64,000 nucleotides of DNA from Maridesulfovibrio sp. (GTDB taxonomy: Bacteria; Desulfobacterota; Desulfovibrionia; Desulfovibrionales; Desulfovibrionaceae): contig NZ_OY781616.1 in NCBI RefSeq assembly GCF_963677005.1, positions 1,495,501 to 1,559,500 on the forward strand. Direction: 5' to 3'. Below are positions 1 through 64,000 of the stretch, in pieces; the stretch's first letter is position 1, and the number at the start of each line of letters is the position of its first letter. The notes beneath the pieces were generated by a model. It ran no database searches. It saw nothing but the letters and a program-made list of their open reading frames with translations, and was not told the DNA's origin. The translations under genes were made by a program, and so were the position numbers.

Positions 1-1783
1 GGGCTACAAGCGTGTTGACCTCGCTTGAAAGTTCTTTTGCGCTTTCAGCAGCCAGAAGACTGTTACGGGCGTTCTCTTCTGTTAAGGAATCAATTTCGGA
101 AATGCTGCGGTTTATTTCATCAGAAGTTGCAGACTGTTCTTCCGCAGCCGTGGCAATCGACTGCACCTGCCCTGCCGCATTTGAGGCAAGACTGACAATC
201 TCCGAAAGCACCCCGCCGGAAACACGGGATTTTTCAGCAGCAGAGGCTATTGCTTCGACTGCGGTTCTAACTCCGGTAATGTTCTGCCTGGCAAGACTTT
301 GAATGGACGAAATACTCTTGTCCACCTCATCCGTTGCACCGATTGTCTTTTCAGCAAGCTTGCGCACTTCATCGGCAACAACGGCAAATCCCCGACCGGC
401 CTCACCAGCTCTGGCAGCTTCTATCGCGGCATTGAGAGCAAGAAGATTGGTCTGGTCGGCAATGTCATTAATAACACTCATGACCTTGCCTATCTCAATG
501 GATTGATTATTCAGCATTTCAGTCAACTTTTCAAGATCAGCGGTCTGTTTCTCTATGTCGGCCATGGACTGAATGGTTCCCTGCACAACATTCTGTCCCT
601 CACTCGCCTTGTCCCGCGTCTCTTCGGTATCCCTGTTTGTTTCCGTGGCATTCTGGGCAACCTCAAGCACAGTCGCGTTCATCTCTTCCATGGCTGTGGC
701 TGTCTCTGTTATACGCTGCTTCTGAAAATCACTGCCGCTCATTATATCATGGGTGGCCTGTTCTACATTTGTTGAAATCTGCACTATGTTTTTAAGTACA
801 CTCTCAAGCTTGTCTGCTGCGGCCAGCATACCTTCGCGTTTTGCACCTTCAGCTGCCTTGCGCGCCTCTTCGGCTTCCTCGGCAGCCTTATGGGCTATGC
901 GAGCCTGTTCAGCGGACTCGGCCTCTTTTCTGCCTATATTTTCGAGGTTGGAGGCCAGAGTTTTGACCATGGAGTTGATGGAATGCTGCAATGCCGCAAT
1001 TTCATTTTTCCCGGCCGGATTCAGAACAACATCAAGATCACCTTCGGCAACCCGGCCCGCAGCGGTAGTAACGGCATGTATCGGCCTTACTATGGACCTA
1101 ACAACTGCAATGCATAACGGGACCACCACAAGAAGAAGGAGAACCGCCATGACCGCAAAAATGGTAAAAACATCCGACTTTACTTCGGAATCAATATCCG
1201 AATTGATGCGAGTTTTTTCAGCCTCGATATTATCTATATAAACTCCGGTTCCAATCCACATATCAGTGCCTGGAATCATGACAGAAAAACCCAGCTTGGG
1301 CTGAACGCCCTTACCGGGTTTATCGAAAACATAATTCACGAATCCGCCACCATTCCTTGCGGCCTCATCAAGCTCTCTGACAAAAAAAACTCCGTTTTTA
1401 TCCTTGGCCCCGCTTAAATCTTTTCCCTGTACGGCTTTTTTTGTAGGCAGAGCAACGTTTACAGTTCCCTTGTAAACAAAGAAATACCCGGAGCCGTCTT
1501 CTTCAAAACGAAATGTATCAACCGCTTTTCGCACAAAATCAATTTTTGCATCTGTACCTTCGACCGTCTTGAGCTGTGCGCCCAATATATCTGCCGCTGC
1601 TCTGGTAGCAACCTCGATTTTGTCCTTCTGTCCCTGAATCAGCCCGGACTCGACTTCGTGAATACCAATCTTGACTACGTTTTCAATTTCAACGAAAAGC
1701 ATGCCACCTATAAAAAGTATAAACAAAAACATTGAAGCCAGAAGCAGTACAAACCTTCCCCCGATAGATAGATTCTTAAACAT
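1..1783 (-). CDS. Methyl-accepting chemotaxis protein with Cache sensor (3' end outside window)
   Basis: A transmembrane chemoreceptor that signals to CheA/CheW. It starts at the ATG complementary to 1781-1783, and 594 codons are visible before it runs off the left edge. The N-terminus has a short basic stretch and one membrane segment (about residues 8-30). A periplasmic domain follows, with the aromatic/Gly pattern of a single Cache domain (about 35-200, including GSGYFFVY and [12 protein letters not shown]). A second membrane segment (about 213-236) leads to a HAMP domain, a charged coiled coil ([16 protein letters not shown]) and the conserved MCP hairpin ([19 protein letters not shown], then [16 protein letters not shown]). 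Membrane order and domains are seen. Cache receptors often bind small organic acids or amino acids, but the ligand cannot be read from sequence. The C-terminus and any CheR-docking tail are not visible. Confidence 0.93.
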
Positions 1784-1802
1784 AAACACTCCCTCTACAG
1801 AT

Positions 1803-1815
1803 AATAATCATTATT
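1803..1815. promoter_or_regulatory. AT-rich palindrome, possible Fur-like operator
   Basis: A perfect AATAAT-C-ATTATT inverted repeat lies about 20 bases upstream of the chemoreceptor start. It resembles half of a Fur box (GATAATnATTATC type) but is short and AT-rich, so chance is possible. No promoter hexamers were firmly placed around it. Confidence 0.25.
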
Positions 1816-1969
1816 TCAGCAACAACTATATAGATACGCCCTGTCGTACAGACACTTAAAAAACACATACTGCTTTTTCGGCAGGACATGTACGACACAT
1901 TACCCCCTTACAACTTTATTAACAATAACTGCGGGAATGTTTATCCGAGGATAATTAAACGTCGTCATG

Positions 1970-2013
1970 TATGAAAAAGGCTTTTCCATCGGGCGAGCGA
2001 ATGGAAAAGCCTT
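1970..2013 (-). terminator. Rho-independent terminator of the lactate operon
   Basis: A perfect 13-bp stem (AAGGCTTTTCCAT at 1977-1989, its complement at 2001-2013) has an 11-base loop. On the minus strand it continues into a run of five T. It lies about 130 bases past the lutB stop and before the chemoreceptor's upstream region, so it likely ends the por-lutB transcript. Confidence 0.8.
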
Positions 2014-2102
2014 ACGGGGTGCGGCAGGTAACCGGTATTTCAGTTGCGAGGTGAAGGTACCGGGATTGGAGGCATAATTACATGCCGCTGCTTGAGCGGT
2101 GC

Positions 2103-2127
2103 CCGCGGTCGGCAAACAAAACCGCGG
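2103..2127 (-). other. Short hairpin 15 bases after the lutB stop codon
   Basis: Arms CCGCGGT (2103-2109) and ACCGCGG (2121-2127) flank an 11-base loop. No T-run follows on the minus strand, so it is not a simple terminator. Its distance from the stop matches the other 3' hairpins of this operon. Confidence 0.45.
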
Positions 2128-2141
2128 ACACCAAGCCTGAT

Positions 2142-4298
2142 TTATTTTCTGCGCTCAGCCATGTATTCAGCGATATGACGGACTTCAAGGTCATAGCCTT
2201 TCCGTTTTGCGCCACCGCGAATCTGCATTACGCATCCGGGGCAGTCGGTAAGCAGTACCTTAGCTCCGGTTTCAGTTGCATTGTTAAGCTTATTTTCAAG
2301 AAGCTGCTCGGAGATCTTGGGGAACTTAACGGAGTAGGTTCCGCCGAATCCGCAACAGACTTCCTCTTCAGCGCTTTCCTTATAGTCCAGGCCGGCTTTT
2401 TCCATGAGTTCACGGGGAGCCTGCTTGACTTCAAGTCCGCGGCAGAGGTGGCAGGGAGCGTGGTAAGTAACGGTATCTCCGTCGGAATCAAGGAAGTCAT
2501 CCTTACCCACACCCAGAACGTCATTCATGAAGGAACTGTAATCGATAACCTTATCGGCAAATTCCTGAACACGGATGGCATATTTGGAATCGTGACCCAG
2601 CATCTTCACGTAGTTGTGCTTCAGGTGTGAAGCACAGGAAGCGCACATGGTCAGGATATAATCGCAATCGGTTGCTTCGAAAGCCCTCATGTTCTGCAGG
2701 GCAACTTCACGGCAGGCTTCCTTTTCACCCATCATCTGCAGCGGCAGACCGCAGCAGGACTGATCCATGGGGAAATCAAGGTCAACGCCCTTGTTACGCA
2801 TGCTTTCCACAGTGGCTACAGACTGTTCGGGATAAACAAAATCCTGAACACAGCCAGAGAAGATAGCAACCTTGTATTTAATTTCCGCAGGTTTGGCAGG
2901 TTTTACCTTGGCCCACATATCGCGGAAGGGAACTTCCGCAACGGTCGGCAGTGCCCGGAAGTCATGGGAAGGGGCGAAAATCATGGGCAGGTGGCGCATG
3001 AATCCGTCCTTGGCCTTGACGGGCTTCTGGGCATGCTTGGCTATACGCAAAAACTTGTGGAATAGTTTGCGGTTTTTCATCATCTTGGCCAGGAAGGAAG
3101 AATAAAGAGGATGTCCTTCCTCTTCCAGAATTCTGGCCTGAATATCTTTGATCAGGCCGGGCAGATCTATGCCGCCCGCACAGATTTCCTTACATGCTCC
3201 ACAGTTGATGCAGTTCTGAACAAGGTTTTTGGCCTTGTCGGTTCCGTGGAAGAAGTAAGTGAGAATGAGGCCGATAGCCCCGATATAGATATGGCCCATC
3301 TTGTGGCCGCCGACCATACGGTAGACAGGACAGACGTTGGCGCATGCACCGCAACGCACGCAACGCAACACCTGAGAGAACACCGGGTCCTTAGCGAGAG
3401 CGCGTCTTCCATTGTCCAAAAACACGAAGTGCACTTTCTTCCTGTCATCCTCAGCCGCAGCGCACTCGTTGGACCCGGTGATCCAGGTAACGTAGGAGGT
3501 GATGGCCTGTCCGGTAGCGTTACGGGGCAGAGCCTTTATCACACGCAATGCGTCATGAAGTTTGGGGGTAAGCTTGTCCAGCCCCATGAGTGCTACATGC
3601 ACGCGGGGGAGGGTTGTCACCAGACGGGCGTTACCTTCGTTGGTAACGAGTCCGATGGAGCCGGTTTCGGCAATTGCAAAGTTGCCCCCGGAAATGCCCA
3701 TATCGGCATCAACAAATTTCTGGCGAAGTTCGCGACGTGCAACCTTGACGAGCTTCTGAATATCATCGTCCTGTTTCTTGCCGGTAACTTCGGAAAAAAG
3801 ATCGCTGACCTGATGGCGGGAAAGATGGATAGCAGGCATAACCATGTGGCTCGGGCCTTCATGGCGCATCTGAATAATCCACTCACCAAGGTCTGTTTCA
3901 ACCACTTCCATTCCCAGATCTTCAAGATGGTGGTTGAGCAGGGTTTCCTCAGCAGTCATGGATTTGGATTTAACCACGACTTTGCATTTTTCGTCCTGGG
4001 CAATCCGGCCTATGATTTCGTTAGCTTCACGGGCATCCTTGGCCAGATGCACAACAGCCCCACGCTTTTCGGCCTCTTCCTTGAACTTGGCATAAAGCTC
4101 GTCAAGTCTGCCTGCAGCGCAATCCTTGGCTGCGGCGATTTCGCCGATAAGGGCTCTTTCGTCCATATCTTTGAAAGCATTGGCGCGACCTGCACGGTAT
4201 GCCACGGCAAACTTGTCCATGGCATTTCTGAGAAAGTCGTTATCCAGAGATTCCTTGATCTCCTTCCTGTATTCCTTAAGATTCTTTGCGTCCTGCAT
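2142..4298 (-). CDS. lutB: LutB/LutA-fusion iron-sulfur protein of L-lactate dehydrogenase complex
   Basis: Electron-transferring subunit of the flavin-independent Lut/Lld lactate oxidation complex, 718 residues, cytoplasmic side. An N-terminal LUD domain (about 60-300) is followed by two ferredoxin-type motifs: CVRCGACANVCP at about 313-324 and CINCGACKEIC at about 363-373, the second lacking the usual Cys-Pro ending. Two CCG domains follow (CCGLPL near 515; HAPCHLCRG near 613 and CCGFGG near 648). LutA and LutB are separate in Bacillus; here the CCG (LutA-like) part is joined to the LutB part, as in other Desulfovibrio. The ATG at 4298 is chosen because GGAGG sits just upstream inside lutC and homology begins there; a longer frame to 4412 overlaps lutC. 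It is the last gene of the operon, 1 base after the lutC stop. Confidence 0.92.
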   Translation of the reverse strand: MQDAKNLKEYRKEIKESLDNDFLRNAMDKFAVAYRAGRANAFKDMDERALIGEIAAAKDCAAGRLDELYAKFKEEAEKRGAVVHLAKDAREANEIIGRIAQDEKCKVVVKSKSMTAEETLLNHHLEDLGMEVVETDLGEWIIQMRHEGPSHMVMPAIHLSRHQVSDLFSEVTGKKQDDDIQKLVKVARRELRQKFVDADMGISGGNFAIAETGSIGLVTNEGNARLVTTLPRVHVALMGLDKLTPKLHDALRVIKALPRNATGQAITSYVTWITGSNECAAAEDDRKKVHFVFLDNGRRALAKDPVFSQVLRCVRCGACANVCPVYRMVGGHKMGHIYIGAIGLILTYFFHGTDKAKNLVQNCINCGACKEICAGGIDLPGLIKDIQARILEEEGHPLYSSFLAKMMKNRKLFHKFLRIAKHAQKPVKAKDGFMRHLPMIFAPSHDFRALPTVAEVPFRDMWAKVKPAKPAEIKYKVAIFSGCVQDFVYPEQSVATVESMRNKGVDLDFPMDQSCCGLPLQMMGEKEACREVALQNMRAFEATDCDYILTMCASCASHLKHNYVKMLGHDSKYAIRVQEFADKVIDYSSFMNDVLGVGKDDFLDSDGDTVTYHAPCHLCRGLEVKQAPRELMEKAGLDYKESAEEEVCCGFGGTYSVKFPKISEQLLENKLNNATETGAKVLLTDCPGCVMQIRGGAKRKGYDLEVRHIAEYMAERRK

Positions 4299-4299
4299 A

Positions 4300-4923
4300 T
4301 TAGTCCTCCAGAAGAAGAATATGAAGTTCAAGTGGTCCGTGCACGCCGATAGCCAGTACGCGCTCGATATCCGCGGTACGGCTGGCTCCGGTGATGAATG
4401 CGGTGTAATCACCCTTCATCATGTTTTCTTCCATCCAGCCTTCGATGTCGTAGGAATTTTCCACTATTCTGGATTTGGGCAGGATAGCTACGTGCACTTC
4501 GCTGATCATGGTGGCGAGACGCAGCTGCTCTGAAGGACAATTTACTGCCAGGGTACCGGTTTCGGCTATGCCGTAATCGGCATAGGTCAATGCGATATCC
4601 ATTCCGCCAAGGTGATTGCGCACACTGTCCTTGACGAGTACAAAACCGTTTTCTTCACACTGTGCGTCAAGTACGGCGAGTTCTTCTTCGCTCAAAGAAG
4701 GAGCGGAAATGGTCTTTCCGGTTTTAGTGGCACACAGGGCTTCGGCTTTTCCGGAAAGCCCCTGTTCGCAACCGGAGACCAGCATTTTACAGGCTTCTTT
4801 CTTTCCGCAAAGATCCATGATATATTTCACGGCATCGTCAAAAGAGGAAATCTCCGAGACGACGGCGGACGCGATTTCAGCCTTGTCAGTGAAAAGCTTA
4901 AGACTTTCAGCTTTAACTGTCAT
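4300..4923 (-). CDS. lutC: LutC-type LUD domain protein
   Basis: A 207-residue LUD-domain protein, the LutC/LldG subunit required with LutAB for L-lactate oxidation to pyruvate. Motifs include YADYGIAETGTLAVNCP and VHVAILPKSRIVENS, typical of the family's nucleotide-like fold. The start is the ATG at 4923, preceded by a GGGGGA ribosome site; the frame is open further upstream to 5019 but that part has no family similarity. The stop TAA is separated from the lutB ATG by one base, which implies translational coupling. The upstream gap to ackA (228 bases) carries two hairpins, so lutCB may have its own mRNA segment. Confidence 0.92.
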   Translation of the reverse strand: MTVKAESLKLFTDKAEIASAVVSEISSFDDAVKYIMDLCGKKEACKMLVSGCEQGLSGKAEALCATKTGKTISAPSLSEEELAVLDAQCEENGFVLVKDSVRNHLGGMDIALTYADYGIAETGTLAVNCPSEQLRLATMISEVHVAILPKSRIVENSYDIEGWMEENMMKGDYTAFITGASRTADIERVLAIGVHGPLELHILLLED

Positions 4924-5052
4924 TTTTCCCCCAATAAATTGAGTAGTCACTAAGGTGACGCTCGAGATTAACCCCGTTGATCTCCCGCGGGTTCCCTTCC
5001 ACAAGATCCGCTGGAACAACCCTTCTTTAGGGCTGCACGGGGAGTTTCCAAG

Positions 5053-5082
5053 TAAGGTCGTTCCGCAGGCGGAACGACCTTA
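5053..5082 (-). other. Intercistronic hairpin between ackA and lutC (second of two)
   Basis: A perfect 13-bp stem, TAAGGTCGTTCCG and its complement, closes a 4-base loop. No T-tract follows on the transcribed strand, so RNA processing or 3'-end protection is more likely than full termination. Confidence 0.65.
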
Positions 5083-5097
5083 AACCAACCTTCCGGA

Positions 5098-5129
5098 CCG
5101 GGGTGGAGTCTTCCAACCCTCCACCCCGG
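5098..5129 (-). other. Intercistronic hairpin 22 bases after the ackA stop
   Basis: A perfect 11-bp stem (CCGGGGTGGAG at 5098-5108 and its complement at 5119-5129) with a 10-base loop. It is not followed by a U-run. With the stem at 5053-5082 it forms a double barrier after ackA. Confidence 0.6.
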
Positions 5130-5151
5130 CTTCTTATCCTTAGAATACCGT

Positions 5152-6342
5152 CTACAGCCCGAGAGCCTTGACAGTATCGTTTGCTATTTCAAGCTCTTCA
5201 TTAGTGGCAATAATGGCCACTTTAACAGTTCCGTCATCATCACTGATGAAAGACGGGGTTCTGTCCCAGTTCAGGTTCTTTTCTTCATTGATGGTGATGC
5301 CGTAGTTTTCAAGACCGGCAAGTGATTTTGCACGGTATACGGCATCGTTTTCGCCGATTCCGGCGGTGAAGACGATAGCGTCTACATGACCGAGTTCAAA
5401 AGCATAGGAGCCGATGAACTGACGGACACGGTGACAGGCCATGTTGAGAGCAAGCTCAGCACGTTCATCGCCTTCGGCAATGCGGGCGTGAATATCACGC
5501 AGGTCGTTGGAACCGCAGATGCCCTTCAGTCCGCTTTCGTTGGTGAGGGTGGAAACAACCTCAGCAGCGGTCTGTCCGGTTCTTTCGGCAATGAAACCTA
5601 CGATGGCGGGATCGATATCGCCGCAACGGGTACCCATGATGATTCCGCCAAGCGGAGTCAGGCCCATGGAGGTATCGCAGCATTTACCGTTGCGAACAGC
5701 GGAAATGGATGCACCGTTACCCAGGTGAACAGTGATGATGTTGCATTCTTCAAGGGGTTTACCAAGAAGTTTTGCGGTTTCGCGGGCGACATACTTGTGG
5801 GAAGTGCCGTGTGCACCGTATCTTCTGAGACCGTACTTTTCGTAGAACTCATAGGGAACGCCGTACATGTATACTTCGGGTTCCATGGTCTGGTGAAAGG
5901 AAGTGTCGAAAACAACTACCTGACGAACACCGGGGAAAAGTTCCATTGCGGTCTCGATACCGATGACGTGACCGGGGTTGTGCAGAGGAGCAAGGGGGAT
6001 ACAATCCCTGATGCCCTGCAGCACCTTTTCGGTAACTTCCACAGGTTCGAAGAAGAGTTCACCACCGTGAACGATACGGTGACCTATCGCTGCGATTTCG
6101 GCTTTGTCTTTTACAACACCCTTTTCATCGTCGGTAAGCAGATTGATGATTTCAATCATGCCTTCGCGGTGGGTGGGAAAAGGCTGCTCGGAGGTAATTT
6201 TCTCTCCGGCTTTATAGGTGATGCTGCCCATTTCTTCGCCGATGCGCTCAACAATACCGGATGCAAGGGCGGATTCGGTAGCCATGTCCAGAAGCTGATA
6301 TTTGATTGAAGAGCTTCCGGCGTTAATCACTAATATTTTCAT
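5152..6342 (-). CDS. ackA: Acetate kinase
   Basis: Makes ATP and acetate from acetyl phosphate, the substrate-level phosphorylation step after lactate oxidation. It has 396 residues, the normal family length. The N-terminal phosphate-binding signature VINAGSSSIKYQLLDM is at residues 5-20, the second signature near 200 reads HGTSHKYVA then VHLGNGASISAV, and TLTNESGLKG and FTAGIGEND follow. The ATG at 6342 directly abuts the pta stop codon (TAG then ATG with no gap), a tight coupling of the two enzymes. No key residue appears lost. Confidence 0.97.
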   Translation of the reverse strand: MKILVINAGSSSIKYQLLDMATESALASGIVERIGEEMGSITYKAGEKITSEQPFPTHREGMIEIINLLTDDEKGVVKDKAEIAAIGHRIVHGGELFFEPVEVTEKVLQGIRDCIPLAPLHNPGHVIGIETAMELFPGVRQVVVFDTSFHQTMEPEVYMYGVPYEFYEKYGLRRYGAHGTSHKYVARETAKLLGKPLEECNIITVHLGNGASISAVRNGKCCDTSMGLTPLGGIIMGTRCGDIDPAIVGFIAERTGQTAAEVVSTLTNESGLKGICGSNDLRDIHARIAEGDERAELALNMACHRVRQFIGSYAFELGHVDAIVFTAGIGENDAVYRAKSLAGLENYGITINEEKNLNWDRTPSFISDDDGTVKVAIIATNEELEIANDTVKALGL

Positions 6343-8460
6343 CTAGATAAGTCCTTTTTCGGCCTGGGCCTGAATTGCTGTGATTGCCACAGTGTTAACA
6401 ATGTCGGGTACGGTACAGCCTCTGGAGAGGTCGTTTACAGGCTTGTTGAGGCCCTGAAGAACGGGGCCGATTGCAACGGACTGCTCTGCAGAACGCTGTA
6501 CAGCCTTGTATGTGTTGTTCCCTGTGTTCAGATCGGGAAAGATAAAGACAGTTGCGCGGCCTGCAACATCACTGTCAGGCAGTTTGGTCTTTGCTACATC
6601 GGGGTCGATGGCTGCGTCATACTGCAGGGGGCCTTCGATGAGCAGCTCGGGAGCACGTTCCTTGGCGATGCGAACTGCTTCCTTGACTTTTTCAACATCA
6701 GCGCCCTTTCCGGACTGGCCGGTGGAGTAGGACATCAGGGCAACACGGGGTTCAACACCGAAGATCCGTGCGGTCTGAGCTGAACTCAAAGCAATTTCAG
6801 CAAGCTGTTCGGCATTGGGGTTGGGGTTGACGGCGCAGTCGCCGAAAACCAGAACCCGGTCCTTCAGGCACATCAGGAAGACACTGGATACGATGGATGC
6901 AGTAGGTTTGGTCTTGATGAACTCGAAAGCAGGACGGATAGTCTGCTGGGTTGTGGTGATGGAACCGGAAACCATACCGTCAGCATGCCCCTTGTAAACC
7001 ATCATGGAACCGAAATAGGTCGGGTCCAGCATGCGGTCACGAGCATCGGACATACGGATGCCCTTGTGTTCGCGCAGCTTGAAATAAGTGTTGCAGTAAT
7101 CTTCGAACTGAGGAGAAGATTCCGGATCGAGAATACGTACATCGTTCATTTCAAGACCGAGCTGGGAAATTTTGGTCCCAACTTCGTTTGCGTTTCCGAG
7201 CAGAACTATATCTGCAACACCGCGACGGGTAAGGATATCGGCAGCGCGGAGAACTCTTTCGCCGGTACCTTCCGGAAGAACGATAACCTGCTTGTTGGCC
7301 TTGGCCTTCTGTACCAGCTTGTATTCGAACATCTTGGGAGTAACTTTGCTGGACTTGTTGGTGACCAGGCGGTGCCTGAGTTCATCAGTCTTCACATGAG
7401 CTTCGAATGCGCCGAGAGCGGATGCGGTCTTGCGCTGATCTTCAGGATCTATTCTACCGTAAAGTTCACTCAGCAGCTGAGTGGTGCGATAGGTGTTGGT
7501 ATTTACGGAAAGAATGGGAATGGGAACACCGGTCCACCCTTCTATCAGACGATGGACGCTGGCACTGGGCTGCAGTCCGCCGGTGAGCAGTATCCCGGAG
7601 ATATCCGGAAAGGAGGTGGAGAGTCTGGAAGCCAGAGAGCTCAGGATGATATCCGAACGGTCACCGGGAGTGATGATCAGACTTCCGTTTTCGATGTATT
7701 CAAGAAAATTTCCAATACGCATTGCTGCGATTACATAATCGTCAACAAGTGTATCGAGTCTTCCGTGACCGTAAAGTACGGAAGCGTCCAGCCATTTGCG
7801 GACATCGTTCATGCTGGGGTTACCCAGAGATTCATTTTCATCAATCCCGTAGACAAGCAGTTCCTGGGTGCATCTGGTCTTGCATTTGATGCTGGAAAGA
7901 ATTTCAGCCTTGTCCTGGGCCGTGGTGTTCAGTCTGTTGATGACTGCAGCAACGGTATCAACACCCTTGTCTTCAAGGGCATCAATAACAAGCTGTGTGG
8001 AGGCGGTGATGTCCTCGGCTGTCTTGCCGCGTCCGTTGGCGACGAGAAGTACGGGACAACCAAGGTTTGCAGCTATTTCAGCATTGATGTCGAACTCAAA
8101 GCTCTGATCTTTGCCCTGAAAATCTGTGCCTTCGCAAAGGACAAAGTCATATTTCTCTTCGAGCTGGCTGTACTTGTTGAGGATGTTTTCCAGCAGCAGA
8201 GAATGTTTGCCGCTGTTGATAAGTTCCCGGGCTTCTTTCAGTGTGTAGGCGTAGGTGTCCTCATAATCGATATCCATATTAAAGTAGTTCATGATCAGAT
8301 TGATGTCATGATCACGAGCACCTGTCTGGTTATCATTGATGATGGGTCGGAAGATGGCTACGTGCTGCAGATCTCTTAGCAGCAGTTGCATCACGCCCAG
8401 AGCAATGGCAGATTTACCGCTCTTCTCTTCGGTGGCAGTGATGTAAAGATTTTTGGACAC
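6343..8460 (-). CDS. pta: Phosphate acetyltransferase, long form
   Basis: Converts acetyl-CoA plus phosphate to acetyl phosphate. It has 705 residues in the long architecture: an N-terminal P-loop/BioD-like domain (SKNLYITATEEKSGKSAIA, residues 2-20), a central DRTGG-type domain (about 210-320), and a C-terminal PTA/PTB catalytic domain from about 375 (VLPEGTGERVLRAADIL, NPNPNAEQLAEIA, SYSTGQSGKG). I chose the GTG at 8460, preceded by AGGAG, because homology begins there. The frame stays open to 8598, but that part looks like untranslated leader. It is followed immediately by ackA. A 213-base gap separates it from the Fe-S gene upstream. Confidence 0.95.
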   Translation of the reverse strand: MSKNLYITATEEKSGKSAIALGVMQLLLRDLQHVAIFRPIINDNQTGARDHDINLIMNYFNMDIDYEDTYAYTLKEARELINSGKHSLLLENILNKYSQLEEKYDFVLCEGTDFQGKDQSFEFDINAEIAANLGCPVLLVANGRGKTAEDITASTQLVIDALEDKGVDTVAAVINRLNTTAQDKAEILSSIKCKTRCTQELLVYGIDENESLGNPSMNDVRKWLDASVLYGHGRLDTLVDDYVIAAMRIGNFLEYIENGSLIITPGDRSDIILSSLASRLSTSFPDISGILLTGGLQPSASVHRLIEGWTGVPIPILSVNTNTYRTTQLLSELYGRIDPEDQRKTASALGAFEAHVKTDELRHRLVTNKSSKVTPKMFEYKLVQKAKANKQVIVLPEGTGERVLRAADILTRRGVADIVLLGNANEVGTKISQLGLEMNDVRILDPESSPQFEDYCNTYFKLREHKGIRMSDARDRMLDPTYFGSMMVYKGHADGMVSGSITTTQQTIRPAFEFIKTKPTASIVSSVFLMCLKDRVLVFGDCAVNPNPNAEQLAEIALSSAQTARIFGVEPRVALMSYSTGQSGKGADVEKVKEAVRIAKERAPELLIEGPLQYDAAIDPDVAKTKLPDSDVAGRATVFIFPDLNTGNNTYKAVQRSAEQSVAIGPVLQGLNKPVNDLSRGCTVPDIVNTVAITAIQAQAEKGLI

Positions 8461-8625
8461 TGGGATAATCTCCTGTGTAATGCGTGAACAGTTGGAAGGT
8501 TTCAGAGCCGGATATGAAACAGTTCTCGCAATTGCATTAATTGATATTGGGCCGGACCTGACTGTGACGGTCCTACAAACCCGAAATTCGTTTTCCAACC
8601 ATCCCCATAAAAGCGTTTTTCGGCA

Positions 8626-8660
8626 AAGTAGTCCAGAGTGAAGTCCACCCTGGACTACTT
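8626..8660 (-). other. Intercistronic hairpin between the GlcF-like gene and pta
   Basis: A perfect 11-bp stem (AAGTAGTCCAG at 8626-8636, its complement at 8650-8660) begins 13 bases after the upstream stop codon. The transcribed strand continues TTTGCC, too weak for a classical terminator. Confidence 0.65.
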
Positions 8661-8673
8661 AATCTTATTTCAG

Positions 8674-9969
8674 TTATCTGAGTGAGTCTGCGTATATCTC
8701 AAGAACGTGCTTGACTTCGACACCACCGCCGGACTGTGAAAGCATGTCGCCGAGCTGCATCATGCAGGCGGGGCAACCTGTCGCGGCGACCTGAGCACCC
8801 ACGTCACGCACATTTTTGGCCTTGCGCTGACCGATGCTTTTGGACAGGTCATAGTGATAAAGGTTGAACGACCCGCCGCAGCCGCAGCAACGGTTGGCTT
8901 CGTTCATTTCCTTGAATTCATAGCTTTCATTGGCTTTAAGAAGAGCACGAGGCTGAGCCGAAACACCAAGGGATTTGGAAAGGTGGCAGGGGTCGTGATA
9001 GGTTACGACCTTTCCGCCTTTCTTGGACTCGGAAGGAGTCTTTACACCAAGGACGTCAACGAGAAAAGCATTAATATCCATGGTTTTTGCGGCCAGGGCT
9101 TCTACTTTTTCCCTGAAAAGGGTGTCCTCTTTTTCAATCATTTTAGGCCATGTTTCGTGTATGGTAGCTGTGCAGGTGGCACAGGGAGTAACCAGATAAT
9201 CGAAACTTCCGGCCTCGAAAGCCTTCATGTTCTGCTTCATCAGATCGACCATGGTATCGGCGTCACCGGAAGCAAGAGTCGGTATTCCGCAGCAGGCCTG
9301 CCCTTTGGGAAGGAATACTCCGACACCGTGATATTCAAAGATCTTCATGGCCGCATGCCCGACGTTGGGAAACATCTTGTCCACAACGCAACCGGGGAAG
9401 AAAGCAACCTTGAGACCGCTTGTCCCTCTGGGGGTATCCACTTCAGGATAATCCTTGCGGAAGGGACGCGTAGCCAGGGGGTTGAAGTGACGCTCTCCGA
9501 TCAGAGGATTGAGCATTGCACAGCTTGCAGTGTGTGCAGCCTGGTCCGCAACCTTGGAAAACGGTCCCTGAAACTTCGCACTCATATCCGTGAGCAGGTT
9601 GAACAGCTTGGGACGGGTGAGCAGACCTTTGAAGATAAGCTTCTTGGCCGGAGAAAGTCCCTTATAGGAAGTCACGATGACACGGGCTTTCATGAAGATG
9701 TCCATGATCTTGACACCGCTGGGACAGTTGGCTGCACAGGAACCGCAGAGCAGACATCTATTCAGCTTTTCATTGACCTGATCCGCATCCTTGACCATTT
9801 CGTGGGCCAGCTTCTCAAGCAGAGCTATCTTGCCGCGGGTTACATCGGCTTCCTTCATGGTTTCGGAAAATACCGGGCATACAGCCTGACACATTCCGCA
9901 CTTCATGCAGGCGACCATAAGGTCGTCCAGCTCCATGAGATTCTGAGCTAATTGATTGAGATCATTCAT
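8674..9969 (-). CDS. GlcF/HdrD-like iron-sulfur subunit of D-lactate dehydrogenase
   Basis: A 431-residue Fe-S partner of the FAD protein encoded just upstream; the pair likely oxidises D-lactate and passes electrons on toward the membrane or a soluble carrier. Two [4Fe-4S] motifs are visible: CMKCGMCQAVCP (about 21-32) and CLLCGSCAANCP (about 71-82). Two CCG domains follow (PGCVVDKMFP and CCGIPTLASG in the middle, HDPCHLSKSLG and CCGCGGSF near the C-terminus). CCG domains occur in glycolate oxidase subunit GlcF and heterodisulfide reductase HdrD. The ATG at 9969 is one base from the previous stop. Glycolate or another 2-hydroxy acid is possible as substrate, but the lactate operon context favours lactate. 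Confidence 0.9.
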   Translation of the reverse strand: MNDLNQLAQNLMELDDLMVACMKCGMCQAVCPVFSETMKEADVTRGKIALLEKLAHEMVKDADQVNEKLNRCLLCGSCAANCPSGVKIMDIFMKARVIVTSYKGLSPAKKLIFKGLLTRPKLFNLLTDMSAKFQGPFSKVADQAAHTASCAMLNPLIGERHFNPLATRPFRKDYPEVDTPRGTSGLKVAFFPGCVVDKMFPNVGHAAMKIFEYHGVGVFLPKGQACCGIPTLASGDADTMVDLMKQNMKAFEAGSFDYLVTPCATCTATIHETWPKMIEKEDTLFREKVEALAAKTMDINAFLVDVLGVKTPSESKKGGKVVTYHDPCHLSKSLGVSAQPRALLKANESYEFKEMNEANRCCGCGGSFNLYHYDLSKSIGQRKAKNVRDVGAQVAATGCPACMMQLGDMLSQSGGGVEVKHVLEIYADSLR

Positions 9970-9970
9970 C

Positions 9971-11356
9971 CTATACTTCTCCGATAATCTTGGTGGGATT
10001 AAGGATGCCCTTAGGATCGATGGCTCTCTTCATTCTCAGGGAATATTCGAGTGTTGCCCGGGAAGTTTCCTTTTCCATCCATTTGGATTTAGCCATGCCG
10101 ATACCGTGTTCACCGGAGAGGGTTCCCTTGAGGGAAAGAGCTATATCGAAAATTTCGTCTACAGCGGCTTCGACGCGGTGGAACTCTTCCTTGTCGCGGT
10201 TGTCGCAAAGAATGGTGGGATGCAGGTTACCGTCTCCAGCGTGTCCGAAGGTTCCGATATTGATTTTATATTTTTCGGCAACTTTCTTGAGTGCTTCCAT
10301 CATTGCAGGAATCTGGGAACGGGGAACAGTGGCGTCTTCGAGTACTGTGGTCGGTTTAGCACGGGCAAGAGCCGGAAGTGCGTTACGACGTGCAGTCCAG
10401 AGAGCTTCACGTTCAGCTGCGGTTTCAGCCATCTTGACTTCATCAGCGCCGCATTTCTTACAGATGTTGACGACCTTTTCTGCGTCTTCGATTACTTCTG
10501 CCTGGTGACCGTCTACTTCAATAAGCAGGATGGAACCGGCTTCTACGGGAAGACCGGCCTTGGTGAAATCTTCAACGTAGCGGATGGTGGCGTTGTCGAG
10601 AAATTCAAGGGTACAGGGAACAATGTGGTTGGCGATGATCGCGGCAACGGTTTCGGATGCAGTTTCAACGTTGGGGAAAACTGCCATCATTGCCTTGGAT
10701 GCTTTGGGCGGCGGTACGAGCTTGAGGATGATATTGGAGAATACGCCGAGAGTTCCTTCGGAAGCAACCATCAGGCCGCCGAGGTTGTAACCGGTAACGC
10801 ATTTAACGGTACGTGAACCGGATTTGATGAGGTCGCCGTTGACGTCATAAAAATCTACGCCCATGACGTAATCTTTTGTGACGCCGTATTTGAGTCCGCG
10901 CAGTCCGCCGGCATTCTCTGCCACGTTACCGCCGAGGGTGGAAACAGCCTGGGAACCCGGATCCGGGGGATAAAAAAGGCCGCGGCGGGAAACTTCCGCT
11001 GCGAACTGGGCGGTAACAACACCGGGTTCAACAACTGCGTAAAGATCTTCTTCGTTGATTTCGAGAATCTTGTTGAGACCGTTGGTCAGGACGACAACTC
11101 CGCCGGGGTGGGGAATTGTGCCGCCGGAAAGATTGGTACCTGCTCCGCGAACAGTCATGGGAAGGCCGTGCTTGTTGCAGAGTGCGGTGATAGGACCGAG
11201 CTGTTCAGTGCTTACGGGCTTGACTACAAGTGCCGGCACCTGGGGATCGAGCACCGCGGAGTCATAAGAGTATGCATGCAGGTCGGCCTCTTCATGCATG
11301 ACGCCTTCAGCGCCTACGATCTGTTCAAATTCTTTTGCCAATTTCGCATTCGACAT
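9971..11356 (-). CDS. FAD-linked D-lactate dehydrogenase (GlcD family)
   Basis: A 461-residue flavoprotein of the FAD_binding_4 / FAD-oxidase C family, which oxidises 2-hydroxy acids. The FAD-binding core holds MTVRGAGTNLSGG (about 59-71) and PDPGSQAVSTLGGNVAENA; the C-terminal half has the GTFGHAGDGNLHP and LSGEHGIGMAKS motifs of the GlcD/Dld group. In Desulfovibrio vulgaris the gene at this operon position has been assigned to D-lactate oxidation; applying that here is inference from position and family. The start is ATG at 11356 with AGGAG nine bases upstream. It overlaps nothing and is followed one base later by its Fe-S partner. Confidence 0.92.
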   Translation of the reverse strand: MSNAKLAKEFEQIVGAEGVMHEEADLHAYSYDSAVLDPQVPALVVKPVSTEQLGPITALCNKHGLPMTVRGAGTNLSGGTIPHPGGVVVLTNGLNKILEINEEDLYAVVEPGVVTAQFAAEVSRRGLFYPPDPGSQAVSTLGGNVAENAGGLRGLKYGVTKDYVMGVDFYDVNGDLIKSGSRTVKCVTGYNLGGLMVASEGTLGVFSNIILKLVPPPKASKAMMAVFPNVETASETVAAIIANHIVPCTLEFLDNATIRYVEDFTKAGLPVEAGSILLIEVDGHQAEVIEDAEKVVNICKKCGADEVKMAETAAEREALWTARRNALPALARAKPTTVLEDATVPRSQIPAMMEALKKVAEKYKINIGTFGHAGDGNLHPTILCDNRDKEEFHRVEAAVDEIFDIALSLKGTLSGEHGIGMAKSKWMEKETSRATLEYSLRMKRAIDPKGILNPTKIIGEV

Positions 11357-11426
11357 GTGTTTTTGCTCCTGTACGTAAAACAGTATAATTATTACAACTA
11401 ATCAATAATGCCCAGATCAATCAAAG

Positions 11427-11456
11427 CTCAGGACCGGAGACGTCTCCGGCCCTGAG
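11427..11456 (-). other. Intercistronic hairpin after lctP
   Basis: A 14-bp stem with one A/C mismatch (CTCAGG-A-CCGGAGA pairing with TCTCCGG-C-CCTGAG) closes a 2-base loop, which will open to four in RNA. It begins 16 bases past the permease stop. Only a weak CTTTG follows. Confidence 0.65.
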
Positions 11457-11472
11457 AGGGAAGGTCTTTGAT

Positions 11473-13185
11473 TTAGAACAGACCGGGCAGGAATACGAAG
11501 GTCATGAGAGAAGCCACGATACCTACTACAACGCCGTAAAGGAGGAAGGGCCATACGGTACGCTTGAGGATCATGCCTTCCATGCCGGAAAGACCAACAA
11601 CTGCACTTGCTGCAACGATGTTGTGGATACAGATCATGTTACCCATGGCGCCACCGACACCCTGTGCGGCAACTATGATCTGATGAGGCATATTCAGGCT
11701 GGTGGCAACACCCCACTGAAATTCTGCGAACAGAAGGTCAGAAACAGTGTTGGAACCGGTGATGAAGGAACCGAGTCCACCAACAAAGGATGCTACTACA
11801 GGCCAGCTCTGACCTGCAAGGCCGGATACGGCTTCGGCAAGAGCCAGAGGCATGGAGAGGTATCCGTTGGGGTTCAGAGCGGCATCAGCGATACCGGAAC
11901 CGCGGAAGATGGAAACCAGTGCAACGGAGAAGAACAGTGCGATTGCGGGGTTCTTCATCTTGGCGATTGCTTCTTTCCAGGCCATGGCTGCTTTGTCACC
12001 GGGCATCTTGTGGATGAAGATGGTCAGTATGGCAACGAGGGCGAAAGGAATGGTTCCGGGCAGATACAGATAAGCGATGGAAGCGTTGACGCTCTTGAAG
12101 CCGAGGATGCTCTTGAACGGAATGGAAACACCGGCGAGCATGCCTTTGAGGCCGAGGTCGGGGATACGGGTAATAACGAGGATAACACCGATGAGAACAT
12201 AAGGAACCCAAGCGCGGAACTGGCTCATGTGGGCCTTGAATTCACCGCTGTTTTCAGCGGAAACGGAACCGGTCCATTCAGCGTCCCAGGAGGAAGCGGG
12301 GCCGAAATCCCATACTTTTTCAGGTACGCAGAAGCCTTTTTTGGCGCCTACTACAGCAATGCCGAGACCGATAAGACCACCGATAAGGGAGGGGAATTCA
12401 GGTCCGACGATCCATGCGGTGATGAGATAGGGAACAGCAAAAGCGGTTGAAGCGAAAAGAGAGAATTTCCATGCGCCGAGACCTTCGCTCCAGCTCTTGT
12501 TCTCGCCGAAGAAGCGGGTCATGAAGCCGAGCATGAACAGGGGCAGGATGTAGATCATGGGCAGGTGCATAACAGTAGCCCACTGGCTGACAACGAGGTC
12601 GAAAGTTTCCATGGAGTGGAAGTTAAGACCCGGAACAGCAGCGGCCACAGCAGCATCAACCAGACCGGTCAGATACTTGAAGCCGAGGATAACCGGTGTA
12701 CCAACCGCACCGAAGGTAACTGGAAAAGAGTTGAAAACCAGACACATTACAACAGCACACAGGGGGGGAAAACCGAGACTCAGGAGCAGCGGAGCAGCCA
12801 GAGCGGCGGGAGTTCCGAAACCTGCAGCACCTTCAATAAATGCTGCAAACAGGTAACCGATGATCAGAACCTGCACGCGACGGTCACGGCTGATGTTCTG
12901 GAATCCGTACTGAATGGTTTCCATACCGCCGCTGTATTGCAGCGTATAAAGAATGATAATGGCACCGAAAACAATAATGAGAATACCGACAGCGGTAATG
13001 ATGCCCTGTACAGTAAGAGCTGCGACATACGCAGCGGGCAGTTTCCATACGGCAATAGCTCCGACAGCAGCGGAAAGCCATGCAACGGGCATAGCTTTGG
13101 TAGCAGGCCAACGCATGCCAACCATCAGCACCAGAGCCAGAATAATCGGGATGATGGCTACGATAGCCAGAATTCCTACAGACAT
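11473..13185 (-). CDS. lctP: L-lactate permease
   Basis: Inner-membrane lactate uptake protein of the LctP family, 570 residues with more than a dozen hydrophobic segments from residue 3 onward. The family core motif [17 protein letters not shown] is near 118-134, followed by [14 protein letters not shown]. Near the C-terminus [19 protein letters not shown] and [18 protein letters not shown] are also characteristic. The ATG at 13185 has a strong AAGGAGG seven bases upstream. Lactate enters by symport with a cation in this family. It sits directly after por and before the dehydrogenase genes, so uptake is co-expressed with oxidation. Confidence 0.95.
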
Positions 13186-13213
13186 GTTTCCTCCTTAAAA
13201 GAATCACTTGTGA

Positions 13214-13234
13214 TTTTGCCGTACCCCGGCAAAA
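13214..13234 (-). other. Leader hairpin just upstream of lctP
   Basis: A perfect 7-bp stem (TTTTGCC and GGCAAAA) with a 7-base loop lies 29 bases upstream of the permease ATG, close to its AAGGAGG. It could influence initiation or mark a processed 5' end. The role is unknown. Confidence 0.4.
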
Positions 13235-13345
13235 CAGTTTCACCGGGCCACATTTATACGGCATCTGCTCAACTTTTTTAAGTCAGTTGACAAGACTACC
13301 CTCCCCTTTCCGCAATGCGGACACCTTCATATCCGCTAAGGGGTG

Positions 13346-13381
13346 CTGCGGACGGGCCCCCTGTGAAAGGCCCGTCCGCAG
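13346..13381 (-). other. Intercistronic hairpin after por
   Basis: A perfect GC-rich 13-bp stem, CTGCGGACGGGCC and its complement, with a 10-base loop. It begins 14 bases after the por stop codon. No U-tract follows. This is the most stable of the operon's bare hairpins. Confidence 0.7.
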
Positions 13382-13394
13382 ACGGCGGGTGGTG

Positions 13395-16931
<3,537 letters not shown>

Positions 16932-17027
16932 TTAAGAGATTTTTATGGATAACCTCACCAAGTATGATAAACCTTGCGTCGACAATCGGAACCCTGAGCA
17001 AGGTTGAACACTCATGCAGCCCCATTT

Positions 17028-17043
17028 ATCAATTAACGTGCCA
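17028..17043 (-). promoter_or_regulatory. Sigma-54-like promoter of the lactate operon
   Basis: The minus strand reads TGGCACGTTAATTGAT. The -24 element TGGCACG matches the sigma-54 consensus completely and the spacing is exact, but the -12 element is TTGAT where TTGCA/T is expected. It lies about 110 bases upstream of por, next to a sigma-54 activator gene, which makes the assignment plausible despite the mismatch. Confidence 0.6.
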
Positions 17044-17124
17044 AGATTGTTTCAGAGATAAATAGACATATATTCAACATGTTAACGAAAATAATCGATT
17101 ACGTTGACACAAAGCTCCACCTAT

Positions 17125-17144
17125 TTGTCCGATATTCTGGACAA
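17125..17144. promoter_or_regulatory. Inverted repeat, candidate activator (enhancer) site
   Basis: TTGTCC, eight bases, then GGACAA: a perfect dyad about 90 bases upstream of the -24 element, where bacterial enhancer-binding proteins usually sit. The adjacent Fis-type response regulator is the natural candidate to bind it. Confidence 0.5.
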
Positions 17145-17234
17145 TCAGTAATGTCTTTAATCCAACATAAATCCGTAACATCCCTGCCACAGAGCGAAAT
17201 GCCACGCCACAGGGGGTATCTATTTCGTAAAACG

Positions 17235-17268
17235 CAAAAAATCCCTGTCCAAAAAAACGGACAGGGAT
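17235..17268 (-). terminator. Rho-independent terminator, distal, after the response regulator
   Basis: A perfect 10-bp stem (ATCCCTGTCC at 17241-17250, its complement at 17259-17268) has an 8-base A-rich loop. On the minus strand it is followed by TTTTTT. It insulates por from the regulator transcript. Confidence 0.8.
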
Positions 17269-17409
17269 ATGTCTTAAAAAACAGACTAAGCCACCACTCA
17301 GCCAAATTCATTGAAAATATATAAATTCCGGCCCCGCAACTGACAGAAATACGCATCAACCGTCATGCAGTTCCGGGCTCCAGTCAGGCTGGCTACAGAC
17401 CAGTTACAC

Positions 17410-17442
17410 GAAAAAACCAGGGAAGCTCTGCGTCAGTCCCTG
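17410..17442 (-). terminator. Rho-independent terminator overlapping the response-regulator stop
   Basis: On the minus strand CAGGGA, 13 bases, then TCCCTG is followed by GTTTTTT. The 5' arm lies within the last codons of the regulator gene. With the distal stem it forms a tandem terminator. Confidence 0.6.
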
Positions 17443-18902
17443 ATCTCGTGTTTTTTGAGCAATGCATAGAAATGGGATCTGGAGAGCCCGGAGACATTTA
17501 GAATTGTCGAAACATCCCCCTGGTACCGGGACAAAAGCTCCTCCAGATAACGCTTTTCAGCCATCCCCTTGAATATCTTTAATGGAGGCAGAGCGTCGCT
17601 GAGAAGACCGCCCACGGTTTCCGAAAAGGCAGCGACCTTTTTCTCAACAGGCTTGTCCGTTTTTTCAGACAGGGTTTTATCCGTGCGGTCATGTACTTCT
17701 GCTGATTCCCCGCGGTGACTCTTCCGGAGGTTGGATTTGGCCATTTTTATACGCAGCGCATCAGAAAGATGCATGGCATATATGGTATTACCGCTCCCGG
17801 CCGCAACAAAAGCCTGCTCAACAATATTGAAAAGCTGCCGAACGTTTCCGGGCCAGTCGTAATTATTAAGCACATCGTAAAAATCGGAATTGGCCACCTT
17901 GGGCGGCACCCCGTAACGCTGGCTCAACTTGGCCAGATGAAAATTAGTCAACTCTTCTATATCACCGCCCCGCTCCCGCAGAGCCGGAAGATGAATATGG
18001 ATAGTCTGTATGCGGTAAAGCAGGTCCTGACGGAATTCTCCACGCCGAACCATCACTTCAAGGTCACGGTTTGTTGCGGCAATCAGCCTGAAATCACTTT
18101 TAAACTCCCTGTTTTCACCAACCGGGCGATAAGTGCGTTCCTGCAGAACACGCAGAAACGACTTCTGAACGGCAAGAGGCATCTCCCCTACTTCATCAAG
18201 GAACAGAGTTCCCTTGTCCGCAAGCGGAATCAAGCCCTTACGGTCCGCCTGTGCACCGGTAAAAGCTCCGCGCTTGTGCCCGAAAAGGGTACTTTCCACC
18301 AGAGTCTCGGTAAGCGAGGCACAGTCGACAACTACAAAATTATTCTGCGCCCTTCTGGAATTATCATGAATTGTTCGCGCGAAAAGTTCCTTACCGGTTC
18401 CCGTCTCTCCGTTGACCAGCACGTTTGCATCCGAGCCGGAGGCGTGCGCCACCAGATCATAGCAGTTTTTTATTTCAATGCTCTTGCCCACGATATTATC
18501 GAGATTGAGGGCTACACACTGGGTCTTGCTCTTTTTTTCGTTGTGGAACTCAAGTGCGCGCCGCATGGACAGGGATATCTGTTTCACAGATGACGGTTTG
18601 ACCAGAAAATCCCAGGCTCCGCCCTGTATTGCAAGCTCGGCTCCGTCTGCATCGCCCTTTCCGGTAAGTATTATCACTTCCGGGCACCCGGATGATTCCT
18701 TTACCTTTTGCAGACAGTCAAGTCCGTTGCCGTCCGGCAGCGATATGTCCAGAAACACAACGTCAAAATCGTTTTCTCTGACCCGGGCAAGGCCGTCCTT
18801 GAGGTTGTAAGCGCTTACAGCATCGTGCCCGGCACGGGCAATAAGGCTTTCTATTGTTTCACAGACCTGAACATCATCGTCTATAATAAGAATTCTACCC
18901 AT
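17433..18902 (-). CDS. Sigma-54-dependent response regulator, likely lactate operon activator
   Basis: A 489-residue NtrC-type activator. The receiver domain (1-120) has the acidic pocket in IDDD and phosphoacceptor Asp52 in FLDISLPDGNG. The AAA+ domain (about 145-375) has Walker A GETGTGKE, the sigma-54-contacting GAFTGA loop, Walker B GTLFLDEVGEMP and the sensor region ATNRDLEV. A Fis-type helix-turn-helix (about 450-489) ends SGLSRSHFYALLKKHEIRD. It overlaps the kinase gene by 8 bases (ATG at 18902). In D. vulgaris an orthologous regulator next to por (DVU3023, LurR) controls lactate oxidation genes; the same role here is inferred from synteny and the sigma-54-like promoter downstream. Confidence 0.92.
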   Translation of the reverse strand: MGRILIIDDDVQVCETIESLIARAGHDAVSAYNLKDGLARVRENDFDVVFLDISLPDGNGLDCLQKVKESSGCPEVIILTGKGDADGAELAIQGGAWDFLVKPSSVKQISLSMRRALEFHNEKKSKTQCVALNLDNIVGKSIEIKNCYDLVAHASGSDANVLVNGETGTGKELFARTIHDNSRRAQNNFVVVDCASLTETLVESTLFGHKRGAFTGAQADRKGLIPLADKGTLFLDEVGEMPLAVQKSFLRVLQERTYRPVGENREFKSDFRLIAATNRDLEVMVRRGEFRQDLLYRIQTIHIHLPALRERGGDIEELTNFHLAKLSQRYGVPPKVANSDFYDVLNNYDWPGNVRQLFNIVEQAFVAAGSGNTIYAMHLSDALRIKMAKSNLRKSHRGESAEVHDRTDKTLSEKTDKPVEKKVAAFSETVGGLLSDALPPLKIFKGMAEKRYLEELLSRYQGDVSTILNVSGLSRSHFYALLKKHEIRD

Positions 18903-21555
18903 CTATCTTCTCCGGGGACATAAGAACTTCCCGCACAGCATCAGCAATAATGGTCTTGTTGTATGGTTTCATCAGAACCTTTCTGACATTAATTATCCCG
19001 GCATCCTCATCGCTCAGGTAGGAAAGAACCGTACGCCTGCCCGAAACTATCATTACAGGCAGTTCCGGAGCAACATCCTGCACCATTCTGGCAAGTTCTA
19101 TTCCATTGGTGTGGGGCATATCATAATCCGTAATCATCATATCGAAACGGCCCGGATCTTCCAGAACAGCCTGGAAAGCATCCTGTGGAGAAGCAAGCGC
19201 CGTAACCCTGTAGCCCAGACTTTCCAGAATTCTCGGTGTGGTTTCCAGTTGATCCTCATCGTCCTCCACAAACAGAATATTCTCCTGTCCATGCGGAATT
19301 GCACCAAGGCTTGCATGAACCACATCCCGCAACTGTCCATGGACCGGAAGATAAATTTCAAACGAGGTCTTCACTTCCGGGCTGCTGCTTACCGAAATTC
19401 CACCGCCATGCCCCTTGACCAGTCCGTGCACAACGGCAAGTCCGAGTCCGGTGCCTTCGGCCTTGCCCTTGGTGGTGAAAAAAGGATCGAAAATCTTGTC
19501 CAGAATATCCACATCAATTCCCGGACCGTTGTCGGAAATTTCAAGGCGCAGGTAAACTCCCGGAGAAACCCGCATGAACTGGGCCTGCTCGTCGCCTACT
19601 TCCACGGTAGTGAGGGCGACAACAATACTCCCGCCGGCGCCGCGCAGGGATTGGAAGGAGTTGGTGCACAGATTCATTATCACCTGATGTATCTGGGTCG
19701 GGTCGGCCATGACCAGAGGCGCGCCATCCGGTACAACTGCCGACACCTCGATGTTACGCGGCAGCGAAGCCTTGATGAAGTCCACTGTTTCCTGGACAAC
19801 CTCACCTATATCCGTAGGCTTGAACCCTTCCTGAGAAGGACGGCTGAAAGTAAGGATCTGCTTGACCACCCGGCTTCCGCGCTGTGCCGCCTTGATGGCC
19901 CGGTCAAGATCCTTCCAGGTTATGGTTCCCTCTTCAATATCGCTCAGAGCAAGCTCTACCGAGTTCATTATCGAGGTAAGAATATTGTTGAAGTCGTGGG
20001 CGATGCCACCTGCGAGCGTGCCTATGGCCTCCATTTTCTGCGACTGCAGCAACTGCTTTTCCAGATTTACCCTCAGCGTGACATCTTGGGCAGTGGAAAG
20101 GGTTCCGACCACCTGCCCCCTTTCGTTGTAGAGGGGAACCTTGTTGATCTCAAGCCAGACGGGGTCTATCCCCTCCCGAATCATAGCCCAGCTTATGCGC
20201 AGGATCGGCCTGCCGGTCTCAATCACCTTCCGGTCCCATACAGCGGCCTGTGCTGCAAACCTGTTGTCGGTTCCAAGCTCTGAATCGCTATACCCTATAA
20301 TGGACGTTGGCAAACCTATTTCAAAAAAATCGGTAAATGAATGGTTGGCGCCAAGATAACGCTGATCCCGGTCTTTCCAGCAGATAAGCAGCGGAAGAGT
20401 ATCCATCAGTATTTCCTGGAAAGACAGCTGGGCCGTAATCCTTTTTTCCACCTTGCGTCTCTGCAGGATGGAGATGACCAGCATGACCAGAATCAGGCTG
20501 AGAACAAGTATGGATACAATAATATTCCAGAAAACCTGCTTGTTCAATTTGTAAAAATAATCCGGCGTATTGATTATCACGCTGTCATCAGGGAGAAGTG
20601 CCCGGTCTATCTTGAAACGTTCGAGCACATTGTAATCGAACATGAATCGCTCATTCGTGGGGGTGACAACCCTTATCCTGGGCATTTGGCCGTTCTTCAG
20701 GATTCCTACAGCCATGTGAGCCGCCTGGGTCCCCTGCTCTATTCCGGAAAGCAGCTTGCCGCCCACGATACCGTGTCCCAACAGAAATTCCCAGACGCTG
20801 GAAATCATCACATCAGTATTATCGTAAATAATTTCCAGAACTTCTTCCGCACTGAAAAGTTCTCCGTGGGCACCTTTATAAAAAGGAGTAAAAAGCAGTA
20901 TCTCATCCCGATCCATATTGCGGGCCTTTGCCAGCAATTCATCAAGCGAAAGATCGTTCCAGTAATCAAATGTCAGAGTATCTCTGAAATCAGGCTCGGC
21001 CTGACGTATCTGAGCCTGTATGGCCCGTGAAGTAACCGAATTGTCTCCGACTACAGAGACCTTGCTCAATCCGGGGACCAGCCGCAAAAAAAGATTGAGG
21101 TTAGCACGGATATCCGGGTGCTCCAGCACTCCGGCATAATTCTCCCTATCGCCGATGAGAGAAGGCTTGAAGTCATTGATTCCGCAAAAAACAACCGGCA
21201 CCCCCGGAAACAGGGAATCCTGAAACCGGAGCATGAAATTCAAGGCATTGTTATCCGAAACAATTATGACAGAAAATTTGTAGCCCTTATATTTATAGGC
21301 ATAGTAGGAATGAAGTATGTCCATGAATTCCTCGCGCTGAAAACGCTTGGTATCCATATACTCAATATGCAGGTCCACAGTCAGGCCGCTGGAGTTCAGA
21401 ACATCCCGAACTCCTTTGAGAATATCATCAGACCATGCGTACCCGTTCTGGTAGGAATTGAGAAAAAGAATGTTGAATTTTTCACTTTCCGCAGATGCGT
21501 TTGCAGAAGTGAACATGATAACAACCAAAGTTGTAAAAGCCAGCAGGTATCTCAC
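18895..21555 (-). CDS. Hybrid sensor histidine kinase with periplasmic binding-protein-like sensor
   Basis: An 886-residue membrane kinase, cognate to the regulator it overlaps. A signal segment (about 1-21) is followed by a periplasmic domain resembling the ABC substrate-binding family (about 25-320; ILFLNSYQNGYAWSDDIL, VPVVFCGINDF). One membrane span lies at about 342-364, then a PAS domain (about 375-500) and a HisKA domain with phospho-His near 520 in GGIAHDFNNIL. A HATPase follows (NLCTNSFQSL, DNGPGIDVDILDKIFDPFFTT, GTGLGLAVVHG), and a C-terminal receiver (VEDDEDQ, TDYDMPHTNG, KPYNK). I chose the GTG at 21555 because it gives a clean signal peptide and has GGAG upstream; a TTG at 21612 is the alternative. 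The ligand is unknown; lactate or a related acid is a guess. Confidence 0.9.
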   Translation of the reverse strand: MRYLLAFTTLVVIMFTSANASAESEKFNILFLNSYQNGYAWSDDILKGVRDVLNSSGLTVDLHIEYMDTKRFQREEFMDILHSYYAYKYKGYKFSVIIVSDNNALNFMLRFQDSLFPGVPVVFCGINDFKPSLIGDRENYAGVLEHPDIRANLNLFLRLVPGLSKVSVVGDNSVTSRAIQAQIRQAEPDFRDTLTFDYWNDLSLDELLAKARNMDRDEILLFTPFYKGAHGELFSAEEVLEIIYDNTDVMISSVWEFLLGHGIVGGKLLSGIEQGTQAAHMAVGILKNGQMPRIRVVTPTNERFMFDYNVLERFKIDRALLPDDSVIINTPDYFYKLNKQVFWNIIVSILVLSLILVMLVISILQRRKVEKRITAQLSFQEILMDTLPLLICWKDRDQRYLGANHSFTDFFEIGLPTSIIGYSDSELGTDNRFAAQAAVWDRKVIETGRPILRISWAMIREGIDPVWLEINKVPLYNERGQVVGTLSTAQDVTLRVNLEKQLLQSQKMEAIGTLAGGIAHDFNNILTSIMNSVELALSDIEEGTITWKDLDRAIKAAQRGSRVVKQILTFSRPSQEGFKPTDIGEVVQETVDFIKASLPRNIEVSAVVPDGAPLVMADPTQIHQVIMNLCTNSFQSLRGAGGSIVVALTTVEVGDEQAQFMRVSPGVYLRLEISDNGPGIDVDILDKIFDPFFTTKGKAEGTGLGLAVVHGLVKGHGGGISVSSSPEVKTSFEIYLPVHGQLRDVVHASLGAIPHGQENILFVEDDEDQLETTPRILESLGYRVTALASPQDAFQAVLEDPGRFDMMITDYDMPHTNGIELARMVQDVAPELPVMIVSGRRTVLSYLSDEDAGIINVRKVLMKPYNKTIIADAVREVLMSPEKIDG

Positions 21556-21815
21556 CGACAGAATTCTCCGTTTATATGCCAGGTACGCTTCACAAAAAGC
21601 CTGTAACCTCAAAAAATGGCGGATTCAAGGGTGCCGCAGGGTTTCTTCCGAATCAAAATCCCGCACGCGTAACCCACAACTATCACTTATCTACCGGAAA
21701 CAAAGGACGCCCCGGCTCTTTCCGGACTATTCAAGAAGCGTACCGCATCTTCAATCTATACAACAGCAAGTGCAGCATGTTAACTAAATCCATACCATGT
21801 ATTCCGGAGAAACAA

Positions 21816-22841
21816 ATGCTGAAAATCATAATATTCGTACTCATTCTCTGCTGCACTCCCATCGGTCTTTATTTCGGGCCGTCCACCATGAATGTAGATG
21901 CCAAGCAACCGGTCAAAAATCCGATTATGGTCAGACTCGCCTCAAGCCCGGTAGGACCTCCGGCAGGAGAAAAAACCGGTTTTGACAATACCCGCATAAA
22001 ATATCTGGGGACTCTGCTGCTAAGCAGTCCTCATCCTGCTTTCGGCGGATTTTCCGATCTGCTGGTCAGCCCGGACCGCAAAACATTTCTGGCTGTAAGC
22101 GATATGGGATTCTGGATCAAGGCCGGGATAAAGTACACTCCGGAGGGAGAACTTGCAGGCACGGACGCGGAAGCACAGCTCGGCCAGTTGCGCAATACGG
22201 AAGGCAACACATACGCAATCAAATACAACGCCGACGCAGAGGGGCTGAGCCGGGCTCCGGGATCAGGCTATCTTGTTTCTTTTGAACGAGTTCACCGCAT
22301 AAACCGTTTTGATAATAAGGAACTGAGTCTGGCAGGAACCCCGGTTAACTTTCCTGTTCCTGAGGCGGTAAAGGATCTCCCCGAAAATGCGGGGCTTGAA
22401 TCTCTTCTGCTGCTCCCGGACCAGCGTCTCATGGTTTTATCCGAAGGGGAACCGTCACAGGGAAACCATTCTTATGCGGCCGTAGTAAAAGACGGTTCGT
22501 GGACAGAATTCACCTACGTGCGCAGCGATGATTTCCGGCCCACGTCAGCCGGCAACCTTCCAGGCAACAAAATACTGGTTCTGGAACGCCGCTATACCGG
22601 CCCCGGAAGTCTGGGCATCAGATTCTCAACTTTCGGAGCAGATGAAATAAGCTCCGGTGCCGGAATAGTTCCATGCACTCTGTTCGAAATTAAAAATCCG
22701 CTTCCCCGAGACAACTTTGAAGGTCTGGACACTATCACCGCACCGGACGGGACAACCTACATCTACATCATTTCCGACGATAATTTCTCACCCGTACAGC
22801 ATACTCTGCTGAGTCTTTTTAAACTGTCTCCCGAGCAATAA
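21816..22841 (+). CDS. Secreted esterase-like phytase family protein
   Basis: A 341-residue exported protein with a hydrophobic signal at residues 2-20. The repeated blade-like motifs GGFSDLLVSPDRKTFLAVSD, NADAEGLSRAPGSGYLVSFE, GLESLLLLPDQRLMVLSEG and DNFEGLDTI, spaced along the chain, are the pattern of the esterase-like-activity-of-phytase domain, a beta-propeller fold. Substrate is not known; many members act on phosphate esters or have no tested activity. The ATG at 21816 has GGAG six bases upstream and starts the signal peptide; the frame is open further upstream without support. It is divergent from the kinase gene and probably a single-gene unit. Confidence 0.8.
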   Translation: MLKIIIFVLILCCTPIGLYFGPSTMNVDAKQPVKNPIMVRLASSPVGPPAGEKTGFDNTRIKYLGTLLLSSPHPAFGGFSDLLVSPDRKTFLAVSDMGFWIKAGIKYTPEGELAGTDAEAQLGQLRNTEGNTYAIKYNADAEGLSRAPGSGYLVSFERVHRINRFDNKELSLAGTPVNFPVPEAVKDLPENAGLESLLLLPDQRLMVLSEGEPSQGNHSYAAVVKDGSWTEFTYVRSDDFRPTSAGNLPGNKILVLERRYTGPGSLGIRFSTFGADEISSGAGIVPCTLFEIKNPLPRDNFEGLDTITAPDGTTYIYIISDDNFSPVQHTLLSLFKLSPEQ

Positions 22842-23048
22842 AAAACGGAGCAATTATATCCGCAAGTTACGCCGCTTTAATAATTTTATTCTGCAATTTA
22901 GACATGTTAATGCGAAAATAAAATTCATCTACAATTATAGGATGTTTGGCGTTTTTTCAAATTTTTATTTGCAGGGACGTTGTTTTGCCTCTTTAAAAGG
23001 GTTATATAATCAATAGCTGGATAAACCTTTTAACCGATGGAGACAGTC

Positions 23049-23228
23049 ATGAAGAAAGACAAGCGCAAAGAAAAAAGCAAGGCACCGGCAGCATGTCCTG
23101 TTCTGCTGCTGGAAAATCCGAATGAACTGTTCATAATCAGCCAAGACAACTGGAACACTCAGGACAGCCGAACCTTCATTATGAACGCAGATTTCAGGCA
23201 AATGGACTCGGCAAAGGACAAGAGATAA
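23049..23228 (+). CDS. Possible small protein, 59 residues
   Basis: Starts at an ATG with GGAGA five bases upstream. A TATAAT hexamer lies at 23005-23010, about 40 bases before the start. The product has a basic N-terminus (MKKDKRKEKSK) and a hydrophobic patch PVLLLENPNELFIIS. No family is recognised and there is no membrane span. The ribosome site and -10-like element are the only support; it could be noncoding. Confidence 0.4.
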   Translation: MKKDKRKEKSKAPAACPVLLLENPNELFIISQDNWNTQDSRTFIMNADFRQMDSAKDKR

Positions 23229-23275
23229 TATGCAGCCATACCGAAGAAAACGGAACTCGCTGAAACAGAGCACCC

Positions 23276-23319
23276 AAAAATGATCCCTCCTTTACAGATT
23301 AATCCTTAAAGGGGGGATC
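23276..23319 (-). terminator. Rho-independent terminator of the PAS/GAF kinase gene
   Basis: A 12-bp stem (GATCCCTCCTTT at 23282-23293 with 23308-23319, one T-G pair) is followed on the minus strand by ATTTTTG. It ends four bases past the kinase stop. It lies also between convergent genes and may serve weakly in the other direction. Confidence 0.65.
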
Positions 23320-23322
23320 GCC

Positions 23323-25320
23323 TTAACGGGCCCTGAAACTGATAATAAACCTGGCTCCCTTGTCCTCCTTTCTTTCCAGCGTTCCGCCTATCTGACTGAC
23401 CAGAGTATCAATAAGCACATGTCCCAGGCTTCCGGACCGTTCCAATCCGTTTGCCAACCCGACTCCATTGTCCGCTACGCTGATAATAACCAGATCACCT
23501 TCAAGAAACAGTTCCACTGAAACCTGTTTGGGTTTATCCGCGTATTCCTGCGGAAAAGCATGGCTGATAGCGTTTGTTATCAATTCGCTTACTATCAGCC
23601 CGCAAGGCAGGGCCTGCTCAATCGGCAGCATGATGGCTTCCAGTCGTGTCGAAAAATTGATTGTATTCGCCACCCCGTATGAACTGAACAACTTGAGACC
23701 CAATCCGGATATATACTGGCCGAAATCAATGCTGGTAAGGTCGTCCGAACGGTACAGCTGTTCGTGAACGTAGGCCATGGAGCGAACCCGGTCTATGCTG
23801 TGTCTGATCAGGGTAAGGTCTTTGGGGTCACTTATATAATCCGTTTGCAGATTCAGAAGGCTGCAGATGACCTGCATATTGTTTTTTACCCGGTGATGAA
23901 CTTCCTTGAGCAGGGTTTCCTTTTCACGCAGGGACTGCCGTAGTTGCTGCTCGGACTTCCTCCGACCCAGAACGTTCCACATCCCGTTAAAAAGAAGTTC
24001 AAGATTTCTGAGATTATCGCCGGTGTAATCGCCATTGCGTTTGGCAACAACAGCAACAGCAACAACCCGACCGGCCTCAAAAATGGAAAGAGCGAGATAG
24101 TTATCAACAAGGCCGTCCGGGAACGGCTGCAGACACTCATGCTGATCCACGTTGTTGCAGTAAAAAGAGGTCCTACCGGTGATGGCCTGCACCCATGAAC
24201 CGCATTCGGCAAGGTTGTCCGGTTTTGGAATAATTCCTGAAATCCCTGCCCTGTCCATACTGATCCAGTCATGGAACTGCACACTGCTGCCGTGCCCTTC
24301 AAGCCGGACAATGAAGCCGTATTCGCTCTCACTGAGTTCAATGCCGTGGCGGATGGCAAATTCAAAAAATGCATGGATGGACGTTTCATTCATATGGGCC
24401 ATTTCATACAGGGCCTTGAAGCGCTTACGATTCAGGGCGGAAGTCTTGTAGGCATCAACGCGTTCCGCGATATCCCTGGCAATGGTCAGCATTTTATTTT
24501 TCCCGCCCAGGCAGATCATGCGGGAGTTTACTTCCACGGGGAGCTGTGTTCCGTCTTTGGTTACGAGGTAGACCTCCTCGACTCCCTTGGCCCTTCCTGC
24601 GCGGTCCGGCAATCCGGCAAAAAAGGTATCGCTGCTATCGGCACGAATCTCTGCTGGAGTCATTGTCAGCAACTCCGCTCGCGAATACCCCAGCCGCTCG
24701 CAGGCGACCTTGTTGACATCGGTAAACCTTCCGTTCACTCCGTGAACAAAAATGGCATCACCTGCACCGTCAAACAAGGCACGGGACATTCTTTCGGACT
24801 GTTTAAGCTCCTGCATGATTTTGTATTCAAAAGTTATATCCGCGATGATCACCTGCATTCCCTCAGGCCTCCCCCCGGAAGAACTTAGGGGAACGAACTT
24901 CAGGCGCAGATCAAGAGGATTGCCGGAAGGCAGCTGAAGCCTGCAGTCGCACTTTTCAACATGTCCGCAGGTCCAGGCAGAAGAAAAATGTTTCTCAAAC
25001 AACTGCAGTTCCTTAGCGGGGAACAGGGACTGAAATTTAGCAATATTGAATGCCGAAAGCTCTGTCTCTAAAAGGTCGCAGGCACTTCTATTCATAAAAA
25101 CAATTTCATTCGACTGATCAAAGACAAGCACCCCCTGATCGATATTTTCAACCAGCCGGATGCAGTGACCTATCGAGGTGCGACAATCAGAATGACCAGA
25201 ACTTCCAAGCCCTGAACCGGGGGCATGACGTAAGTGGACTTTTGCCAGAACAGGACATGCCCGTTCCTGTTCCGGATCATTTTCGGGGCTCCCTTCATTG
25301 GAGTCATGGTAGGTATTCAT
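23323..25320 (-). CDS. PAS-PAS-GAF sensor histidine kinase of the HisKA_2/HWE type
   Basis: A 665-residue soluble kinase with no membrane segment. The first PAS domain is at about 48-165 (IDQGVLVFDQSNEIVFMNRSA), the second at about 177-295 (FDGAGDAIFVHGVNGRFTDVN), and a GAF-like domain at about 310-460. The dimerisation helix carries the phospho-His in LLKEVHHRVKNNMQVICSLLNL (H-R-V-K-N-N type), followed by an ATPase domain with ELITNAISHAFP and DNGVGL. The usual Desulfovibrio partner is a separate receiver; one is encoded 0.6 kb upstream. The ATG at 25320 has GGAG five bases upstream. The signal sensed is unknown. Confidence 0.88.
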   Translation of the reverse strand: MNTYHDSNEGSPENDPEQERACPVLAKVHLRHAPGSGLGSSGHSDCRTSIGHCIRLVENIDQGVLVFDQSNEIVFMNRSACDLLETELSAFNIAKFQSLFPAKELQLFEKHFSSAWTCGHVEKCDCRLQLPSGNPLDLRLKFVPLSSSGGRPEGMQVIIADITFEYKIMQELKQSERMSRALFDGAGDAIFVHGVNGRFTDVNKVACERLGYSRAELLTMTPAEIRADSSDTFFAGLPDRAGRAKGVEEVYLVTKDGTQLPVEVNSRMICLGGKNKMLTIARDIAERVDAYKTSALNRKRFKALYEMAHMNETSIHAFFEFAIRHGIELSESEYGFIVRLEGHGSSVQFHDWISMDRAGISGIIPKPDNLAECGSWVQAITGRTSFYCNNVDQHECLQPFPDGLVDNYLALSIFEAGRVVAVAVVAKRNGDYTGDNLRNLELLFNGMWNVLGRRKSEQQLRQSLREKETLLKEVHHRVKNNMQVICSLLNLQTDYISDPKDLTLIRHSIDRVRSMAYVHEQLYRSDDLTSIDFGQYISGLGLKLFSSYGVANTINFSTRLEAIMLPIEQALPCGLIVSELITNAISHAFPQEYADKPKQVSVELFLEGDLVIISVADNGVGLANGLERSGSLGHVLIDTLVSQIGGTLERKEDKGARFIISFRAR

Positions 25321-25393
25321 TTTTACTCCGAAGACACGCGGTAAATACTGATCCGGATATTACAATAATCCACCCGGACCAGCTGTATCTCGG

Positions 25394-25780
25394 CTATAAA
25401 TTCTTTTTTATCGCAGCCAGAATGCGGGAAGACGCCTGTTCATCACCGAGAATTCCGTAACGCACGGTCACCTCGGTAACCTTGGACGAGGAACTGCTCA
25501 AATCAATATAAACGGTTGTATCAACATCGACAGCTTTGATTGATGCGTCACTGAGCCTTTTCTTGGCGCTGTCTATTTTGAGATTAAGTTCCTTGCAGGC
25601 TGCAATAGCGGACTTATAGGTAGTGCCCAGATCGGCATTATACTTTTGCGTGGCTTTTCCTGCAACATATACATATGTTCCGCCGGCAGCAGCACCACCC
25701 AGCAGAACAACTCCGCAACCGGAAACAGATAGACAGAGGAAAATCATGAGAACCAGTGAAGTAATCTTTTTAACAGACAT
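25394..25780 (-). CDS. DUF3568 family lipoprotein
   Basis: A 128-residue small lipoprotein. The signal peptide (1-21) ends in a lipobox LSVSGC, with Cys22 lipidated. The mature part begins with a Gly/Ala-rich stretch (GVVLLGGAAAGGTYVYVAGK) and continues with the DUF3568 core ending VRYGILGDEQASSRILAAIKKNL. The function of the family is unknown; members are common in delta-proteobacteria and are thought to sit in the periplasmic face of a membrane. It lies 73 bases upstream of the kinase gene on the same strand and may be co-transcribed. Confidence 0.82.
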   Translation of the reverse strand: MSVKKITSLVLMIFLCLSVSGCGVVLLGGAAAGGTYVYVAGKATQKYNADLGTTYKSAIAACKELNLKIDSAKKRLSDASIKAVDVDTTVYIDLSSSSSKVTEVTVRYGILGDEQASSRILAAIKKNL

Positions 25781-25900
25781 TGGTCAATTCTCCCTTCAGA
25801 TATATTAAACAGGTTCATAAGCGGTGTCGGGACGAATATGTACCACACTTAACCGTCCGTCAACTCCATAGGTCCGGCAATGGATCCAATTACCACAAAC

Positions 25901-25928
25901 AAAAAAAGCGGCCTAAAACGACCGCTTT
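25901..25928 (-). terminator. Rho-independent terminator of the receiver gene
   Basis: A 7-bp stem (AAAGCGG at 25905-25911, CCGCTTT at 25922-25928) runs into a long T-tract on the minus strand. It lies 24 bases past the receiver gene stop. Confidence 0.75.
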
Positions 25929-25951
25929 GAAAACAAAATTATTGCTGTGGA

Positions 25952-26347
25952 TTAAAGGATGTGATTTTCACGTAGTTCGCTCATGACATGAACTTTATTG
26001 AACGGCTTCACTATATAACAACTGGCATATCCTTTAAAAAAGGCCTGACTGACGTTCTTGGTATCCTTCAAAGAGGTAATCATTACCAGCTTGAATTCAT
26101 CCGGACCGGTTACAAGCAGTTCCTTTTCCAGTTCACGCAATTTACGTGTAGCCTCATGCCCATCCATTTCAGGCATAAGGATATCCATAAAAACAGTGGT
26201 ATACGGTTCATTTTCCTCATGCGCTTTTCTGTACATATCAATCGCCTCTGCACCGCTGAAAGCGGCTTCGCAGCGTGCATACGGCGACAAAAGCTGTGTT
26301 AAATACATATGGACGGCTTCATCATCATCAATAATCAGGAACCTCAT
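25952..26347 (-). CDS. Single-domain response regulator (CheY-like)
   Basis: A 131-residue receiver with no output domain. The acidic pocket is D7-D9 (IDDD), the phosphoacceptor Asp55 is in FMDILMPEMDG, the switch Thr/Ser is in MITS (90-92), and the conserved Lys114 is in VKPF. Such stand-alone receivers relay phosphate or bind targets such as flagellar switches or other kinases. The start is the ATG at 26347. It has its own terminator, so it is probably monocistronic. Pairing with the PAS/GAF kinase 0.6 kb away is possible but unproven. Confidence 0.9.
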   Translation of the reverse strand: MRFLIIDDDEAVHMYLTQLLSPYARCEAAFSGAEAIDMYRKAHEENEPYTTVFMDILMPEMDGHEATRKLRELEKELLVTGPDEFKLVMITSLKDTKNVSQAFFKGYASCYIVKPFNKVHVMSELRENHIL

Positions 26348-26481
26348 ACGCCCTCACTTCCTTATTATGCTTATGGCAGACAATTATCCATCTGAAAGAT
26401 TAACTTCAAGAATAAAGAAAAGATAAATGCATAGCAACCAGGAAAAATATTTATTTCACAAAAGATAAAAAAACATACCGG

Positions 26482-26517
26482 AAAAGAAAACGCCGCCCCT
26501 CTTACAAGGAACGGCGC
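26482..26517 (-). terminator. Rho-independent terminator of the CoA-disulfide reductase-like gene
   Basis: On the minus strand CGCCGTTCC pairs with GGGGCGGCG (with T-G pairs) around an 8-base loop, then TTTTCTTTTC follows. It lies 25 bases after the gene's stop. Confidence 0.7.
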
Positions 26518-26541
26518 TCATATCAACTATCAGGGCTTAAA

Positions 26542-28248
26542 CTAGATGTCCACTCCGTAAGCCTTGATGACGGCCATCCCGCCATGTGTATTGAGAACTT
26601 CCTTGAAGCCAAGAGCGTCAAGCATTACCTGCGCTTCATAGGAACGGCCTCCGGTATTGCACACGAGAACAAGTTTCTTGTCGCGTGGAATCTCATCATA
26701 GCGTTGCGGAATTTCACCCTGCGGAACATTGTGCCAGTATTCCGGATATTTTTCCAGGAAAGGCTCGGCATCAGCATGTTCGCGGACATCAAGGAAACAA
26801 TAATCGCCGCTTTCACGGTCAGCCCAGTACTCTGCGAAAATATCCGGACCTTGTCCGTGGTTCATTCCGGAAAGAGCGTTATCCGCCATATTTGCAATGG
26901 CGTTCAGAACGTCCATTGCCGATGCGAACGGCGGGGAGTAAGCGACCTCAAGGTTGCTGACATCCTCGATTTTGGGCTGAAATTTCATTATTGCAGCAAC
27001 CGCGTTGATGCGGCCGACCATGGCATCGCCACCGGCGGAAAATCCCTGAATACCCAGAACCCTGCGCGTGGCCTTGTCCACTACCATTTCAAGGGTCATC
27101 ATGTCCTTTTCAGGATAGAAATGAGCCCTGTCCGCCATAATGAGCATTACGCTTACGGCATCGAATCCGGCCTGCCTTGCAGCACCGAGACTCATTCCTG
27201 TTCCGGACATGGCCCGTTCGAAAATCTTCACTACCCAGGAACCTGCTGCAGGAGGAAATTTTTCATCATGCCCGGCAAGGTTGCCGCCGATTACACGGCC
27301 CTGCCTGTTGGCCATTGAACCCATGGGAAGAAACATGGGGTCACCTGTTACCGCATTCTTGATGATAACGCAGTCCCCGCCTGCAAAAATCAGCGGATCG
27401 GAAGTCCGCATGGCCTCGTCGACGATGATACCGCCGCGTTCGCTGCACTCAAGTCCGCATTCACGGGCCAGCTTGTCGTTGGGGATAACTCCGGCCGAGA
27501 TGATAACCAGATCAGCCTCAACCTCGCCTCCGGCAGTGACAACCTTTTCAACCTTGCCGTTGCCTTCAATGCTTGAAACTGTCTGACCGAGAACGAAATT
27601 GACGCCCTGCTCTTCCATATGAAGCTGGCCCATTCTTGCCAGAACAGGGCTGCACATACGCGGAAGAATCTGATCGAAAATTTCTATAACAGTGGTCTCT
27701 ATACCCCACATGTCGGCAAAGGATTCAGCCATTTCAAGGCCGATGAACCCGGCGCCGACCACAACGGCCTTGCCGTATTTACCCTGAGTTATGCCCTGCT
27801 TGATGCGTTCAGCGTCATGCATGTTGCCGACGTAAAAAACGTTCTCAAGATCTTCACCCGGCAGGTTGAGTTTGCGGGGGGTCGCGCCGGTGCCGATTAC
27901 GAGCTGATCGTAATCGAGGACGCTTTCCTCTCCGGTCTTTAAATTTTTGATGTGGACCTGCTTGTTGGCGCGGTCGATACTGGTTGCTTCCGTGGAAGAA
28001 AGCACATCGACTCCCTTGATATCCTTGAAAAAGGGTTCATCGCGCACCATGTGAAAAGCCGTGCTGCGGAGCTGGTTTGCTTCCGAAACATCACCGGATA
28101 CAAAATAAGGTATTCCGCAACCGCCGTATGAAAATACATCATCTCTATCAATGAGTGTGACCTTTGCGTCCTGCCTGATGCGCTTGAAGCGACAGGCAGC
28201 CTTGGGACCAAGCGCAACGGCACCTATGACAACTACATGTTCTGACAT
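26542..28248 (-). CDS. CoA-disulfide reductase-like flavoprotein with C-terminal rhodanese domain
   Basis: A 568-residue FAD/NAD(P)-dependent disulfide or polysulfide reductase fused to rhodanese. An N-terminal FAD site begins VVVIGAVALGPKAA; redox Cys44 lies in SYGGCGIPYFVSG, the signature of single-cysteine CoA-disulfide reductases. The NAD site is AVVVGAGFIGLEMAE (about 165) and the second FAD motif is IFAGGDC. The dimerisation domain runs to about 450, and the rhodanese part (about 470-568) has active-site Cys530 in VCNTGGRS. Related CoADR-rhodanese fusions reduce CoA per/polysulfides or elemental sulfur, fitting a sulfate reducer; the real substrate is not determinable here. The ATG at 28248 begins the FAD site directly. 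It is monocistronic, with its own terminator. Confidence 0.88.
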   Translation of the reverse strand: MSEHVVVIGAVALGPKAACRFKRIRQDAKVTLIDRDDVFSYGGCGIPYFVSGDVSEANQLRSTAFHMVRDEPFFKDIKGVDVLSSTEATSIDRANKQVHIKNLKTGEESVLDYDQLVIGTGATPRKLNLPGEDLENVFYVGNMHDAERIKQGITQGKYGKAVVVGAGFIGLEMAESFADMWGIETTVIEIFDQILPRMCSPVLARMGQLHMEEQGVNFVLGQTVSSIEGNGKVEKVVTAGGEVEADLVIISAGVIPNDKLARECGLECSERGGIIVDEAMRTSDPLIFAGGDCVIIKNAVTGDPMFLPMGSMANRQGRVIGGNLAGHDEKFPPAAGSWVVKIFERAMSGTGMSLGAARQAGFDAVSVMLIMADRAHFYPEKDMMTLEMVVDKATRRVLGIQGFSAGGDAMVGRINAVAAIMKFQPKIEDVSNLEVAYSPPFASAMDVLNAIANMADNALSGMNHGQGPDIFAEYWADRESGDYCFLDVREHADAEPFLEKYPEYWHNVPQGEIPQRYDEIPRDKKLVLVCNTGGRSYEAQVMLDALGFKEVLNTHGGMAVIKAYGVDI

Positions 28249-28420
28249 GAACCGAACCTCTGCGTTGAGATTAACATTACTCCTGAACCTAGAACGTCCA
28301 GAAGAGGAATTGTCTTTGGTTTAGCAACTAATCATTTTACGGAATAAACGCAAGCGGATGGACTGATAAACATCGGTTGCATTCAGCAGAAAAAGCTCTT
28401 TTGAACATGGAGATAAACGA

Positions 28421-28454
28421 AAAAAAAGACGGGAACCGGTATACCGATTCCCGC
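28421..28454 (-). terminator. Rho-independent terminator after the copper chaperone gene
   Basis: A near-perfect stem (CGGGAA, bulge, CGGTATACCG, bulge, TTCCCG) is followed on the minus strand by a run of eight T after GTC. It lies about 30 bases past the chaperone stop and likely ends the whole tat-his operon. Confidence 0.8.
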
Positions 28455-28484
28455 CATACTTAATAACAACAGTCAGAAAAGGTC

Positions 28485-28691
28485 CTACTTAACCTCTCCG
28501 GCTTCAAAACCGATCTTGTTGATGATTTCCTTCACCTTTTCAGGATCGACAGGAGCAGCTTCTTCAAAAGTGGCGCTGGCGTCATCAAGGCTGACCTTAA
28601 CATCCGTTACACCTTCAAGGCCGCTCAGAGCCTTTTCAACGGACGCTACACAATGCATGCAACTCATACCCTTTACTTCGACTTTTTTCAT
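28485..28691 (-). CDS. Heavy-metal-associated (CopZ-like) chaperone
   Basis: A 68-residue HMA-domain protein that binds Cu(I) or a similar soft metal in the cytoplasm. The metal site is GMSCMHC (residues 8-14), followed by the alpha-beta fold ending VKEIINKIGFEAGEVK. Start ATG at 28691 is preceded by GGAGAGG-like sequence (AACGGAGAGGATT). It lies 41 bases after the hisA stop on the same strand and is probably the last gene of that transcript. No copper-exporting ATPase is visible in the window. Confidence 0.9.
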   Translation of the reverse strand: MKKVEVKGMSCMHCVASVEKALSGLEGVTDVKVSLDDASATFEEAAPVDPEKVKEIINKIGFEAGEVK

Positions 28692-28732
28692 AATCCTCTC
28701 CGTTGAATCAGAGTTGATAAAATAAATTCAGA

Positions 28733-29461
28733 CTAGTTATTCTGCAGCCATTCAATGGCTTCTGCGAAATCAAGAGAACCGGTATAAATGGCCCTGCCGG
28801 AAATCGCACCTTCAAGCCCCTTGGGAGCGAGCGGATACAGATTTATTATATCTTCAAGGGTAGCAACACCTCCGGCGGCAATTACCGGAAGCTTAGTTTT
28901 GGCACAAAGATCGGAAAGAGCGTTGACATTCACTCCGGTCTGCATGCCGTCCCTGCTGATATCCGTGTAAATAATAAACGCAGCACCGGCGGATTCAATC
29001 CGGGGGAGAATGTCGAAGACCGATATTCCGGCATCCTCAACCCACCCTCTGGACTTCAGCTGTCCGTTTACAGCGTCAAGGGATACACCGATCTGGCCCG
29101 GAAATTTTGCACACAGTTCGGCAAATGTTTTCTCATCCTCAAGAGCCATGGTCCCGATAATCAAACGCTTAACACCGGCTTCAATGTACTTGGAGGCGGT
29201 AGCTATATCGCGGATGCCTCCTCCAAGCTGAACGGGTATGCTCAATTGGGAACATATTTTCCGGATCAGTTCAAAATTCTTGGGAACTCCGCTGAACGCA
29301 CCGTCCAGATCTACTACGTGCAGATACTGTGCGCCCTGGTTTTCCCAGTAATTTGCCTGGGCAACAGGGTCGCTGGAAAAAACAGTAACGGCGTCAGCCT
29401 GTCCCTGAGAAAGGCGTACACACACGCCGTCCTTGATATCCACCGCGGGAAAAATAATCAT
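28733..29461 (-). CDS. hisA: ProFAR isomerase (HisA)
   Basis: Phosphoribosylformimino-5-aminoimidazole carboxamide ribotide isomerase, 242 residues, a histidine synthesis step. It is a TIM barrel with catalytic Asp8 in FPAVDIKDG and Asp near 130 (SLDAVNGQL in the middle). Phosphate-binding Gly-rich loops QLGGGIRD and [12 protein letters not shown], with [13 protein letters not shown] near the C-terminus, are typical. It shares the ATGA overlap with the lipoprotein gene upstream (start 29461). It sits in an operon with hisB but the rest of the his pathway is not in this window. Confidence 0.96.
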
Positions 29462-30117
29462 AAACCAAGCTCCGTAAGTCCAGTCTCAAGGGCCTCGTCA
29501 GCAAGCTCCATGGCCTTGACCCATTTGCCTCCGCGTTTGAAAAACGTATCCGCGTTCAGCATATTCGCCGTAAGGGGCTGCTGGGTTTCGTCAAAATGGT
29601 AGCGTCTGACAATACGCTTGTTGTTAACATCAATAAGGTACAGGTCTAGAATAACGGATGCAGGCTGGATGTTGTAATCCGCCTTTTTCATTCCGCGAAG
29701 ATCCTGCCAGAAAATAACCTGCGGGACCAGAATGTAATCGGCTGTCATGCATTCCCCTACTTTTATCCAATAAGAAAATGCGGCCTCACGCCGGGACCCC
29801 ATATTTTCAAAAACCTCAATTTCCTGACATTGTCTTGTAATTGCCGGACGGGCGTACCCTTTCACGCCATGACGGGCAAGAACCGCGACCATTTTCTCAT
29901 CCAGCTGCTGCAGAACCTCCGGCTTGATAGGCTGACCTTCATGGGGAAGGTAGCCGGCCAGAAGCTCCCAGTTGAAAACAGGATTGGTAAAACCTGCCAC
30001 AGCGATGGTTCCCACCGGGCGCGGCAGCTTCACAATCTCACTCTTGCTGGCACAACCGTTCAGGAACGCCAGAGACAAAACACAAATCAGGATAAGGGGA
30101 AAAACTCTTTTCATCAT
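29458..30117 (-). CDS. Lipoprotein of unknown function between hisB and hisA
   Basis: A 219-residue protein with a signal peptide and lipobox LAFLNGC (Cys22), so anchored in a membrane. The mature part has [24 protein letters not shown], an Asp/Glu-Arg-rich middle and a predicted beta-rich region ([27 protein letters not shown]). I do not recognise the family. It overlaps hisB by one base and hisA by four, so it is translated in step with histidine genes. The two adjacent ATG codons at 30117 and 30114 are both possible starts. It may relate to the Tat or envelope genes upstream rather than to histidine. Confidence 0.75.
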
Positions 30118-30704
30118 CAGTCGAGACTCCCTTTTGTACTGGAAACACCTCGTCTTTCAACGGCCAGAGCATTGCGGAAAGCAAGCCCCAGAGCCTTGAA
30201 CGCACCTTCCAGAAGGTGGTGCCCGTTGCGTCCGTATTCGAACTTGATGTGCAGATTCATTCCTGCCTTGAAGGCAAGGGATTTGAAAAATTCACGCCAG
30301 ACATCCTTCTCGTCCCCGGCGATAATCGGGGGCAACATGTCGTCATCATACACAAGATAGGCTCTACCGGAAAGGTCAATAACAACCTCCACAAGGGCTT
30401 CATCCATGGGGACCTTGGCAAAACCGATACGGTTGATGCCCTTGCGGTCGCCCATGGCTTCCTGAATGGCCTGCCCCATAACCAGGGCAATATCCTCCAG
30501 AGTATGATGCGAATCGATTTCAAGGTCTCCCTTGCACTTGAGATCAAGATCAAAACCGGCCCAGAAACTCATGAGAGTGAGCATGTGGTCGGCAAACCCG
30601 ACTCCGGTCGAGATGGAGGTCTGCCCGTTCCCGTCCAGATTTATGGTCAGGGCAATATCCGTTTCCTTTGTTGTGCGGGAAATCGATGCGGATCTCTGTG
30701 ACAA
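30117..30704 (-). CDS. hisB: Imidazoleglycerol-phosphate dehydratase (HisB)
   Basis: The dehydratase of histidine synthesis, 195 residues, single-function form. The two metal-binding His pairs are in [19 protein letters not shown] and [14 protein letters not shown], all intact. I chose the TTG at 30704 because AGAGAGG lies six bases upstream; the frame extends to a TTG at 30710 that touches the ribosome site. It lies 35 bases after tatC and overlaps the lipoprotein start by one base. The product of this step is later used by HisC, which is not in this window. Confidence 0.95.
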
Positions 30705-30739
30705 AATCAACCTCTCTTATATTGTGCCGCCGTGGGGCA

Positions 30740-31915
30740 TTACATTTCAATCATATCTTCTTCGTAGCCCGAACTTTTGGAAACCGACTTATCCTTCCGG
30801 GATTTTTCAGAATCCACATCCGCGTTTTCAGCCGAAGCAGGAGATTCATCCGGTTTAGTTCCGGCATCAGCTTGCTCATGTCCGGCCTGATCTTCACCGG
30901 AAGGTCCGGGAGAATCCGGTCCGGAATCATCAGGTCCTCCGGCTTGCTTCTTAGCCTTGCGTCCGCCGCGTTTACCGAAGAAGTAGGCTACCCATATGCC
31001 TATTTCATACAGCAGGATAAGCGGTGCGGCCATCAGCGTCTGAGTCATGACATCCGGCGGAGTCAGGATAGCTGAGCAGATGAAACATACCAGTATGGCA
31101 TATTTACGCTTGCTGCGAAGCCCTTCAGCCGTGACTACACCCAGACGGGCGAGAAAGAAAATAAACAGCGGAAGCTCGAAAATCACACCGAAGGCAAAGA
31201 GGAGTTTGAGCGAAAAGCCCAGATACTCATTCAGGGTGGGCATCGGCCTGATGAACTCATCGGCAAAGCCCATAAAAAACTCACATCCGAAGGGAAACAC
31301 CACATAATATCCGAAAAGTGCTCCTCCCACGAAGAAAAATGCGGAAAGAAAAGCCAGCGGGATCATCCATTTCCGCTCATGCTCGTAAAGCCCCGGCGCA
31401 ATGAATCCCCATACCTGGGAAAAGATGTACGGCGAGACTGCAAAAATCCCGGCGACAAAGGCCACTTTCAAGTAAGTTACAAACCCTTCGGGCAGGGAAG
31501 TAAAAATGAGTGTGGAGTTTTCCGGCAGAACCGCCACCAGCGGAGCCATGAGCAGAGAGAAAAGAGGCTTGGCAAAAGAATAACAGGCCAGAAAACCGAC
31601 TGCACAGGCTATGAAAATTCGTATGAAACGCTTGCGCAGTTCCTCAAGGTGCTCAAGAAAAGTCATGGGAGCTTCGTCTTCATCAAGCTCCTCATCATCT
31701 TCCTCAGCATCCCCGCTGTCCGCTGCTACAATATCGCCGTTGCTTTCGGCAGGAAGGGCGGTTTCCGAATCCGTCCCGCTATTGCCGCCGTTACCGGCCG
31801 CGTCTTCAGCGTCTTCTGGATTTTCCCCGGACTGTTCAGAGGGTTCTTCAACCTTTTCCGTTTCTTCGGGGTTCTCCTTTTCTAATTCGTGCGAATCTTT
31901 CTCCGCCGGACTCAT
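30740..31915 (-). CDS. tatC: TatC with long acidic N- and C-terminal extensions
   Basis: Core subunit of twin-arginine protein export, which moves folded cofactor-containing proteins such as hydrogenases. It has 391 residues while TatC is usually about 240-260. The family core runs from about residue 84 (MTFLEHLEELRKRF) to 316, with six hydrophobic segments and the conserved FxP/Glu region EHERKWM. The first 83 residues are almost wholly Glu/Asp/Ser/Gly/Ala, and the last 75 are hydrophilic and rich in Gly, Asp, Glu and Lys. The extended start is supported by AAGG before the ATG at 31915, which overlaps the tatB stop by four bases (ATGA). An internal start at 31666 lacks a ribosome site. Confidence 0.92.
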   Translation of the reverse strand: MSPAEKDSHELEKENPEETEKVEEPSEQSGENPEDAEDAAGNGGNSGTDSETALPAESNGDIVAADSGDAEEDDEELDEDEAPMTFLEHLEELRKRFIRIFIACAVGFLACYSFAKPLFSLLMAPLVAVLPENSTLIFTSLPEGFVTYLKVAFVAGIFAVSPYIFSQVWGFIAPGLYEHERKWMIPLAFLSAFFFVGGALFGYYVVFPFGCEFFMGFADEFIRPMPTLNEYLGFSLKLLFAFGVIFELPLFIFFLARLGVVTAEGLRSKRKYAILVCFICSAILTPPDVMTQTLMAAPLILLYEIGIWVAYFFGKRGGRKAKKQAGGPDDSGPDSPGPSGEDQAGHEQADAGTKPDESPASAENADVDSEKSRKDKSVSKSSGYEEDMIEM

Positions 31916-32322
31916 GCCTTTTCACCCTCGGCTTCGGTCTTTGCGGTTTCTGCAGTTTCTCCGGCCTCGGCTTTTTCCTGCTTCACAGAATTTTCTGCCA
32001 CCGGCTGTTCTGCTTCGGGCTTGGAGTCAGTATCGTCAGTCTGCTGCTGTTTTTCCGCCTCTGCCTGGCGAGCGCGCTCCATGGCCTCAGCTTCCGCTTT
32101 CTTACGGGCAGCTTCCTTTTCCACTGCTTCCTTGGCCTTCCTTTCGTCATCAGCAGCTGAAATCTCAGCATCCAGAGTATTCTTCACATCATTGGACATC
32201 TTCTTGACTTCGGAAAGACCGCGTCCAAGATTTTTGATAAGTTCAGGGAGCTTCTGGGGCCCGATAAGAATCAGGGCCACGACCAAAATAACAAGAAGTT
32301 CTGTTGAACCGATACCGAACAT
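31912..32322 (-). CDS. tatB: TatA/TatB family translocase subunit
   Basis: A 136-residue membrane protein. An N-terminal hydrophobic segment (residues 6-21, ELLVILVVALILIGPQKLP) is followed by the amphipathic helix ELIKNLGRGLSEVKKMSNDV, then a long Lys/Glu/Ala coiled coil and an acidic tail. The Pro23 after the Gly-Pro hinge and the Glu at position 8 fit TatB. TatB binds signal peptides together with TatC; a separate TatA pore subunit is not in the window, so this could also serve that role. Its stop overlaps the tatC start. Confidence 0.87.
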   Translation of the reverse strand: MFGIGSTELLVILVVALILIGPQKLPELIKNLGRGLSEVKKMSNDVKNTLDAEISAADDERKAKEAVEKEAARKKAEAEAMERARQAEAEKQQQTDDTDSKPEAEQPVAENSVKQEKAEAGETAETAKTEAEGEKA

Positions 32323-32628
32323 ATTTAATCCTTGTTCATTGTGGCGGATAAACCTTGTACATACTGCAAGCCTGCACCCTGTTCCCTAAAAGGATTTGCC
32401 GCGCAGGCCCCCACACGAATTGCTGAAGTCTTGTAACCGATTTCGGAAACTTTATCTACGTATTATCCAACCCGAAATTGGCCCCGATTCAAGTTAATGT
32501 AATATTTTGGCAACATCCGGCTCTTCTGGACGAAAAAACCGGATTCCGTTCACAGCATCCAGGCCGTGAGCGGAATCCGGGTATATTTTACAGATGCGGA
32601 CAGAAGTCGTCCGCAAACTTATCGGTAA
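32323..32628. other. Intergenic region upstream of tatB and downstream of guaA
   Basis: About 300 noncoding bases. The guaA terminator is at 32533-32580. A possible minus-strand promoter for the tat operon reads TTGAAT (32487-32492) and GATAAT (32462-32467), spaced 19 bases, which is longer than ideal. Nothing else is recognisable. Confidence 0.5.
32533..32580 (-). terminator. Rho-independent terminator of guaBA
   Basis: A 15-bp near-perfect stem (CCGGATTCCGTTCAC pairing with GTGAGCGGAATCCGG) with a 12-base loop and, on the minus strand, a run of six T. It begins 48 bases after the guaA stop. Confidence 0.85.
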
Positions 32629-34176
32629 CTATTCCCATTCAATGGTTGCCGGCGGCTTGGAAGAGATATCCAGCACAACCCTGTTGACTCCCTTGACCTC
32701 ATTGATGATCCGGTTGGACATACGGGCAAGGATATCATTGGGGATACGGCTCCAGTCCGCGGTCATGGCATCGATGCTGTCCACTATGCGCAGTGCAATG
32801 ACATGCTCATAGGTACGATCATCGCCCATGACTCCGACGGTCTTAAGCGGCAGCAGCACTGCAAATCCCTGCCAGACCTTGCGGTACCAGCCGGTTGCAT
32901 GCATTTCGTGCTGTACGATTTTATCTGCCTGACGCAGTATTTCAAGGCGTTCATCGGTAATGTCGCCGAGAACACGGATAGCCAGTCCCGGACCGGGGAA
33001 AGGCTGTCTCCAGATAATGTGTTCCGGAAGGCCCAGTTCATAGGCGACCTTGCGGACCTCATCCTTGAAGAGTTCACGCAGGGGCTCGACCAGGTCGAGG
33101 TCCATATCTTCGGGCAGTCCGCCCACATTGTGGTGGGACTTGATTACTGCGGAAGGGCCCTTGAATGATTCGGACTCGATAACATCGGGATAAAGGGTTC
33201 CCTGAGCAAGAAACTTGACGTCCTTGAGCGCAGTGGCTTCCTCATTGAACACGTCGATAAACGTGTAGCCGATGATCTTGCGTTTTTTCTCGGGATCCTC
33301 AACACCTTTAAGCTTATCAAGGAACAGCCTTGCAGCGTCCACGCATTTCACATTCAGGTCGAAGTGCTCTTCGAGAAATCCGATTACTTCTTCCCTTTCG
33401 TGCATGCGCAGCAGACCGTTATCCACGAAGATGCAGTGCAGTCTTTTTCCGATGGCCTTATGCAGCAGAACTGCAACAACCGTGGAATCGATTCCGCCGG
33501 AAAGTCCGAGAACAACCTTGTTGTCCCCGATCTTCTCACGCATCTCTTCAATGCTTCTTTCCACAAAGGAGGACATGGACCAGTCGGCCTGCAGTCCGGC
33601 TATTTTGAATATGAAGTTGTTTATGATTGTCGTACCGCTCTCGGTGTGAGCAACTTCCGGGTGGAACTGCAGAGCGTACATTTTCTTTTCCTCATTGGCC
33701 ATGGCCGCAAAAGGAATGGACTCGGTAGTACCGCAGACCTTGAAACCTTCGGGAATTGCTTCCACACGGTCTCCGTGACTCATCCACACGGTGAGCTTGT
33801 CGGCATCGTCGATACCGTCCCAGAGAACGCAGTCACCGGATGCACAGAATTCAGCGCGACCGTATTCTCGATCAGAGGAGGAAACAACTCTTCCGCCCAG
33901 ATCATTGGTCATCAGCTGCATACCGTAGCAGATGCCGAGTACGGGTACGCCCATCTCCAGCAGAGAGCGGTCAAGCTGCGGAGAATCCTTTTCCAGTACG
34001 GACGAAGGTCCGCCGGACAGAATCAGCGCTCCGGGCCTGAGTTCCTTGATTTTCCGAGGGTCCGCGTTGCAGGGGTGAATTTCGGAATACACTCCCGCCT
34101 CACGGATTCTGCGGGCAATCAGCTGTGTGAACTGGGACCCGAAATCCAGAATGATTACTTTGTTATCGTGCTGCAT
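32629..34176 (-). CDS. guaA: GMP synthase (glutamine-hydrolysing)
   Basis: Converts XMP to GMP with glutamine as nitrogen donor. It has 515 residues with an N-terminal class I amidotransferase whose nucleophile is the Cys in GICYGMQLM and whose His/Glu are in FHPEVAHTE. The ATP-pyrophosphatase domain has the P-loop [13 protein letters not shown] near 235. The C-terminal dimerisation domain follows ([26 protein letters not shown]). It lies 15 bases after guaB and is terminated by a strong hairpin; the pair is one transcript, probably governed by the leader upstream of guaB. Confidence 0.97.
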
Positions 34177-34191
34177 GACGACTCCTGAAGA

Positions 34192-35649
34192 TTAGTAGGA
34201 ATCAACCCGGTAGTTGGGAGCTTCCTTGGTAATGATTACGTCGTGGACGTGACTTTCCTTGAATCCTGCGGGAGACATGCGGGTAAACTGGGCCTTTTCA
34301 GACATTTCTGCGATGTTGGCACATCCCACATAACCCATGCCGGAACGCAGTCCGCCGATGATCTGGTAGATACTGTCGGAAACGGGTCCCTTGTAGGGAA
34401 CTCTGCCGACAATACCTTCAGGAACCAGCTTGTTGGTGTCCTTCTGGAAATAACGGTCGGAGCTGCCCTTCTTCATGGCGTCAATGGAACCCATGCCGCG
34501 GTAGAGTTTGTAGCTGCGACCCTGATAAAGAACTTTTTCTCCGGGGCTTTCATCGGTTCCGGCAAACATGGAGCCCATCATGACGGTGTTGGCTCCTGCG
34601 ACCAGTGCCTTGACAACATCACCGGAAAATTTGATCCCGCCGTCTCCGATAACGCATACACCGCGTTCCTGGCAGGCTCTGGCGGCTTCCATGATGGCGG
34701 TGACCTGAGGAACGCCGACTCCGGCAACAACACGGGTGGTGCAGATGGAACCGGGGCCGATACCGACCTTAACGGCATTTACACCGGCATCAATCAGAGC
34801 CATTGCGCCGTCATAGGTTGCGATGTTGCCGCCGATGATCTGGGTATCCGGAAAACATGAACGCAGTTCGCGGATGGCGTCCAGAATTCCTTTGGAATGT
34901 CCGTGAGCGGAGTCAAGGGTAAGAAAGTCGACACCGGCCTGGACAAGAGCGGAGCTTCTGTCCATCAGGTCACGTCCGACGCCGATAGCCGCACCCACGC
35001 GAAGCCTGCCCTGAGAATCCTTGGCAGCGTTGGGGTATTTCTTGACCTTGTCGATATCCTTGATGGTGATCAGACCGGTCAGCTTGTTTTCCTCATCAAC
35101 AACCAGCAGTTTTTCGATGCGGTTGGTGTGCAGATGCCTTTTGGCCTCTTCGGAGGAAATCCCTTTCTGCACGGTGATCAGGTTGCGGCTGGTCATCACC
35201 TCGGAAATGGGTGTGTTGCGGTCAGTGATGAAACGAACGTCGCGGTTGGTTATGATGCCGACAAGATGATCTCCCTTTACAACCGGGAAACCGGAAATCT
35301 TGAACTCGGCCATAAGGTCGAGAGCCTTGCCTACGGTGTCATCGGGATGCACAGTGATCGGATCGGTGACCATTCCGGATTCGGACTTCTTGACCCTTTC
35401 AACTTCGCGCACCTGATTGCGGATGCTCATATTCTTGTGGACTACGCCGACGCCGCCGTGGCGGGCCATCTGAATAGCCATCATGGACTCGGTAACGGTA
35501 TCCATGGCGGCACTTACAAGGGGAATTCCGAGGGTGATTTCCTCGGTGAGTTTGGCGGAAACGTCCACCTGATCGGGAAGAACTTCCGAATAGGCGGGCA
35601 AAAGCAGAACATCGTCAAAAGTCAGAGCCTGACCTACTACCTTTTCCAT
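34192..35649 (-). CDS. guaB: IMP dehydrogenase
   Basis: Rate-limiting step of guanine nucleotide synthesis, IMP to XMP with NAD+. It has 485 residues: TIM barrel with a CBS-domain pair inserted (about 95-205), catalytic Cys in [17 protein letters not shown], the flap region GSSDRYFQ and the substrate loop [16 protein letters not shown]-type sequence. The start at 35649 has GAGAGGG seven bases upstream. It heads the guaBA unit and is preceded by an unusual structured leader with an intrinsic terminator. Confidence 0.97.
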
Positions 35650-35682
35650 GTTGCCCTCTCAAAAGGATTTGAAATATTATCT

Positions 35683-35718
35683 AAAAGAAAAGAGAAATCA
35701 TTAGATAGATGATTCCTC
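35683..35718 (-). terminator. Intrinsic terminator inside the guaB leader (candidate attenuator)
   Basis: On the minus strand a 10-bp stem (GAGGAATCAT pairing with ATGATTTCTC, one G-T) with a 7-base loop is followed by TTTTCTTTT. It lies between the guaB promoter and the gene, 34 bases before the ATG, so it must be read through or disrupted for guaB expression. A matching antiterminator partner was not clearly seen. Confidence 0.6.
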
Positions 35719-35820
35719 TCAAGGCTTAAGCCCGGTCTTCCGGCGGTCAACAGGACTCGCTGCCGTCAGCTTCATTCGGGTTCTGGCAGGTACTTCCCTG
35801 CCGGGATTTTCAATCTGTAT
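35719..35820 (-). ncRNA. Structured 5' leader of guaBA, candidate riboswitch of unknown class
   Basis: About 100 bases between the predicted start and the leader terminator. Possible stems are CCCGG with CCGGG as an outer helix, GGCAGG-6-CCTGCC, GCTG-4-CAGC, and GCCGG-4-CCGGGC, then the palindrome GGCTTAAGCC. The arrangement of several stems before an intrinsic terminator is typical of regulated leaders. It does not match any class I know (purine, guanidine, TPP, cobalamin, c-di-GMP). Confidence 0.4.
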
Positions 35821-35827
35821 TGAACAG

Positions 35828-35855
35828 AGTATATACTTTTTCGCGCCGGACTCAA
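35828..35855 (-). promoter_or_regulatory. Sigma-70-type promoter of guaBA
   Basis: Minus-strand TTGAGT (35850-35855), 16 bases, TATACT (35828-35833). It would give a transcript start near 35821 and a leader of about 170 bases before guaB. Confidence 0.6.
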
Positions 35856-35882
35856 GGCCGGAACGGAAAAGATATTTAAAAG

Positions 35883-35911
35883 TGTTCGGCCCCGCATATT
35901 TGCGGGGCCGA
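35883..35911 (-). terminator. Terminator-like hairpin after livF
   Basis: A perfect 10-bp GC-rich stem (TCGGCCCCGC and its complement) with a 6-base loop. On the minus strand it is followed by ACACTTTT, weaker than a standard U-run. It lies 25 bases past the livF stop and upstream of the guaB promoter. Confidence 0.55.
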
Positions 35912-35935
35912 GTTTTGTCAACAATTAACTTTTCG

Positions 35936-36643
35936 TTAGAGTCCGAGGTACGCCTTCTTTATGTCCTCGTTCGCCAGCAGATTCTCGCTGCTGTCGGAGA
36001 GCGTAATCTCCCCGTTTTCCATGACATAACCCCTGTGCGCAGTCTTCAGCGCCAGGTTGGCATTCTGCTCTACAAGAAAAACGGTGGTCCCGCTCTCCTC
36101 ATTAATTTTTTTAATTATTTCAAAAATCTGTCTGATGATCAACGGCGCAAGACCAAGCGAAGGTTCGTCAAGCAGCAGAAGCTTGGGACGAGCCATCAGC
36201 GCTCTTGAAATGGCCAGCATCTGCTGTTCGCCGCCGGAAAGGTTACCACCGGCCTGCCTGCGGCGTTCCCAGAGGATGGGAAACAGTTCGAAGACATGGT
36301 CCATATCTTCCTTTATCCCGGCCTTGTCATCACGCAGGAAAGCGCCCATATCCAGATTTTCGACAATAGTCAGATCGGGAAAGATGAGGCGCCCTTCCGG
36401 GACCTGCGAGATACCCATCTTAACGATATTGTCTGGTTTTTTCCTGTGAATGGGCACGCCGTTGTACAAAACCTCTCCTGACCTTGGAGGCACAACCCCG
36501 CTTATGGTCATGAGAGTTGTTGTTTTCCCGGCTCCGTTGGCACCGATCAGAGTTATGATCTCTCCCTGCTCGACTTCGATATTGATATTGCGCAGGGCCT
36601 GAATGTTTCCGTAGTAGGTATTTACGTTCTTAAGCTTAAGCAT
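35936..36643 (-). CDS. livF: Branched-chain amino acid ABC transporter ATPase LivF
   Basis: A 235-residue ATPase, the second nucleotide-binding subunit of the importer. Walker A GANGAGKTT (33-41), Q-loop, signature LSGGEQQM, Walker B LLLLDEPSLGLAP, switch His replaced at the H-loop position by Gln-like VFLVEQN, as is usual in LivF. It overlaps livG by eight bases and ends the five-gene unit. Substrates are leucine, isoleucine, valine or other amino acids; the family alone does not decide. Confidence 0.94.
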   Translation of the reverse strand: MLKLKNVNTYYGNIQALRNINIEVEQGEIITLIGANGAGKTTTLMTISGVVPPRSGEVLYNGVPIHRKKPDNIVKMGISQVPEGRLIFPDLTIVENLDMGAFLRDDKAGIKEDMDHVFELFPILWERRRQAGGNLSGGEQQMLAISRALMARPKLLLLDEPSLGLAPLIIRQIFEIIKKINEESGTTVFLVEQNANLALKTAHRGYVMENGEITLSDSSENLLANEDIKKAYLGL

Positions 36644-37436
36644 CGAGGTCTTCTCCGAGATATGCCTTGATGACAGCGGGATTCGTGCTGACTTCCTCAG
36701 GTGTACCGTGGGCTATTTCCCGTCCGTATTCCAGCACGAACAGGCGGTCCGATAGGGACATGACCATTTTCATGTCGTGCTCGATAAGCAAAACAGAAAT
36801 TTTGTGTCTTTCCTTGATGGACACGATGAGTTCTTCCAGCTCCAGTGTTTCCTGCGGGTTCATACCGGCTGCAGGCTCATCAAGCAGCAGCAGGAATGGA
36901 TCCGTAGCCAGGGCGCGGGCAATTTCCAGTCGGCGCTGTGCTCCATACGGAAGGTTGCGGGCCAGTTCATCCGCGAACTGTTCCAGTCCCAACTCCTTCA
37001 GCAGTTCGTAGCTTTTCAGGATAGTCTCCTGCTCCTCCCGCCTGGTACCCGGACCGCGCAGTACGGCACCGAGAAAAGTTGCTTTGGTGCGGCAATGACA
37101 ACCTATCATGACATTTTCGATGACAGACATGGAAGGAAAGAGCCTGATATTCTGAAATGTACGGGCCATTCCAAGCTCGGTCACTTTATTCGGCTTACGC
37201 CCGTTGATACGGGTGAATCCTTTTCCACGTGGATCAATATTCACATCCCCGTAGGTGGGAGTATATATACCGGTAATGCAGTTGAAGAAAGTAGTCTTGC
37301 CTGCACCGTTGGGGCCTATAAGGGCCACAATCTCCCCTTCCTTCACATCAAGATCGACATCATCAAGAGCTCGCAGGCCGCCGAAGTCCTTGCAGACGCC
37401 TTTTACTTCCAGAACCGTTCTTTTTTCATTACTCAT
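36636..37436 (-). CDS. livG: Branched-chain amino acid ABC transporter ATPase LivG
   Basis: A 266-residue ATPase. Walker A GPNGAGKTT, signature LPYGAQRRLEIARAL (the LivG-type replacement of LSGGQ), Walker B LLLLDEPAAGMNP, and the switch His in LIEHDMKMVM. I chose the ATG at 37436 with GGGTGA five bases upstream; a GTG at 37445 is an alternative. It overlaps livM and livF by eight bases each, a fully coupled arrangement. Confidence 0.94.
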   Translation of the reverse strand: MSNEKRTVLEVKGVCKDFGGLRALDDVDLDVKEGEIVALIGPNGAGKTTFFNCITGIYTPTYGDVNIDPRGKGFTRINGRKPNKVTELGMARTFQNIRLFPSMSVIENVMIGCHCRTKATFLGAVLRGPGTRREEQETILKSYELLKELGLEQFADELARNLPYGAQRRLEIARALATDPFLLLLDEPAAGMNPQETLELEELIVSIKERHKISVLLIEHDMKMVMSLSDRLFVLEYGREIAHGTPEEVSTNPAVIKAYLGEDLDA

Positions 37437-38652
37437 TGACGTCACCCAAAGCCTTTTTCACGGCACTGATATCTATTTTCTTTCGCACGTCACGGACAAG
37501 CCCCTGAGGCCTGAAAACCATCACCAGCACCATGGTGGCGCCGAAAATAAGCATCCTGTATTGTGAAAACTCTCTCAGATATTCCGGCATAAGAATGAGG
37601 ACCAGCGCACCGAGAATAACCCCGAGGATGGATCCCATACCGCCTAGAACAACGATGGAAAGGATAATTGCCGATTCAAGAAAGGTAAACGATGCAGGGT
37701 TGATAAAGGTTGTCTTTGCGGCAAAGACAACTCCGACCATCCCGGCCCAGGTAGCACCCAGGGAGAAGGCCATGAGCTTGGTCTTCATCTTGTCAATCCC
37801 CATAGCCTGGCACGCGATTTCATCTTCGCGCAGAGCCTGCCATGCCCTGCCCACACGTGAATTTTTCAGCCGGTTGACAACAAAAATGGTGAATACGACC
37901 AAGGCCAGCATCAGGTAGTACATAAAATCAACCTGGGCGACGAATCCCTTGGCAAGCCCGAAAAATTCAGGTCTGGCAATGTTGGATATCCCGGAAGGTC
38001 CATGCGTGAACTCACCCCAGTTTTCAAGAACGAGCCTGATGATCTCCCCGAAACCGAGAGTAACGATAGCCAGATAGTCACCCCGAAGCCTGAGCACAGG
38101 AAAACCGAGCAGAATACCGCAGAATGCTCCGAGAAGAGCGCCGATAGGCAGCGCGACCCAGAAGCTGATTCCCCAGTACATGTTCATCAGGGCGTAGGAA
38201 TAGGCCCCTACGGCGTAGAAGGCCACGAACCCCAGATCAAGAAGCCCTGCAAGACCGACAACAATGTTCAGCCCCAGACCAAGCACCACGTAGATGAGTG
38301 CGGAGGTCATGACGTTGACCTGATACATTGAAAAGAGTTTCGGGAATGCCAGAGCAAACAGGCTGATACCGATCAGAGCAGGCCAGTAGATTCTGGGATT
38401 GGCCAGCAGCCGGTTCATGATGGTTATTTTTTCCTTGCCGGACTCTTCCTCGGCCTTGCGCCCCTTTTCCTTGCGCTCCATCAGGAAACGCCAGACAAAA
38501 GAAAGGACAAACGCGGCCGCCCCCACATAAAGGACCCGGTCCAGATGCCAGGTAACGGACTGATCTATCGAGTTCACGAAGACCCCCATAATGGGCAGGG
38601 TCAGAAACATGAACCACAAGCCAGCCACTATTGATTTTTTCAAGCCGTCCAT
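37429..38652 (-). CDS. livM: Branched-chain amino acid ABC transporter permease LivM
   Basis: A 407-residue membrane permease. Two N-terminal hydrophobic segments and a Lys/Glu-rich loop (about 62-78) precede the standard core of eight or more segments (LGLGLNIVVGLAGLLDLGFVAF, GFPVLRLRGDYLAIVTLGFGEI, the EAA-like motif region). The N-terminal extension is typical of longer LivM proteins. It ends overlapping livG and lies 71 bases after livH. Confidence 0.93.
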   Translation of the reverse strand: MDGLKKSIVAGLWFMFLTLPIMGVFVNSIDQSVTWHLDRVLYVGAAAFVLSFVWRFLMERKEKGRKAEEESGKEKITIMNRLLANPRIYWPALIGISLFALAFPKLFSMYQVNVMTSALIYVVLGLGLNIVVGLAGLLDLGFVAFYAVGAYSYALMNMYWGISFWVALPIGALLGAFCGILLGFPVLRLRGDYLAIVTLGFGEIIRLVLENWGEFTHGPSGISNIARPEFFGLAKGFVAQVDFMYYLMLALVVFTIFVVNRLKNSRVGRAWQALREDEIACQAMGIDKMKTKLMAFSLGATWAGMVGVVFAAKTTFINPASFTFLESAIILSIVVLGGMGSILGVILGALVLILMPEYLREFSQYRMLIFGATMVLVMVFRPQGLVRDVRKKIDISAVKKALGDVNE

Positions 38653-38723
38653 ATCAAAATATATCCGTTTTTCTTTTTTTGGTCAGCAGAAACAGTTTCC
38701 TGCGGGCCGCATGCCCAAGACCG

Positions 38724-39626
38724 TTAAACCTTCTGAACAGGAGCCTTTCCGAGAAGCCCGGACGGCCTGAAGATCAGGATGAGAACCAGAAGAGCGAATG
38801 CGAAGACATCCTCATAGTCACTGGATACATACCCGGTGCAGAAACTCTCGGTCCATCCCAGAATCAATCCGCCGAGCACGGCACCGGGAACGGAACCGAT
38901 ACCGCCCAGAACAGCCGCGGTGAACGCTTTGATACCCGCAATGAATCCAATGTAAAAGTTGATCTGACCGATATGGGAAGCAATAAGCACGCCCCCTACT
39001 GCAGCCAGCGAAGAACCGATGACAAAAGTGGCGGAAATGACGTTGTCTACATTGATGCCGACAAGCATGGCCATTTTACGGTTCTGAGCTGTAGCACGCA
39101 TCGCCTTGCCCATTCTCGTGAACTTGATGAAAAGGTTAAGAGCCACCATGACAATTGCAGCCACCACGATGATTACCAGGTCGGATGAACCGACCATTGA
39201 CGCATATTTTTCGAGAAAACCGAATTCGGGAATCATGGAGGGGAAGGAAAGAAAGTCTGAAGTCTGCGCAAGCATCACGTAATTCTGCAGAAATATTGAC
39301 ATGCCGATGGCGGAAATAAGCGGCGAAAGTCTCGGCGCGGAGCGCAGCGGACGGTACGCTATTTTTTCAATAGTATACCCGTATGCTGCAGCATAGACTA
39401 TCGCTGCCATCGTGGCCAGAATCATGATAGAGACTTCAGGAAAACCGAAACTGGTCAGAACCCCTGCTACCGTCAGCCCCACAAACGCCCCGATCATATA
39501 TATTTCGCCGTGTGCGAAGTTGATCAGTTCGATAATGCCGTAAACCATGGTGTAACCGAGGGCTATAAGCGCGTATATGCTTCCTCTGGTCAGACCGCTG
39601 AAGAATAGTTCCAGAAAATATTCCAT
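38724..39626 (-). CDS. livH: Branched-chain amino acid ABC transporter permease LivH
   Basis: A 300-residue permease with about eight membrane spans. The core motifs SIYALIALGYTMVYGIIELINFAHGE and RATAQNRKMAMLVGINV are typical of LivH. It pairs with LivM to form the channel. A 90-base gap with a hairpin separates it from the binding-protein gene. Confidence 0.94.
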   Translation of the reverse strand: MEYFLELFFSGLTRGSIYALIALGYTMVYGIIELINFAHGEIYMIGAFVGLTVAGVLTSFGFPEVSIMILATMAAIVYAAAYGYTIEKIAYRPLRSAPRLSPLISAIGMSIFLQNYVMLAQTSDFLSFPSMIPEFGFLEKYASMVGSSDLVIIVVAAIVMVALNLFIKFTRMGKAMRATAQNRKMAMLVGINVDNVISATFVIGSSLAAVGGVLIASHIGQINFYIGFIAGIKAFTAAVLGGIGSVPGAVLGGLILGWTESFCTGYVSSDYEDVFAFALLVLILIFRPSGLLGKAPVQKV

Positions 39627-39649
39627 TTAAGACCCTGCTGAATCAAGAC

Positions 39650-39683
39650 TCAGGGGACAGACCAGTGTAGGCCCGTCCCCTGA
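39650..39683 (-). other. Intercistronic hairpin between the liv binding-protein gene and livH
   Basis: A perfect 9-bp stem (TCAGGGGAC and its complement) with a 16-base loop, 34 bases after the binding-protein stop. No U-run follows. Such hairpins after a binding-protein gene often keep its message more abundant than the permease message. Confidence 0.55.
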
Positions 39684-39716
39684 ACCGGAATTACTGTGTT
39701 TTGGGAACTTGGAAGA

Positions 39717-40835
39717 TTACTTTACTTCCACGTATTCGCCGTTTTTGACCTGGTATACGGAGAAACCTACACCGATGGCATCACCCTTGGCATCAAACTT
39801 GATTTTACCAACGGGAGTTTCAACTTCATGATTGCGGAGAGCGTCAACAATCTTGCCGTATTCGGTGGACTGAGCGAATTCAATGGCCTTCAGCAGAGCC
39901 TGGGCTGCGGAGTATGCTTCAAAGAAGAATGTTCCGGGCTCGGCGCCATAGTGGGAAGCCTTGTACTGGTCAAGAGCAACCTTGTACATGGGGTTGCCGG
40001 TGATGTCCTGAGGACCGGTTGCGTATACACCTTCAGCTGCGTCGCCGGCGATGTCGATAAAAGTCTGGGCCTTTACGCCGTCATCGGAAAGGAAGGGGAT
40101 GGTCATTTTTTTCTTGCGCATCTGGATTACGATCTTGGAAGCTTCAGGATGATAACCACCGAAGATAACGCCGTCTGCACCGGAAGCCTTGATTTTCTGG
40201 ACAACTGCGGAGTAATCAACTGCGCCGGGGGTTACGCCTTCGAAAAGTGCAACTTTGACACCGGCTTCTTCAACGTACTTCTTGGTCCATTCGGCAAATC
40301 CCTTACCGTAGTCACCCTTGTCGTGAATGATGGCGATGTTCTTGAGGCCGAGTTTTTCGGTAGCGAACTTGCAGGCCAGAGCGCCCTGGGCATCATCGGA
40401 TGCGATGGTTCTGAAAAAGTTGGGATAGTCGCCGCTGAGAGTAAGAGCGGGGTTGGTTGCCGAGGGAGACATGCAGACCAGGTTGGCATCTTTGTAGATG
40501 GGAAGAGCTGCCTTGGTTGCGCCGGAGCATATGTGGCCGAGGATAACGGTTGCGCCGTCAGACAGCAGTTTCATGGCTGCGTTGGTGGCGAATTCGGGTT
40601 TGCACTGGTCATCCTGAGTAGAAATAACAACCTGCATTCCGTTAACTCCGCCGGCATCGTTGATTGCTTTTACAACCAGTTTTGCTGCTTCCACAGTGGG
40701 AAGTCCGTAGGAAGCGAGGTCGCCGCTTTGAGCGCCCGGAACACCGAGAATAATTGTACCTCCCGCAAATGCGGAACCGAAACTACCGATGGTGAGCATA
40801 AACGCTACCAGCAGAGTCAGCATAGAACGTTTCAT
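39717..40835 (-). CDS. livJ: Branched-chain amino acid periplasmic binding protein
   Basis: A 372-residue exported substrate-binding protein. The signal peptide (about 1-23) ends ...SFGSAFA-GG. The mature domain has the type I fold motifs ILGVPGAQSGDLASYGLPTVEAAKL, QDDQCKPEFATNAAMKLLSDG, HICSGATKAALPIY and IHDKGDYGKGFAEWT. I chose the ATG at 40835 (AAGGAG then seven bases); ATG at 40838 is one codon upstream. First gene of the liv unit. The ligand (Leu/Ile/Val or another) cannot be read with certainty. Confidence 0.94.
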   Translation of the reverse strand: MKRSMLTLLVAFMLTIGSFGSAFAGGTIILGVPGAQSGDLASYGLPTVEAAKLVVKAINDAGGVNGMQVVISTQDDQCKPEFATNAAMKLLSDGATVILGHICSGATKAALPIYKDANLVCMSPSATNPALTLSGDYPNFFRTIASDDAQGALACKFATEKLGLKNIAIIHDKGDYGKGFAEWTKKYVEEAGVKVALFEGVTPGAVDYSAVVQKIKASGADGVIFGGYHPEASKIVIQMRKKKMTIPFLSDDGVKAQTFIDIAGDAAEGVYATGPQDITGNPMYKVALDQYKASHYGAEPGTFFFEAYSAAQALLKAIEFAQSTEYGKIVDALRNHEVETPVGKIKFDAKGDAIGVGFSVYQVKNGEYVEVK

Positions 40836-41103
40836 CATAACACTCCTTGACTGCGTTGATTTTAGGCTTTTCGCCAGAATTCCATATTCCTCTACGTCAC
40901 AGCTCGTGTCCCGAACATAAGGCACAAGATGAAACGTGAAATACCCTATCATGCGAAAGCTGAGGTTGAAAACCTCTGCTGCGGCTCAATCTTCCCAAAC
41001 TCTCTTCCTGTCCTGATCCGGCAAGACGGACAAAATTCAGAGAATCACAGAATAACCGACTAAGCGCTTTCTGAATATCCGCAATTCGGCAAACTTGTCA
41101 ATG

Positions 41104-41123
41104 ATTCGCAGCAAATTGCGAAT
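41104..41123. promoter_or_regulatory. Dyad ATTCGCA-N6-TGCGAAT, candidate operator of liv
   Basis: A perfect 7-bp inverted repeat with a 6-base spacer, about 270 bases upstream of livJ. A related half-site CGCAATTCGGCAA lies about 25 bases away. It could be an operator for a local regulator; the binding protein is unknown. Confidence 0.35.
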
Positions 41124-41314
41124 AAAACAGACGAATTTTACTTATACGTAAAAACCACTTTTTTGTTATTACAAATATGCAAACATACTATCATGTATCA
41201 TCGGCAGGAGTTTACTCCTATAATCCTGCATAACTGCTGTAACCAATATCCGCATAAAAGCCGAAAACGGGAACTGAGGCTATCATCTGCTGAACAATAT
41301 ACGGCTCCGGACAC

Positions 41315-41367
41315 AAAAAAACGGCCGGAGCTAATCGTACTTAACAGTACTTTAGTTTCAGCCGTTT
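41315..41367 (-). terminator. Rho-independent terminator of the ccm operon
   Basis: A composite stem: outer arms AAACGGC (41319-41325) and GCCGTTT (41361-41367) with an inner hairpin (TAATCGTAC ... GTACTTTAG). On the minus strand a run of seven T follows. It lies about 57 bases past the TPR gene stop. Confidence 0.75.
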
Positions 41368-41423
41368 CCAAATCGCTGCAGTTTTTTATACAAAAATGGG
41401 GACGCAAATGCGCCCCCCTAAAA

Positions 41424-42050
41424 TCACTGTTCCTGAACAGGTTCTTTCTTAAGCTCTTCTTCCGCCCTTCTCTTCATGTCATCCGGAGATTTCGGATTCG
41501 ATATGATCTGACGAAATTCATTCTCTGCGGCCTCATGTTCATGGAGATAATATTTCTTGATTATCCCTGTATTGAACCGAGCCATGGAGTCATCCGGATC
41601 AAGTGCGATAATACGGTCAAAGGCTCCGGCAGCCTCCTTGAAATTCTCGGCCTGATAATAACACATCCCGAGTCCCATGAGCGCCTGAACGTTGTCCGGT
41701 TCCTTGGTCAGAACCTTATCGAAGAAAGGTTTTGCGCGATCATAAGCCCTGATCATCATAAAGGAATTGGCCAGCTCAAGCTGGATTTCCATATTATCCG
41801 GGTCCTTGCGCATGCGGGCCATAAGTTCCCGCACATGCTTCATGGCATCCTCATTTACAGAGGCCATGCCTCCGGGCATCCCGCCCTTCCCGCCTTCCTG
41901 CTGATATTCAACCTTGTTTCCGGGATGATTCATACGGTAGGTCAGCGAAGCGATAAAAACCGTCACAAGTGAAGCTCCAAGGAGCCAGATGATGGTTTTC
42001 TGTCCGGCGGACAGGGAAAAGCCTTTCATATCAGTTCTGTTATTTATCAT
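41424..42050 (-). CDS. Membrane-anchored TPR protein of cytochrome c maturation (CcmI-like)
   Basis: A 208-residue protein with one membrane span (about 20-40, TIIWLLGASLVTVFIASLTYR). Three TPR units follow (DPDNMEIQLELANSFMMIRA, EPDNVQALMGLGMCYYQAEN, DPDDSMARFNTGIIKKYY). Its place at the end of the ccm cluster suggests a CcmI-type role, presenting apocytochrome or stabilising the ligation complex. I chose the ATG at 42050, which overlaps the ccmD stop; a second ATG at 42029 is possible. The frame is open upstream without homology. Confidence 0.8.
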   Translation of the reverse strand: MINNRTDMKGFSLSAGQKTIIWLLGASLVTVFIASLTYRMNHPGNKVEYQQEGGKGGMPGGMASVNEDAMKHVRELMARMRKDPDNMEIQLELANSFMMIRAYDRAKPFFDKVLTKEPDNVQALMGLGMCYYQAENFKEAAGAFDRIIALDPDDSMARFNTGIIKKYYLHEHEAAENEFRQIISNPKSPDDMKRRAEEELKKEPVQEQ

Positions 42051-42180
42051 TATCCAGCAACTCCATCTGCCTGATGCGGCGTTCCATGGAAGCACCCTTG
42101 AACGCGATGAAGGCCAGATAACCGGCGAGTACAGCCCAAACAATAATGTTGGCGGTAAGCAGGTAGGTTTCATTATTCAT
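42040..42180 (-). CDS. ccmD: CcmD-like small membrane subunit of heme exporter
   Basis: A 46-residue protein between ccmC and the TPR gene: one membrane span (ANIIVWAVLAGYLAFIAF, about 10-27) followed by a charged tail (ERRIRQMELLDNDK). CcmD proteins have exactly this form and release holo-CcmE from the CcmABC complex. It is identified by size, topology and position; sequence conservation in the family is low. Confidence 0.75.
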   Translation of the reverse strand: MNNETYLLTANIIVWAVLAGYLAFIAFKGASMERRIRQMELLDNDK

Positions 42181-42200
42181 ATATTTATACTCCTGAATTA

Positions 42201-42866
42201 TTAATCATTATCCCAGACCATCCGGGCGTCCAGACGACCGCTGAGTCTGATCTGACGGTAACGCACCGCCAAAAGGACAAGCCAGAACAGGCCGAACGCC
42301 GCGATATTCACAAGCAGCGTCGTCAGCATTTCCGGCTCCATCCCGCCTCCCTTGGCACCAAGCACGTTGGGATGCACGCTTCTCCAGAGTCTCGCGGAAT
42401 AAAAAACGAGAGGGACATCGACAAACGCGACGACTCCAAGCACGGCACATACCAGGGAACGGCGTTCGGCAGACATGGGGGAGGTGCGCAGCACCAGATA
42501 AGCGGCATAAACAAACCACATGATAAGTGTGGTCGTCAGCCGAGGATCCCAGGTCCACCAGACATTCCAGGCCGCACGGCCCCACAGGGAACCGGTAATC
42601 AGGGCCAGACCGCTGAAGACAACTCCGATCTCGGCGGCGGCTCCGGCCATGTAATCAAACTTTATATCTCTTTTGAGCAGGTATGCCACGCTGAAGACAA
42701 AGACCACAAAAAAACTGATCATGGCCCAGGCGGCAAGCGGCATGTGGGTGTAGAATATTTTCTGTACCAGCCCCATGGTAACCTCAATGGGGGCGTACAT
42801 CCAGATGAAGTACTGGCCCACGCACAAGGCTATGCCGGATATCAGTGCTGCAACTGCGAGATTCAT
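42201..42866 (-). CDS. ccmC: Heme exporter protein CcmC
   Basis: A 221-residue inner-membrane protein with six spans that presents heme to CcmE. It has the tryptophan-rich heme-handling loop WGRAAWNVWWTWDPRLTTTLI (about 95-115) and flanking His residues (HMPLAAWAM near 41, and RSVHPNVLG near 165). Residue layout matches the family. It lies 42 bases after ccmB and 20 before ccmD. Confidence 0.95.
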   Translation of the reverse strand: MNLAVAALISGIALCVGQYFIWMYAPIEVTMGLVQKIFYTHMPLAAWAMISFFVVFVFSVAYLLKRDIKFDYMAGAAAEIGVVFSGLALITGSLWGRAAWNVWWTWDPRLTTTLIMWFVYAAYLVLRTSPMSAERRSLVCAVLGVVAFVDVPLVFYSARLWRSVHPNVLGAKGGGMEPEMLTTLLVNIAAFGLFWLVLLAVRYRQIRLSGRLDARMVWDND

Positions 42867-42908
42867 TAAAATGCTCCGTATTTGACAATTATGTTTTCGG
42901 CCAACATC

Positions 42909-43586
42909 TTATTGTTCACCGCTGTATACGAAAGGAAAAAGGATCAGCCCCGCTCCGCTGAAAAGCGCCGAAGCAGCCACGATGATTCCCATCCACGATT
43001 GCGCATCCATAAGCGGAACTCCCGAAAAGACGGAAGTCATCAGCTGGATGGCCCCCAGAAGAACCGGAAGCAGCAGGGGAAAAAGAATCACCGAAAGCAG
43101 CGATTCGCGTGCAGCCTGCCCCTGGGAAATGGCTCCAAGCAGTGCACCGAGCGCCACAAGCCCCCAGTCGGAAGCAAGAAGCGTGGCAAAGAACAACGCG
43201 GGTGATCCCTTGAAATCCTGCCCGAGAAAAACAATCGTGGCCGGAAGAAAGACCAATTGCGAACAAAGCAGCAGCCCCAGTCCGGCGACACCTTTTCCCA
43301 GCCAGACCGCGTGAAGCGGAACGGGAGAGGAAAGAAGTCCCAAACGGGCCTCGTTGGCCTCCTCCATCGCGAACAGTGTATTGAAGACCAGAACCAGCCC
43401 GAAGGATGAAGCCAGCCAGAAAATGGCCGAAGCCGCCTGCGGATCCACCAGCTGTCCTGCGGGACGGGAAAGGCTGAACACGAAAATGAGCAGCAGTCCC
43501 AATAGAACGGCCTGAGTCAGCCCCTGGCCTCCGCCGATGGACAGACGCAGGTCTTTCGCTGCTATGGTCAGTCCGCGTCTAAGCAT
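42909..43586 (-). CDS. ccmB: Heme exporter protein CcmB
   Basis: A 225-residue membrane subunit of the CcmAB transporter, with about six hydrophobic spans. Family features include FNTLFAMEEANEARLGLLSSP and GALLGAISQGQAARESLLSVILFPLLLP. I chose the ATG at 43586, which overlaps the ccmA stop by eight bases; upstream codons in this frame lie inside ccmA. Confidence 0.93.
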   Translation of the reverse strand: MLRRGLTIAAKDLRLSIGGGQGLTQAVLLGLLLIFVFSLSRPAGQLVDPQAASAIFWLASSFGLVLVFNTLFAMEEANEARLGLLSSPVPLHAVWLGKGVAGLGLLLCSQLVFLPATIVFLGQDFKGSPALFFATLLASDWGLVALGALLGAISQGQAARESLLSVILFPLLLPVLLGAIQLMTSVFSGVPLMDAQSWMGIIVAASALFSGAGLILFPFVYSGEQ

Positions 43587-44259
43587 TGTCCACCCCCGCG
43601 ATCGACTTGGGATCGAATTCCGATGCAGGCCCCAGATAACCGGTTTTGTGACCGGACAGGCCGAGCACGGTGTCCGCAAGCGTGCAGTCGTGATTCACGT
43701 CATGGCTTATCCAGACCACGGCGGTTCCGCTGTCCCGCAAGGAAACAATTTCATCGCGCAACAGAGTCAGCGAAGCCTGATCAAGCCCGGTTCCCGGTTC
43801 GTCCAGAAAAAGAAGTTCCGGTTCAACCAGAAAAACCCGTGCAAGGTTCAGACGCTGGGCCATGCCGCGCGAATATGATCCGGCAGGTTCCTCGGCCGCC
43901 CTTTCCAGCCCGACTCTGGCCAGCAGTTCCGCCAGCCTGTCACGGGAAGGAGACAGTCCGTACATGGATGCCCAGAAGGAAAGATTGCTCCGCCCGCTCA
44001 TACGCGGGTAAATAAAGGTGGAATGTCCGAGATATGCAGTTTTTTCGGGCGCGGTAAGAATCTCCGCCGATCCGGCCGACGGTCTCGAAAGCCCGGACAT
44101 GATCTTCAGGAGCGTGGTCTTACCCGCACCGTTACGTCCGACCACGAGCATTATTTCCCCGCGCCGGACATCACAACTGACATTCTTGAATATGAGCCTG
44201 GTCCCGAAGAACTTGGCTGCGTTCCGTACCTTGAGAGCTATGCTTTCACTGTTCGCCAC
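43579..44259 (-). CDS. ccmA: Heme exporter ATP-binding protein CcmA
   Basis: A 226-residue ATPase. Walker A GRNGAGKTT (41-49), a diverged signature YSRGMAQRLNLAR typical of CcmA, Walker B LLFLDEPGTGLD and H-loop WISHDVNHD. With CcmB and CcmC it drives release of holo-CcmE. Gap to ccmF is 10 bases. Confidence 0.95.
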   Translation of the reverse strand: MANSESIALKVRNAAKFFGTRLIFKNVSCDVRRGEIMLVVGRNGAGKTTLLKIMSGLSRPSAGSAEILTAPEKTAYLGHSTFIYPRMSGRSNLSFWASMYGLSPSRDRLAELLARVGLERAAEEPAGSYSRGMAQRLNLARVFLVEPELLFLDEPGTGLDQASLTLLRDEIVSLRDSGTAVVWISHDVNHDCTLADTVLGLSGHKTGYLGPASEFDPKSIAGVDNA

Positions 44260-44269
44260 GGTTCTCCGC

Positions 44270-46147
<1,878 letters not shown>

Positions 46148-46234
46148 ATAATATTTACTCCATAAATGGATAAAAGCTGTTTAAAGACGGAAAACGAACC
46201 GCACGGCGGCAGGCTCGCTGATTCCGGCCGGAGA

Positions 46235-46651
46235 CTAACCTTCCCGGTTTTTCTTCTGATACTTGGAAGGACACTTGGTTATCAGCGATGTGGCCCGGAA
46301 TTCCTTGTTACCATTAACGAAATTCCCTTCCACTATTACTTCCGCCCCTTCCTTGAAGGTGTCCGGAACTGCTCCGCTGTAATCAACCCGAATGGTCCGG
46401 ACTGCCTCCTTCTGATCCTCAAGATCAAAAGACACGCCGAGCCCGCCCTCCTTGGGGGCGATATTATGCGGGGCGACTTTACCGAACAGTCGGGCCTGTC
46501 CAAGCTCGCTTTCATCCATCGCAAGAGCTTCGGAAACATTGAGGAAATACACGCTGTCCTGGGATATACCCGAATAAATCAGATAGCCCAGACCACCGAG
46601 AAAAAGGATAAGGGCGGCAATATAGACGCCTTTTCCACCTTTTCTGGCCAT
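46235..46651 (-). CDS. ccmE: CcmE heme chaperone, cysteine (CXXXY) variant
   Basis: A 138-residue membrane-anchored OB-fold heme chaperone. One span (about 10-27), then the core VDYSGAVPDTFKEGAEVIVEG (89-109). In the usual family a His in a HxxxY motif binds heme covalently; here the position reads ITKCPSKY, so Cys127 and Tyr131 form CXXXY. This type is known from Desulfovibrio and some archaea. The ATG at 46651 has GGAG six bases upstream. It is the first ccm gene, 13 bases after the CorC-like gene. Confidence 0.93.
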   Translation of the reverse strand: MARKGGKGVYIAALILFLGGLGYLIYSGISQDSVYFLNVSEALAMDESELGQARLFGKVAPHNIAPKEGGLGVSFDLEDQKEAVRTIRVDYSGAVPDTFKEGAEVIVEGNFVNGNKEFRATSLITKCPSKYQKKNREG

Positions 46652-46664
46652 TATAAACTCCGTA

Positions 46665-47726
46665 CTATTTGGAAACGTCCGCCCGGACATCGTCCGTGCC
46701 GACGAGCAGTTCTTTTCGTCTGCGGCGTGCGAGTTCGCGCATGTCCACCACCTGATCGGTTTCATCGACAATCTCGCTGCCCAGTATCTCTTCCATTACG
46801 TCCTCAAGGGTCACAACCCCGGACATTCCCCCGTACTCATCAAGCACCACAAAAAGGTGCATGCGGCTTTCGAGGAATTTCACCAGCAGCTTGTCCAGAG
46901 TTATATTCTCCAGCACAAACCGGACCGGCTTCATCAATTCCGAGAGTTTGACGTCGTCATGGTCATCTGCAAGCGCTTCAAAGACCGAGCGTCTGTAAAT
47001 GACACCGACAATATCCTCAGGATCATCCCCTTCATAAACAGGGATACGGCTGTGAGGCCACGCGCTGAATTTGTCGTGGGCCTCGGCAACGGTCATGTCC
47101 GCCTGAAGTGAGAAGACTACGGTCCGGGGGGTCATGATCTGCTCAACAATCTTGTCGTCCAACGACAGGATGTTGGCAATCGAGAGGGCTTCATACGGTT
47201 TGATCGCCCCGGATCTTCGGGTCAGGTTGACCATTGCTCTTATATCTTCTTCCGTGGCCTGGGGACCGGATCCTTTCCTGCTCACAAGGCGGGACATGAA
47301 TCCGCAGATCCAGATTACCGGAAGGAATATATAGATTAAAATTTCCGTAGGCCGGGCGAGCGCCCTTCCCAACGGCTGACAGTAGACCACCCCTATTGTT
47401 TTGGGGAGAATCTCTGAGAAGAGTAGTATGAGGATTGTGAATCCGACGGTAAACCAGGGCAGGCTCTGCGGTCCGTAAACCGCGATCCATGCCGCACCTG
47501 CAAAGGAAGCCCCCGCAGTGTTCGCCACCGTGTTGAGAGTCAGGATAGCCGTTATCGGCCTGTCGACATTGGTACGGAGTTTGTGAAGTATCTGACCGGA
47601 CTTGCGTCCTTCACGACGCAGGATTTCGATCTTGCTCCAGGGAAAGGAATAAAGAACGGCTTCGCTGACTGAACAGTAAGCGGATATAAGTGAGGCTGCA
47701 CTTACAGCAAGTATTAATTCCAGCAT
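46665..47726 (-). CDS. CorC/HlyC-type DUF21-CBS membrane protein
   Basis: A 353-residue protein with a DUF21 (CNNM) membrane domain (about 1-185, three to four spans, with SEAVLYSFPWSKIEILRREGR and GFTILILLFSEILPKTIGV) and a CBS pair (about 200-320). The transporter-associated CorC C-terminal domain is missing, so it is a short form. Members are linked to Mg2+ or Co2+ transport. It precedes the ccm genes on the same strand, but a functional link is not established. The ATG at 47726 lacks a good ribosome site; an ATG at 47786 extends it by 20 residues. Confidence 0.85.
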   Translation of the reverse strand: MLELILAVSAASLISAYCSVSEAVLYSFPWSKIEILRREGRKSGQILHKLRTNVDRPITAILTLNTVANTAGASFAGAAWIAVYGPQSLPWFTVGFTILILLFSEILPKTIGVVYCQPLGRALARPTEILIYIFLPVIWICGFMSRLVSRKGSGPQATEEDIRAMVNLTRRSGAIKPYEALSIANILSLDDKIVEQIMTPRTVVFSLQADMTVAEAHDKFSAWPHSRIPVYEGDDPEDIVGVIYRRSVFEALADDHDDVKLSELMKPVRFVLENITLDKLLVKFLESRMHLFVVLDEYGGMSGVVTLEDVMEEILGSEIVDETDQVVDMRELARRRRKELLVGTDDVRADVSK

Positions 47727-48002
47727 TAATTTTTTTGTTAGGGTTGCAAAAGCACCGGTCTGTAACGGATCAGATAATCGGAGCATTACCAGAAGCCAGA
47801 TAGTGGCGCAACAGAAATAGGTCTGCTCAGCCGGATTCCAGACGGTTATGGTTCAAAATAAGTCCTAAATTGAAATAATGCAATACATCACTGCATGGAC
47901 ATCTTTCCGGCATAGGAGGATTCGCTTGCAGATCAGGCATTCCGGCTGCTGCAGACCGGACCGGAAAATATACATTGACTCCGCAAGGCTGGACATTAGA
48001 AT

Positions 48003-49019
48003 GTGCGCGTCATGAATACAAATTCCCACAAAGTAATTTTCAGGTTGAGCGCACTCGGCGACGTGGTCCTGACCACCGGGGTTATGGAGTACTGGGCCGA
48101 GCAATACGGGTTCTCGTTCACCGTCATAACCAGGGCGGGCAATGTGCCCGTACTGGAGAACAATCCACATATCAGCAATGTGATCGGGCTGGAAAAAAAT
48201 GATCTCGGAGACCTTGCGTGGATAAGAAAATCCGGGGAAATAGCTGCCGAATACGCAGGCTGTGAACTGATTGACCTGCACTCGACTCTGCGCTCCGCAA
48301 TACTCGGTGCCAGATGGAAAGGCAAAGTCACCCGGTACAGTAAATTTTCCCTTGAACGCAGGCTGTTCAAACTTACCCGCAGTCAGGGTTTGCGGAAAAA
48401 GCTTGAAAGCCTGAACGTGACTCAGCGCTACGCCGCTGCACTGAAACGCGAACCGGTTGCCGCAGAACGGCTCCGGCCCCGCATTCACCTGACCGATGCG
48501 GAAACAACCTTTGCCCGCGATCTCAAAAAGAAACTGGGATTAGATGGGAAATTCGTGGCCCTTCATCCATACGCCACCCACCCGGACAAGGCCTGGCCGC
48601 GCGAAAACTGGACCGAACTTATAAATCTGCTGGACAAAAAAGGCATCTGCAGGATCATAATCGGCAGGGATAATAATGTTTTTACGGACCATGGCAATGA
48701 CCGAAATCTGACCAACAAGCTTAAGCTCCGCGAAACATGCGCAATCCTGCGCGAAGCCGAGCTGCTCGTAACCGGCGACTCCGGCCCCATGCATCTGGCC
48801 GCCGCTGTAGGAACTCCGGTCACAGCTCTTTTCGGGCCGACTTCAAAGGCCTGGGGGTTTTACCCTTCCGGTAAGCGGGATGTGATACTGGAGTCGGAAA
48901 TGGACTGCCGTCCCTGCTCCCTGCACGGGAAAAACCACTGCACCAAGGACCGCAAATGCTTGCGGGATCTCTCGCCGGACATGGTCATGGCCGGGATCAT
49001 GAGTCAACTGAATGTTTGA
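48003..49019 (+). CDS. Glycosyltransferase family 9 (heptosyltransferase-like)
   Basis: A 338-residue ADP-heptose:LPS heptosyltransferase family protein, acting on lipopolysaccharide core. The N-terminal acceptor domain begins VIFRLSALGDVVLTTG; the C-terminal donor domain has HPYATHPDKAWPRENW and the nucleotide-sugar site LVTGDSGPMHLAAAVGTPVTALFGPT. The sugar is not determined. The start is a GTG at 48003; an ATG at 48012 fits equally well. It is transcribed alone, divergently from the CorC-like gene. Confidence 0.87.
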   Translation: MRVMNTNSHKVIFRLSALGDVVLTTGVMEYWAEQYGFSFTVITRAGNVPVLENNPHISNVIGLEKNDLGDLAWIRKSGEIAAEYAGCELIDLHSTLRSAILGARWKGKVTRYSKFSLERRLFKLTRSQGLRKKLESLNVTQRYAAALKREPVAAERLRPRIHLTDAETTFARDLKKKLGLDGKFVALHPYATHPDKAWPRENWTELINLLDKKGICRIIIGRDNNVFTDHGNDRNLTNKLKLRETCAILREAELLVTGDSGPMHLAAAVGTPVTALFGPTSKAWGFYPSGKRDVILESEMDCRPCSLHGKNHCTKDRKCLRDLSPDMVMAGIMSQLNV

Positions 49020-49098
49020 TAAAAAATCAGTATAAACCGCGAGAATAAATATTTATTTTCTAGACATGACTATTAACTTAGAAAGACTTTGATTAAAG

Positions 49099-49265
49099 CC
49101 ATATTGCGATATGGTTATTGCTTTGGCCCCACAAGGATTTCAGGCCTAAGCATCTATCTTAACATAATAATTTAAAAACAGTTAGGGATTCCAAAGGGGA
49201 TTATCCCCTTTGGCCGCCGGCGGCGAAATCAAATTATCAAAAACGCGAAGCGCATCAAATGGAAA
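49099..49265. repeat. Palindromic intergenic element (REP-like) downstream of the glycosyltransferase gene
   Basis: It holds a 23-bp palindrome at 49191-49213 (CCAAAGGGGAT, T, its complement), directly followed by GGCCGCCGGCGGCG (49212-49225), itself self-complementary. A smaller dyad CCATAT-TGCG-ATATGG is at 49099-49114. The grouping of palindromes in an intergenic spacer between convergent genes suggests a dispersed repeat or bidirectional terminator. Confidence 0.45.
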
Positions 49266-49295
49266 ATTGATCAGTCTTTCCTTAGTTTAGCAATT

Positions 49296-49946
49296 TCAAC
49301 GCCAGAACCGTTTCAGTTCCGGGCCGTGAGAACGGATGTAATCCGCGACAGCTCCGGGCACGTATTGCGCAACATCTCCGCCGTTTTCCCAGACCTCCCG
49401 GACCAGGGTGGAACTTATGGCAAAATCTAAATCATCAATGATGTAAATTGATTTTCCGCCATGTATCTTCCAGACATTCTCTCCGGTCCGCTCAAGTCCG
49501 GTGAATATCCGGGCCAGTTCACGGGCCATTGCGCCGTGATCGGCTTCCGCACGGCTGACGGCCACGATGTTGGCCAGTTCCGGGATTTTCCGCCAGTCTT
49601 TCCACAGGGAAAAAGTTTCAAAAGAATCCTGCCCCATGATGAAAAAAAGCTCGTCATGCGGAAAACGCGCTGCGGCCTCGGTCAGAGTATCCACGGTGTA
49701 GGTAGGACCGTCTGCCCCCATATCGATATCACAGACCTCAAGGCCGGGCCGGTTTTCCACCGCCAGCCGGACCATCTCATAACGCATTTCACAGGGAAGC
49801 ATATCTTCCCTGCCCTTATGATAGGGATTGCCTGCCGGAATAAGAAGTATCCGGTCCAGCCCCAGACGATCCATGACCGCCTTGGACACATCAATATGTG
49901 TGGAATGAACGGGGTTGAAACTGCCGCCGAAAAGACCGATTTTCAT
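49296..49946 (-). CDS. nadD: Nicotinate-nucleotide adenylyltransferase
   Basis: Forms nicotinate adenine dinucleotide in NAD synthesis. It has 216 residues, normal for the family. The nucleotidyltransferase signature at the N-terminus is MKIGLFGGSFNPVHSTHID; the usual HxGH is HSTH here, a small deviation. The C-terminal ISSTLVREVWENG motif is intact. The ATG at 49946 begins the domain; the longer frame to 50129 has no homology. It follows proA by 190 bases. Confidence 0.93.
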   Translation of the reverse strand: MKIGLFGGSFNPVHSTHIDVSKAVMDRLGLDRILLIPAGNPYHKGREDMLPCEMRYEMVRLAVENRPGLEVCDIDMGADGPTYTVDTLTEAAARFPHDELFFIMGQDSFETFSLWKDWRKIPELANIVAVSRAEADHGAMARELARIFTGLERTGENVWKIHGGKSIYIIDDLDFAISSTLVREVWENGGDVAQYVPGAVADYIRSHGPELKRFWR

Positions 49947-50056
49947 AAGTTCCGTGGTTTGCCCGGTTCCTAAACGTCTGAGGGTTCCCCCTGCCGGGGA
50001 AAAACCGCCAAAGACTTCCGGACACCGGATAATGGAAGGACGGATGCGCCTGACGG

Positions 50057-50096
50057 ACAAAATACCCGGGGGGAACATTGCAGAGTTTCCCCCGGG
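50057..50096 (-). terminator. Hairpin after proA, likely terminator
   Basis: A 12-bp stem (CCCGGGGGGAAC pairing with GTTTCCCCCGGG, one G-T) with an 8-base loop is followed on the minus strand by TATTTTG. A second, smaller GC-rich dyad lies just upstream (50100-50127). It would separate proA from nadD or reduce read-through. Confidence 0.5.
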
Positions 50097-50137
50097 CCCG
50101 CCGGTATCACCGGGACACCCCGGCGTCACCTGAAAAA

Positions 50138-51397
50138 CTAATTACGTATGTGCCAGTCTCCGAGCAGGACGAACTTGGTCGACGTAAGTTCGGTAGCTCC
50201 CATGGGACCGTAGGCATGCAGTTTGGAAGTGGAAATGCCGATTTCGGCACCAAGTCCAAGCTGTCCGCCGTCATTGAAACGGGTGGAGGCGTTTACACCG
50301 ACCATGGACGCATCCACTTCGCGGATAAAACGCATGGCCCGTGCATGGTCTCTGGTCAGGATGACCTCGCTGTGGTTGGAACCGTAACGGGCGATATGTT
50401 CCTGAGCCTCATCCTGTCCGCAGACAACCTTGACGGCCAGGGTCAGGTCCAGAAACTCGCGGCCCCAGTCGTCAAATTCTGCGGCAACGGCCTTTTCTCC
50501 CAGCAGGGGCATGGCGCGGGGACAGCCTTTCAGGGTCACACCGCAGGCACTGAGCAGGGTTCCGAGCGAAGGCAGGAAATCCTCGGCAATGTCCTCATGA
50601 ACAAGCAGACACTCCAGAGCGTTGCATACGCCGGGCTTCTGGACTTTCGCATTCTTGATCACATCCATGGCCTTGGGTATTTCCGCGCTCTTGTCCACGA
50701 AGATATGACAGACCCCTTTGTAATGCTTGAGAACAGGCATGGTCGCCTGCTGAACAACGGCACGGATCAGACCTTCACCGCCACGGGGAATGACCACGTC
50801 TATGTACTCGTCCATCTTGAGCAGTTCACTCACCGCCTCACGATCGGTGACCTCTACGACCTGCACCGCATCTCCGGGAAGTCCGGCCCGTTCCAAAGCC
50901 TTGCGCAGCAGTGCAGCCAGAGCAAGGTTGGAATGAATAGCCTCGGAGCCTCCGCGCAGGATGACCGCGTTTCCGGCCTTGAGGCACAGAACAGCCGCAT
51001 CAACCGTAACGTTCGGTCTGGATTCGAAAATCATCATTATGACGCCCATGGGCACACGCATGCGCCCGACCATCATGCCGTTGGGACGCCTTTCCATCTT
51101 TGAAATTTCACCGACAGGATCACCCTGTGCGGCGACTTCCTCGCATCCCTTGATCATATATTCCAGCACGGATTCCGTAATTTCAAGACGCTGCAGCCGG
51201 GCGGCATCGAGCCCGTTCTTTCGGGCTGCCTCAAGGTCTTTGCGGTTTTCCGCAAAAATGAAATCCTTTTCCGCCTGCAGCAGTTCGGCGAGCTCGGTAA
51301 TGGCCAGATTTCTGGCTGAGCCCTCGGCACAGGAAACCTTGCGGGAAGCCTCCCTGGCTTTGGAAGCCACTTTTTTCATTGCTTCAAAAAAACTCAT
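50138..51397 (-). CDS. proA: Glutamate-5-semialdehyde dehydrogenase
   Basis: Reduces glutamyl phosphate to the semialdehyde, second step of proline synthesis. It has 419 residues. Family signatures are visible (RKDLEAARKNGLDAARLQRL, PMGVIMMIFESRPNVT, CLKAGNAVILRGGSEA), with the catalytic Cys in GVCNALECLLVHE. The ATG at 51397 has AGAGG eight bases upstream. The partner proB is not in this window. Confidence 0.96.
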   Translation of the reverse strand: MSFFEAMKKVASKAREASRKVSCAEGSARNLAITELAELLQAEKDFIFAENRKDLEAARKNGLDAARLQRLEITESVLEYMIKGCEEVAAQGDPVGEISKMERRPNGMMVGRMRVPMGVIMMIFESRPNVTVDAAVLCLKAGNAVILRGGSEAIHSNLALAALLRKALERAGLPGDAVQVVEVTDREAVSELLKMDEYIDVVIPRGGEGLIRAVVQQATMPVLKHYKGVCHIFVDKSAEIPKAMDVIKNAKVQKPGVCNALECLLVHEDIAEDFLPSLGTLLSACGVTLKGCPRAMPLLGEKAVAAEFDDWGREFLDLTLAVKVVCGQDEAQEHIARYGSNHSEVILTRDHARAMRFIREVDASMVGVNASTRFNDGGQLGLGAEIGISTSKLHAYGPMGATELTSTKFVLLGDWHIRN

Positions 51398-51713
51398 TAT
51401 TTCCACCTCTGGATATGTATATTAACTGAAATATCAATTTTTCCTTCATTCGACACAAAATGGCTACTAGGGATATTGCAAAAAAGTCAACTAACATTTA
51501 CCACTGTCCCCGAACAGAAGCTGTTACGGCAATATACCGGGCAAAATTATTTTTCCTTTTTTTGTAACCTTTTTCAGCAGCTTTTGCATTTTTTCTGGTT
51601 TTACGGCCAGTTGCTTCGCGCTTTCGGTTTTGACCTTTTTGTCAGACTGCTTTATAAAGCGCTCTTTGACTTTCATGCAAAATTCCATCAATTCTATGGA
51701 GGCTTTCCTTTAA
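51398..51713. other. Intergenic region between proA and the TPR protein gene
   Basis: About 315 bases with divergent promoter space. A basic small open frame (51524-51676, minus) is listed separately with low confidence. GGAGG of the TPR gene is at 51698-51702. No clear hairpin terminator is present. Confidence 0.5.
51524..51676 (-). CDS. Possible small basic protein, 50 residues
   Basis: An open frame starting with ATG at 51676, with GGAATT seven bases upstream as a weak ribosome site. The predicted product is lysine-rich (MKVKERFIKQSDKKVKTES, then QKLLKKVTKKGKIILPG) and has no family match in memory. It is divergent to the TPR gene. It could equally be noncoding; base bias and conservation are unknown. 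Confidence 0.3.
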   Translation of the reverse strand: MKVKERFIKQSDKKVKTESAKQLAVKPEKMQKLLKKVTKKGKIILPGILP

Positions 51714-52367
51714 ATGGAAGAAAACACAAACACCACTCAGGACATTCTAAGCCAGGTACACGATTCGACGCCTGATTCTCTGCACCCTTTTCTGGACTAT
51801 CTCCTTAAAAACGGAAAGATAATCTCCGCCGCAATCGCTGTCATCATTCTCATCGCAGCCGGTGTTTCCGGCGTCAAGTACATGAACCAGCAGAAAAAGC
51901 TCAAGGCTGAGACTGACCTCGGGGTGATCCTCATCAAGTACAGCGGAGCCAAGCAGGCTGAAGCTCTGACCGCCTTTGAAAAAGACGCTCCCGCAGAAAT
52001 GAAACCGGCGGTTATCCTCGCCACAGCCAAGGCATGGATGGATGCCGGTGATTACGCCAAGGCCGAAACCGCATGGTCTGCTATTGCAGCCGAAGCGAAA
52101 GAAATGGCACCCATCGCCGAACTGGGCAAAGCCAAGTGCGCCATGCTTTCCGGCAAGCCCGCCGATGCGGTGAAAATTCTCCAGGCTCTCAACAACGGCG
52201 GAGCCGAGGGTTATGCCCCGACCATAAACAGGATGCTCGGAGAAGCTGCCGAAACTTCTGGAAATATCCAGGTTGCCGTACAGGCATACCAGGGACTCAT
52301 GGTCAGCAATCCCAACGAGCGCATGTACCTTGAGGGCAAAATCAGGGAACTCAAGGCAAAGCTTTAG
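51714..52367 (+). CDS. Membrane-anchored TPR-like protein (YfgM type)
   Basis: A 217-residue protein: cytoplasmic N-terminus (1-33), one span (about 34-56, KIISAAIAVIILIAAGVSGVKYM), then helical repeats of the YfgM-like TPR_21 type (AEALTAFEKDAPAEMKPAVILATAKAWMDAGDYAKAETAWSAIA region). Such proteins assist outer-membrane or periplasmic folding at the translocon. GGAGG lies 11 bases before the ATG at 51714. Function here is inferred only from the fold. Confidence 0.8.
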   Translation: MEENTNTTQDILSQVHDSTPDSLHPFLDYLLKNGKIISAAIAVIILIAAGVSGVKYMNQQKKLKAETDLGVILIKYSGAKQAEALTAFEKDAPAEMKPAVILATAKAWMDAGDYAKAETAWSAIAAEAKEMAPIAELGKAKCAMLSGKPADAVKILQALNNGGAEGYAPTINRMLGEAAETSGNIQVAVQAYQGLMVSNPNERMYLEGKIRELKAKL

Positions 52368-52505
52368 AGGACCGAGACTGATTTCAGCTAGGAATCACAG
52401 GTCGGCGGCGTTCACTGGAAAGAGGGAGAGAAGAAAACCTCTTACTGCAATGCCTGGCCATACCTGTGAAGAATATGCCAAACAAATGATTTAAGGAGCA
52501 CATCC

Positions 52506-54350
52506 ATGGCTCATCCACTTCTCGCGGACAGTCCGGGCACTAAACGCCTGCTTCTCGGCAATGAAGCCATTGTCAGAGGAGCCATAGAAGCCGGTATACA
52601 GGTCGTGACCTGTTATCCCGGCACACCTTCTTCAGAGGTTCCGGACACATTCTTCCGCCTTTCTCCTGAAGGAGATTACTATTTCGAATACTCCGTCAAT
52701 GAAAAGGTCGCCCTTGAGGTCGGAGGCGGCGCATCACTTGCCGGGGCAATGACCCTGACCACGATGAAACACGTTGGTGTCAACGTGGCTGCCGACCCGC
52801 TCATGACTCTTTCTTATGTCGGAACGCCCGGTGGAATGGTTCTGCTTTCCGCGGACGACCCCGGCTGCCATTCCAGCCAGAACGAGCAGGACAACCGCTA
52901 TTACGCACGCATCGCCGGAATGCCCTGCATGGAACCGGCAACCGCTCAGGAAGCCAAGGACATGACCCGTGACGCGCTCACCATGTCCCGCGAAATGAGT
53001 GCGCCTTTTCTGCTCCGGACCACAACCCGCGTGAACCATCTGCGCGGTCCGGTCGAGTTCGGAAAAACGGCCAGCCCGGCCAAACCGCAGGGCTTCAAGA
53101 AAAATCCGCCTCAGTTCGTTCCCATCCCGGCATTTGCCCGGCGCATGCATATCGATCTGCTCGAAAAGCTCGAAAAGCTGCGTGAAATGTCCGAAAAATC
53201 CGTTTACAACAAAGTCAGCGGAACAGGCAGCATCGGCATAGTAGCCTCCGGCATCAGCCGGGCATATCTCGCCGACGCCCTTGCGGACACCGGACTTGCA
53301 GACAAGTTCAAAATTCTCGAACTCGGCTTCACCTACCCTCTGCCCAGCGGCATGATCACCAACTTCATCTCTTCCGTTGAAAAGGTGCTCATACTTGAAG
53401 AACTGGAACCGCTCATTGAAAATGAAGTCCGCATTCTTGCGCAGAAAAACGGAGTCAATATTGAGGTGATCGGCAAAAACAGCCCGAACCTGCCTCTCAA
53501 TGACGAATATTCAACCCTCAATGTAACCTCTGCCATCTTCGAAGTTCTCGGTATGGCACAGGAAACAAAAGGGTCCTGCACCGCTGCGGAAGACCTTCCC
53601 GGAAGACCGCCGAACCTCTGTGCCGGCTGTACTCACCGGGCAGCCTACTATGCTGTAAAAAAAGTCTTCGGCCCGGATGCGGTCTGTTCTTCGGATATCG
53701 GCTGCTACACTCTCGGGATTCTTCCTCCCCTGAACGCAGCGGATTTTCTGCTCTGCATGGGCTCGTCCATTTCTGCAGGCTCGGGAGCGGCAATGGCCGC
53801 AGGCCAGACAGTGGTCGGATTCATCGGGGACTCCACATTTTTCCATTCCGGAATAACCGGTCTGGTCAACGCGGTATTCAACAGGCATAATATCCTGCTG
53901 GTGATCCTTGACAACTCCACCACGGCCATGACCGGGCACCAACCCAACCCCGGCGTGGAAACCACTGCACTCGGCTCCAACCCGGCCCAGATTGATATCG
54001 AAGCCATTGTCAGAGGATGCGGGGTAACCGAAGTCCGCACCGTAAGTCCGCTGAATCAGAAAGCCATCACCGGAGCTCTTGAAGAGCTTAAGGAAATGGC
54101 CGGAGTACGCGTTCTGGTCGCCAAAGACCCCTGTCCGCTGTTCGCACGCCGTACACTAGGCAAGAAACCCGTTCGTACCGCGTACGTTGAAAACCAGAGC
54201 GAAGAAGTTCTCAAGGTAATGGAAGAACTGGCCTGTCCCGCTTTTGAAAAGACCGAGGCAGGAGTGGAAATAAACGAGATTCTTTGCTCCGGCTGCATGC
54301 TCTGTCTGCAGCTGACCAAGGACATCAAAGCCCGGAAAAGGAGCAGCTAA
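52506..54350 (+). CDS. iorA: Indolepyruvate:ferredoxin oxidoreductase alpha subunit, short Fe-S tail
   Basis: Oxidatively decarboxylates aryl-pyruvates from aromatic amino acids to acyl-CoA, giving reduced ferredoxin. It has 614 residues. The pyrimidine-type domain has CYPGTPSSEVPDTF (residue 38 on); the thiamine-diphosphate domain near 365-470 has CAGCTHRAAYY, GDSTFFHSGITGLVNAV and VILDNSTTAMTGHQPNPG. The C-terminus has just one CxxCxxC (Cys594, 597, 600), and the chain ends 14 residues later; IorA normally carries two ferredoxin-type clusters. A single remaining Cys at 577 (LACP) may complete a cluster. A frameshift was considered but iorB starts exactly at the stop. Confidence 0.92.
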   Translation: MAHPLLADSPGTKRLLLGNEAIVRGAIEAGIQVVTCYPGTPSSEVPDTFFRLSPEGDYYFEYSVNEKVALEVGGGASLAGAMTLTTMKHVGVNVAADPLMTLSYVGTPGGMVLLSADDPGCHSSQNEQDNRYYARIAGMPCMEPATAQEAKDMTRDALTMSREMSAPFLLRTTTRVNHLRGPVEFGKTASPAKPQGFKKNPPQFVPIPAFARRMHIDLLEKLEKLREMSEKSVYNKVSGTGSIGIVASGISRAYLADALADTGLADKFKILELGFTYPLPSGMITNFISSVEKVLILEELEPLIENEVRILAQKNGVNIEVIGKNSPNLPLNDEYSTLNVTSAIFEVLGMAQETKGSCTAAEDLPGRPPNLCAGCTHRAAYYAVKKVFGPDAVCSSDIGCYTLGILPPLNAADFLLCMGSSISAGSGAAMAAGQTVVGFIGDSTFFHSGITGLVNAVFNRHNILLVILDNSTTAMTGHQPNPGVETTALGSNPAQIDIEAIVRGCGVTEVRTVSPLNQKAITGALEELKEMAGVRVLVAKDPCPLFARRTLGKKPVRTAYVENQSEEVLKVMEELACPAFEKTEAGVEINEILCSGCMLCLQLTKDIKARKRSS

Positions 54351-54937
54351 TGAGTACAAGGTTGCGTATATTCATGACCGGGGTGGGCGGACAGGGAACC
54401 CTTACCGCCACCAACCTGCTTGCGCAGGCTGTTCTTGACAGCGGCACAGATGTCACTGCCGGGGAAATTCACGGCATGGCCCAGCGCGGCGGAGTTGTTG
54501 AATCCACTCTCCTCATCGGCCTGGCCTCACCCAAAATAGGTCATGGCGAAGCAGACATAATTCTCGGATTCGAACCGCTGGAAACACTACGGGCCCTGCC
54601 TTATCTCAGGCCCGGAGGAACAGTGCTTTCAAGTACGGAATACCTTCCTCCGCTCAGTGTATGCGCGGGAAAGGCCGAAAACACTCCCCTTGAAACAATC
54701 AAGGAAAAGGTTGCGGCCCGTGCCGGAAAAGCATACTACCTGCCCTGCCAATCACTGGGTTTGGAAGCCGGAGCGGTCCAAAGCGGAAACATCGCCATGC
54801 TCGGAGCACTCTGTGCCACCGGAGGCATTCCGCTCAAACCGGAACAACTGGCTGAAACAATAAAAAAAGCCATGAAGCCCAAAATAGCCGACATCAACCT
54901 CCGCGCACTGGAGCTTGGGGTCAAGGCAGTATCATAA
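54350..54937 (+). CDS. iorB: Indolepyruvate oxidoreductase beta subunit
   Basis: A 195-residue gamma-type subunit that completes the heterodimer with IorA. The N-terminus has GVGGQGTLTATNLLAQA and the family core GEIHGMAQRGGVVESTLLIG. The start ATG overlaps the iorA stop by one base (TAATG); the frame is open upstream inside iorA. It is followed 12 bases later by a very stable hairpin. Confidence 0.94.
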   Translation: MSTRLRIFMTGVGGQGTLTATNLLAQAVLDSGTDVTAGEIHGMAQRGGVVESTLLIGLASPKIGHGEADIILGFEPLETLRALPYLRPGGTVLSSTEYLPPLSVCAGKAENTPLETIKEKVAARAGKAYYLPCQSLGLEAGAVQSGNIAMLGALCATGGIPLKPEQLAETIKKAMKPKIADINLRALELGVKAVS

Positions 54938-54948
54938 TTATCCGATCA

Positions 54949-54980
54949 GTCGACAGCCGCATACAAATGCGGCTGTCGAC
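54949..54980 (+). other. Very stable hairpin after iorB
   Basis: A perfect 14-bp stem (GTCGACAGCCGCAT and its complement) closes a 4-base loop. It begins 12 bases after the stop. No U-run follows, so full termination is uncertain; it may protect the message 3' end. Confidence 0.65.
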
Positions 54981-55126
54981 ATTGCAGATAATTCAGTCGT
55001 AGTTTAAAATGCCGGGCAGCATTATTATGTCGGCATCTTTTTAGGCCGGAACCACGGACCTCCCGAACAACGGGATAATCAGCACATGCTGAAACAGAAA
55101 ACAGCCTGGACGGCGTGAGTAATAAA

Positions 55127-56695
55127 ATGAGTATGAAAGGACTGCAGGAACGCGTGGAAAACATTTATCTTTCGACTTTGAGTGAAATTCTTGATTCTAT
55201 AGCTCCCCATCATGACCTGGAGCCGAGCCTCAATGCGATTCTTCAAGTCCTGTCCAAGGACCTCAACTTTCCGCGTGTTTTCCTTGCCATCATGGACACC
55301 GAGTCGGAAAGGCTGAAACTTTCCATAACCCACAGCCCGGCCAAGGACTATTCTGTCACCTATCAGCCGGGCAAAGGCGTTATCGGCCGGGTATACGAGT
55401 CCGGAGAATCCGTCGTCATTCCCAGAATGGCAGACGACAACGAACTCATAAACAAGGCCTTCAGCAGGTCGGAAGAAGAACTCAGGACTTCCTCCTACAT
55501 CTGCGTACCGATAAAAACCACCGACTCGGACGGAAATCAGGAAGTTCTCGGCACACTGAGTGTTGATTCACCGGTACTGCCCATGGACCACCTGCTTGAA
55601 CACCAGCATTTCCTTGAAGTAGTGGCCGCCCTGATCTCAAATCAGGTCTCCCGGCTGCAGGAAGAAATGTCACTGCAGGCTCAACTCCTGTCACAGGGGA
55701 TGATGCCCGGAAGCGCGGACGCCCCTCCGCCGTCAGATTTCGTGGCCACATCAAAAAGCATGAAACAGGTGCTCAGGCAGGCCCGTCAGGTAGGCCCCAG
55801 CCGGGCCACCGCACTGCTTAGAGGCGAATCCGGCACCGGCAAGGAACTGCTTGCCGAAGCAATCCACGGATGCAGCCCCAGAAGAGATAAGCCGCTTGTC
55901 AAACTCAACTGTGCGGCTCTTCCCGCAGAACTGGTTGAAAGCGAACTCTTCGGACACCAGAAAGGCGCGTTCACCGGTGCATACCAGAACAAACGCGGCC
56001 TCTTTGAAGTCGCCAACAACGGCACCCTCTTTCTTGATGAAATAGGCGAATTATCCATGGATGCCCAGGCCAAGGTGCTGCGGGCAATTCAGGAAAAGGA
56101 AATCCAGCGTGTAGGTTCCGAACAGCCGATCACTGTTGACGTAAGGCTCATATGCGCCACCCACCAGCCGCTGGAAACCCTGCTGCGTGAAGGCAAATTC
56201 CGCGAGGACCTTTTCTACCGCATAAACGTTTTCCCCATTTTCATCCCTCCGTTGCGCGAACGGCGTGAAGATATTCTGCCCCTTGCCGAAAAATTCCTCG
56301 ATGTGTTCGCCAAAGAGTATGACAAGGAAATAAAAAGAATTTCCAGCCCCGCAATAGATCTTTTCACCCAGTACCACTGGCCGGGAAACGTGCGCGAACT
56401 CAAGAACTGCATCGAACGGGCCGTGCTGATCTGCGAAGAAGAAGTAATCAGGACGTACCACCTGCCTCCGACCCTGCAGACTGCAGAGTCCACGGCAACG
56501 GATACCTCCCTGTCATTCGGTGAGGCTGTAGCAAAATTCGAGCAGGAACTGCTTGTAGATTCACTGAAGAAAGCACGCGGCAACATGCTCCAGGCCGCCA
56601 GAGACCTGCGCGTAAGCTATCGCATTGTCAACTACAAAGTTAAAAAGTACAATATCGATGTGAAAAAATACGCCGGGTCCAAAAAGAAGAAATAA
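55127..56695 (+). CDS. GAF-domain sigma-54 transcriptional activator
   Basis: A 522-residue NifA-type enhancer-binding protein. A GAF domain (about 20-180, FLAIMDTESERLKLSIT, GVIGRVYESGESVVIP) precedes the AAA+ core: Walker A GESGTGKE, GAFTGA loop in GHQKGAFTGAYQNKRG, Walker B GTLFLDEIGELS. A Fis-type helix-turn-helix is at the C-terminus (MLQAARDLRVSYRIVNYKVKKYN). The tail is Lys-rich (SKKKK). It is downstream of iorAB and likely controls it or a nearby gene, but no good sigma-54 promoter was seen before iorA. A GTG at 55115 is an alternative start. Confidence 0.9.
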   Translation: MSMKGLQERVENIYLSTLSEILDSIAPHHDLEPSLNAILQVLSKDLNFPRVFLAIMDTESERLKLSITHSPAKDYSVTYQPGKGVIGRVYESGESVVIPRMADDNELINKAFSRSEEELRTSSYICVPIKTTDSDGNQEVLGTLSVDSPVLPMDHLLEHQHFLEVVAALISNQVSRLQEEMSLQAQLLSQGMMPGSADAPPPSDFVATSKSMKQVLRQARQVGPSRATALLRGESGTGKELLAEAIHGCSPRRDKPLVKLNCAALPAELVESELFGHQKGAFTGAYQNKRGLFEVANNGTLFLDEIGELSMDAQAKVLRAIQEKEIQRVGSEQPITVDVRLICATHQPLETLLREGKFREDLFYRINVFPIFIPPLRERREDILPLAEKFLDVFAKEYDKEIKRISSPAIDLFTQYHWPGNVRELKNCIERAVLICEEEVIRTYHLPPTLQTAESTATDTSLSFGEAVAKFEQELLVDSLKKARGNMLQAARDLRVSYRIVNYKVKKYNIDVKKYAGSKKKK

Positions 56696-56697
56696 AA

Positions 56698-57279
56698 ATG
56701 AAGATGGCCATATCTGACGGAAAGGCATTCCGGTTTACCGTACACACTGCCGTCTGTATTCTGGCACTGCTGATTATTACGGGTTGTTCCGGTCGAAAAG
56801 GACCGGGGCAACCCGTTGTCATTCCATTTGACTCCGACTTCATTACAACCAACCGGACCCTGTCCGTATCCCCTGCCCTGAAAACCGACGGAAGCTCGGA
56901 CCGCAGCTTTCTGTCCATCACCCAGCAGACATATTTCTTTGAAAACAAAAATGCCACGGCCAGAGTCATGGTCCTGCTCAACCGCAAGGCTGATGTTCAG
57001 ATACCCGAAATAGGACAATGGTCCACGGTCTCTACGGGAAACTGCCTGTCAAAAGAAGATGATGTGAAGTGCTTCACCGCGCACATAGACTGCCACCTTG
57101 TGCGCACAACCTTCATCAGAACCGGTGAGCGCAGTCTGGCCGTAATAAAAGTCCGCAACAGAGCACGCGAACCTCAGGAACTCTGCGAGCAATGGGAGTT
57201 CGACAACCTTTCCCCGGATCAGGAAGCCATGGTGGAAGATTTCAACACCACATCCGATTCTTATTTCAGCTACAGGTAA
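56698..57279 (+). CDS. Lipoprotein of unknown function
   Basis: A 193-residue lipoprotein with signal peptide and lipobox LIITGC (Cys30). The mature part begins with a polar linker GRKGPGQPVV and contains five Cys (GNCLS, VKCFT, HIDCHLV, ELCEQW), suggesting disulfides or a metal site in the periplasm. No family recognised. It starts two bases after the activator stop, so it is co-transcribed with it. Start ATG at 56698; an ATG at 56704 is near. Confidence 0.7.
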   Translation: MKMAISDGKAFRFTVHTAVCILALLIITGCSGRKGPGQPVVIPFDSDFITTNRTLSVSPALKTDGSSDRSFLSITQQTYFFENKNATARVMVLLNRKADVQIPEIGQWSTVSTGNCLSKEDDVKCFTAHIDCHLVRTTFIRTGERSLAVIKVRNRAREPQELCEQWEFDNLSPDQEAMVEDFNTTSDSYFSYR

Positions 57280-57286
57280 AAGACAG

Positions 57287-57400
57287 TCGCCGCCGGAGGC
57301 TCTCCGGGGGCCATCCGGGGGCCGGAGAAACTTTTGCAAAAGTTTCTCCGGACTCTTCAAAACCTTTTGTTATGGCTTCGCCGCGGTCTTATCTTTCTAT
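57287..57400. repeat. Palindromic repeat cluster with a perfect 30-bp palindrome
   Basis: Between convergent genes. It begins GCCGCCGGAGGCTCTCCGG, then carries a perfect 15+15 base palindrome at 57322-57351 (left half CCGGAGAAACTTTTG), which would form a long stem with no loop. Palindromes containing CTTTTGCAAAAG are common between genes in Desulfovibrio as I recall them, so a dispersed element is likely. It may terminate transcription from both sides. Confidence 0.6.
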
Positions 57401-57444
57401 CCGGCATGTTTCATAAGCGGCAGATTTCGAGACAACGTTATTGA

Positions 57445-58653
57445 TCACAGACAAAAACGCCCGTTCTCGTAAATTGTTACCCTTCTCCCGTCAACAAGTG
57501 TTGCTTTGACCAGCTTGTCTTCTGTATTGACCAGATCCCAGTGTATGGAGGAGGTGTTGAATCCTAGAGAATCCAGCATCATCCTGTCGAGAATCTCTGG
57601 CGGCCCGGAAAAGGTTCCGCCCAGCGACTGCCCGAGGGCAATGTGGCAACTGCCGTTCTCGCCACCGAAATTTTCATCCAGTATGGTCTGAGCCATGAAA
57701 TGATCCATGCGGGAAATAGAGTTGTCACTGAGTGAGAATTCCCCAATCCTGCGGGCTCCAGCATCGGCTCGCAACTGATCGAGAATAAACCTTTCCCCGC
57801 CCATGGCCTTGACCCGCACGGCAATACCGTCCATGAATTCCAGCTGAACCCCGTACACATTCTTGTCCATGAAAAGGGACGGCAGGTCCGCGAAATAAAC
57901 TCCGTTCACCGTCCGGTGGTCGGGGGAAACATAGACCTCGTAACCGGGAATGTTCTCCCCGGACGAGCCCATCCACCTGCGATTCTCGCCGGGGGAGAAA
58001 CTCAGGTCGCACAGTTCGGACTTCATGTGTATCGACTTGATGTCCATGGATGTCAGCTGGTCAGCAATCTCACGGGTACGTCTCGCAATATTGCGCCATT
58101 CCCGGACCGGATCCGGCATATTCAGATAGCAGGCCCGCAAGAGTCTGGAGCTATATTCTTCCAGAGTGAAACCGGCGCGTGCGGCCAGTGCTTCGGTGGG
58201 ATACACACATTCCGTGCGGACCATCTGCCCGCGAACCCGGCGCTTTTCGATCTCCTGCTTAAACGGACCCGACGCCTTCCTGTTCTCCATAATCGCGCGA
58301 GGGTCGACCTCGGCAAGGGCACCGACCTCCTCCGGGGCATGGATTCGGACCATTGCCGCCGCAGTTTTATACAATTCGCTTTTTCCCGGAGGATTGAACA
58401 CCAACTGCCCGTAACTGGAATTTATATACAACTCCGCCTTCATGGCCGGGGTCAGCGAAGTTTCCATGACCGGATGCAGATGCCGCTCAATGAGCAGGGC
58501 AAAGAGAGCCTCGGCCAAGGGGGTTGCAAGGCGGTCATATTTCACGACCACGATGTCCATGTTTTTAAACTTAGTACCGCGCTGGCTTTCCAGGCCCCAG
58601 AGCAGGACTTTAGCGTATTCGTGAAGGTCTTCGTAGGAGATGATACTTTTCAT
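57445..58653 (-). CDS. M29-family aminopeptidase
   Basis: A 402-residue metallo-aminopeptidase of the thermophilic M29 type. C-terminal metal-binding region is visible: EFMDGIAVRV, GEFSLSDNS, TILDENFGGENGSCHIALGQS and IHWDLVNTED, carrying the Glu, His and Asp ligands. Acts on the N-terminus of peptides, in the cytoplasm. The ATG at 58653 begins MKSIISYEDLHEYA. It is convergent with the lipoprotein gene and divergent from feoA. Confidence 0.88.
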   Translation of the reverse strand: MKSIISYEDLHEYAKVLLWGLESQRGTKFKNMDIVVVKYDRLATPLAEALFALLIERHLHPVMETSLTPAMKAELYINSSYGQLVFNPPGKSELYKTAAAMVRIHAPEEVGALAEVDPRAIMENRKASGPFKQEIEKRRVRGQMVRTECVYPTEALAARAGFTLEEYSSRLLRACYLNMPDPVREWRNIARRTREIADQLTSMDIKSIHMKSELCDLSFSPGENRRWMGSSGENIPGYEVYVSPDHRTVNGVYFADLPSLFMDKNVYGVQLEFMDGIAVRVKAMGGERFILDQLRADAGARRIGEFSLSDNSISRMDHFMAQTILDENFGGENGSCHIALGQSLGGTFSGPPEILDRMMLDSLGFNTSSIHWDLVNTEDKLVKATLVDGRRVTIYENGRFCL

Positions 58654-58765
58654 ATAAATTTTTTGTAGGATCTTGAAAAAGCCTGTTTACTGGTTACTTA
58701 TCCTAATAGGTAACGCTGTTCTTAGCCAGAATTAATATTCAGGCACCGAGACTGGTCGAAAAAAC

Positions 58766-58782
58766 TATACTTTTTTAGTATA
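58766..58782. promoter_or_regulatory. AT-rich dyad upstream of feoA
   Basis: TATACT-TTTTT-AGTATA, a perfect 6-bp inverted repeat about 35 bases upstream of the feo Fur-box candidate. A regulator site or part of the divergent peptidase promoter; nothing decisive. Confidence 0.3.
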
Positions 58783-58812
58783 TTTTGTTTCTTTTAATGT
58801 AAATGGCGGATA

Positions 58813-58831
58813 TGAGATTGACTTTCAATCA
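58813..58831. promoter_or_regulatory. Fur-box-like dyad over the feo -35 element
   Basis: GATTGACTTTCAATC (58816-58830), a perfect GATTGA-N3-TCAATC palindrome within TGAGATTGACTTTCAATCA. It overlaps the -35 hexamer, which is where an iron repressor would block transcription. It is similar to reported Fur sites but diverges from the Escherichia coli consensus. Confidence 0.5.
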
Positions 58832-58845
58832 CCTGTGAATATACA
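58818..58845 (+). promoter_or_regulatory. Sigma-70-type promoter of feoAB
   Basis: TTGACT (58818-58823), 16 bases, TATACA (58840-58845). Start expected near 58852, leaving about 70 bases of leader before feoA, which has GGGGGAAGG as ribosome site. Confidence 0.65.
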
Positions 58846-58924
58846 CAGGATTCGCGCGGACGAGGCGGAACGGACGCAGCACAGGAATTAAAATTTCAAG
58901 TTCAATCATATACGGGGGAAGGCT

Positions 58925-59158
58925 ATGTCTGTATCACTCAGAACAATGAAAAAAGACCAGAAAGGGGTCGTGGTTGCTGTTACTGCCAGCGGAGAACTGG
59001 GCAGAAGAATACGTGACATGGGTCTTGTTCCCGGAACGGAATTCATGGTTGTGGGCCGGGCTCCGCTGGAAGATCCTGTGGCCCTGCGTATGAAAGGATT
59101 CACCCTGACCCTGCGCAACAACGAAGCAGACTTTATTTCCGTCAAGGCGGAGGATTAG
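58925..59158 (+). CDS. feoA: FeoA
   Basis: A 77-residue SH3-like protein that assists FeoB in ferrous iron uptake. The fold is seen as KGVVVAVTASGELGRRIRDMGLVPGTEFMVVG, and then VALRMKGFTLTLRNNEADFISV. The stop codon directly abuts the feoB ATG. Its only gene copy here lies behind a promoter with a Fur-like box. Confidence 0.95.
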   Translation: MSVSLRTMKKDQKGVVVAVTASGELGRRIRDMGLVPGTEFMVVGRAPLEDPVALRMKGFTLTLRNNEADFISVKAED

Positions 59159-61339
59159 ATGGGCAGGGAATATTTCGTTGCCGTATCCGGGCAGCCCAAC
59201 TGCGGCAAAAGCACCATGTTCAACGCCCTGACCGGGGCAACCGCACGGGTCGGCAACTATCCGGGCATCACGGTAGACCGCACCGAAGGGCGCTACTGTG
59301 CCGAGAATTTCTGTGCAAATCTGGTGGACCTGCCCGGTACATACTCGCTGACTTCCTATTCAATGGAAGAGGTGGTGGCCCGGAATGTCATCGTCGACGA
59401 AAAACCGGACGTGGTCATCAACATGCTTGATGCCACATCTCTTGAACGGTCCCTCTACCTTGCTGTCCAGTTCATGGAAATCGGAGTCCCGGTTGTTCTC
59501 GGGCTCAACATGATGGACGAGGTCCGCAAAAAGGGAATCCGCATAGACTCCGACAAGCTTTCCAAACTAATGGGCGTACCTGTTGTAGAATGCATCGCCC
59601 GCAGAGGAGTCGGCAGGGACGAGTTGATGGGAGCTGTCAAGGAGGTCGCCGACCGGACTGACGGGAAATGGTCGCCGGTCAATATCTCATACGGTCACGA
59701 CCTTGATCCGGTGATTGAGGAAATGACTGCGCTGATTACCGAAAACAATTTCATGACCGACCGCTACGATCCTCATTGGCTGGCGGTAAAATACCTTGAA
59801 GAAGATGAAATCGTAATAAAAAACGGACGCAACACAGGTCCTCTTTCCGCCGAACTGGAGCAGCGCGTCCACAAAGTGTCCGAGCATATCCAGAAGACCC
59901 TGAATACATACCCCGAAGCAGTCCTCGCCGATTATCGCTACGGTTTCATAAATTCCATCCTGAAACAGGGAGTCATCAGCCGTGAGGACGACCTGCGTTT
60001 CGATTTTTCGGACAAGGTAGATCTGGTACTGACCCACAAATTTCTCGGCCCGGTGATCATGCTGCTGACCATGTACGGCATGTTTTACGTCACGTTCACG
60101 CTCGGTGCCATTCCGCAGGGCTGGGTGGAAGACGGATTCGCGTGGCTGTCACGAACAATTGCATCCATCCTGCCGGACGGACTGCTGAAGTCCATGATCG
60201 TGTCCGGGGTAATTGACGGAGTGGGCGCGGTAATGGGTTTCACTCCGCTTATCCTGATCATGTTTTCCATGCTCGTATTTCTGGAAGACCTCGGCTACAT
60301 GGCGCGTGTTTCCTACATGGTAGACAGGGTGTTCCGGATGTTCGGCCTCCACGGCATGTCCATCATGCCTTTCATCATGTCCGGCGGCCTGCCCGGCGGA
60401 TGTGCTGTCCCTGGGGTCATGACCTGCCGTACCCTGCGCAGCCCCAAAGAGAGGATCGCAACAATTCTCACGGCACCGTTCATGATCTGCGGAGCCAAGA
60501 CCACCGCATACATAATGCTGGTGGGAGCCTTCTACCCGGATAACGCAACCACAGTCATGTTCTGTCTGGTGCTTCTTTCATGGGTACTGGCACTTTGTTT
60601 CGGAAGACTGCTGCGCTGGACAGTCCTGCGCGGGGAGTCCACTCCGTTTGTCATGGAACTGCCGCCCTACCGCATCCCCACCCTCCACGGCGTGCTCATC
60701 CACACCTGGGACAGGGTGTGGGAATACGTGAAGAAAGCAGGAACGGTAATCCTTGCCATTTCAATTATCATGTGGGCTCTGATGACCTTTCCGCAACTGC
60801 CGAATGACAGAGTTGAGGCCTACGAAACCCAGCGTGTACATGCAATAGAACAAAGTGAGCAGTGGGATTGTTCCGCACAGGAACGAACAGACAGGCTGAA
60901 TAAAATCATGAACCGCCTGACCTATGAGCAGGGCGAAGAAGCGCTCAAGCAATCCTACGCAGGACGCCTGAGCGAAACCATCTCGCCGGTCACCGATCTG
61001 GCAGGTTTTCCGTGGCAGGCAAACATTGCCTTCATCGGAGCCTTCGCAGCCAAGGAAGTTTTTGTCTCAACCATGTCCACCGCCTATTCTCTCGGAGAAG
61101 AGGACCCGGAAAACGCCCTTTCCCTGAGCGAAAAAATAGCCGCAGACAAGGCCTGGACCACCCCGGTAGTCTGGTCTGTATTCGTATTCCTGATGGTCTA
61201 CGTGCCCTGCATGGTTACCGTGGCGGTCATCATCCGTGAAACAGACTGGAAATGGGGACTTTTCTCCGTCTTCGGCTCCATAGCATTCGGATATTCCCTG
61301 GCCGTGGTTATCTACCAACTGGGCTCAATGGCCGGATAA
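59159..61339 (+). CDS. feoB: Ferrous iron transport protein FeoB
   Basis: A 726-residue Fe2+ permease. The N-terminal G-domain has G1 GQPNCGKST (11-19), G2 YPGITVDRTEG, G3 DLPGTYSL and G4 NMMDE. The membrane domain (about 280 onward) includes GLPGGCAVPGVM and CGAKTTAYIML, the Cys/Gly motifs typical of FeoB pores. A soluble insert (about 540-615) lies between spans. It likely needs GTP for ferrous uptake under anoxic conditions. Confidence 0.97.
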   Translation: MGREYFVAVSGQPNCGKSTMFNALTGATARVGNYPGITVDRTEGRYCAENFCANLVDLPGTYSLTSYSMEEVVARNVIVDEKPDVVINMLDATSLERSLYLAVQFMEIGVPVVLGLNMMDEVRKKGIRIDSDKLSKLMGVPVVECIARRGVGRDELMGAVKEVADRTDGKWSPVNISYGHDLDPVIEEMTALITENNFMTDRYDPHWLAVKYLEEDEIVIKNGRNTGPLSAELEQRVHKVSEHIQKTLNTYPEAVLADYRYGFINSILKQGVISREDDLRFDFSDKVDLVLTHKFLGPVIMLLTMYGMFYVTFTLGAIPQGWVEDGFAWLSRTIASILPDGLLKSMIVSGVIDGVGAVMGFTPLILIMFSMLVFLEDLGYMARVSYMVDRVFRMFGLHGMSIMPFIMSGGLPGGCAVPGVMTCRTLRSPKERIATILTAPFMICGAKTTAYIMLVGAFYPDNATTVMFCLVLLSWVLALCFGRLLRWTVLRGESTPFVMELPPYRIPTLHGVLIHTWDRVWEYVKKAGTVILAISIIMWALMTFPQLPNDRVEAYETQRVHAIEQSEQWDCSAQERTDRLNKIMNRLTYEQGEEALKQSYAGRLSETISPVTDLAGFPWQANIAFIGAFAAKEVFVSTMSTAYSLGEEDPENALSLSEKIAADKAWTTPVVWSVFVFLMVYVPCMVTVAVIIRETDWKWGLFSVFGSIAFGYSLAVVIYQLGSMAG

Positions 61340-61362
61340 CCGGACTGAATCAGAATTCCATG

Positions 61363-61394
61363 AAGGTCGCGTACGCGCGGCCTTTTATTTTTTC
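61363..61394 (+). terminator. Rho-independent terminator of feoAB
   Basis: A 9-bp stem (AAGGTCGCG pairing with CGCGGCCTT, one T-G) with a TACG tetraloop is followed by TTATTTTTT. It begins 24 bases after the feoB stop. Confidence 0.85.
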
Positions 61395-61505
61395 CACGCC
61401 CAAACGCCTTCGCATGCATTACAAGAAACGAAAAATACCGCTCTGCCAAGGCCTGTTCTGTATCCCGAAAAACCAAAAAAATATTATTTGATCCGCTTAG
61501 ATGTG

Positions 61506-61533
61506 TTGACAACATAAGTGGGATGCTTATTTG
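61506..61533 (+). promoter_or_regulatory. Possible promoter of grpE-dnaK
   Basis: TTGACA (61506-61511), 16 bases, TATTTG (61528-61533). The -35 is perfect but the -10 is poor. It might instead be a heat-shock sigma-32-like site; the -10 CCCAT element was not found. No CIRCE repeat was seen. Confidence 0.35.
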
Positions 61534-61598
61534 TCCGTTTGTGCGGCAAGGCAAGCAGTTCTGCCCGCCTGCCGCGAATTCACGACACCGGAGAATCC

Positions 61599-62177
61599 AT
61601 GTCTGGAAAAGAAGATAAAAACGAAATGACCGAACAGGAAAACGCTGAAACCGTAACCGGTGAAGGCGCGGAAGCGGAAAACGAAGTGACCCTTAGCGAA
61701 GACGAGCTCAAGGCTCTCTGCCGTGAACATGTCTGCCCCGGATGCGATGTTATGGGAGAAGCCAAGGAAGAGAGGCTTCGGGCGCTGGCGGAAACGGAAA
61801 ACATAAAGAAAAGGCTCGCCCGCGAGACTGAGGAACTCAAGAAGTTCGCGGCGGACGCAATTCTTTCCGACCTGCTGCCTGTGCTGGATAACCTTGACCT
61901 TGCCCTTGATCATGCAAAAACGCAGGACGCATGCAAAAACTTTGTAACCGGCGTGGACATGACAAGAAAGATGTTTCTGGACACTCTTGCAAAACACGGG
62001 CTCGAAGCCGTTGGTAAAGCCGGAGACGAATTCGACCCCAATTTTCATGAAGCAATGGGCATGGCGCAGTCCCCGGATCTCCCCGACGGAAGCATCGCCC
62101 AGATTATGCAGAGAGGATACGTTCTGAAAGGACGTGTCATCCGCCCTGCAAAAGTAATGGTAAACAAATTGTCCTAG
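61599..62177 (+). CDS. grpE: GrpE nucleotide exchange factor
   Basis: A 192-residue cochaperone that releases ADP from DnaK. A long charged coiled coil (about 1-100) is followed by the beta-wing head (GLEAVGKAGDEFDPNFHEAM, VIRPAKVMVNKL). Residues 41-49 read CREHVCPGC, a C-x4-C-x2-C cluster before the helix, not usual for GrpE. The ATG at 61599 has GGAG five bases upstream. dnaK follows after 87 bases. Confidence 0.95.
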   Translation: MSGKEDKNEMTEQENAETVTGEGAEAENEVTLSEDELKALCREHVCPGCDVMGEAKEERLRALAETENIKKRLARETEELKKFAADAILSDLLPVLDNLDLALDHAKTQDACKNFVTGVDMTRKMFLDTLAKHGLEAVGKAGDEFDPNFHEAMGMAQSPDLPDGSIAQIMQRGYVLKGRVIRPAKVMVNKLS

Positions 62178-62212
62178 ATTTTTTTGCCCGGTACTTTACA
62201 AGTGGAAATAAG

Positions 62213-62229
62213 GCATTACTTGATAATGC
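62213..62229 (+). other. Small hairpin in the grpE-dnaK gap
   Basis: GCATTA and TAATGC with a 5-base loop, about 35 bases before the dnaK start. Short and AT-rich; role unknown. Confidence 0.3.
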
Positions 62230-62264
62230 AGTGAAACTGAAATTTTATCTGGAGGAAATTATAT

Positions 62265-64000
62265 ATGTCCAAAATTATCGGAATCGACCTCGGAACCACC
62301 AACTCCTGTGTTTACGTAATGGAAGGCAAAGACCCCAAATGCGTAACCAACCCCGAAGGCGGCCGCACCACCCCGTCCATCGTGGGCTTCACCGACAAGG
62401 AACGCCTCGTTGGTGAAATCGCCAAACGTCAGGCCGTAACCAACCCTGAAAAGACCGTTTTCGCCATCAAACGTCTCATGGGCCGTCAGGCAAGCTCTCC
62501 CGACGTCAAGAAATGGTCCGAACACTGCCCCTACCCCATCGTGGACGGCAAGGGCGGCGATGCATGGGTTGAAATCGGCGGCAAAAAATACAGCCCGTCC
62601 GAAATTTCCGCAATCATCCTGCAGCAGCTGAAAAAGGACGCCGAAACCTACCTCGGTGAAACAGTCTCGGAAGCGGTCATCACAGTTCCCGCATATTTCA
62701 ACGACTCTCAGCGCCAGGCAACCAAAGACGCAGGACGAATCGCCGGTCTTGAAGTAAAACGTATCATCAACGAACCGACCGCAGCGTCTCTCGCTTACGG
62801 CTTCGACAAGAAAGCCAACGAAAAAATCGCTGTATTCGACCTCGGCGGCGGAACATTCGATATTTCCATTCTCGAGGTCGGCGACAATGTTGTTGAAGTA
62901 CGTGCAACCAACGGCGATACCTTCCTTGGCGGTGAAGATTTCGACAACGCGGTAATCAAATATCTCGTGGACGAGTTCAAGCGTGAAAACAGCATTGACC
63001 TTTCTAAGGACCGTATGGCCCTGCAGCGCCTGAAAGAAGCCGGTGAAAAGGCCAAAAAGGAACTTTCCTCCTCCATGGAAACGGAAGTCAACCTGCCCTT
63101 CATCACCGCAGACCAGAACGGCCCCAAGCACCTTATGGTCAAGCTTTCCCGCGCCAAGCTGGAAAAACTGGTTGAAGACCTGGTGGACCGCACCAAGGCT
63201 CCCTGCCAGAAAGCTCTCAAGGACGCCGGTCTCACTGCTTCCGATATCGACGAAGTCATTCTCGTCGGCGGCATGACCCGTATGCCCCTGGTTCAGCAGA
63301 AGGTTAAGGAATTCTTCGGCAAGGAACCCAACCGTTCCGTGAACCCTGATGAAGTTGTTGCCATGGGCGCATCCATCCAGGGCGGTATCCTCGCAGGTGA
63401 TGTCAAGGACGTACTGCTTCTGGACGTAACCCCGCTGTCTCTGGGTATTGAAACCATGGGCGGTGTTTTCACCAACCTTATTGAAAGGAACACCACCATC
63501 CCCACCCGCAAGAGCCAGGTGTTCACGACTGCGGCTGACAACCAGCCCTCCGTGTCCATCCACGTTCTGCAGGGTGAACGCCCCATGGCGGCAGACAACA
63601 TGACCCTGGGCCGCTTTGAACTGACCGGGCTTCCCGCAGCACCCCGCGGCGTACCGCAGATCGAAGTTACCTTTGATATCGACGCCAACGGCATTGTCAA
63701 CGTATCCGCCAAGGATATGGGCACCGGCAAGGAACAGTCCATCCGGATCACTGCTTCCAGCGGCCTGTCCGAAGACGATATCGAAAGAATGGTCAAGGAT
63801 GCTGAAGCACATGCCGATGATGACAAGAAGAAGCAGGAACTCATCGAAGCACGCAACCAGGCCGACTCGCTGATCTACACCACCGAGAAGTCTCTGCGTG
63901 AAGTTGGCGAAAATGTGGACGCCGCCCTGAAGGCTGATATCGAAACCAAGATTGAGGACCTCAAGAAAGTTCAGGACAGCGACGATCCTGATGCCATCAA
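62265..64000 (+). CDS. dnaK: DnaK chaperone (3' end outside window)
   Basis: The Hsp70 chaperone. The first 578 codons are visible, then the window ends. ATPase phosphate-binding loop [10 protein letters not shown] (residues 6-15), [33 protein letters not shown] and [11 protein letters not shown] are complete. The substrate-binding domain begins near 390 ([20 protein letters not shown]) and continues with [22 protein letters not shown] lies seven to twelve bases before the ATG at 62265. It shares a transcript with grpE. Confidence 0.98.

Follow-up and report, generated by a model that had tools for sequence, protein, structure and literature searches.

Organization of the guaB Leader

The window analyzed here is a stretch of 64,000 nucleotides from Maridesulfovibrio sp. 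(contig NZ_OY781616.1, positions 1,495,501 to 1,559,500), which carries on its minus strand the genes livK-livH-livM-livG-livF-guaB-guaA, in that order. The product of livF was recognized by a Pfam ABC transporter domain, and the remaining liv names were assigned from the sequences. The same order on one strand, as in the window, was found in 15 of 15 relatives, a set to which the genome G010 does not belong. GuaB carries out the committed step of GTP synthesis, and its control sets the supply of GTP and, with that, growth. The intergenic region between livF and guaB is 286 bases long. The features of the locus, in coordinates of the window, are as follows:

35912-35886 (approximate), minus: GC-rich hairpin between livF and guaB
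35855-35828, minus: promoter-like TTGAGT-16-TATACT (consensus scan and recurrence in the genus)
35785-35802, minus: P1 hairpin GGCAGG-GAAGTA-CCTGCC (fold and clade-A pairs; nearly invariant in clade A)
35731-35780, minus: P2 hairpin region, variable (weak covariation, some pairs broken)
35709-35720, minus: terminator 5' arm GAGAGGAATCAT, unchanged in 16 of the 17 genus genomes
35690-35701, minus: terminator 3' arm ATGATTTCTCTT; among those 16, the sole change is A/G at the fourth base
35683-35689, minus: U tract TTCTTTT
35654-35660, minus: guaB ribosome-binding site GAGAGGG (by eye)
34192-35649, minus: guaB, IMP dehydrogenase with CBS domain (two stretches), 485 aa (Pfam)
32629-34176, minus: guaA, GMP synthase (Pfam GMP synthase domains), directly downstream of guaB

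The terminator-like hairpin (35720-35690) has 12 pairs, three of them G-C, and a 7-nt loop, and is followed by TTCTTTT down to 35683, which lies 33 nt before the guaB ATG at 35649. In the 286-nt intergenic region, the longest stem with a U tract behind it has 12 pairs, a length reached in 0 of 1000 dinucleotide shuffles, in which the maximum was 10. A preliminary description of this DNA had proposed a terminator with a 10-bp stem in front of guaB; the hairpin and U tract are thus clear, but the stem is 12 pairs long. A looser terminator scan was not significant, with four found and 3.6 expected.

The promoter-like site at 35855-35828 has 9 of 12 consensus matches. A scan of positions 34000-37000 on both strands yielded six such sites where 1.6 were expected, a modest figure, and because of this number the scan alone is weak evidence. 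However, the promoter stretch ending in AAAAAGTATATA recurs at the same place in 14 of 16 aligned genomes (it is absent from L011 and L012), and a similar stretch lies upstream of guaB in the 17th genome (G002), giving 15 of 17 in total. The sigma-70-like promoter that had been proposed at 35828-35855 therefore holds up as a promoter-like sequence kept in most of the genus, from which a transcription start near 35821 is predicted. The layout of an attenuator, with a promoter upstream and a terminator between promoter and gene, can be read in the sequence, with the promoter stretch lacking in 2 of 17 genomes.

Between the promoter-like site and the terminator hairpin lies a structured stretch of about 100 nt, the leader body. 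The whole leader had a minimum free energy (MFE) z of -2.39, with 5 of 200 shuffles as low; for the leader minus the terminator, z was -1.39, with 22 of 200 shuffles as low. The terminator is therefore clear and, judged by energy alone, the remaining fold is unremarkable.

Some other features of the region were observed. After livF (35886-35921, minus), TTGACAAAA is followed by a palindrome, CTCGGCCCCGCA..TGCGGGGCCGA; TTGACAAAA is invariant in the 16 aligned genomes and the adjoining palindrome decays in some. This stretch may serve as a second promoter or may terminate transcription on the opposite strand. Around the -35 box (35831-35875, minus) an inverted repeat, ACTTTTT...AAAAAGT, was seen by eye in several relatives, and is imperfect in the window; it is a possible operator. 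L011 and L012 lack the promoter stretch upstream of guaB but still have the terminator and a P1-like hairpin.

The Element Occurs before guaB throughout One Genus

A DNA search covered 98 genomes. Of the 17 that belong to the genus, the window's own among them, 16 had the leader at E ≤ 6.6e-10, and none of the 81 genomes from outside the genus matched below 5e-4. The exact hairpin pattern was present as one copy in each of 16 of the 17, and a reversed control pattern gave 0. The remaining genome, G002, shows a similar promoter and, in place of the exact pattern, the diverged hairpin GGAGAAATCAT..ATGGTTTCTCTG. A covariance model running from the hairpin to the start codon found all 17 genus genomes, each at guaB and at E ≤ 4.8e-13; this model was built from 13 rows, and matches to those rows hold by construction. 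There was no exact second copy in the genus, where the next-best model match had an E value of only 0.024.

Beyond the genus, 271 other genomes of the family gave no model match better than E = 0.001, and nothing better than this was found outside the genus when stricter filters were applied to two overlapping sets, 288 genomes of the family and 297 of the class. A pattern scan of genome contigs returned two loci; it missed most known members of the genus and so has no bearing on absence elsewhere. Six weak model matches at places other than guaB (G247, G244, G214, G009, G002, and G266; E 0.001 to 0.05) were rejected, their stems being different from that of the guaB terminator; three of them (L104, L105, and L107) lie directly before an ORF other than guaB. 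We also inspected other guaB leaders, i.e., G002 and 59 stretches taken from the matches listed, out of 257 non-genus genomes of the family with a guaB match. A terminator scan of these 60 upstream stretches passed G002 and one weak case, the 7-pair hairpin of L082 at a distance of 169 nt. By eye, and uncounted, the 59 stretches from other genera contained no comparable leader, with which the scan agrees except for L082; the end of livF was close to guaB in many of them (by eye). Sequence comparison thus establishes the anatomy of the element and its occurrence before guaB throughout one genus, whose members are sulfate reducers.

At the gathering score, Rfam gave 0 matches in the window and in the loci of 16 relatives. 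A permissive scan of 35600-35950 (E up to 10) gave seven matches, none of them a riboswitch and all below the gathering score (best E 0.0042); these (sRNA, miRNA, antisense, and one cis-regulatory family, ClpQY_promoter) were taken as chance. As had been noted previously, the leader matches no known riboswitch class: neither the purine riboswitch nor other Rfam riboswitches gave a covariance-model match at the thresholds used. Our searches of the open-licence literature turned up no description of this leader. A partial parallel comes from Staphylococcus aureus, a member of a different phylum. There, a guanine (purine) riboswitch controls xpt-pbuX-guaB-guaA (PMC2858708). The two cases would be alike in that an upstream leader RNA controls guaB and guaA, as is reported for S. 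aureus (PMC2858708) and as we propose here. However, the present leader has no purine-riboswitch match at these thresholds and no aptamer conserved between clades.

The Terminator, Not the Leader Body, Is Conserved

The 16 aligned genomes fall into two clades, A (L001-L010) and B (L011-L016). The terminator arms with the U tract (33 nt) were 99.4% identical in clade A, 98.4% in clade B, and 98.9% across the two clades. At fourfold sites of guaB (nine clade-A and six clade-B genes, without G010), the corresponding identities were 55%, 63%, and 43%. For the leader body they were 79%, 69%, and 52%, when shuffled A-B pairs gave 47% (sd 3%). The conserved part is therefore the terminator and not the stretch before it. 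Because its 79% identity within clade A compares with 55% at fourfold sites, the body is constrained within that clade; between clades, however, most of it has been rewritten, unlike the terminator. An invariant terminator behind a body barely above the shuffled level is the reverse of a riboswitch.

The only control measured was the terminator upstream of livK, for which the best terminator-like hairpin was picked in each of 15 of these genomes. Its arms came in 14 distinct sequences, and their identity was 61% in clade A, 79% in clade B, and 55% across the two (the hairpin in L113 was probably a wrong pick). It has some conservation, several clade-A members having the stem GGGAATCC/GGGTTCCC in common, yet it is far from invariant. 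Like the guaB terminator it consists of a hairpin and a U tract, but it drifts, with 14 distinct arm pairs in 15 genomes, whereas the guaB terminator is nearly invariant. The sequence conservation of the guaB terminator exceeds what pairing requires.

All 12 terminator pairs hold in the 13 distinct rows of the alignment. Three pairs show one-sided changes, and a two-sided change was seen once; the source of these is G002 or the single A/G site, in a sample (17 genomes, one genus, two main clades) that offers few independent changes. Twelve of the 13 rows keep a G-U wobble in the stem, the other having A-U there, and the loop varies from 5 to 7 nt among 16 genomes. The varying loop length and the wobble fit RNA pairing and speak against a DNA operator with fixed spacing. 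In the clade-A body, a two-sided change was found in 1 of 17 predicted pairs, and for seven pairs between one and three sequences had a gap or broke the pair. In clade B, hairpins of other sequence (e.g., TGGTC/GACCA and CTGG/CCAG) occur about where P1 sits (by eye, uncounted), which suggests that the P1 position may keep a hairpin across clades. The preliminary description would have been refuted by stems that vary without compensatory changes in relatives, and on this point the picture is mixed: the terminator stem hardly varies and its changes keep pairing, but the body stems show little covariation. Its suggestion of a metabolite aptamer in the leader is not supported, since the body is hardly conserved between clades and a two-sided change is seen in so few of its pairs.

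Antiterminator Pairing in the Leaders

For each of 17 leaders, pairing of the terminator 5' arm with upstream sequence was compared with that in 200 shuffles of the body (counts uncorrected). In the window leader 94 of 200 shuffles reached the observed pairing, and antiterminator pairing in the window species was therefore no better than chance; none of the ten clade-A leaders had an antiterminator above chance in this test. In the near-identical L013 and L014, the terminator 5' arm finds a partner at the 5' end of the leader, and 0 of 200 shuffles were as good; the figures for L015 and L016 were 4 and 45 of 200. With 38 to 194 of 200 shuffles as good in the remaining leaders, 14 of 17 were not above chance overall. 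By duplex energy alone, L013, L014, and L015 were not unusual (54, 49, and 136 of 200), and G002 stood out (10 of 200). An antiterminator at the 5' end of the leader is thus possible in the sub-lineage of L013, L014, and L015, which is not the window's clade, and the case is slightly weakened because the duplex energies disagree. The preliminary description went too far in stating that a terminator at this place requires control by antitermination, as partial read-through would also supply guaB mRNA, and transcription from further upstream might do so.

Interpretation of the guaB Element

Our leading explanation, held tentatively and with slightly less than even confidence, is that the element is a genus-specific transcription attenuator of guaB-guaA in which the terminator itself is recognized and read-through is set by a trans factor. 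RNA polymerase would start at the promoter at 35855-35828 and make a leader of about 140 nt; a share would stop at the hairpin and the U tract ending at 35683, and the remainder would read into guaB and guaA. Read-through would most likely be set by a factor recognizing the invariant hairpin or its CU-rich 3' strand. This factor might be a protein, or polymerase with elongation factors, rather than a metabolite bound to the leader body. We infer termination at the hairpin, regulation of the read-through, and the involvement of a trans factor in it; the terminator is taken as the recognized element because it is invariant (98.9% between clades) where the body, the fourfold sites, and the livK control stand at 52%, 43%, and 55%. 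Against this explanation count the absence of the promoter stretch from L011 and L012, the constraint on the body in clade A, and the pairing in L013-L015.

PyrR, LicT/SacY, and HutP are known from protein-dependent attenuators, in which read-through is set by a protein binding RNA near or in the terminator. The guaB element resembles these systems in having a terminator before the gene, but differs in that the window species has no alternative pairing above chance. In other organisms, the nucleic-acid targets of IMPDH are CT-rich. In an autogenous form of the attenuator, which we regard as a long shot, GuaB would bind the CU-rich strand AUUUCUCUUUUCUUUU via its CBS domains, tying read-through to the GTP/ATP state that GuaB senses. 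IMPDH of other organisms has been reported to be a nucleic-acid-binding protein and to work as a transcription factor (studies cited in PMC9462843). If a trans factor does act on the terminator, the element would be an attenuator whose terminator is recognized and whose other parts can be exchanged, which turns the usual design of a riboswitch around, and searches for RNA leaders built on conserved sensors would miss such cases.

The terminator might instead be a fixed attenuator, which a constant share of polymerase passes without regulation, control being exerted at the promoter. The ten clade-A leaders without an antiterminator above chance and the promoter-like stretch kept in 15 of 17 genomes are in keeping with this idea, but it predicts compensatory drift, such as is seen in the livK-upstream terminator, and the guaB terminator does not drift; we consider it unlikely, if still a serious competitor. 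We give rather less credence to a cis-acting RNA switch (a riboswitch or similar) in which a fast-evolving sensor in the leader body controls the terminator. It would account for the constraint on the body within clade A and for the 5'-end strand that pairs with the terminator 5' arm above shuffles in L013, L014, and L015. However, the A-B similarity of the body is near the shuffled level; a model of the clade-A body, searched against 36 genomes, matched only the ten clade-A guaB leaders (E ≤ 1.3e-22), leaving the clade-B leaders unmatched and nothing else below 0.0028; and there is no Rfam riboswitch and a two-sided change in only 1 of 17 body pairs. Nor does a new riboswitch class find a sensor domain conserved across these relatives, the body being at 52% between clades against 47% when shuffled.

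A small RNA gene is a shade less probable again. Here a free RNA of about 140 nt would be made, and most guaB transcription would come from the liv operon or from leakage. Both the size and the layout (promoter, two hairpins, terminator) fit, as does the conserved run of genes from livK to guaA on one strand in 15 of 15 relatives (without G010). The body of a small RNA usually retains a seed, but the body is the variable part here, and the element was found solely before guaB.

Ribosome-dependent attenuation, in which the hairpin would be opened by a ribosome translating either a leader ORF or the six-codon ATGATTTCTCTTTTCTTTTAG (MISLFF) in the 3' arm and U tract, is very improbable: the latter frame (35681-35701, minus, reading ATG ATT TCT CTT TTC TTT TAG) is present with I or V at codon 2 in 16 genomes and runs on in G002 as MVSLFFYLSF (by eye), but it is indistinguishable from conservation of the hairpin itself and its SD-like GAGAGG lies 11-13 nt away, inside the stem, while ORFs in the leader body differ in start, end, and frame and 3 of 17 leaders have no listed ORF of at least 8 codons (counting ORFs that stop within the stretch). 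A leader peptide in the body was rejected, there being no conserved reading frame across the switch region and 1-nt indels in the body.

A Hairpin in the livK Leader

In the leader of livK (41001-41040, minus), a hairpin loop, UCUUGCCGGA, was identical in 15 aligned sequences, i.e., the window and 14 relatives (L109-L122), which had been picked by an exact 9-mer; a 16th stretch (L123, from G002) lacks the 9-mer. This hairpin had no Rfam match at the gathering score. Its stems differ (GUCC/GGAC, GUUC/GAAC, and UUCC/GGGA), and the leader outside the hairpin differs between clades. It may be a regulatory RNA in its own right, belonging to the operon for branched-chain amino acid transport.
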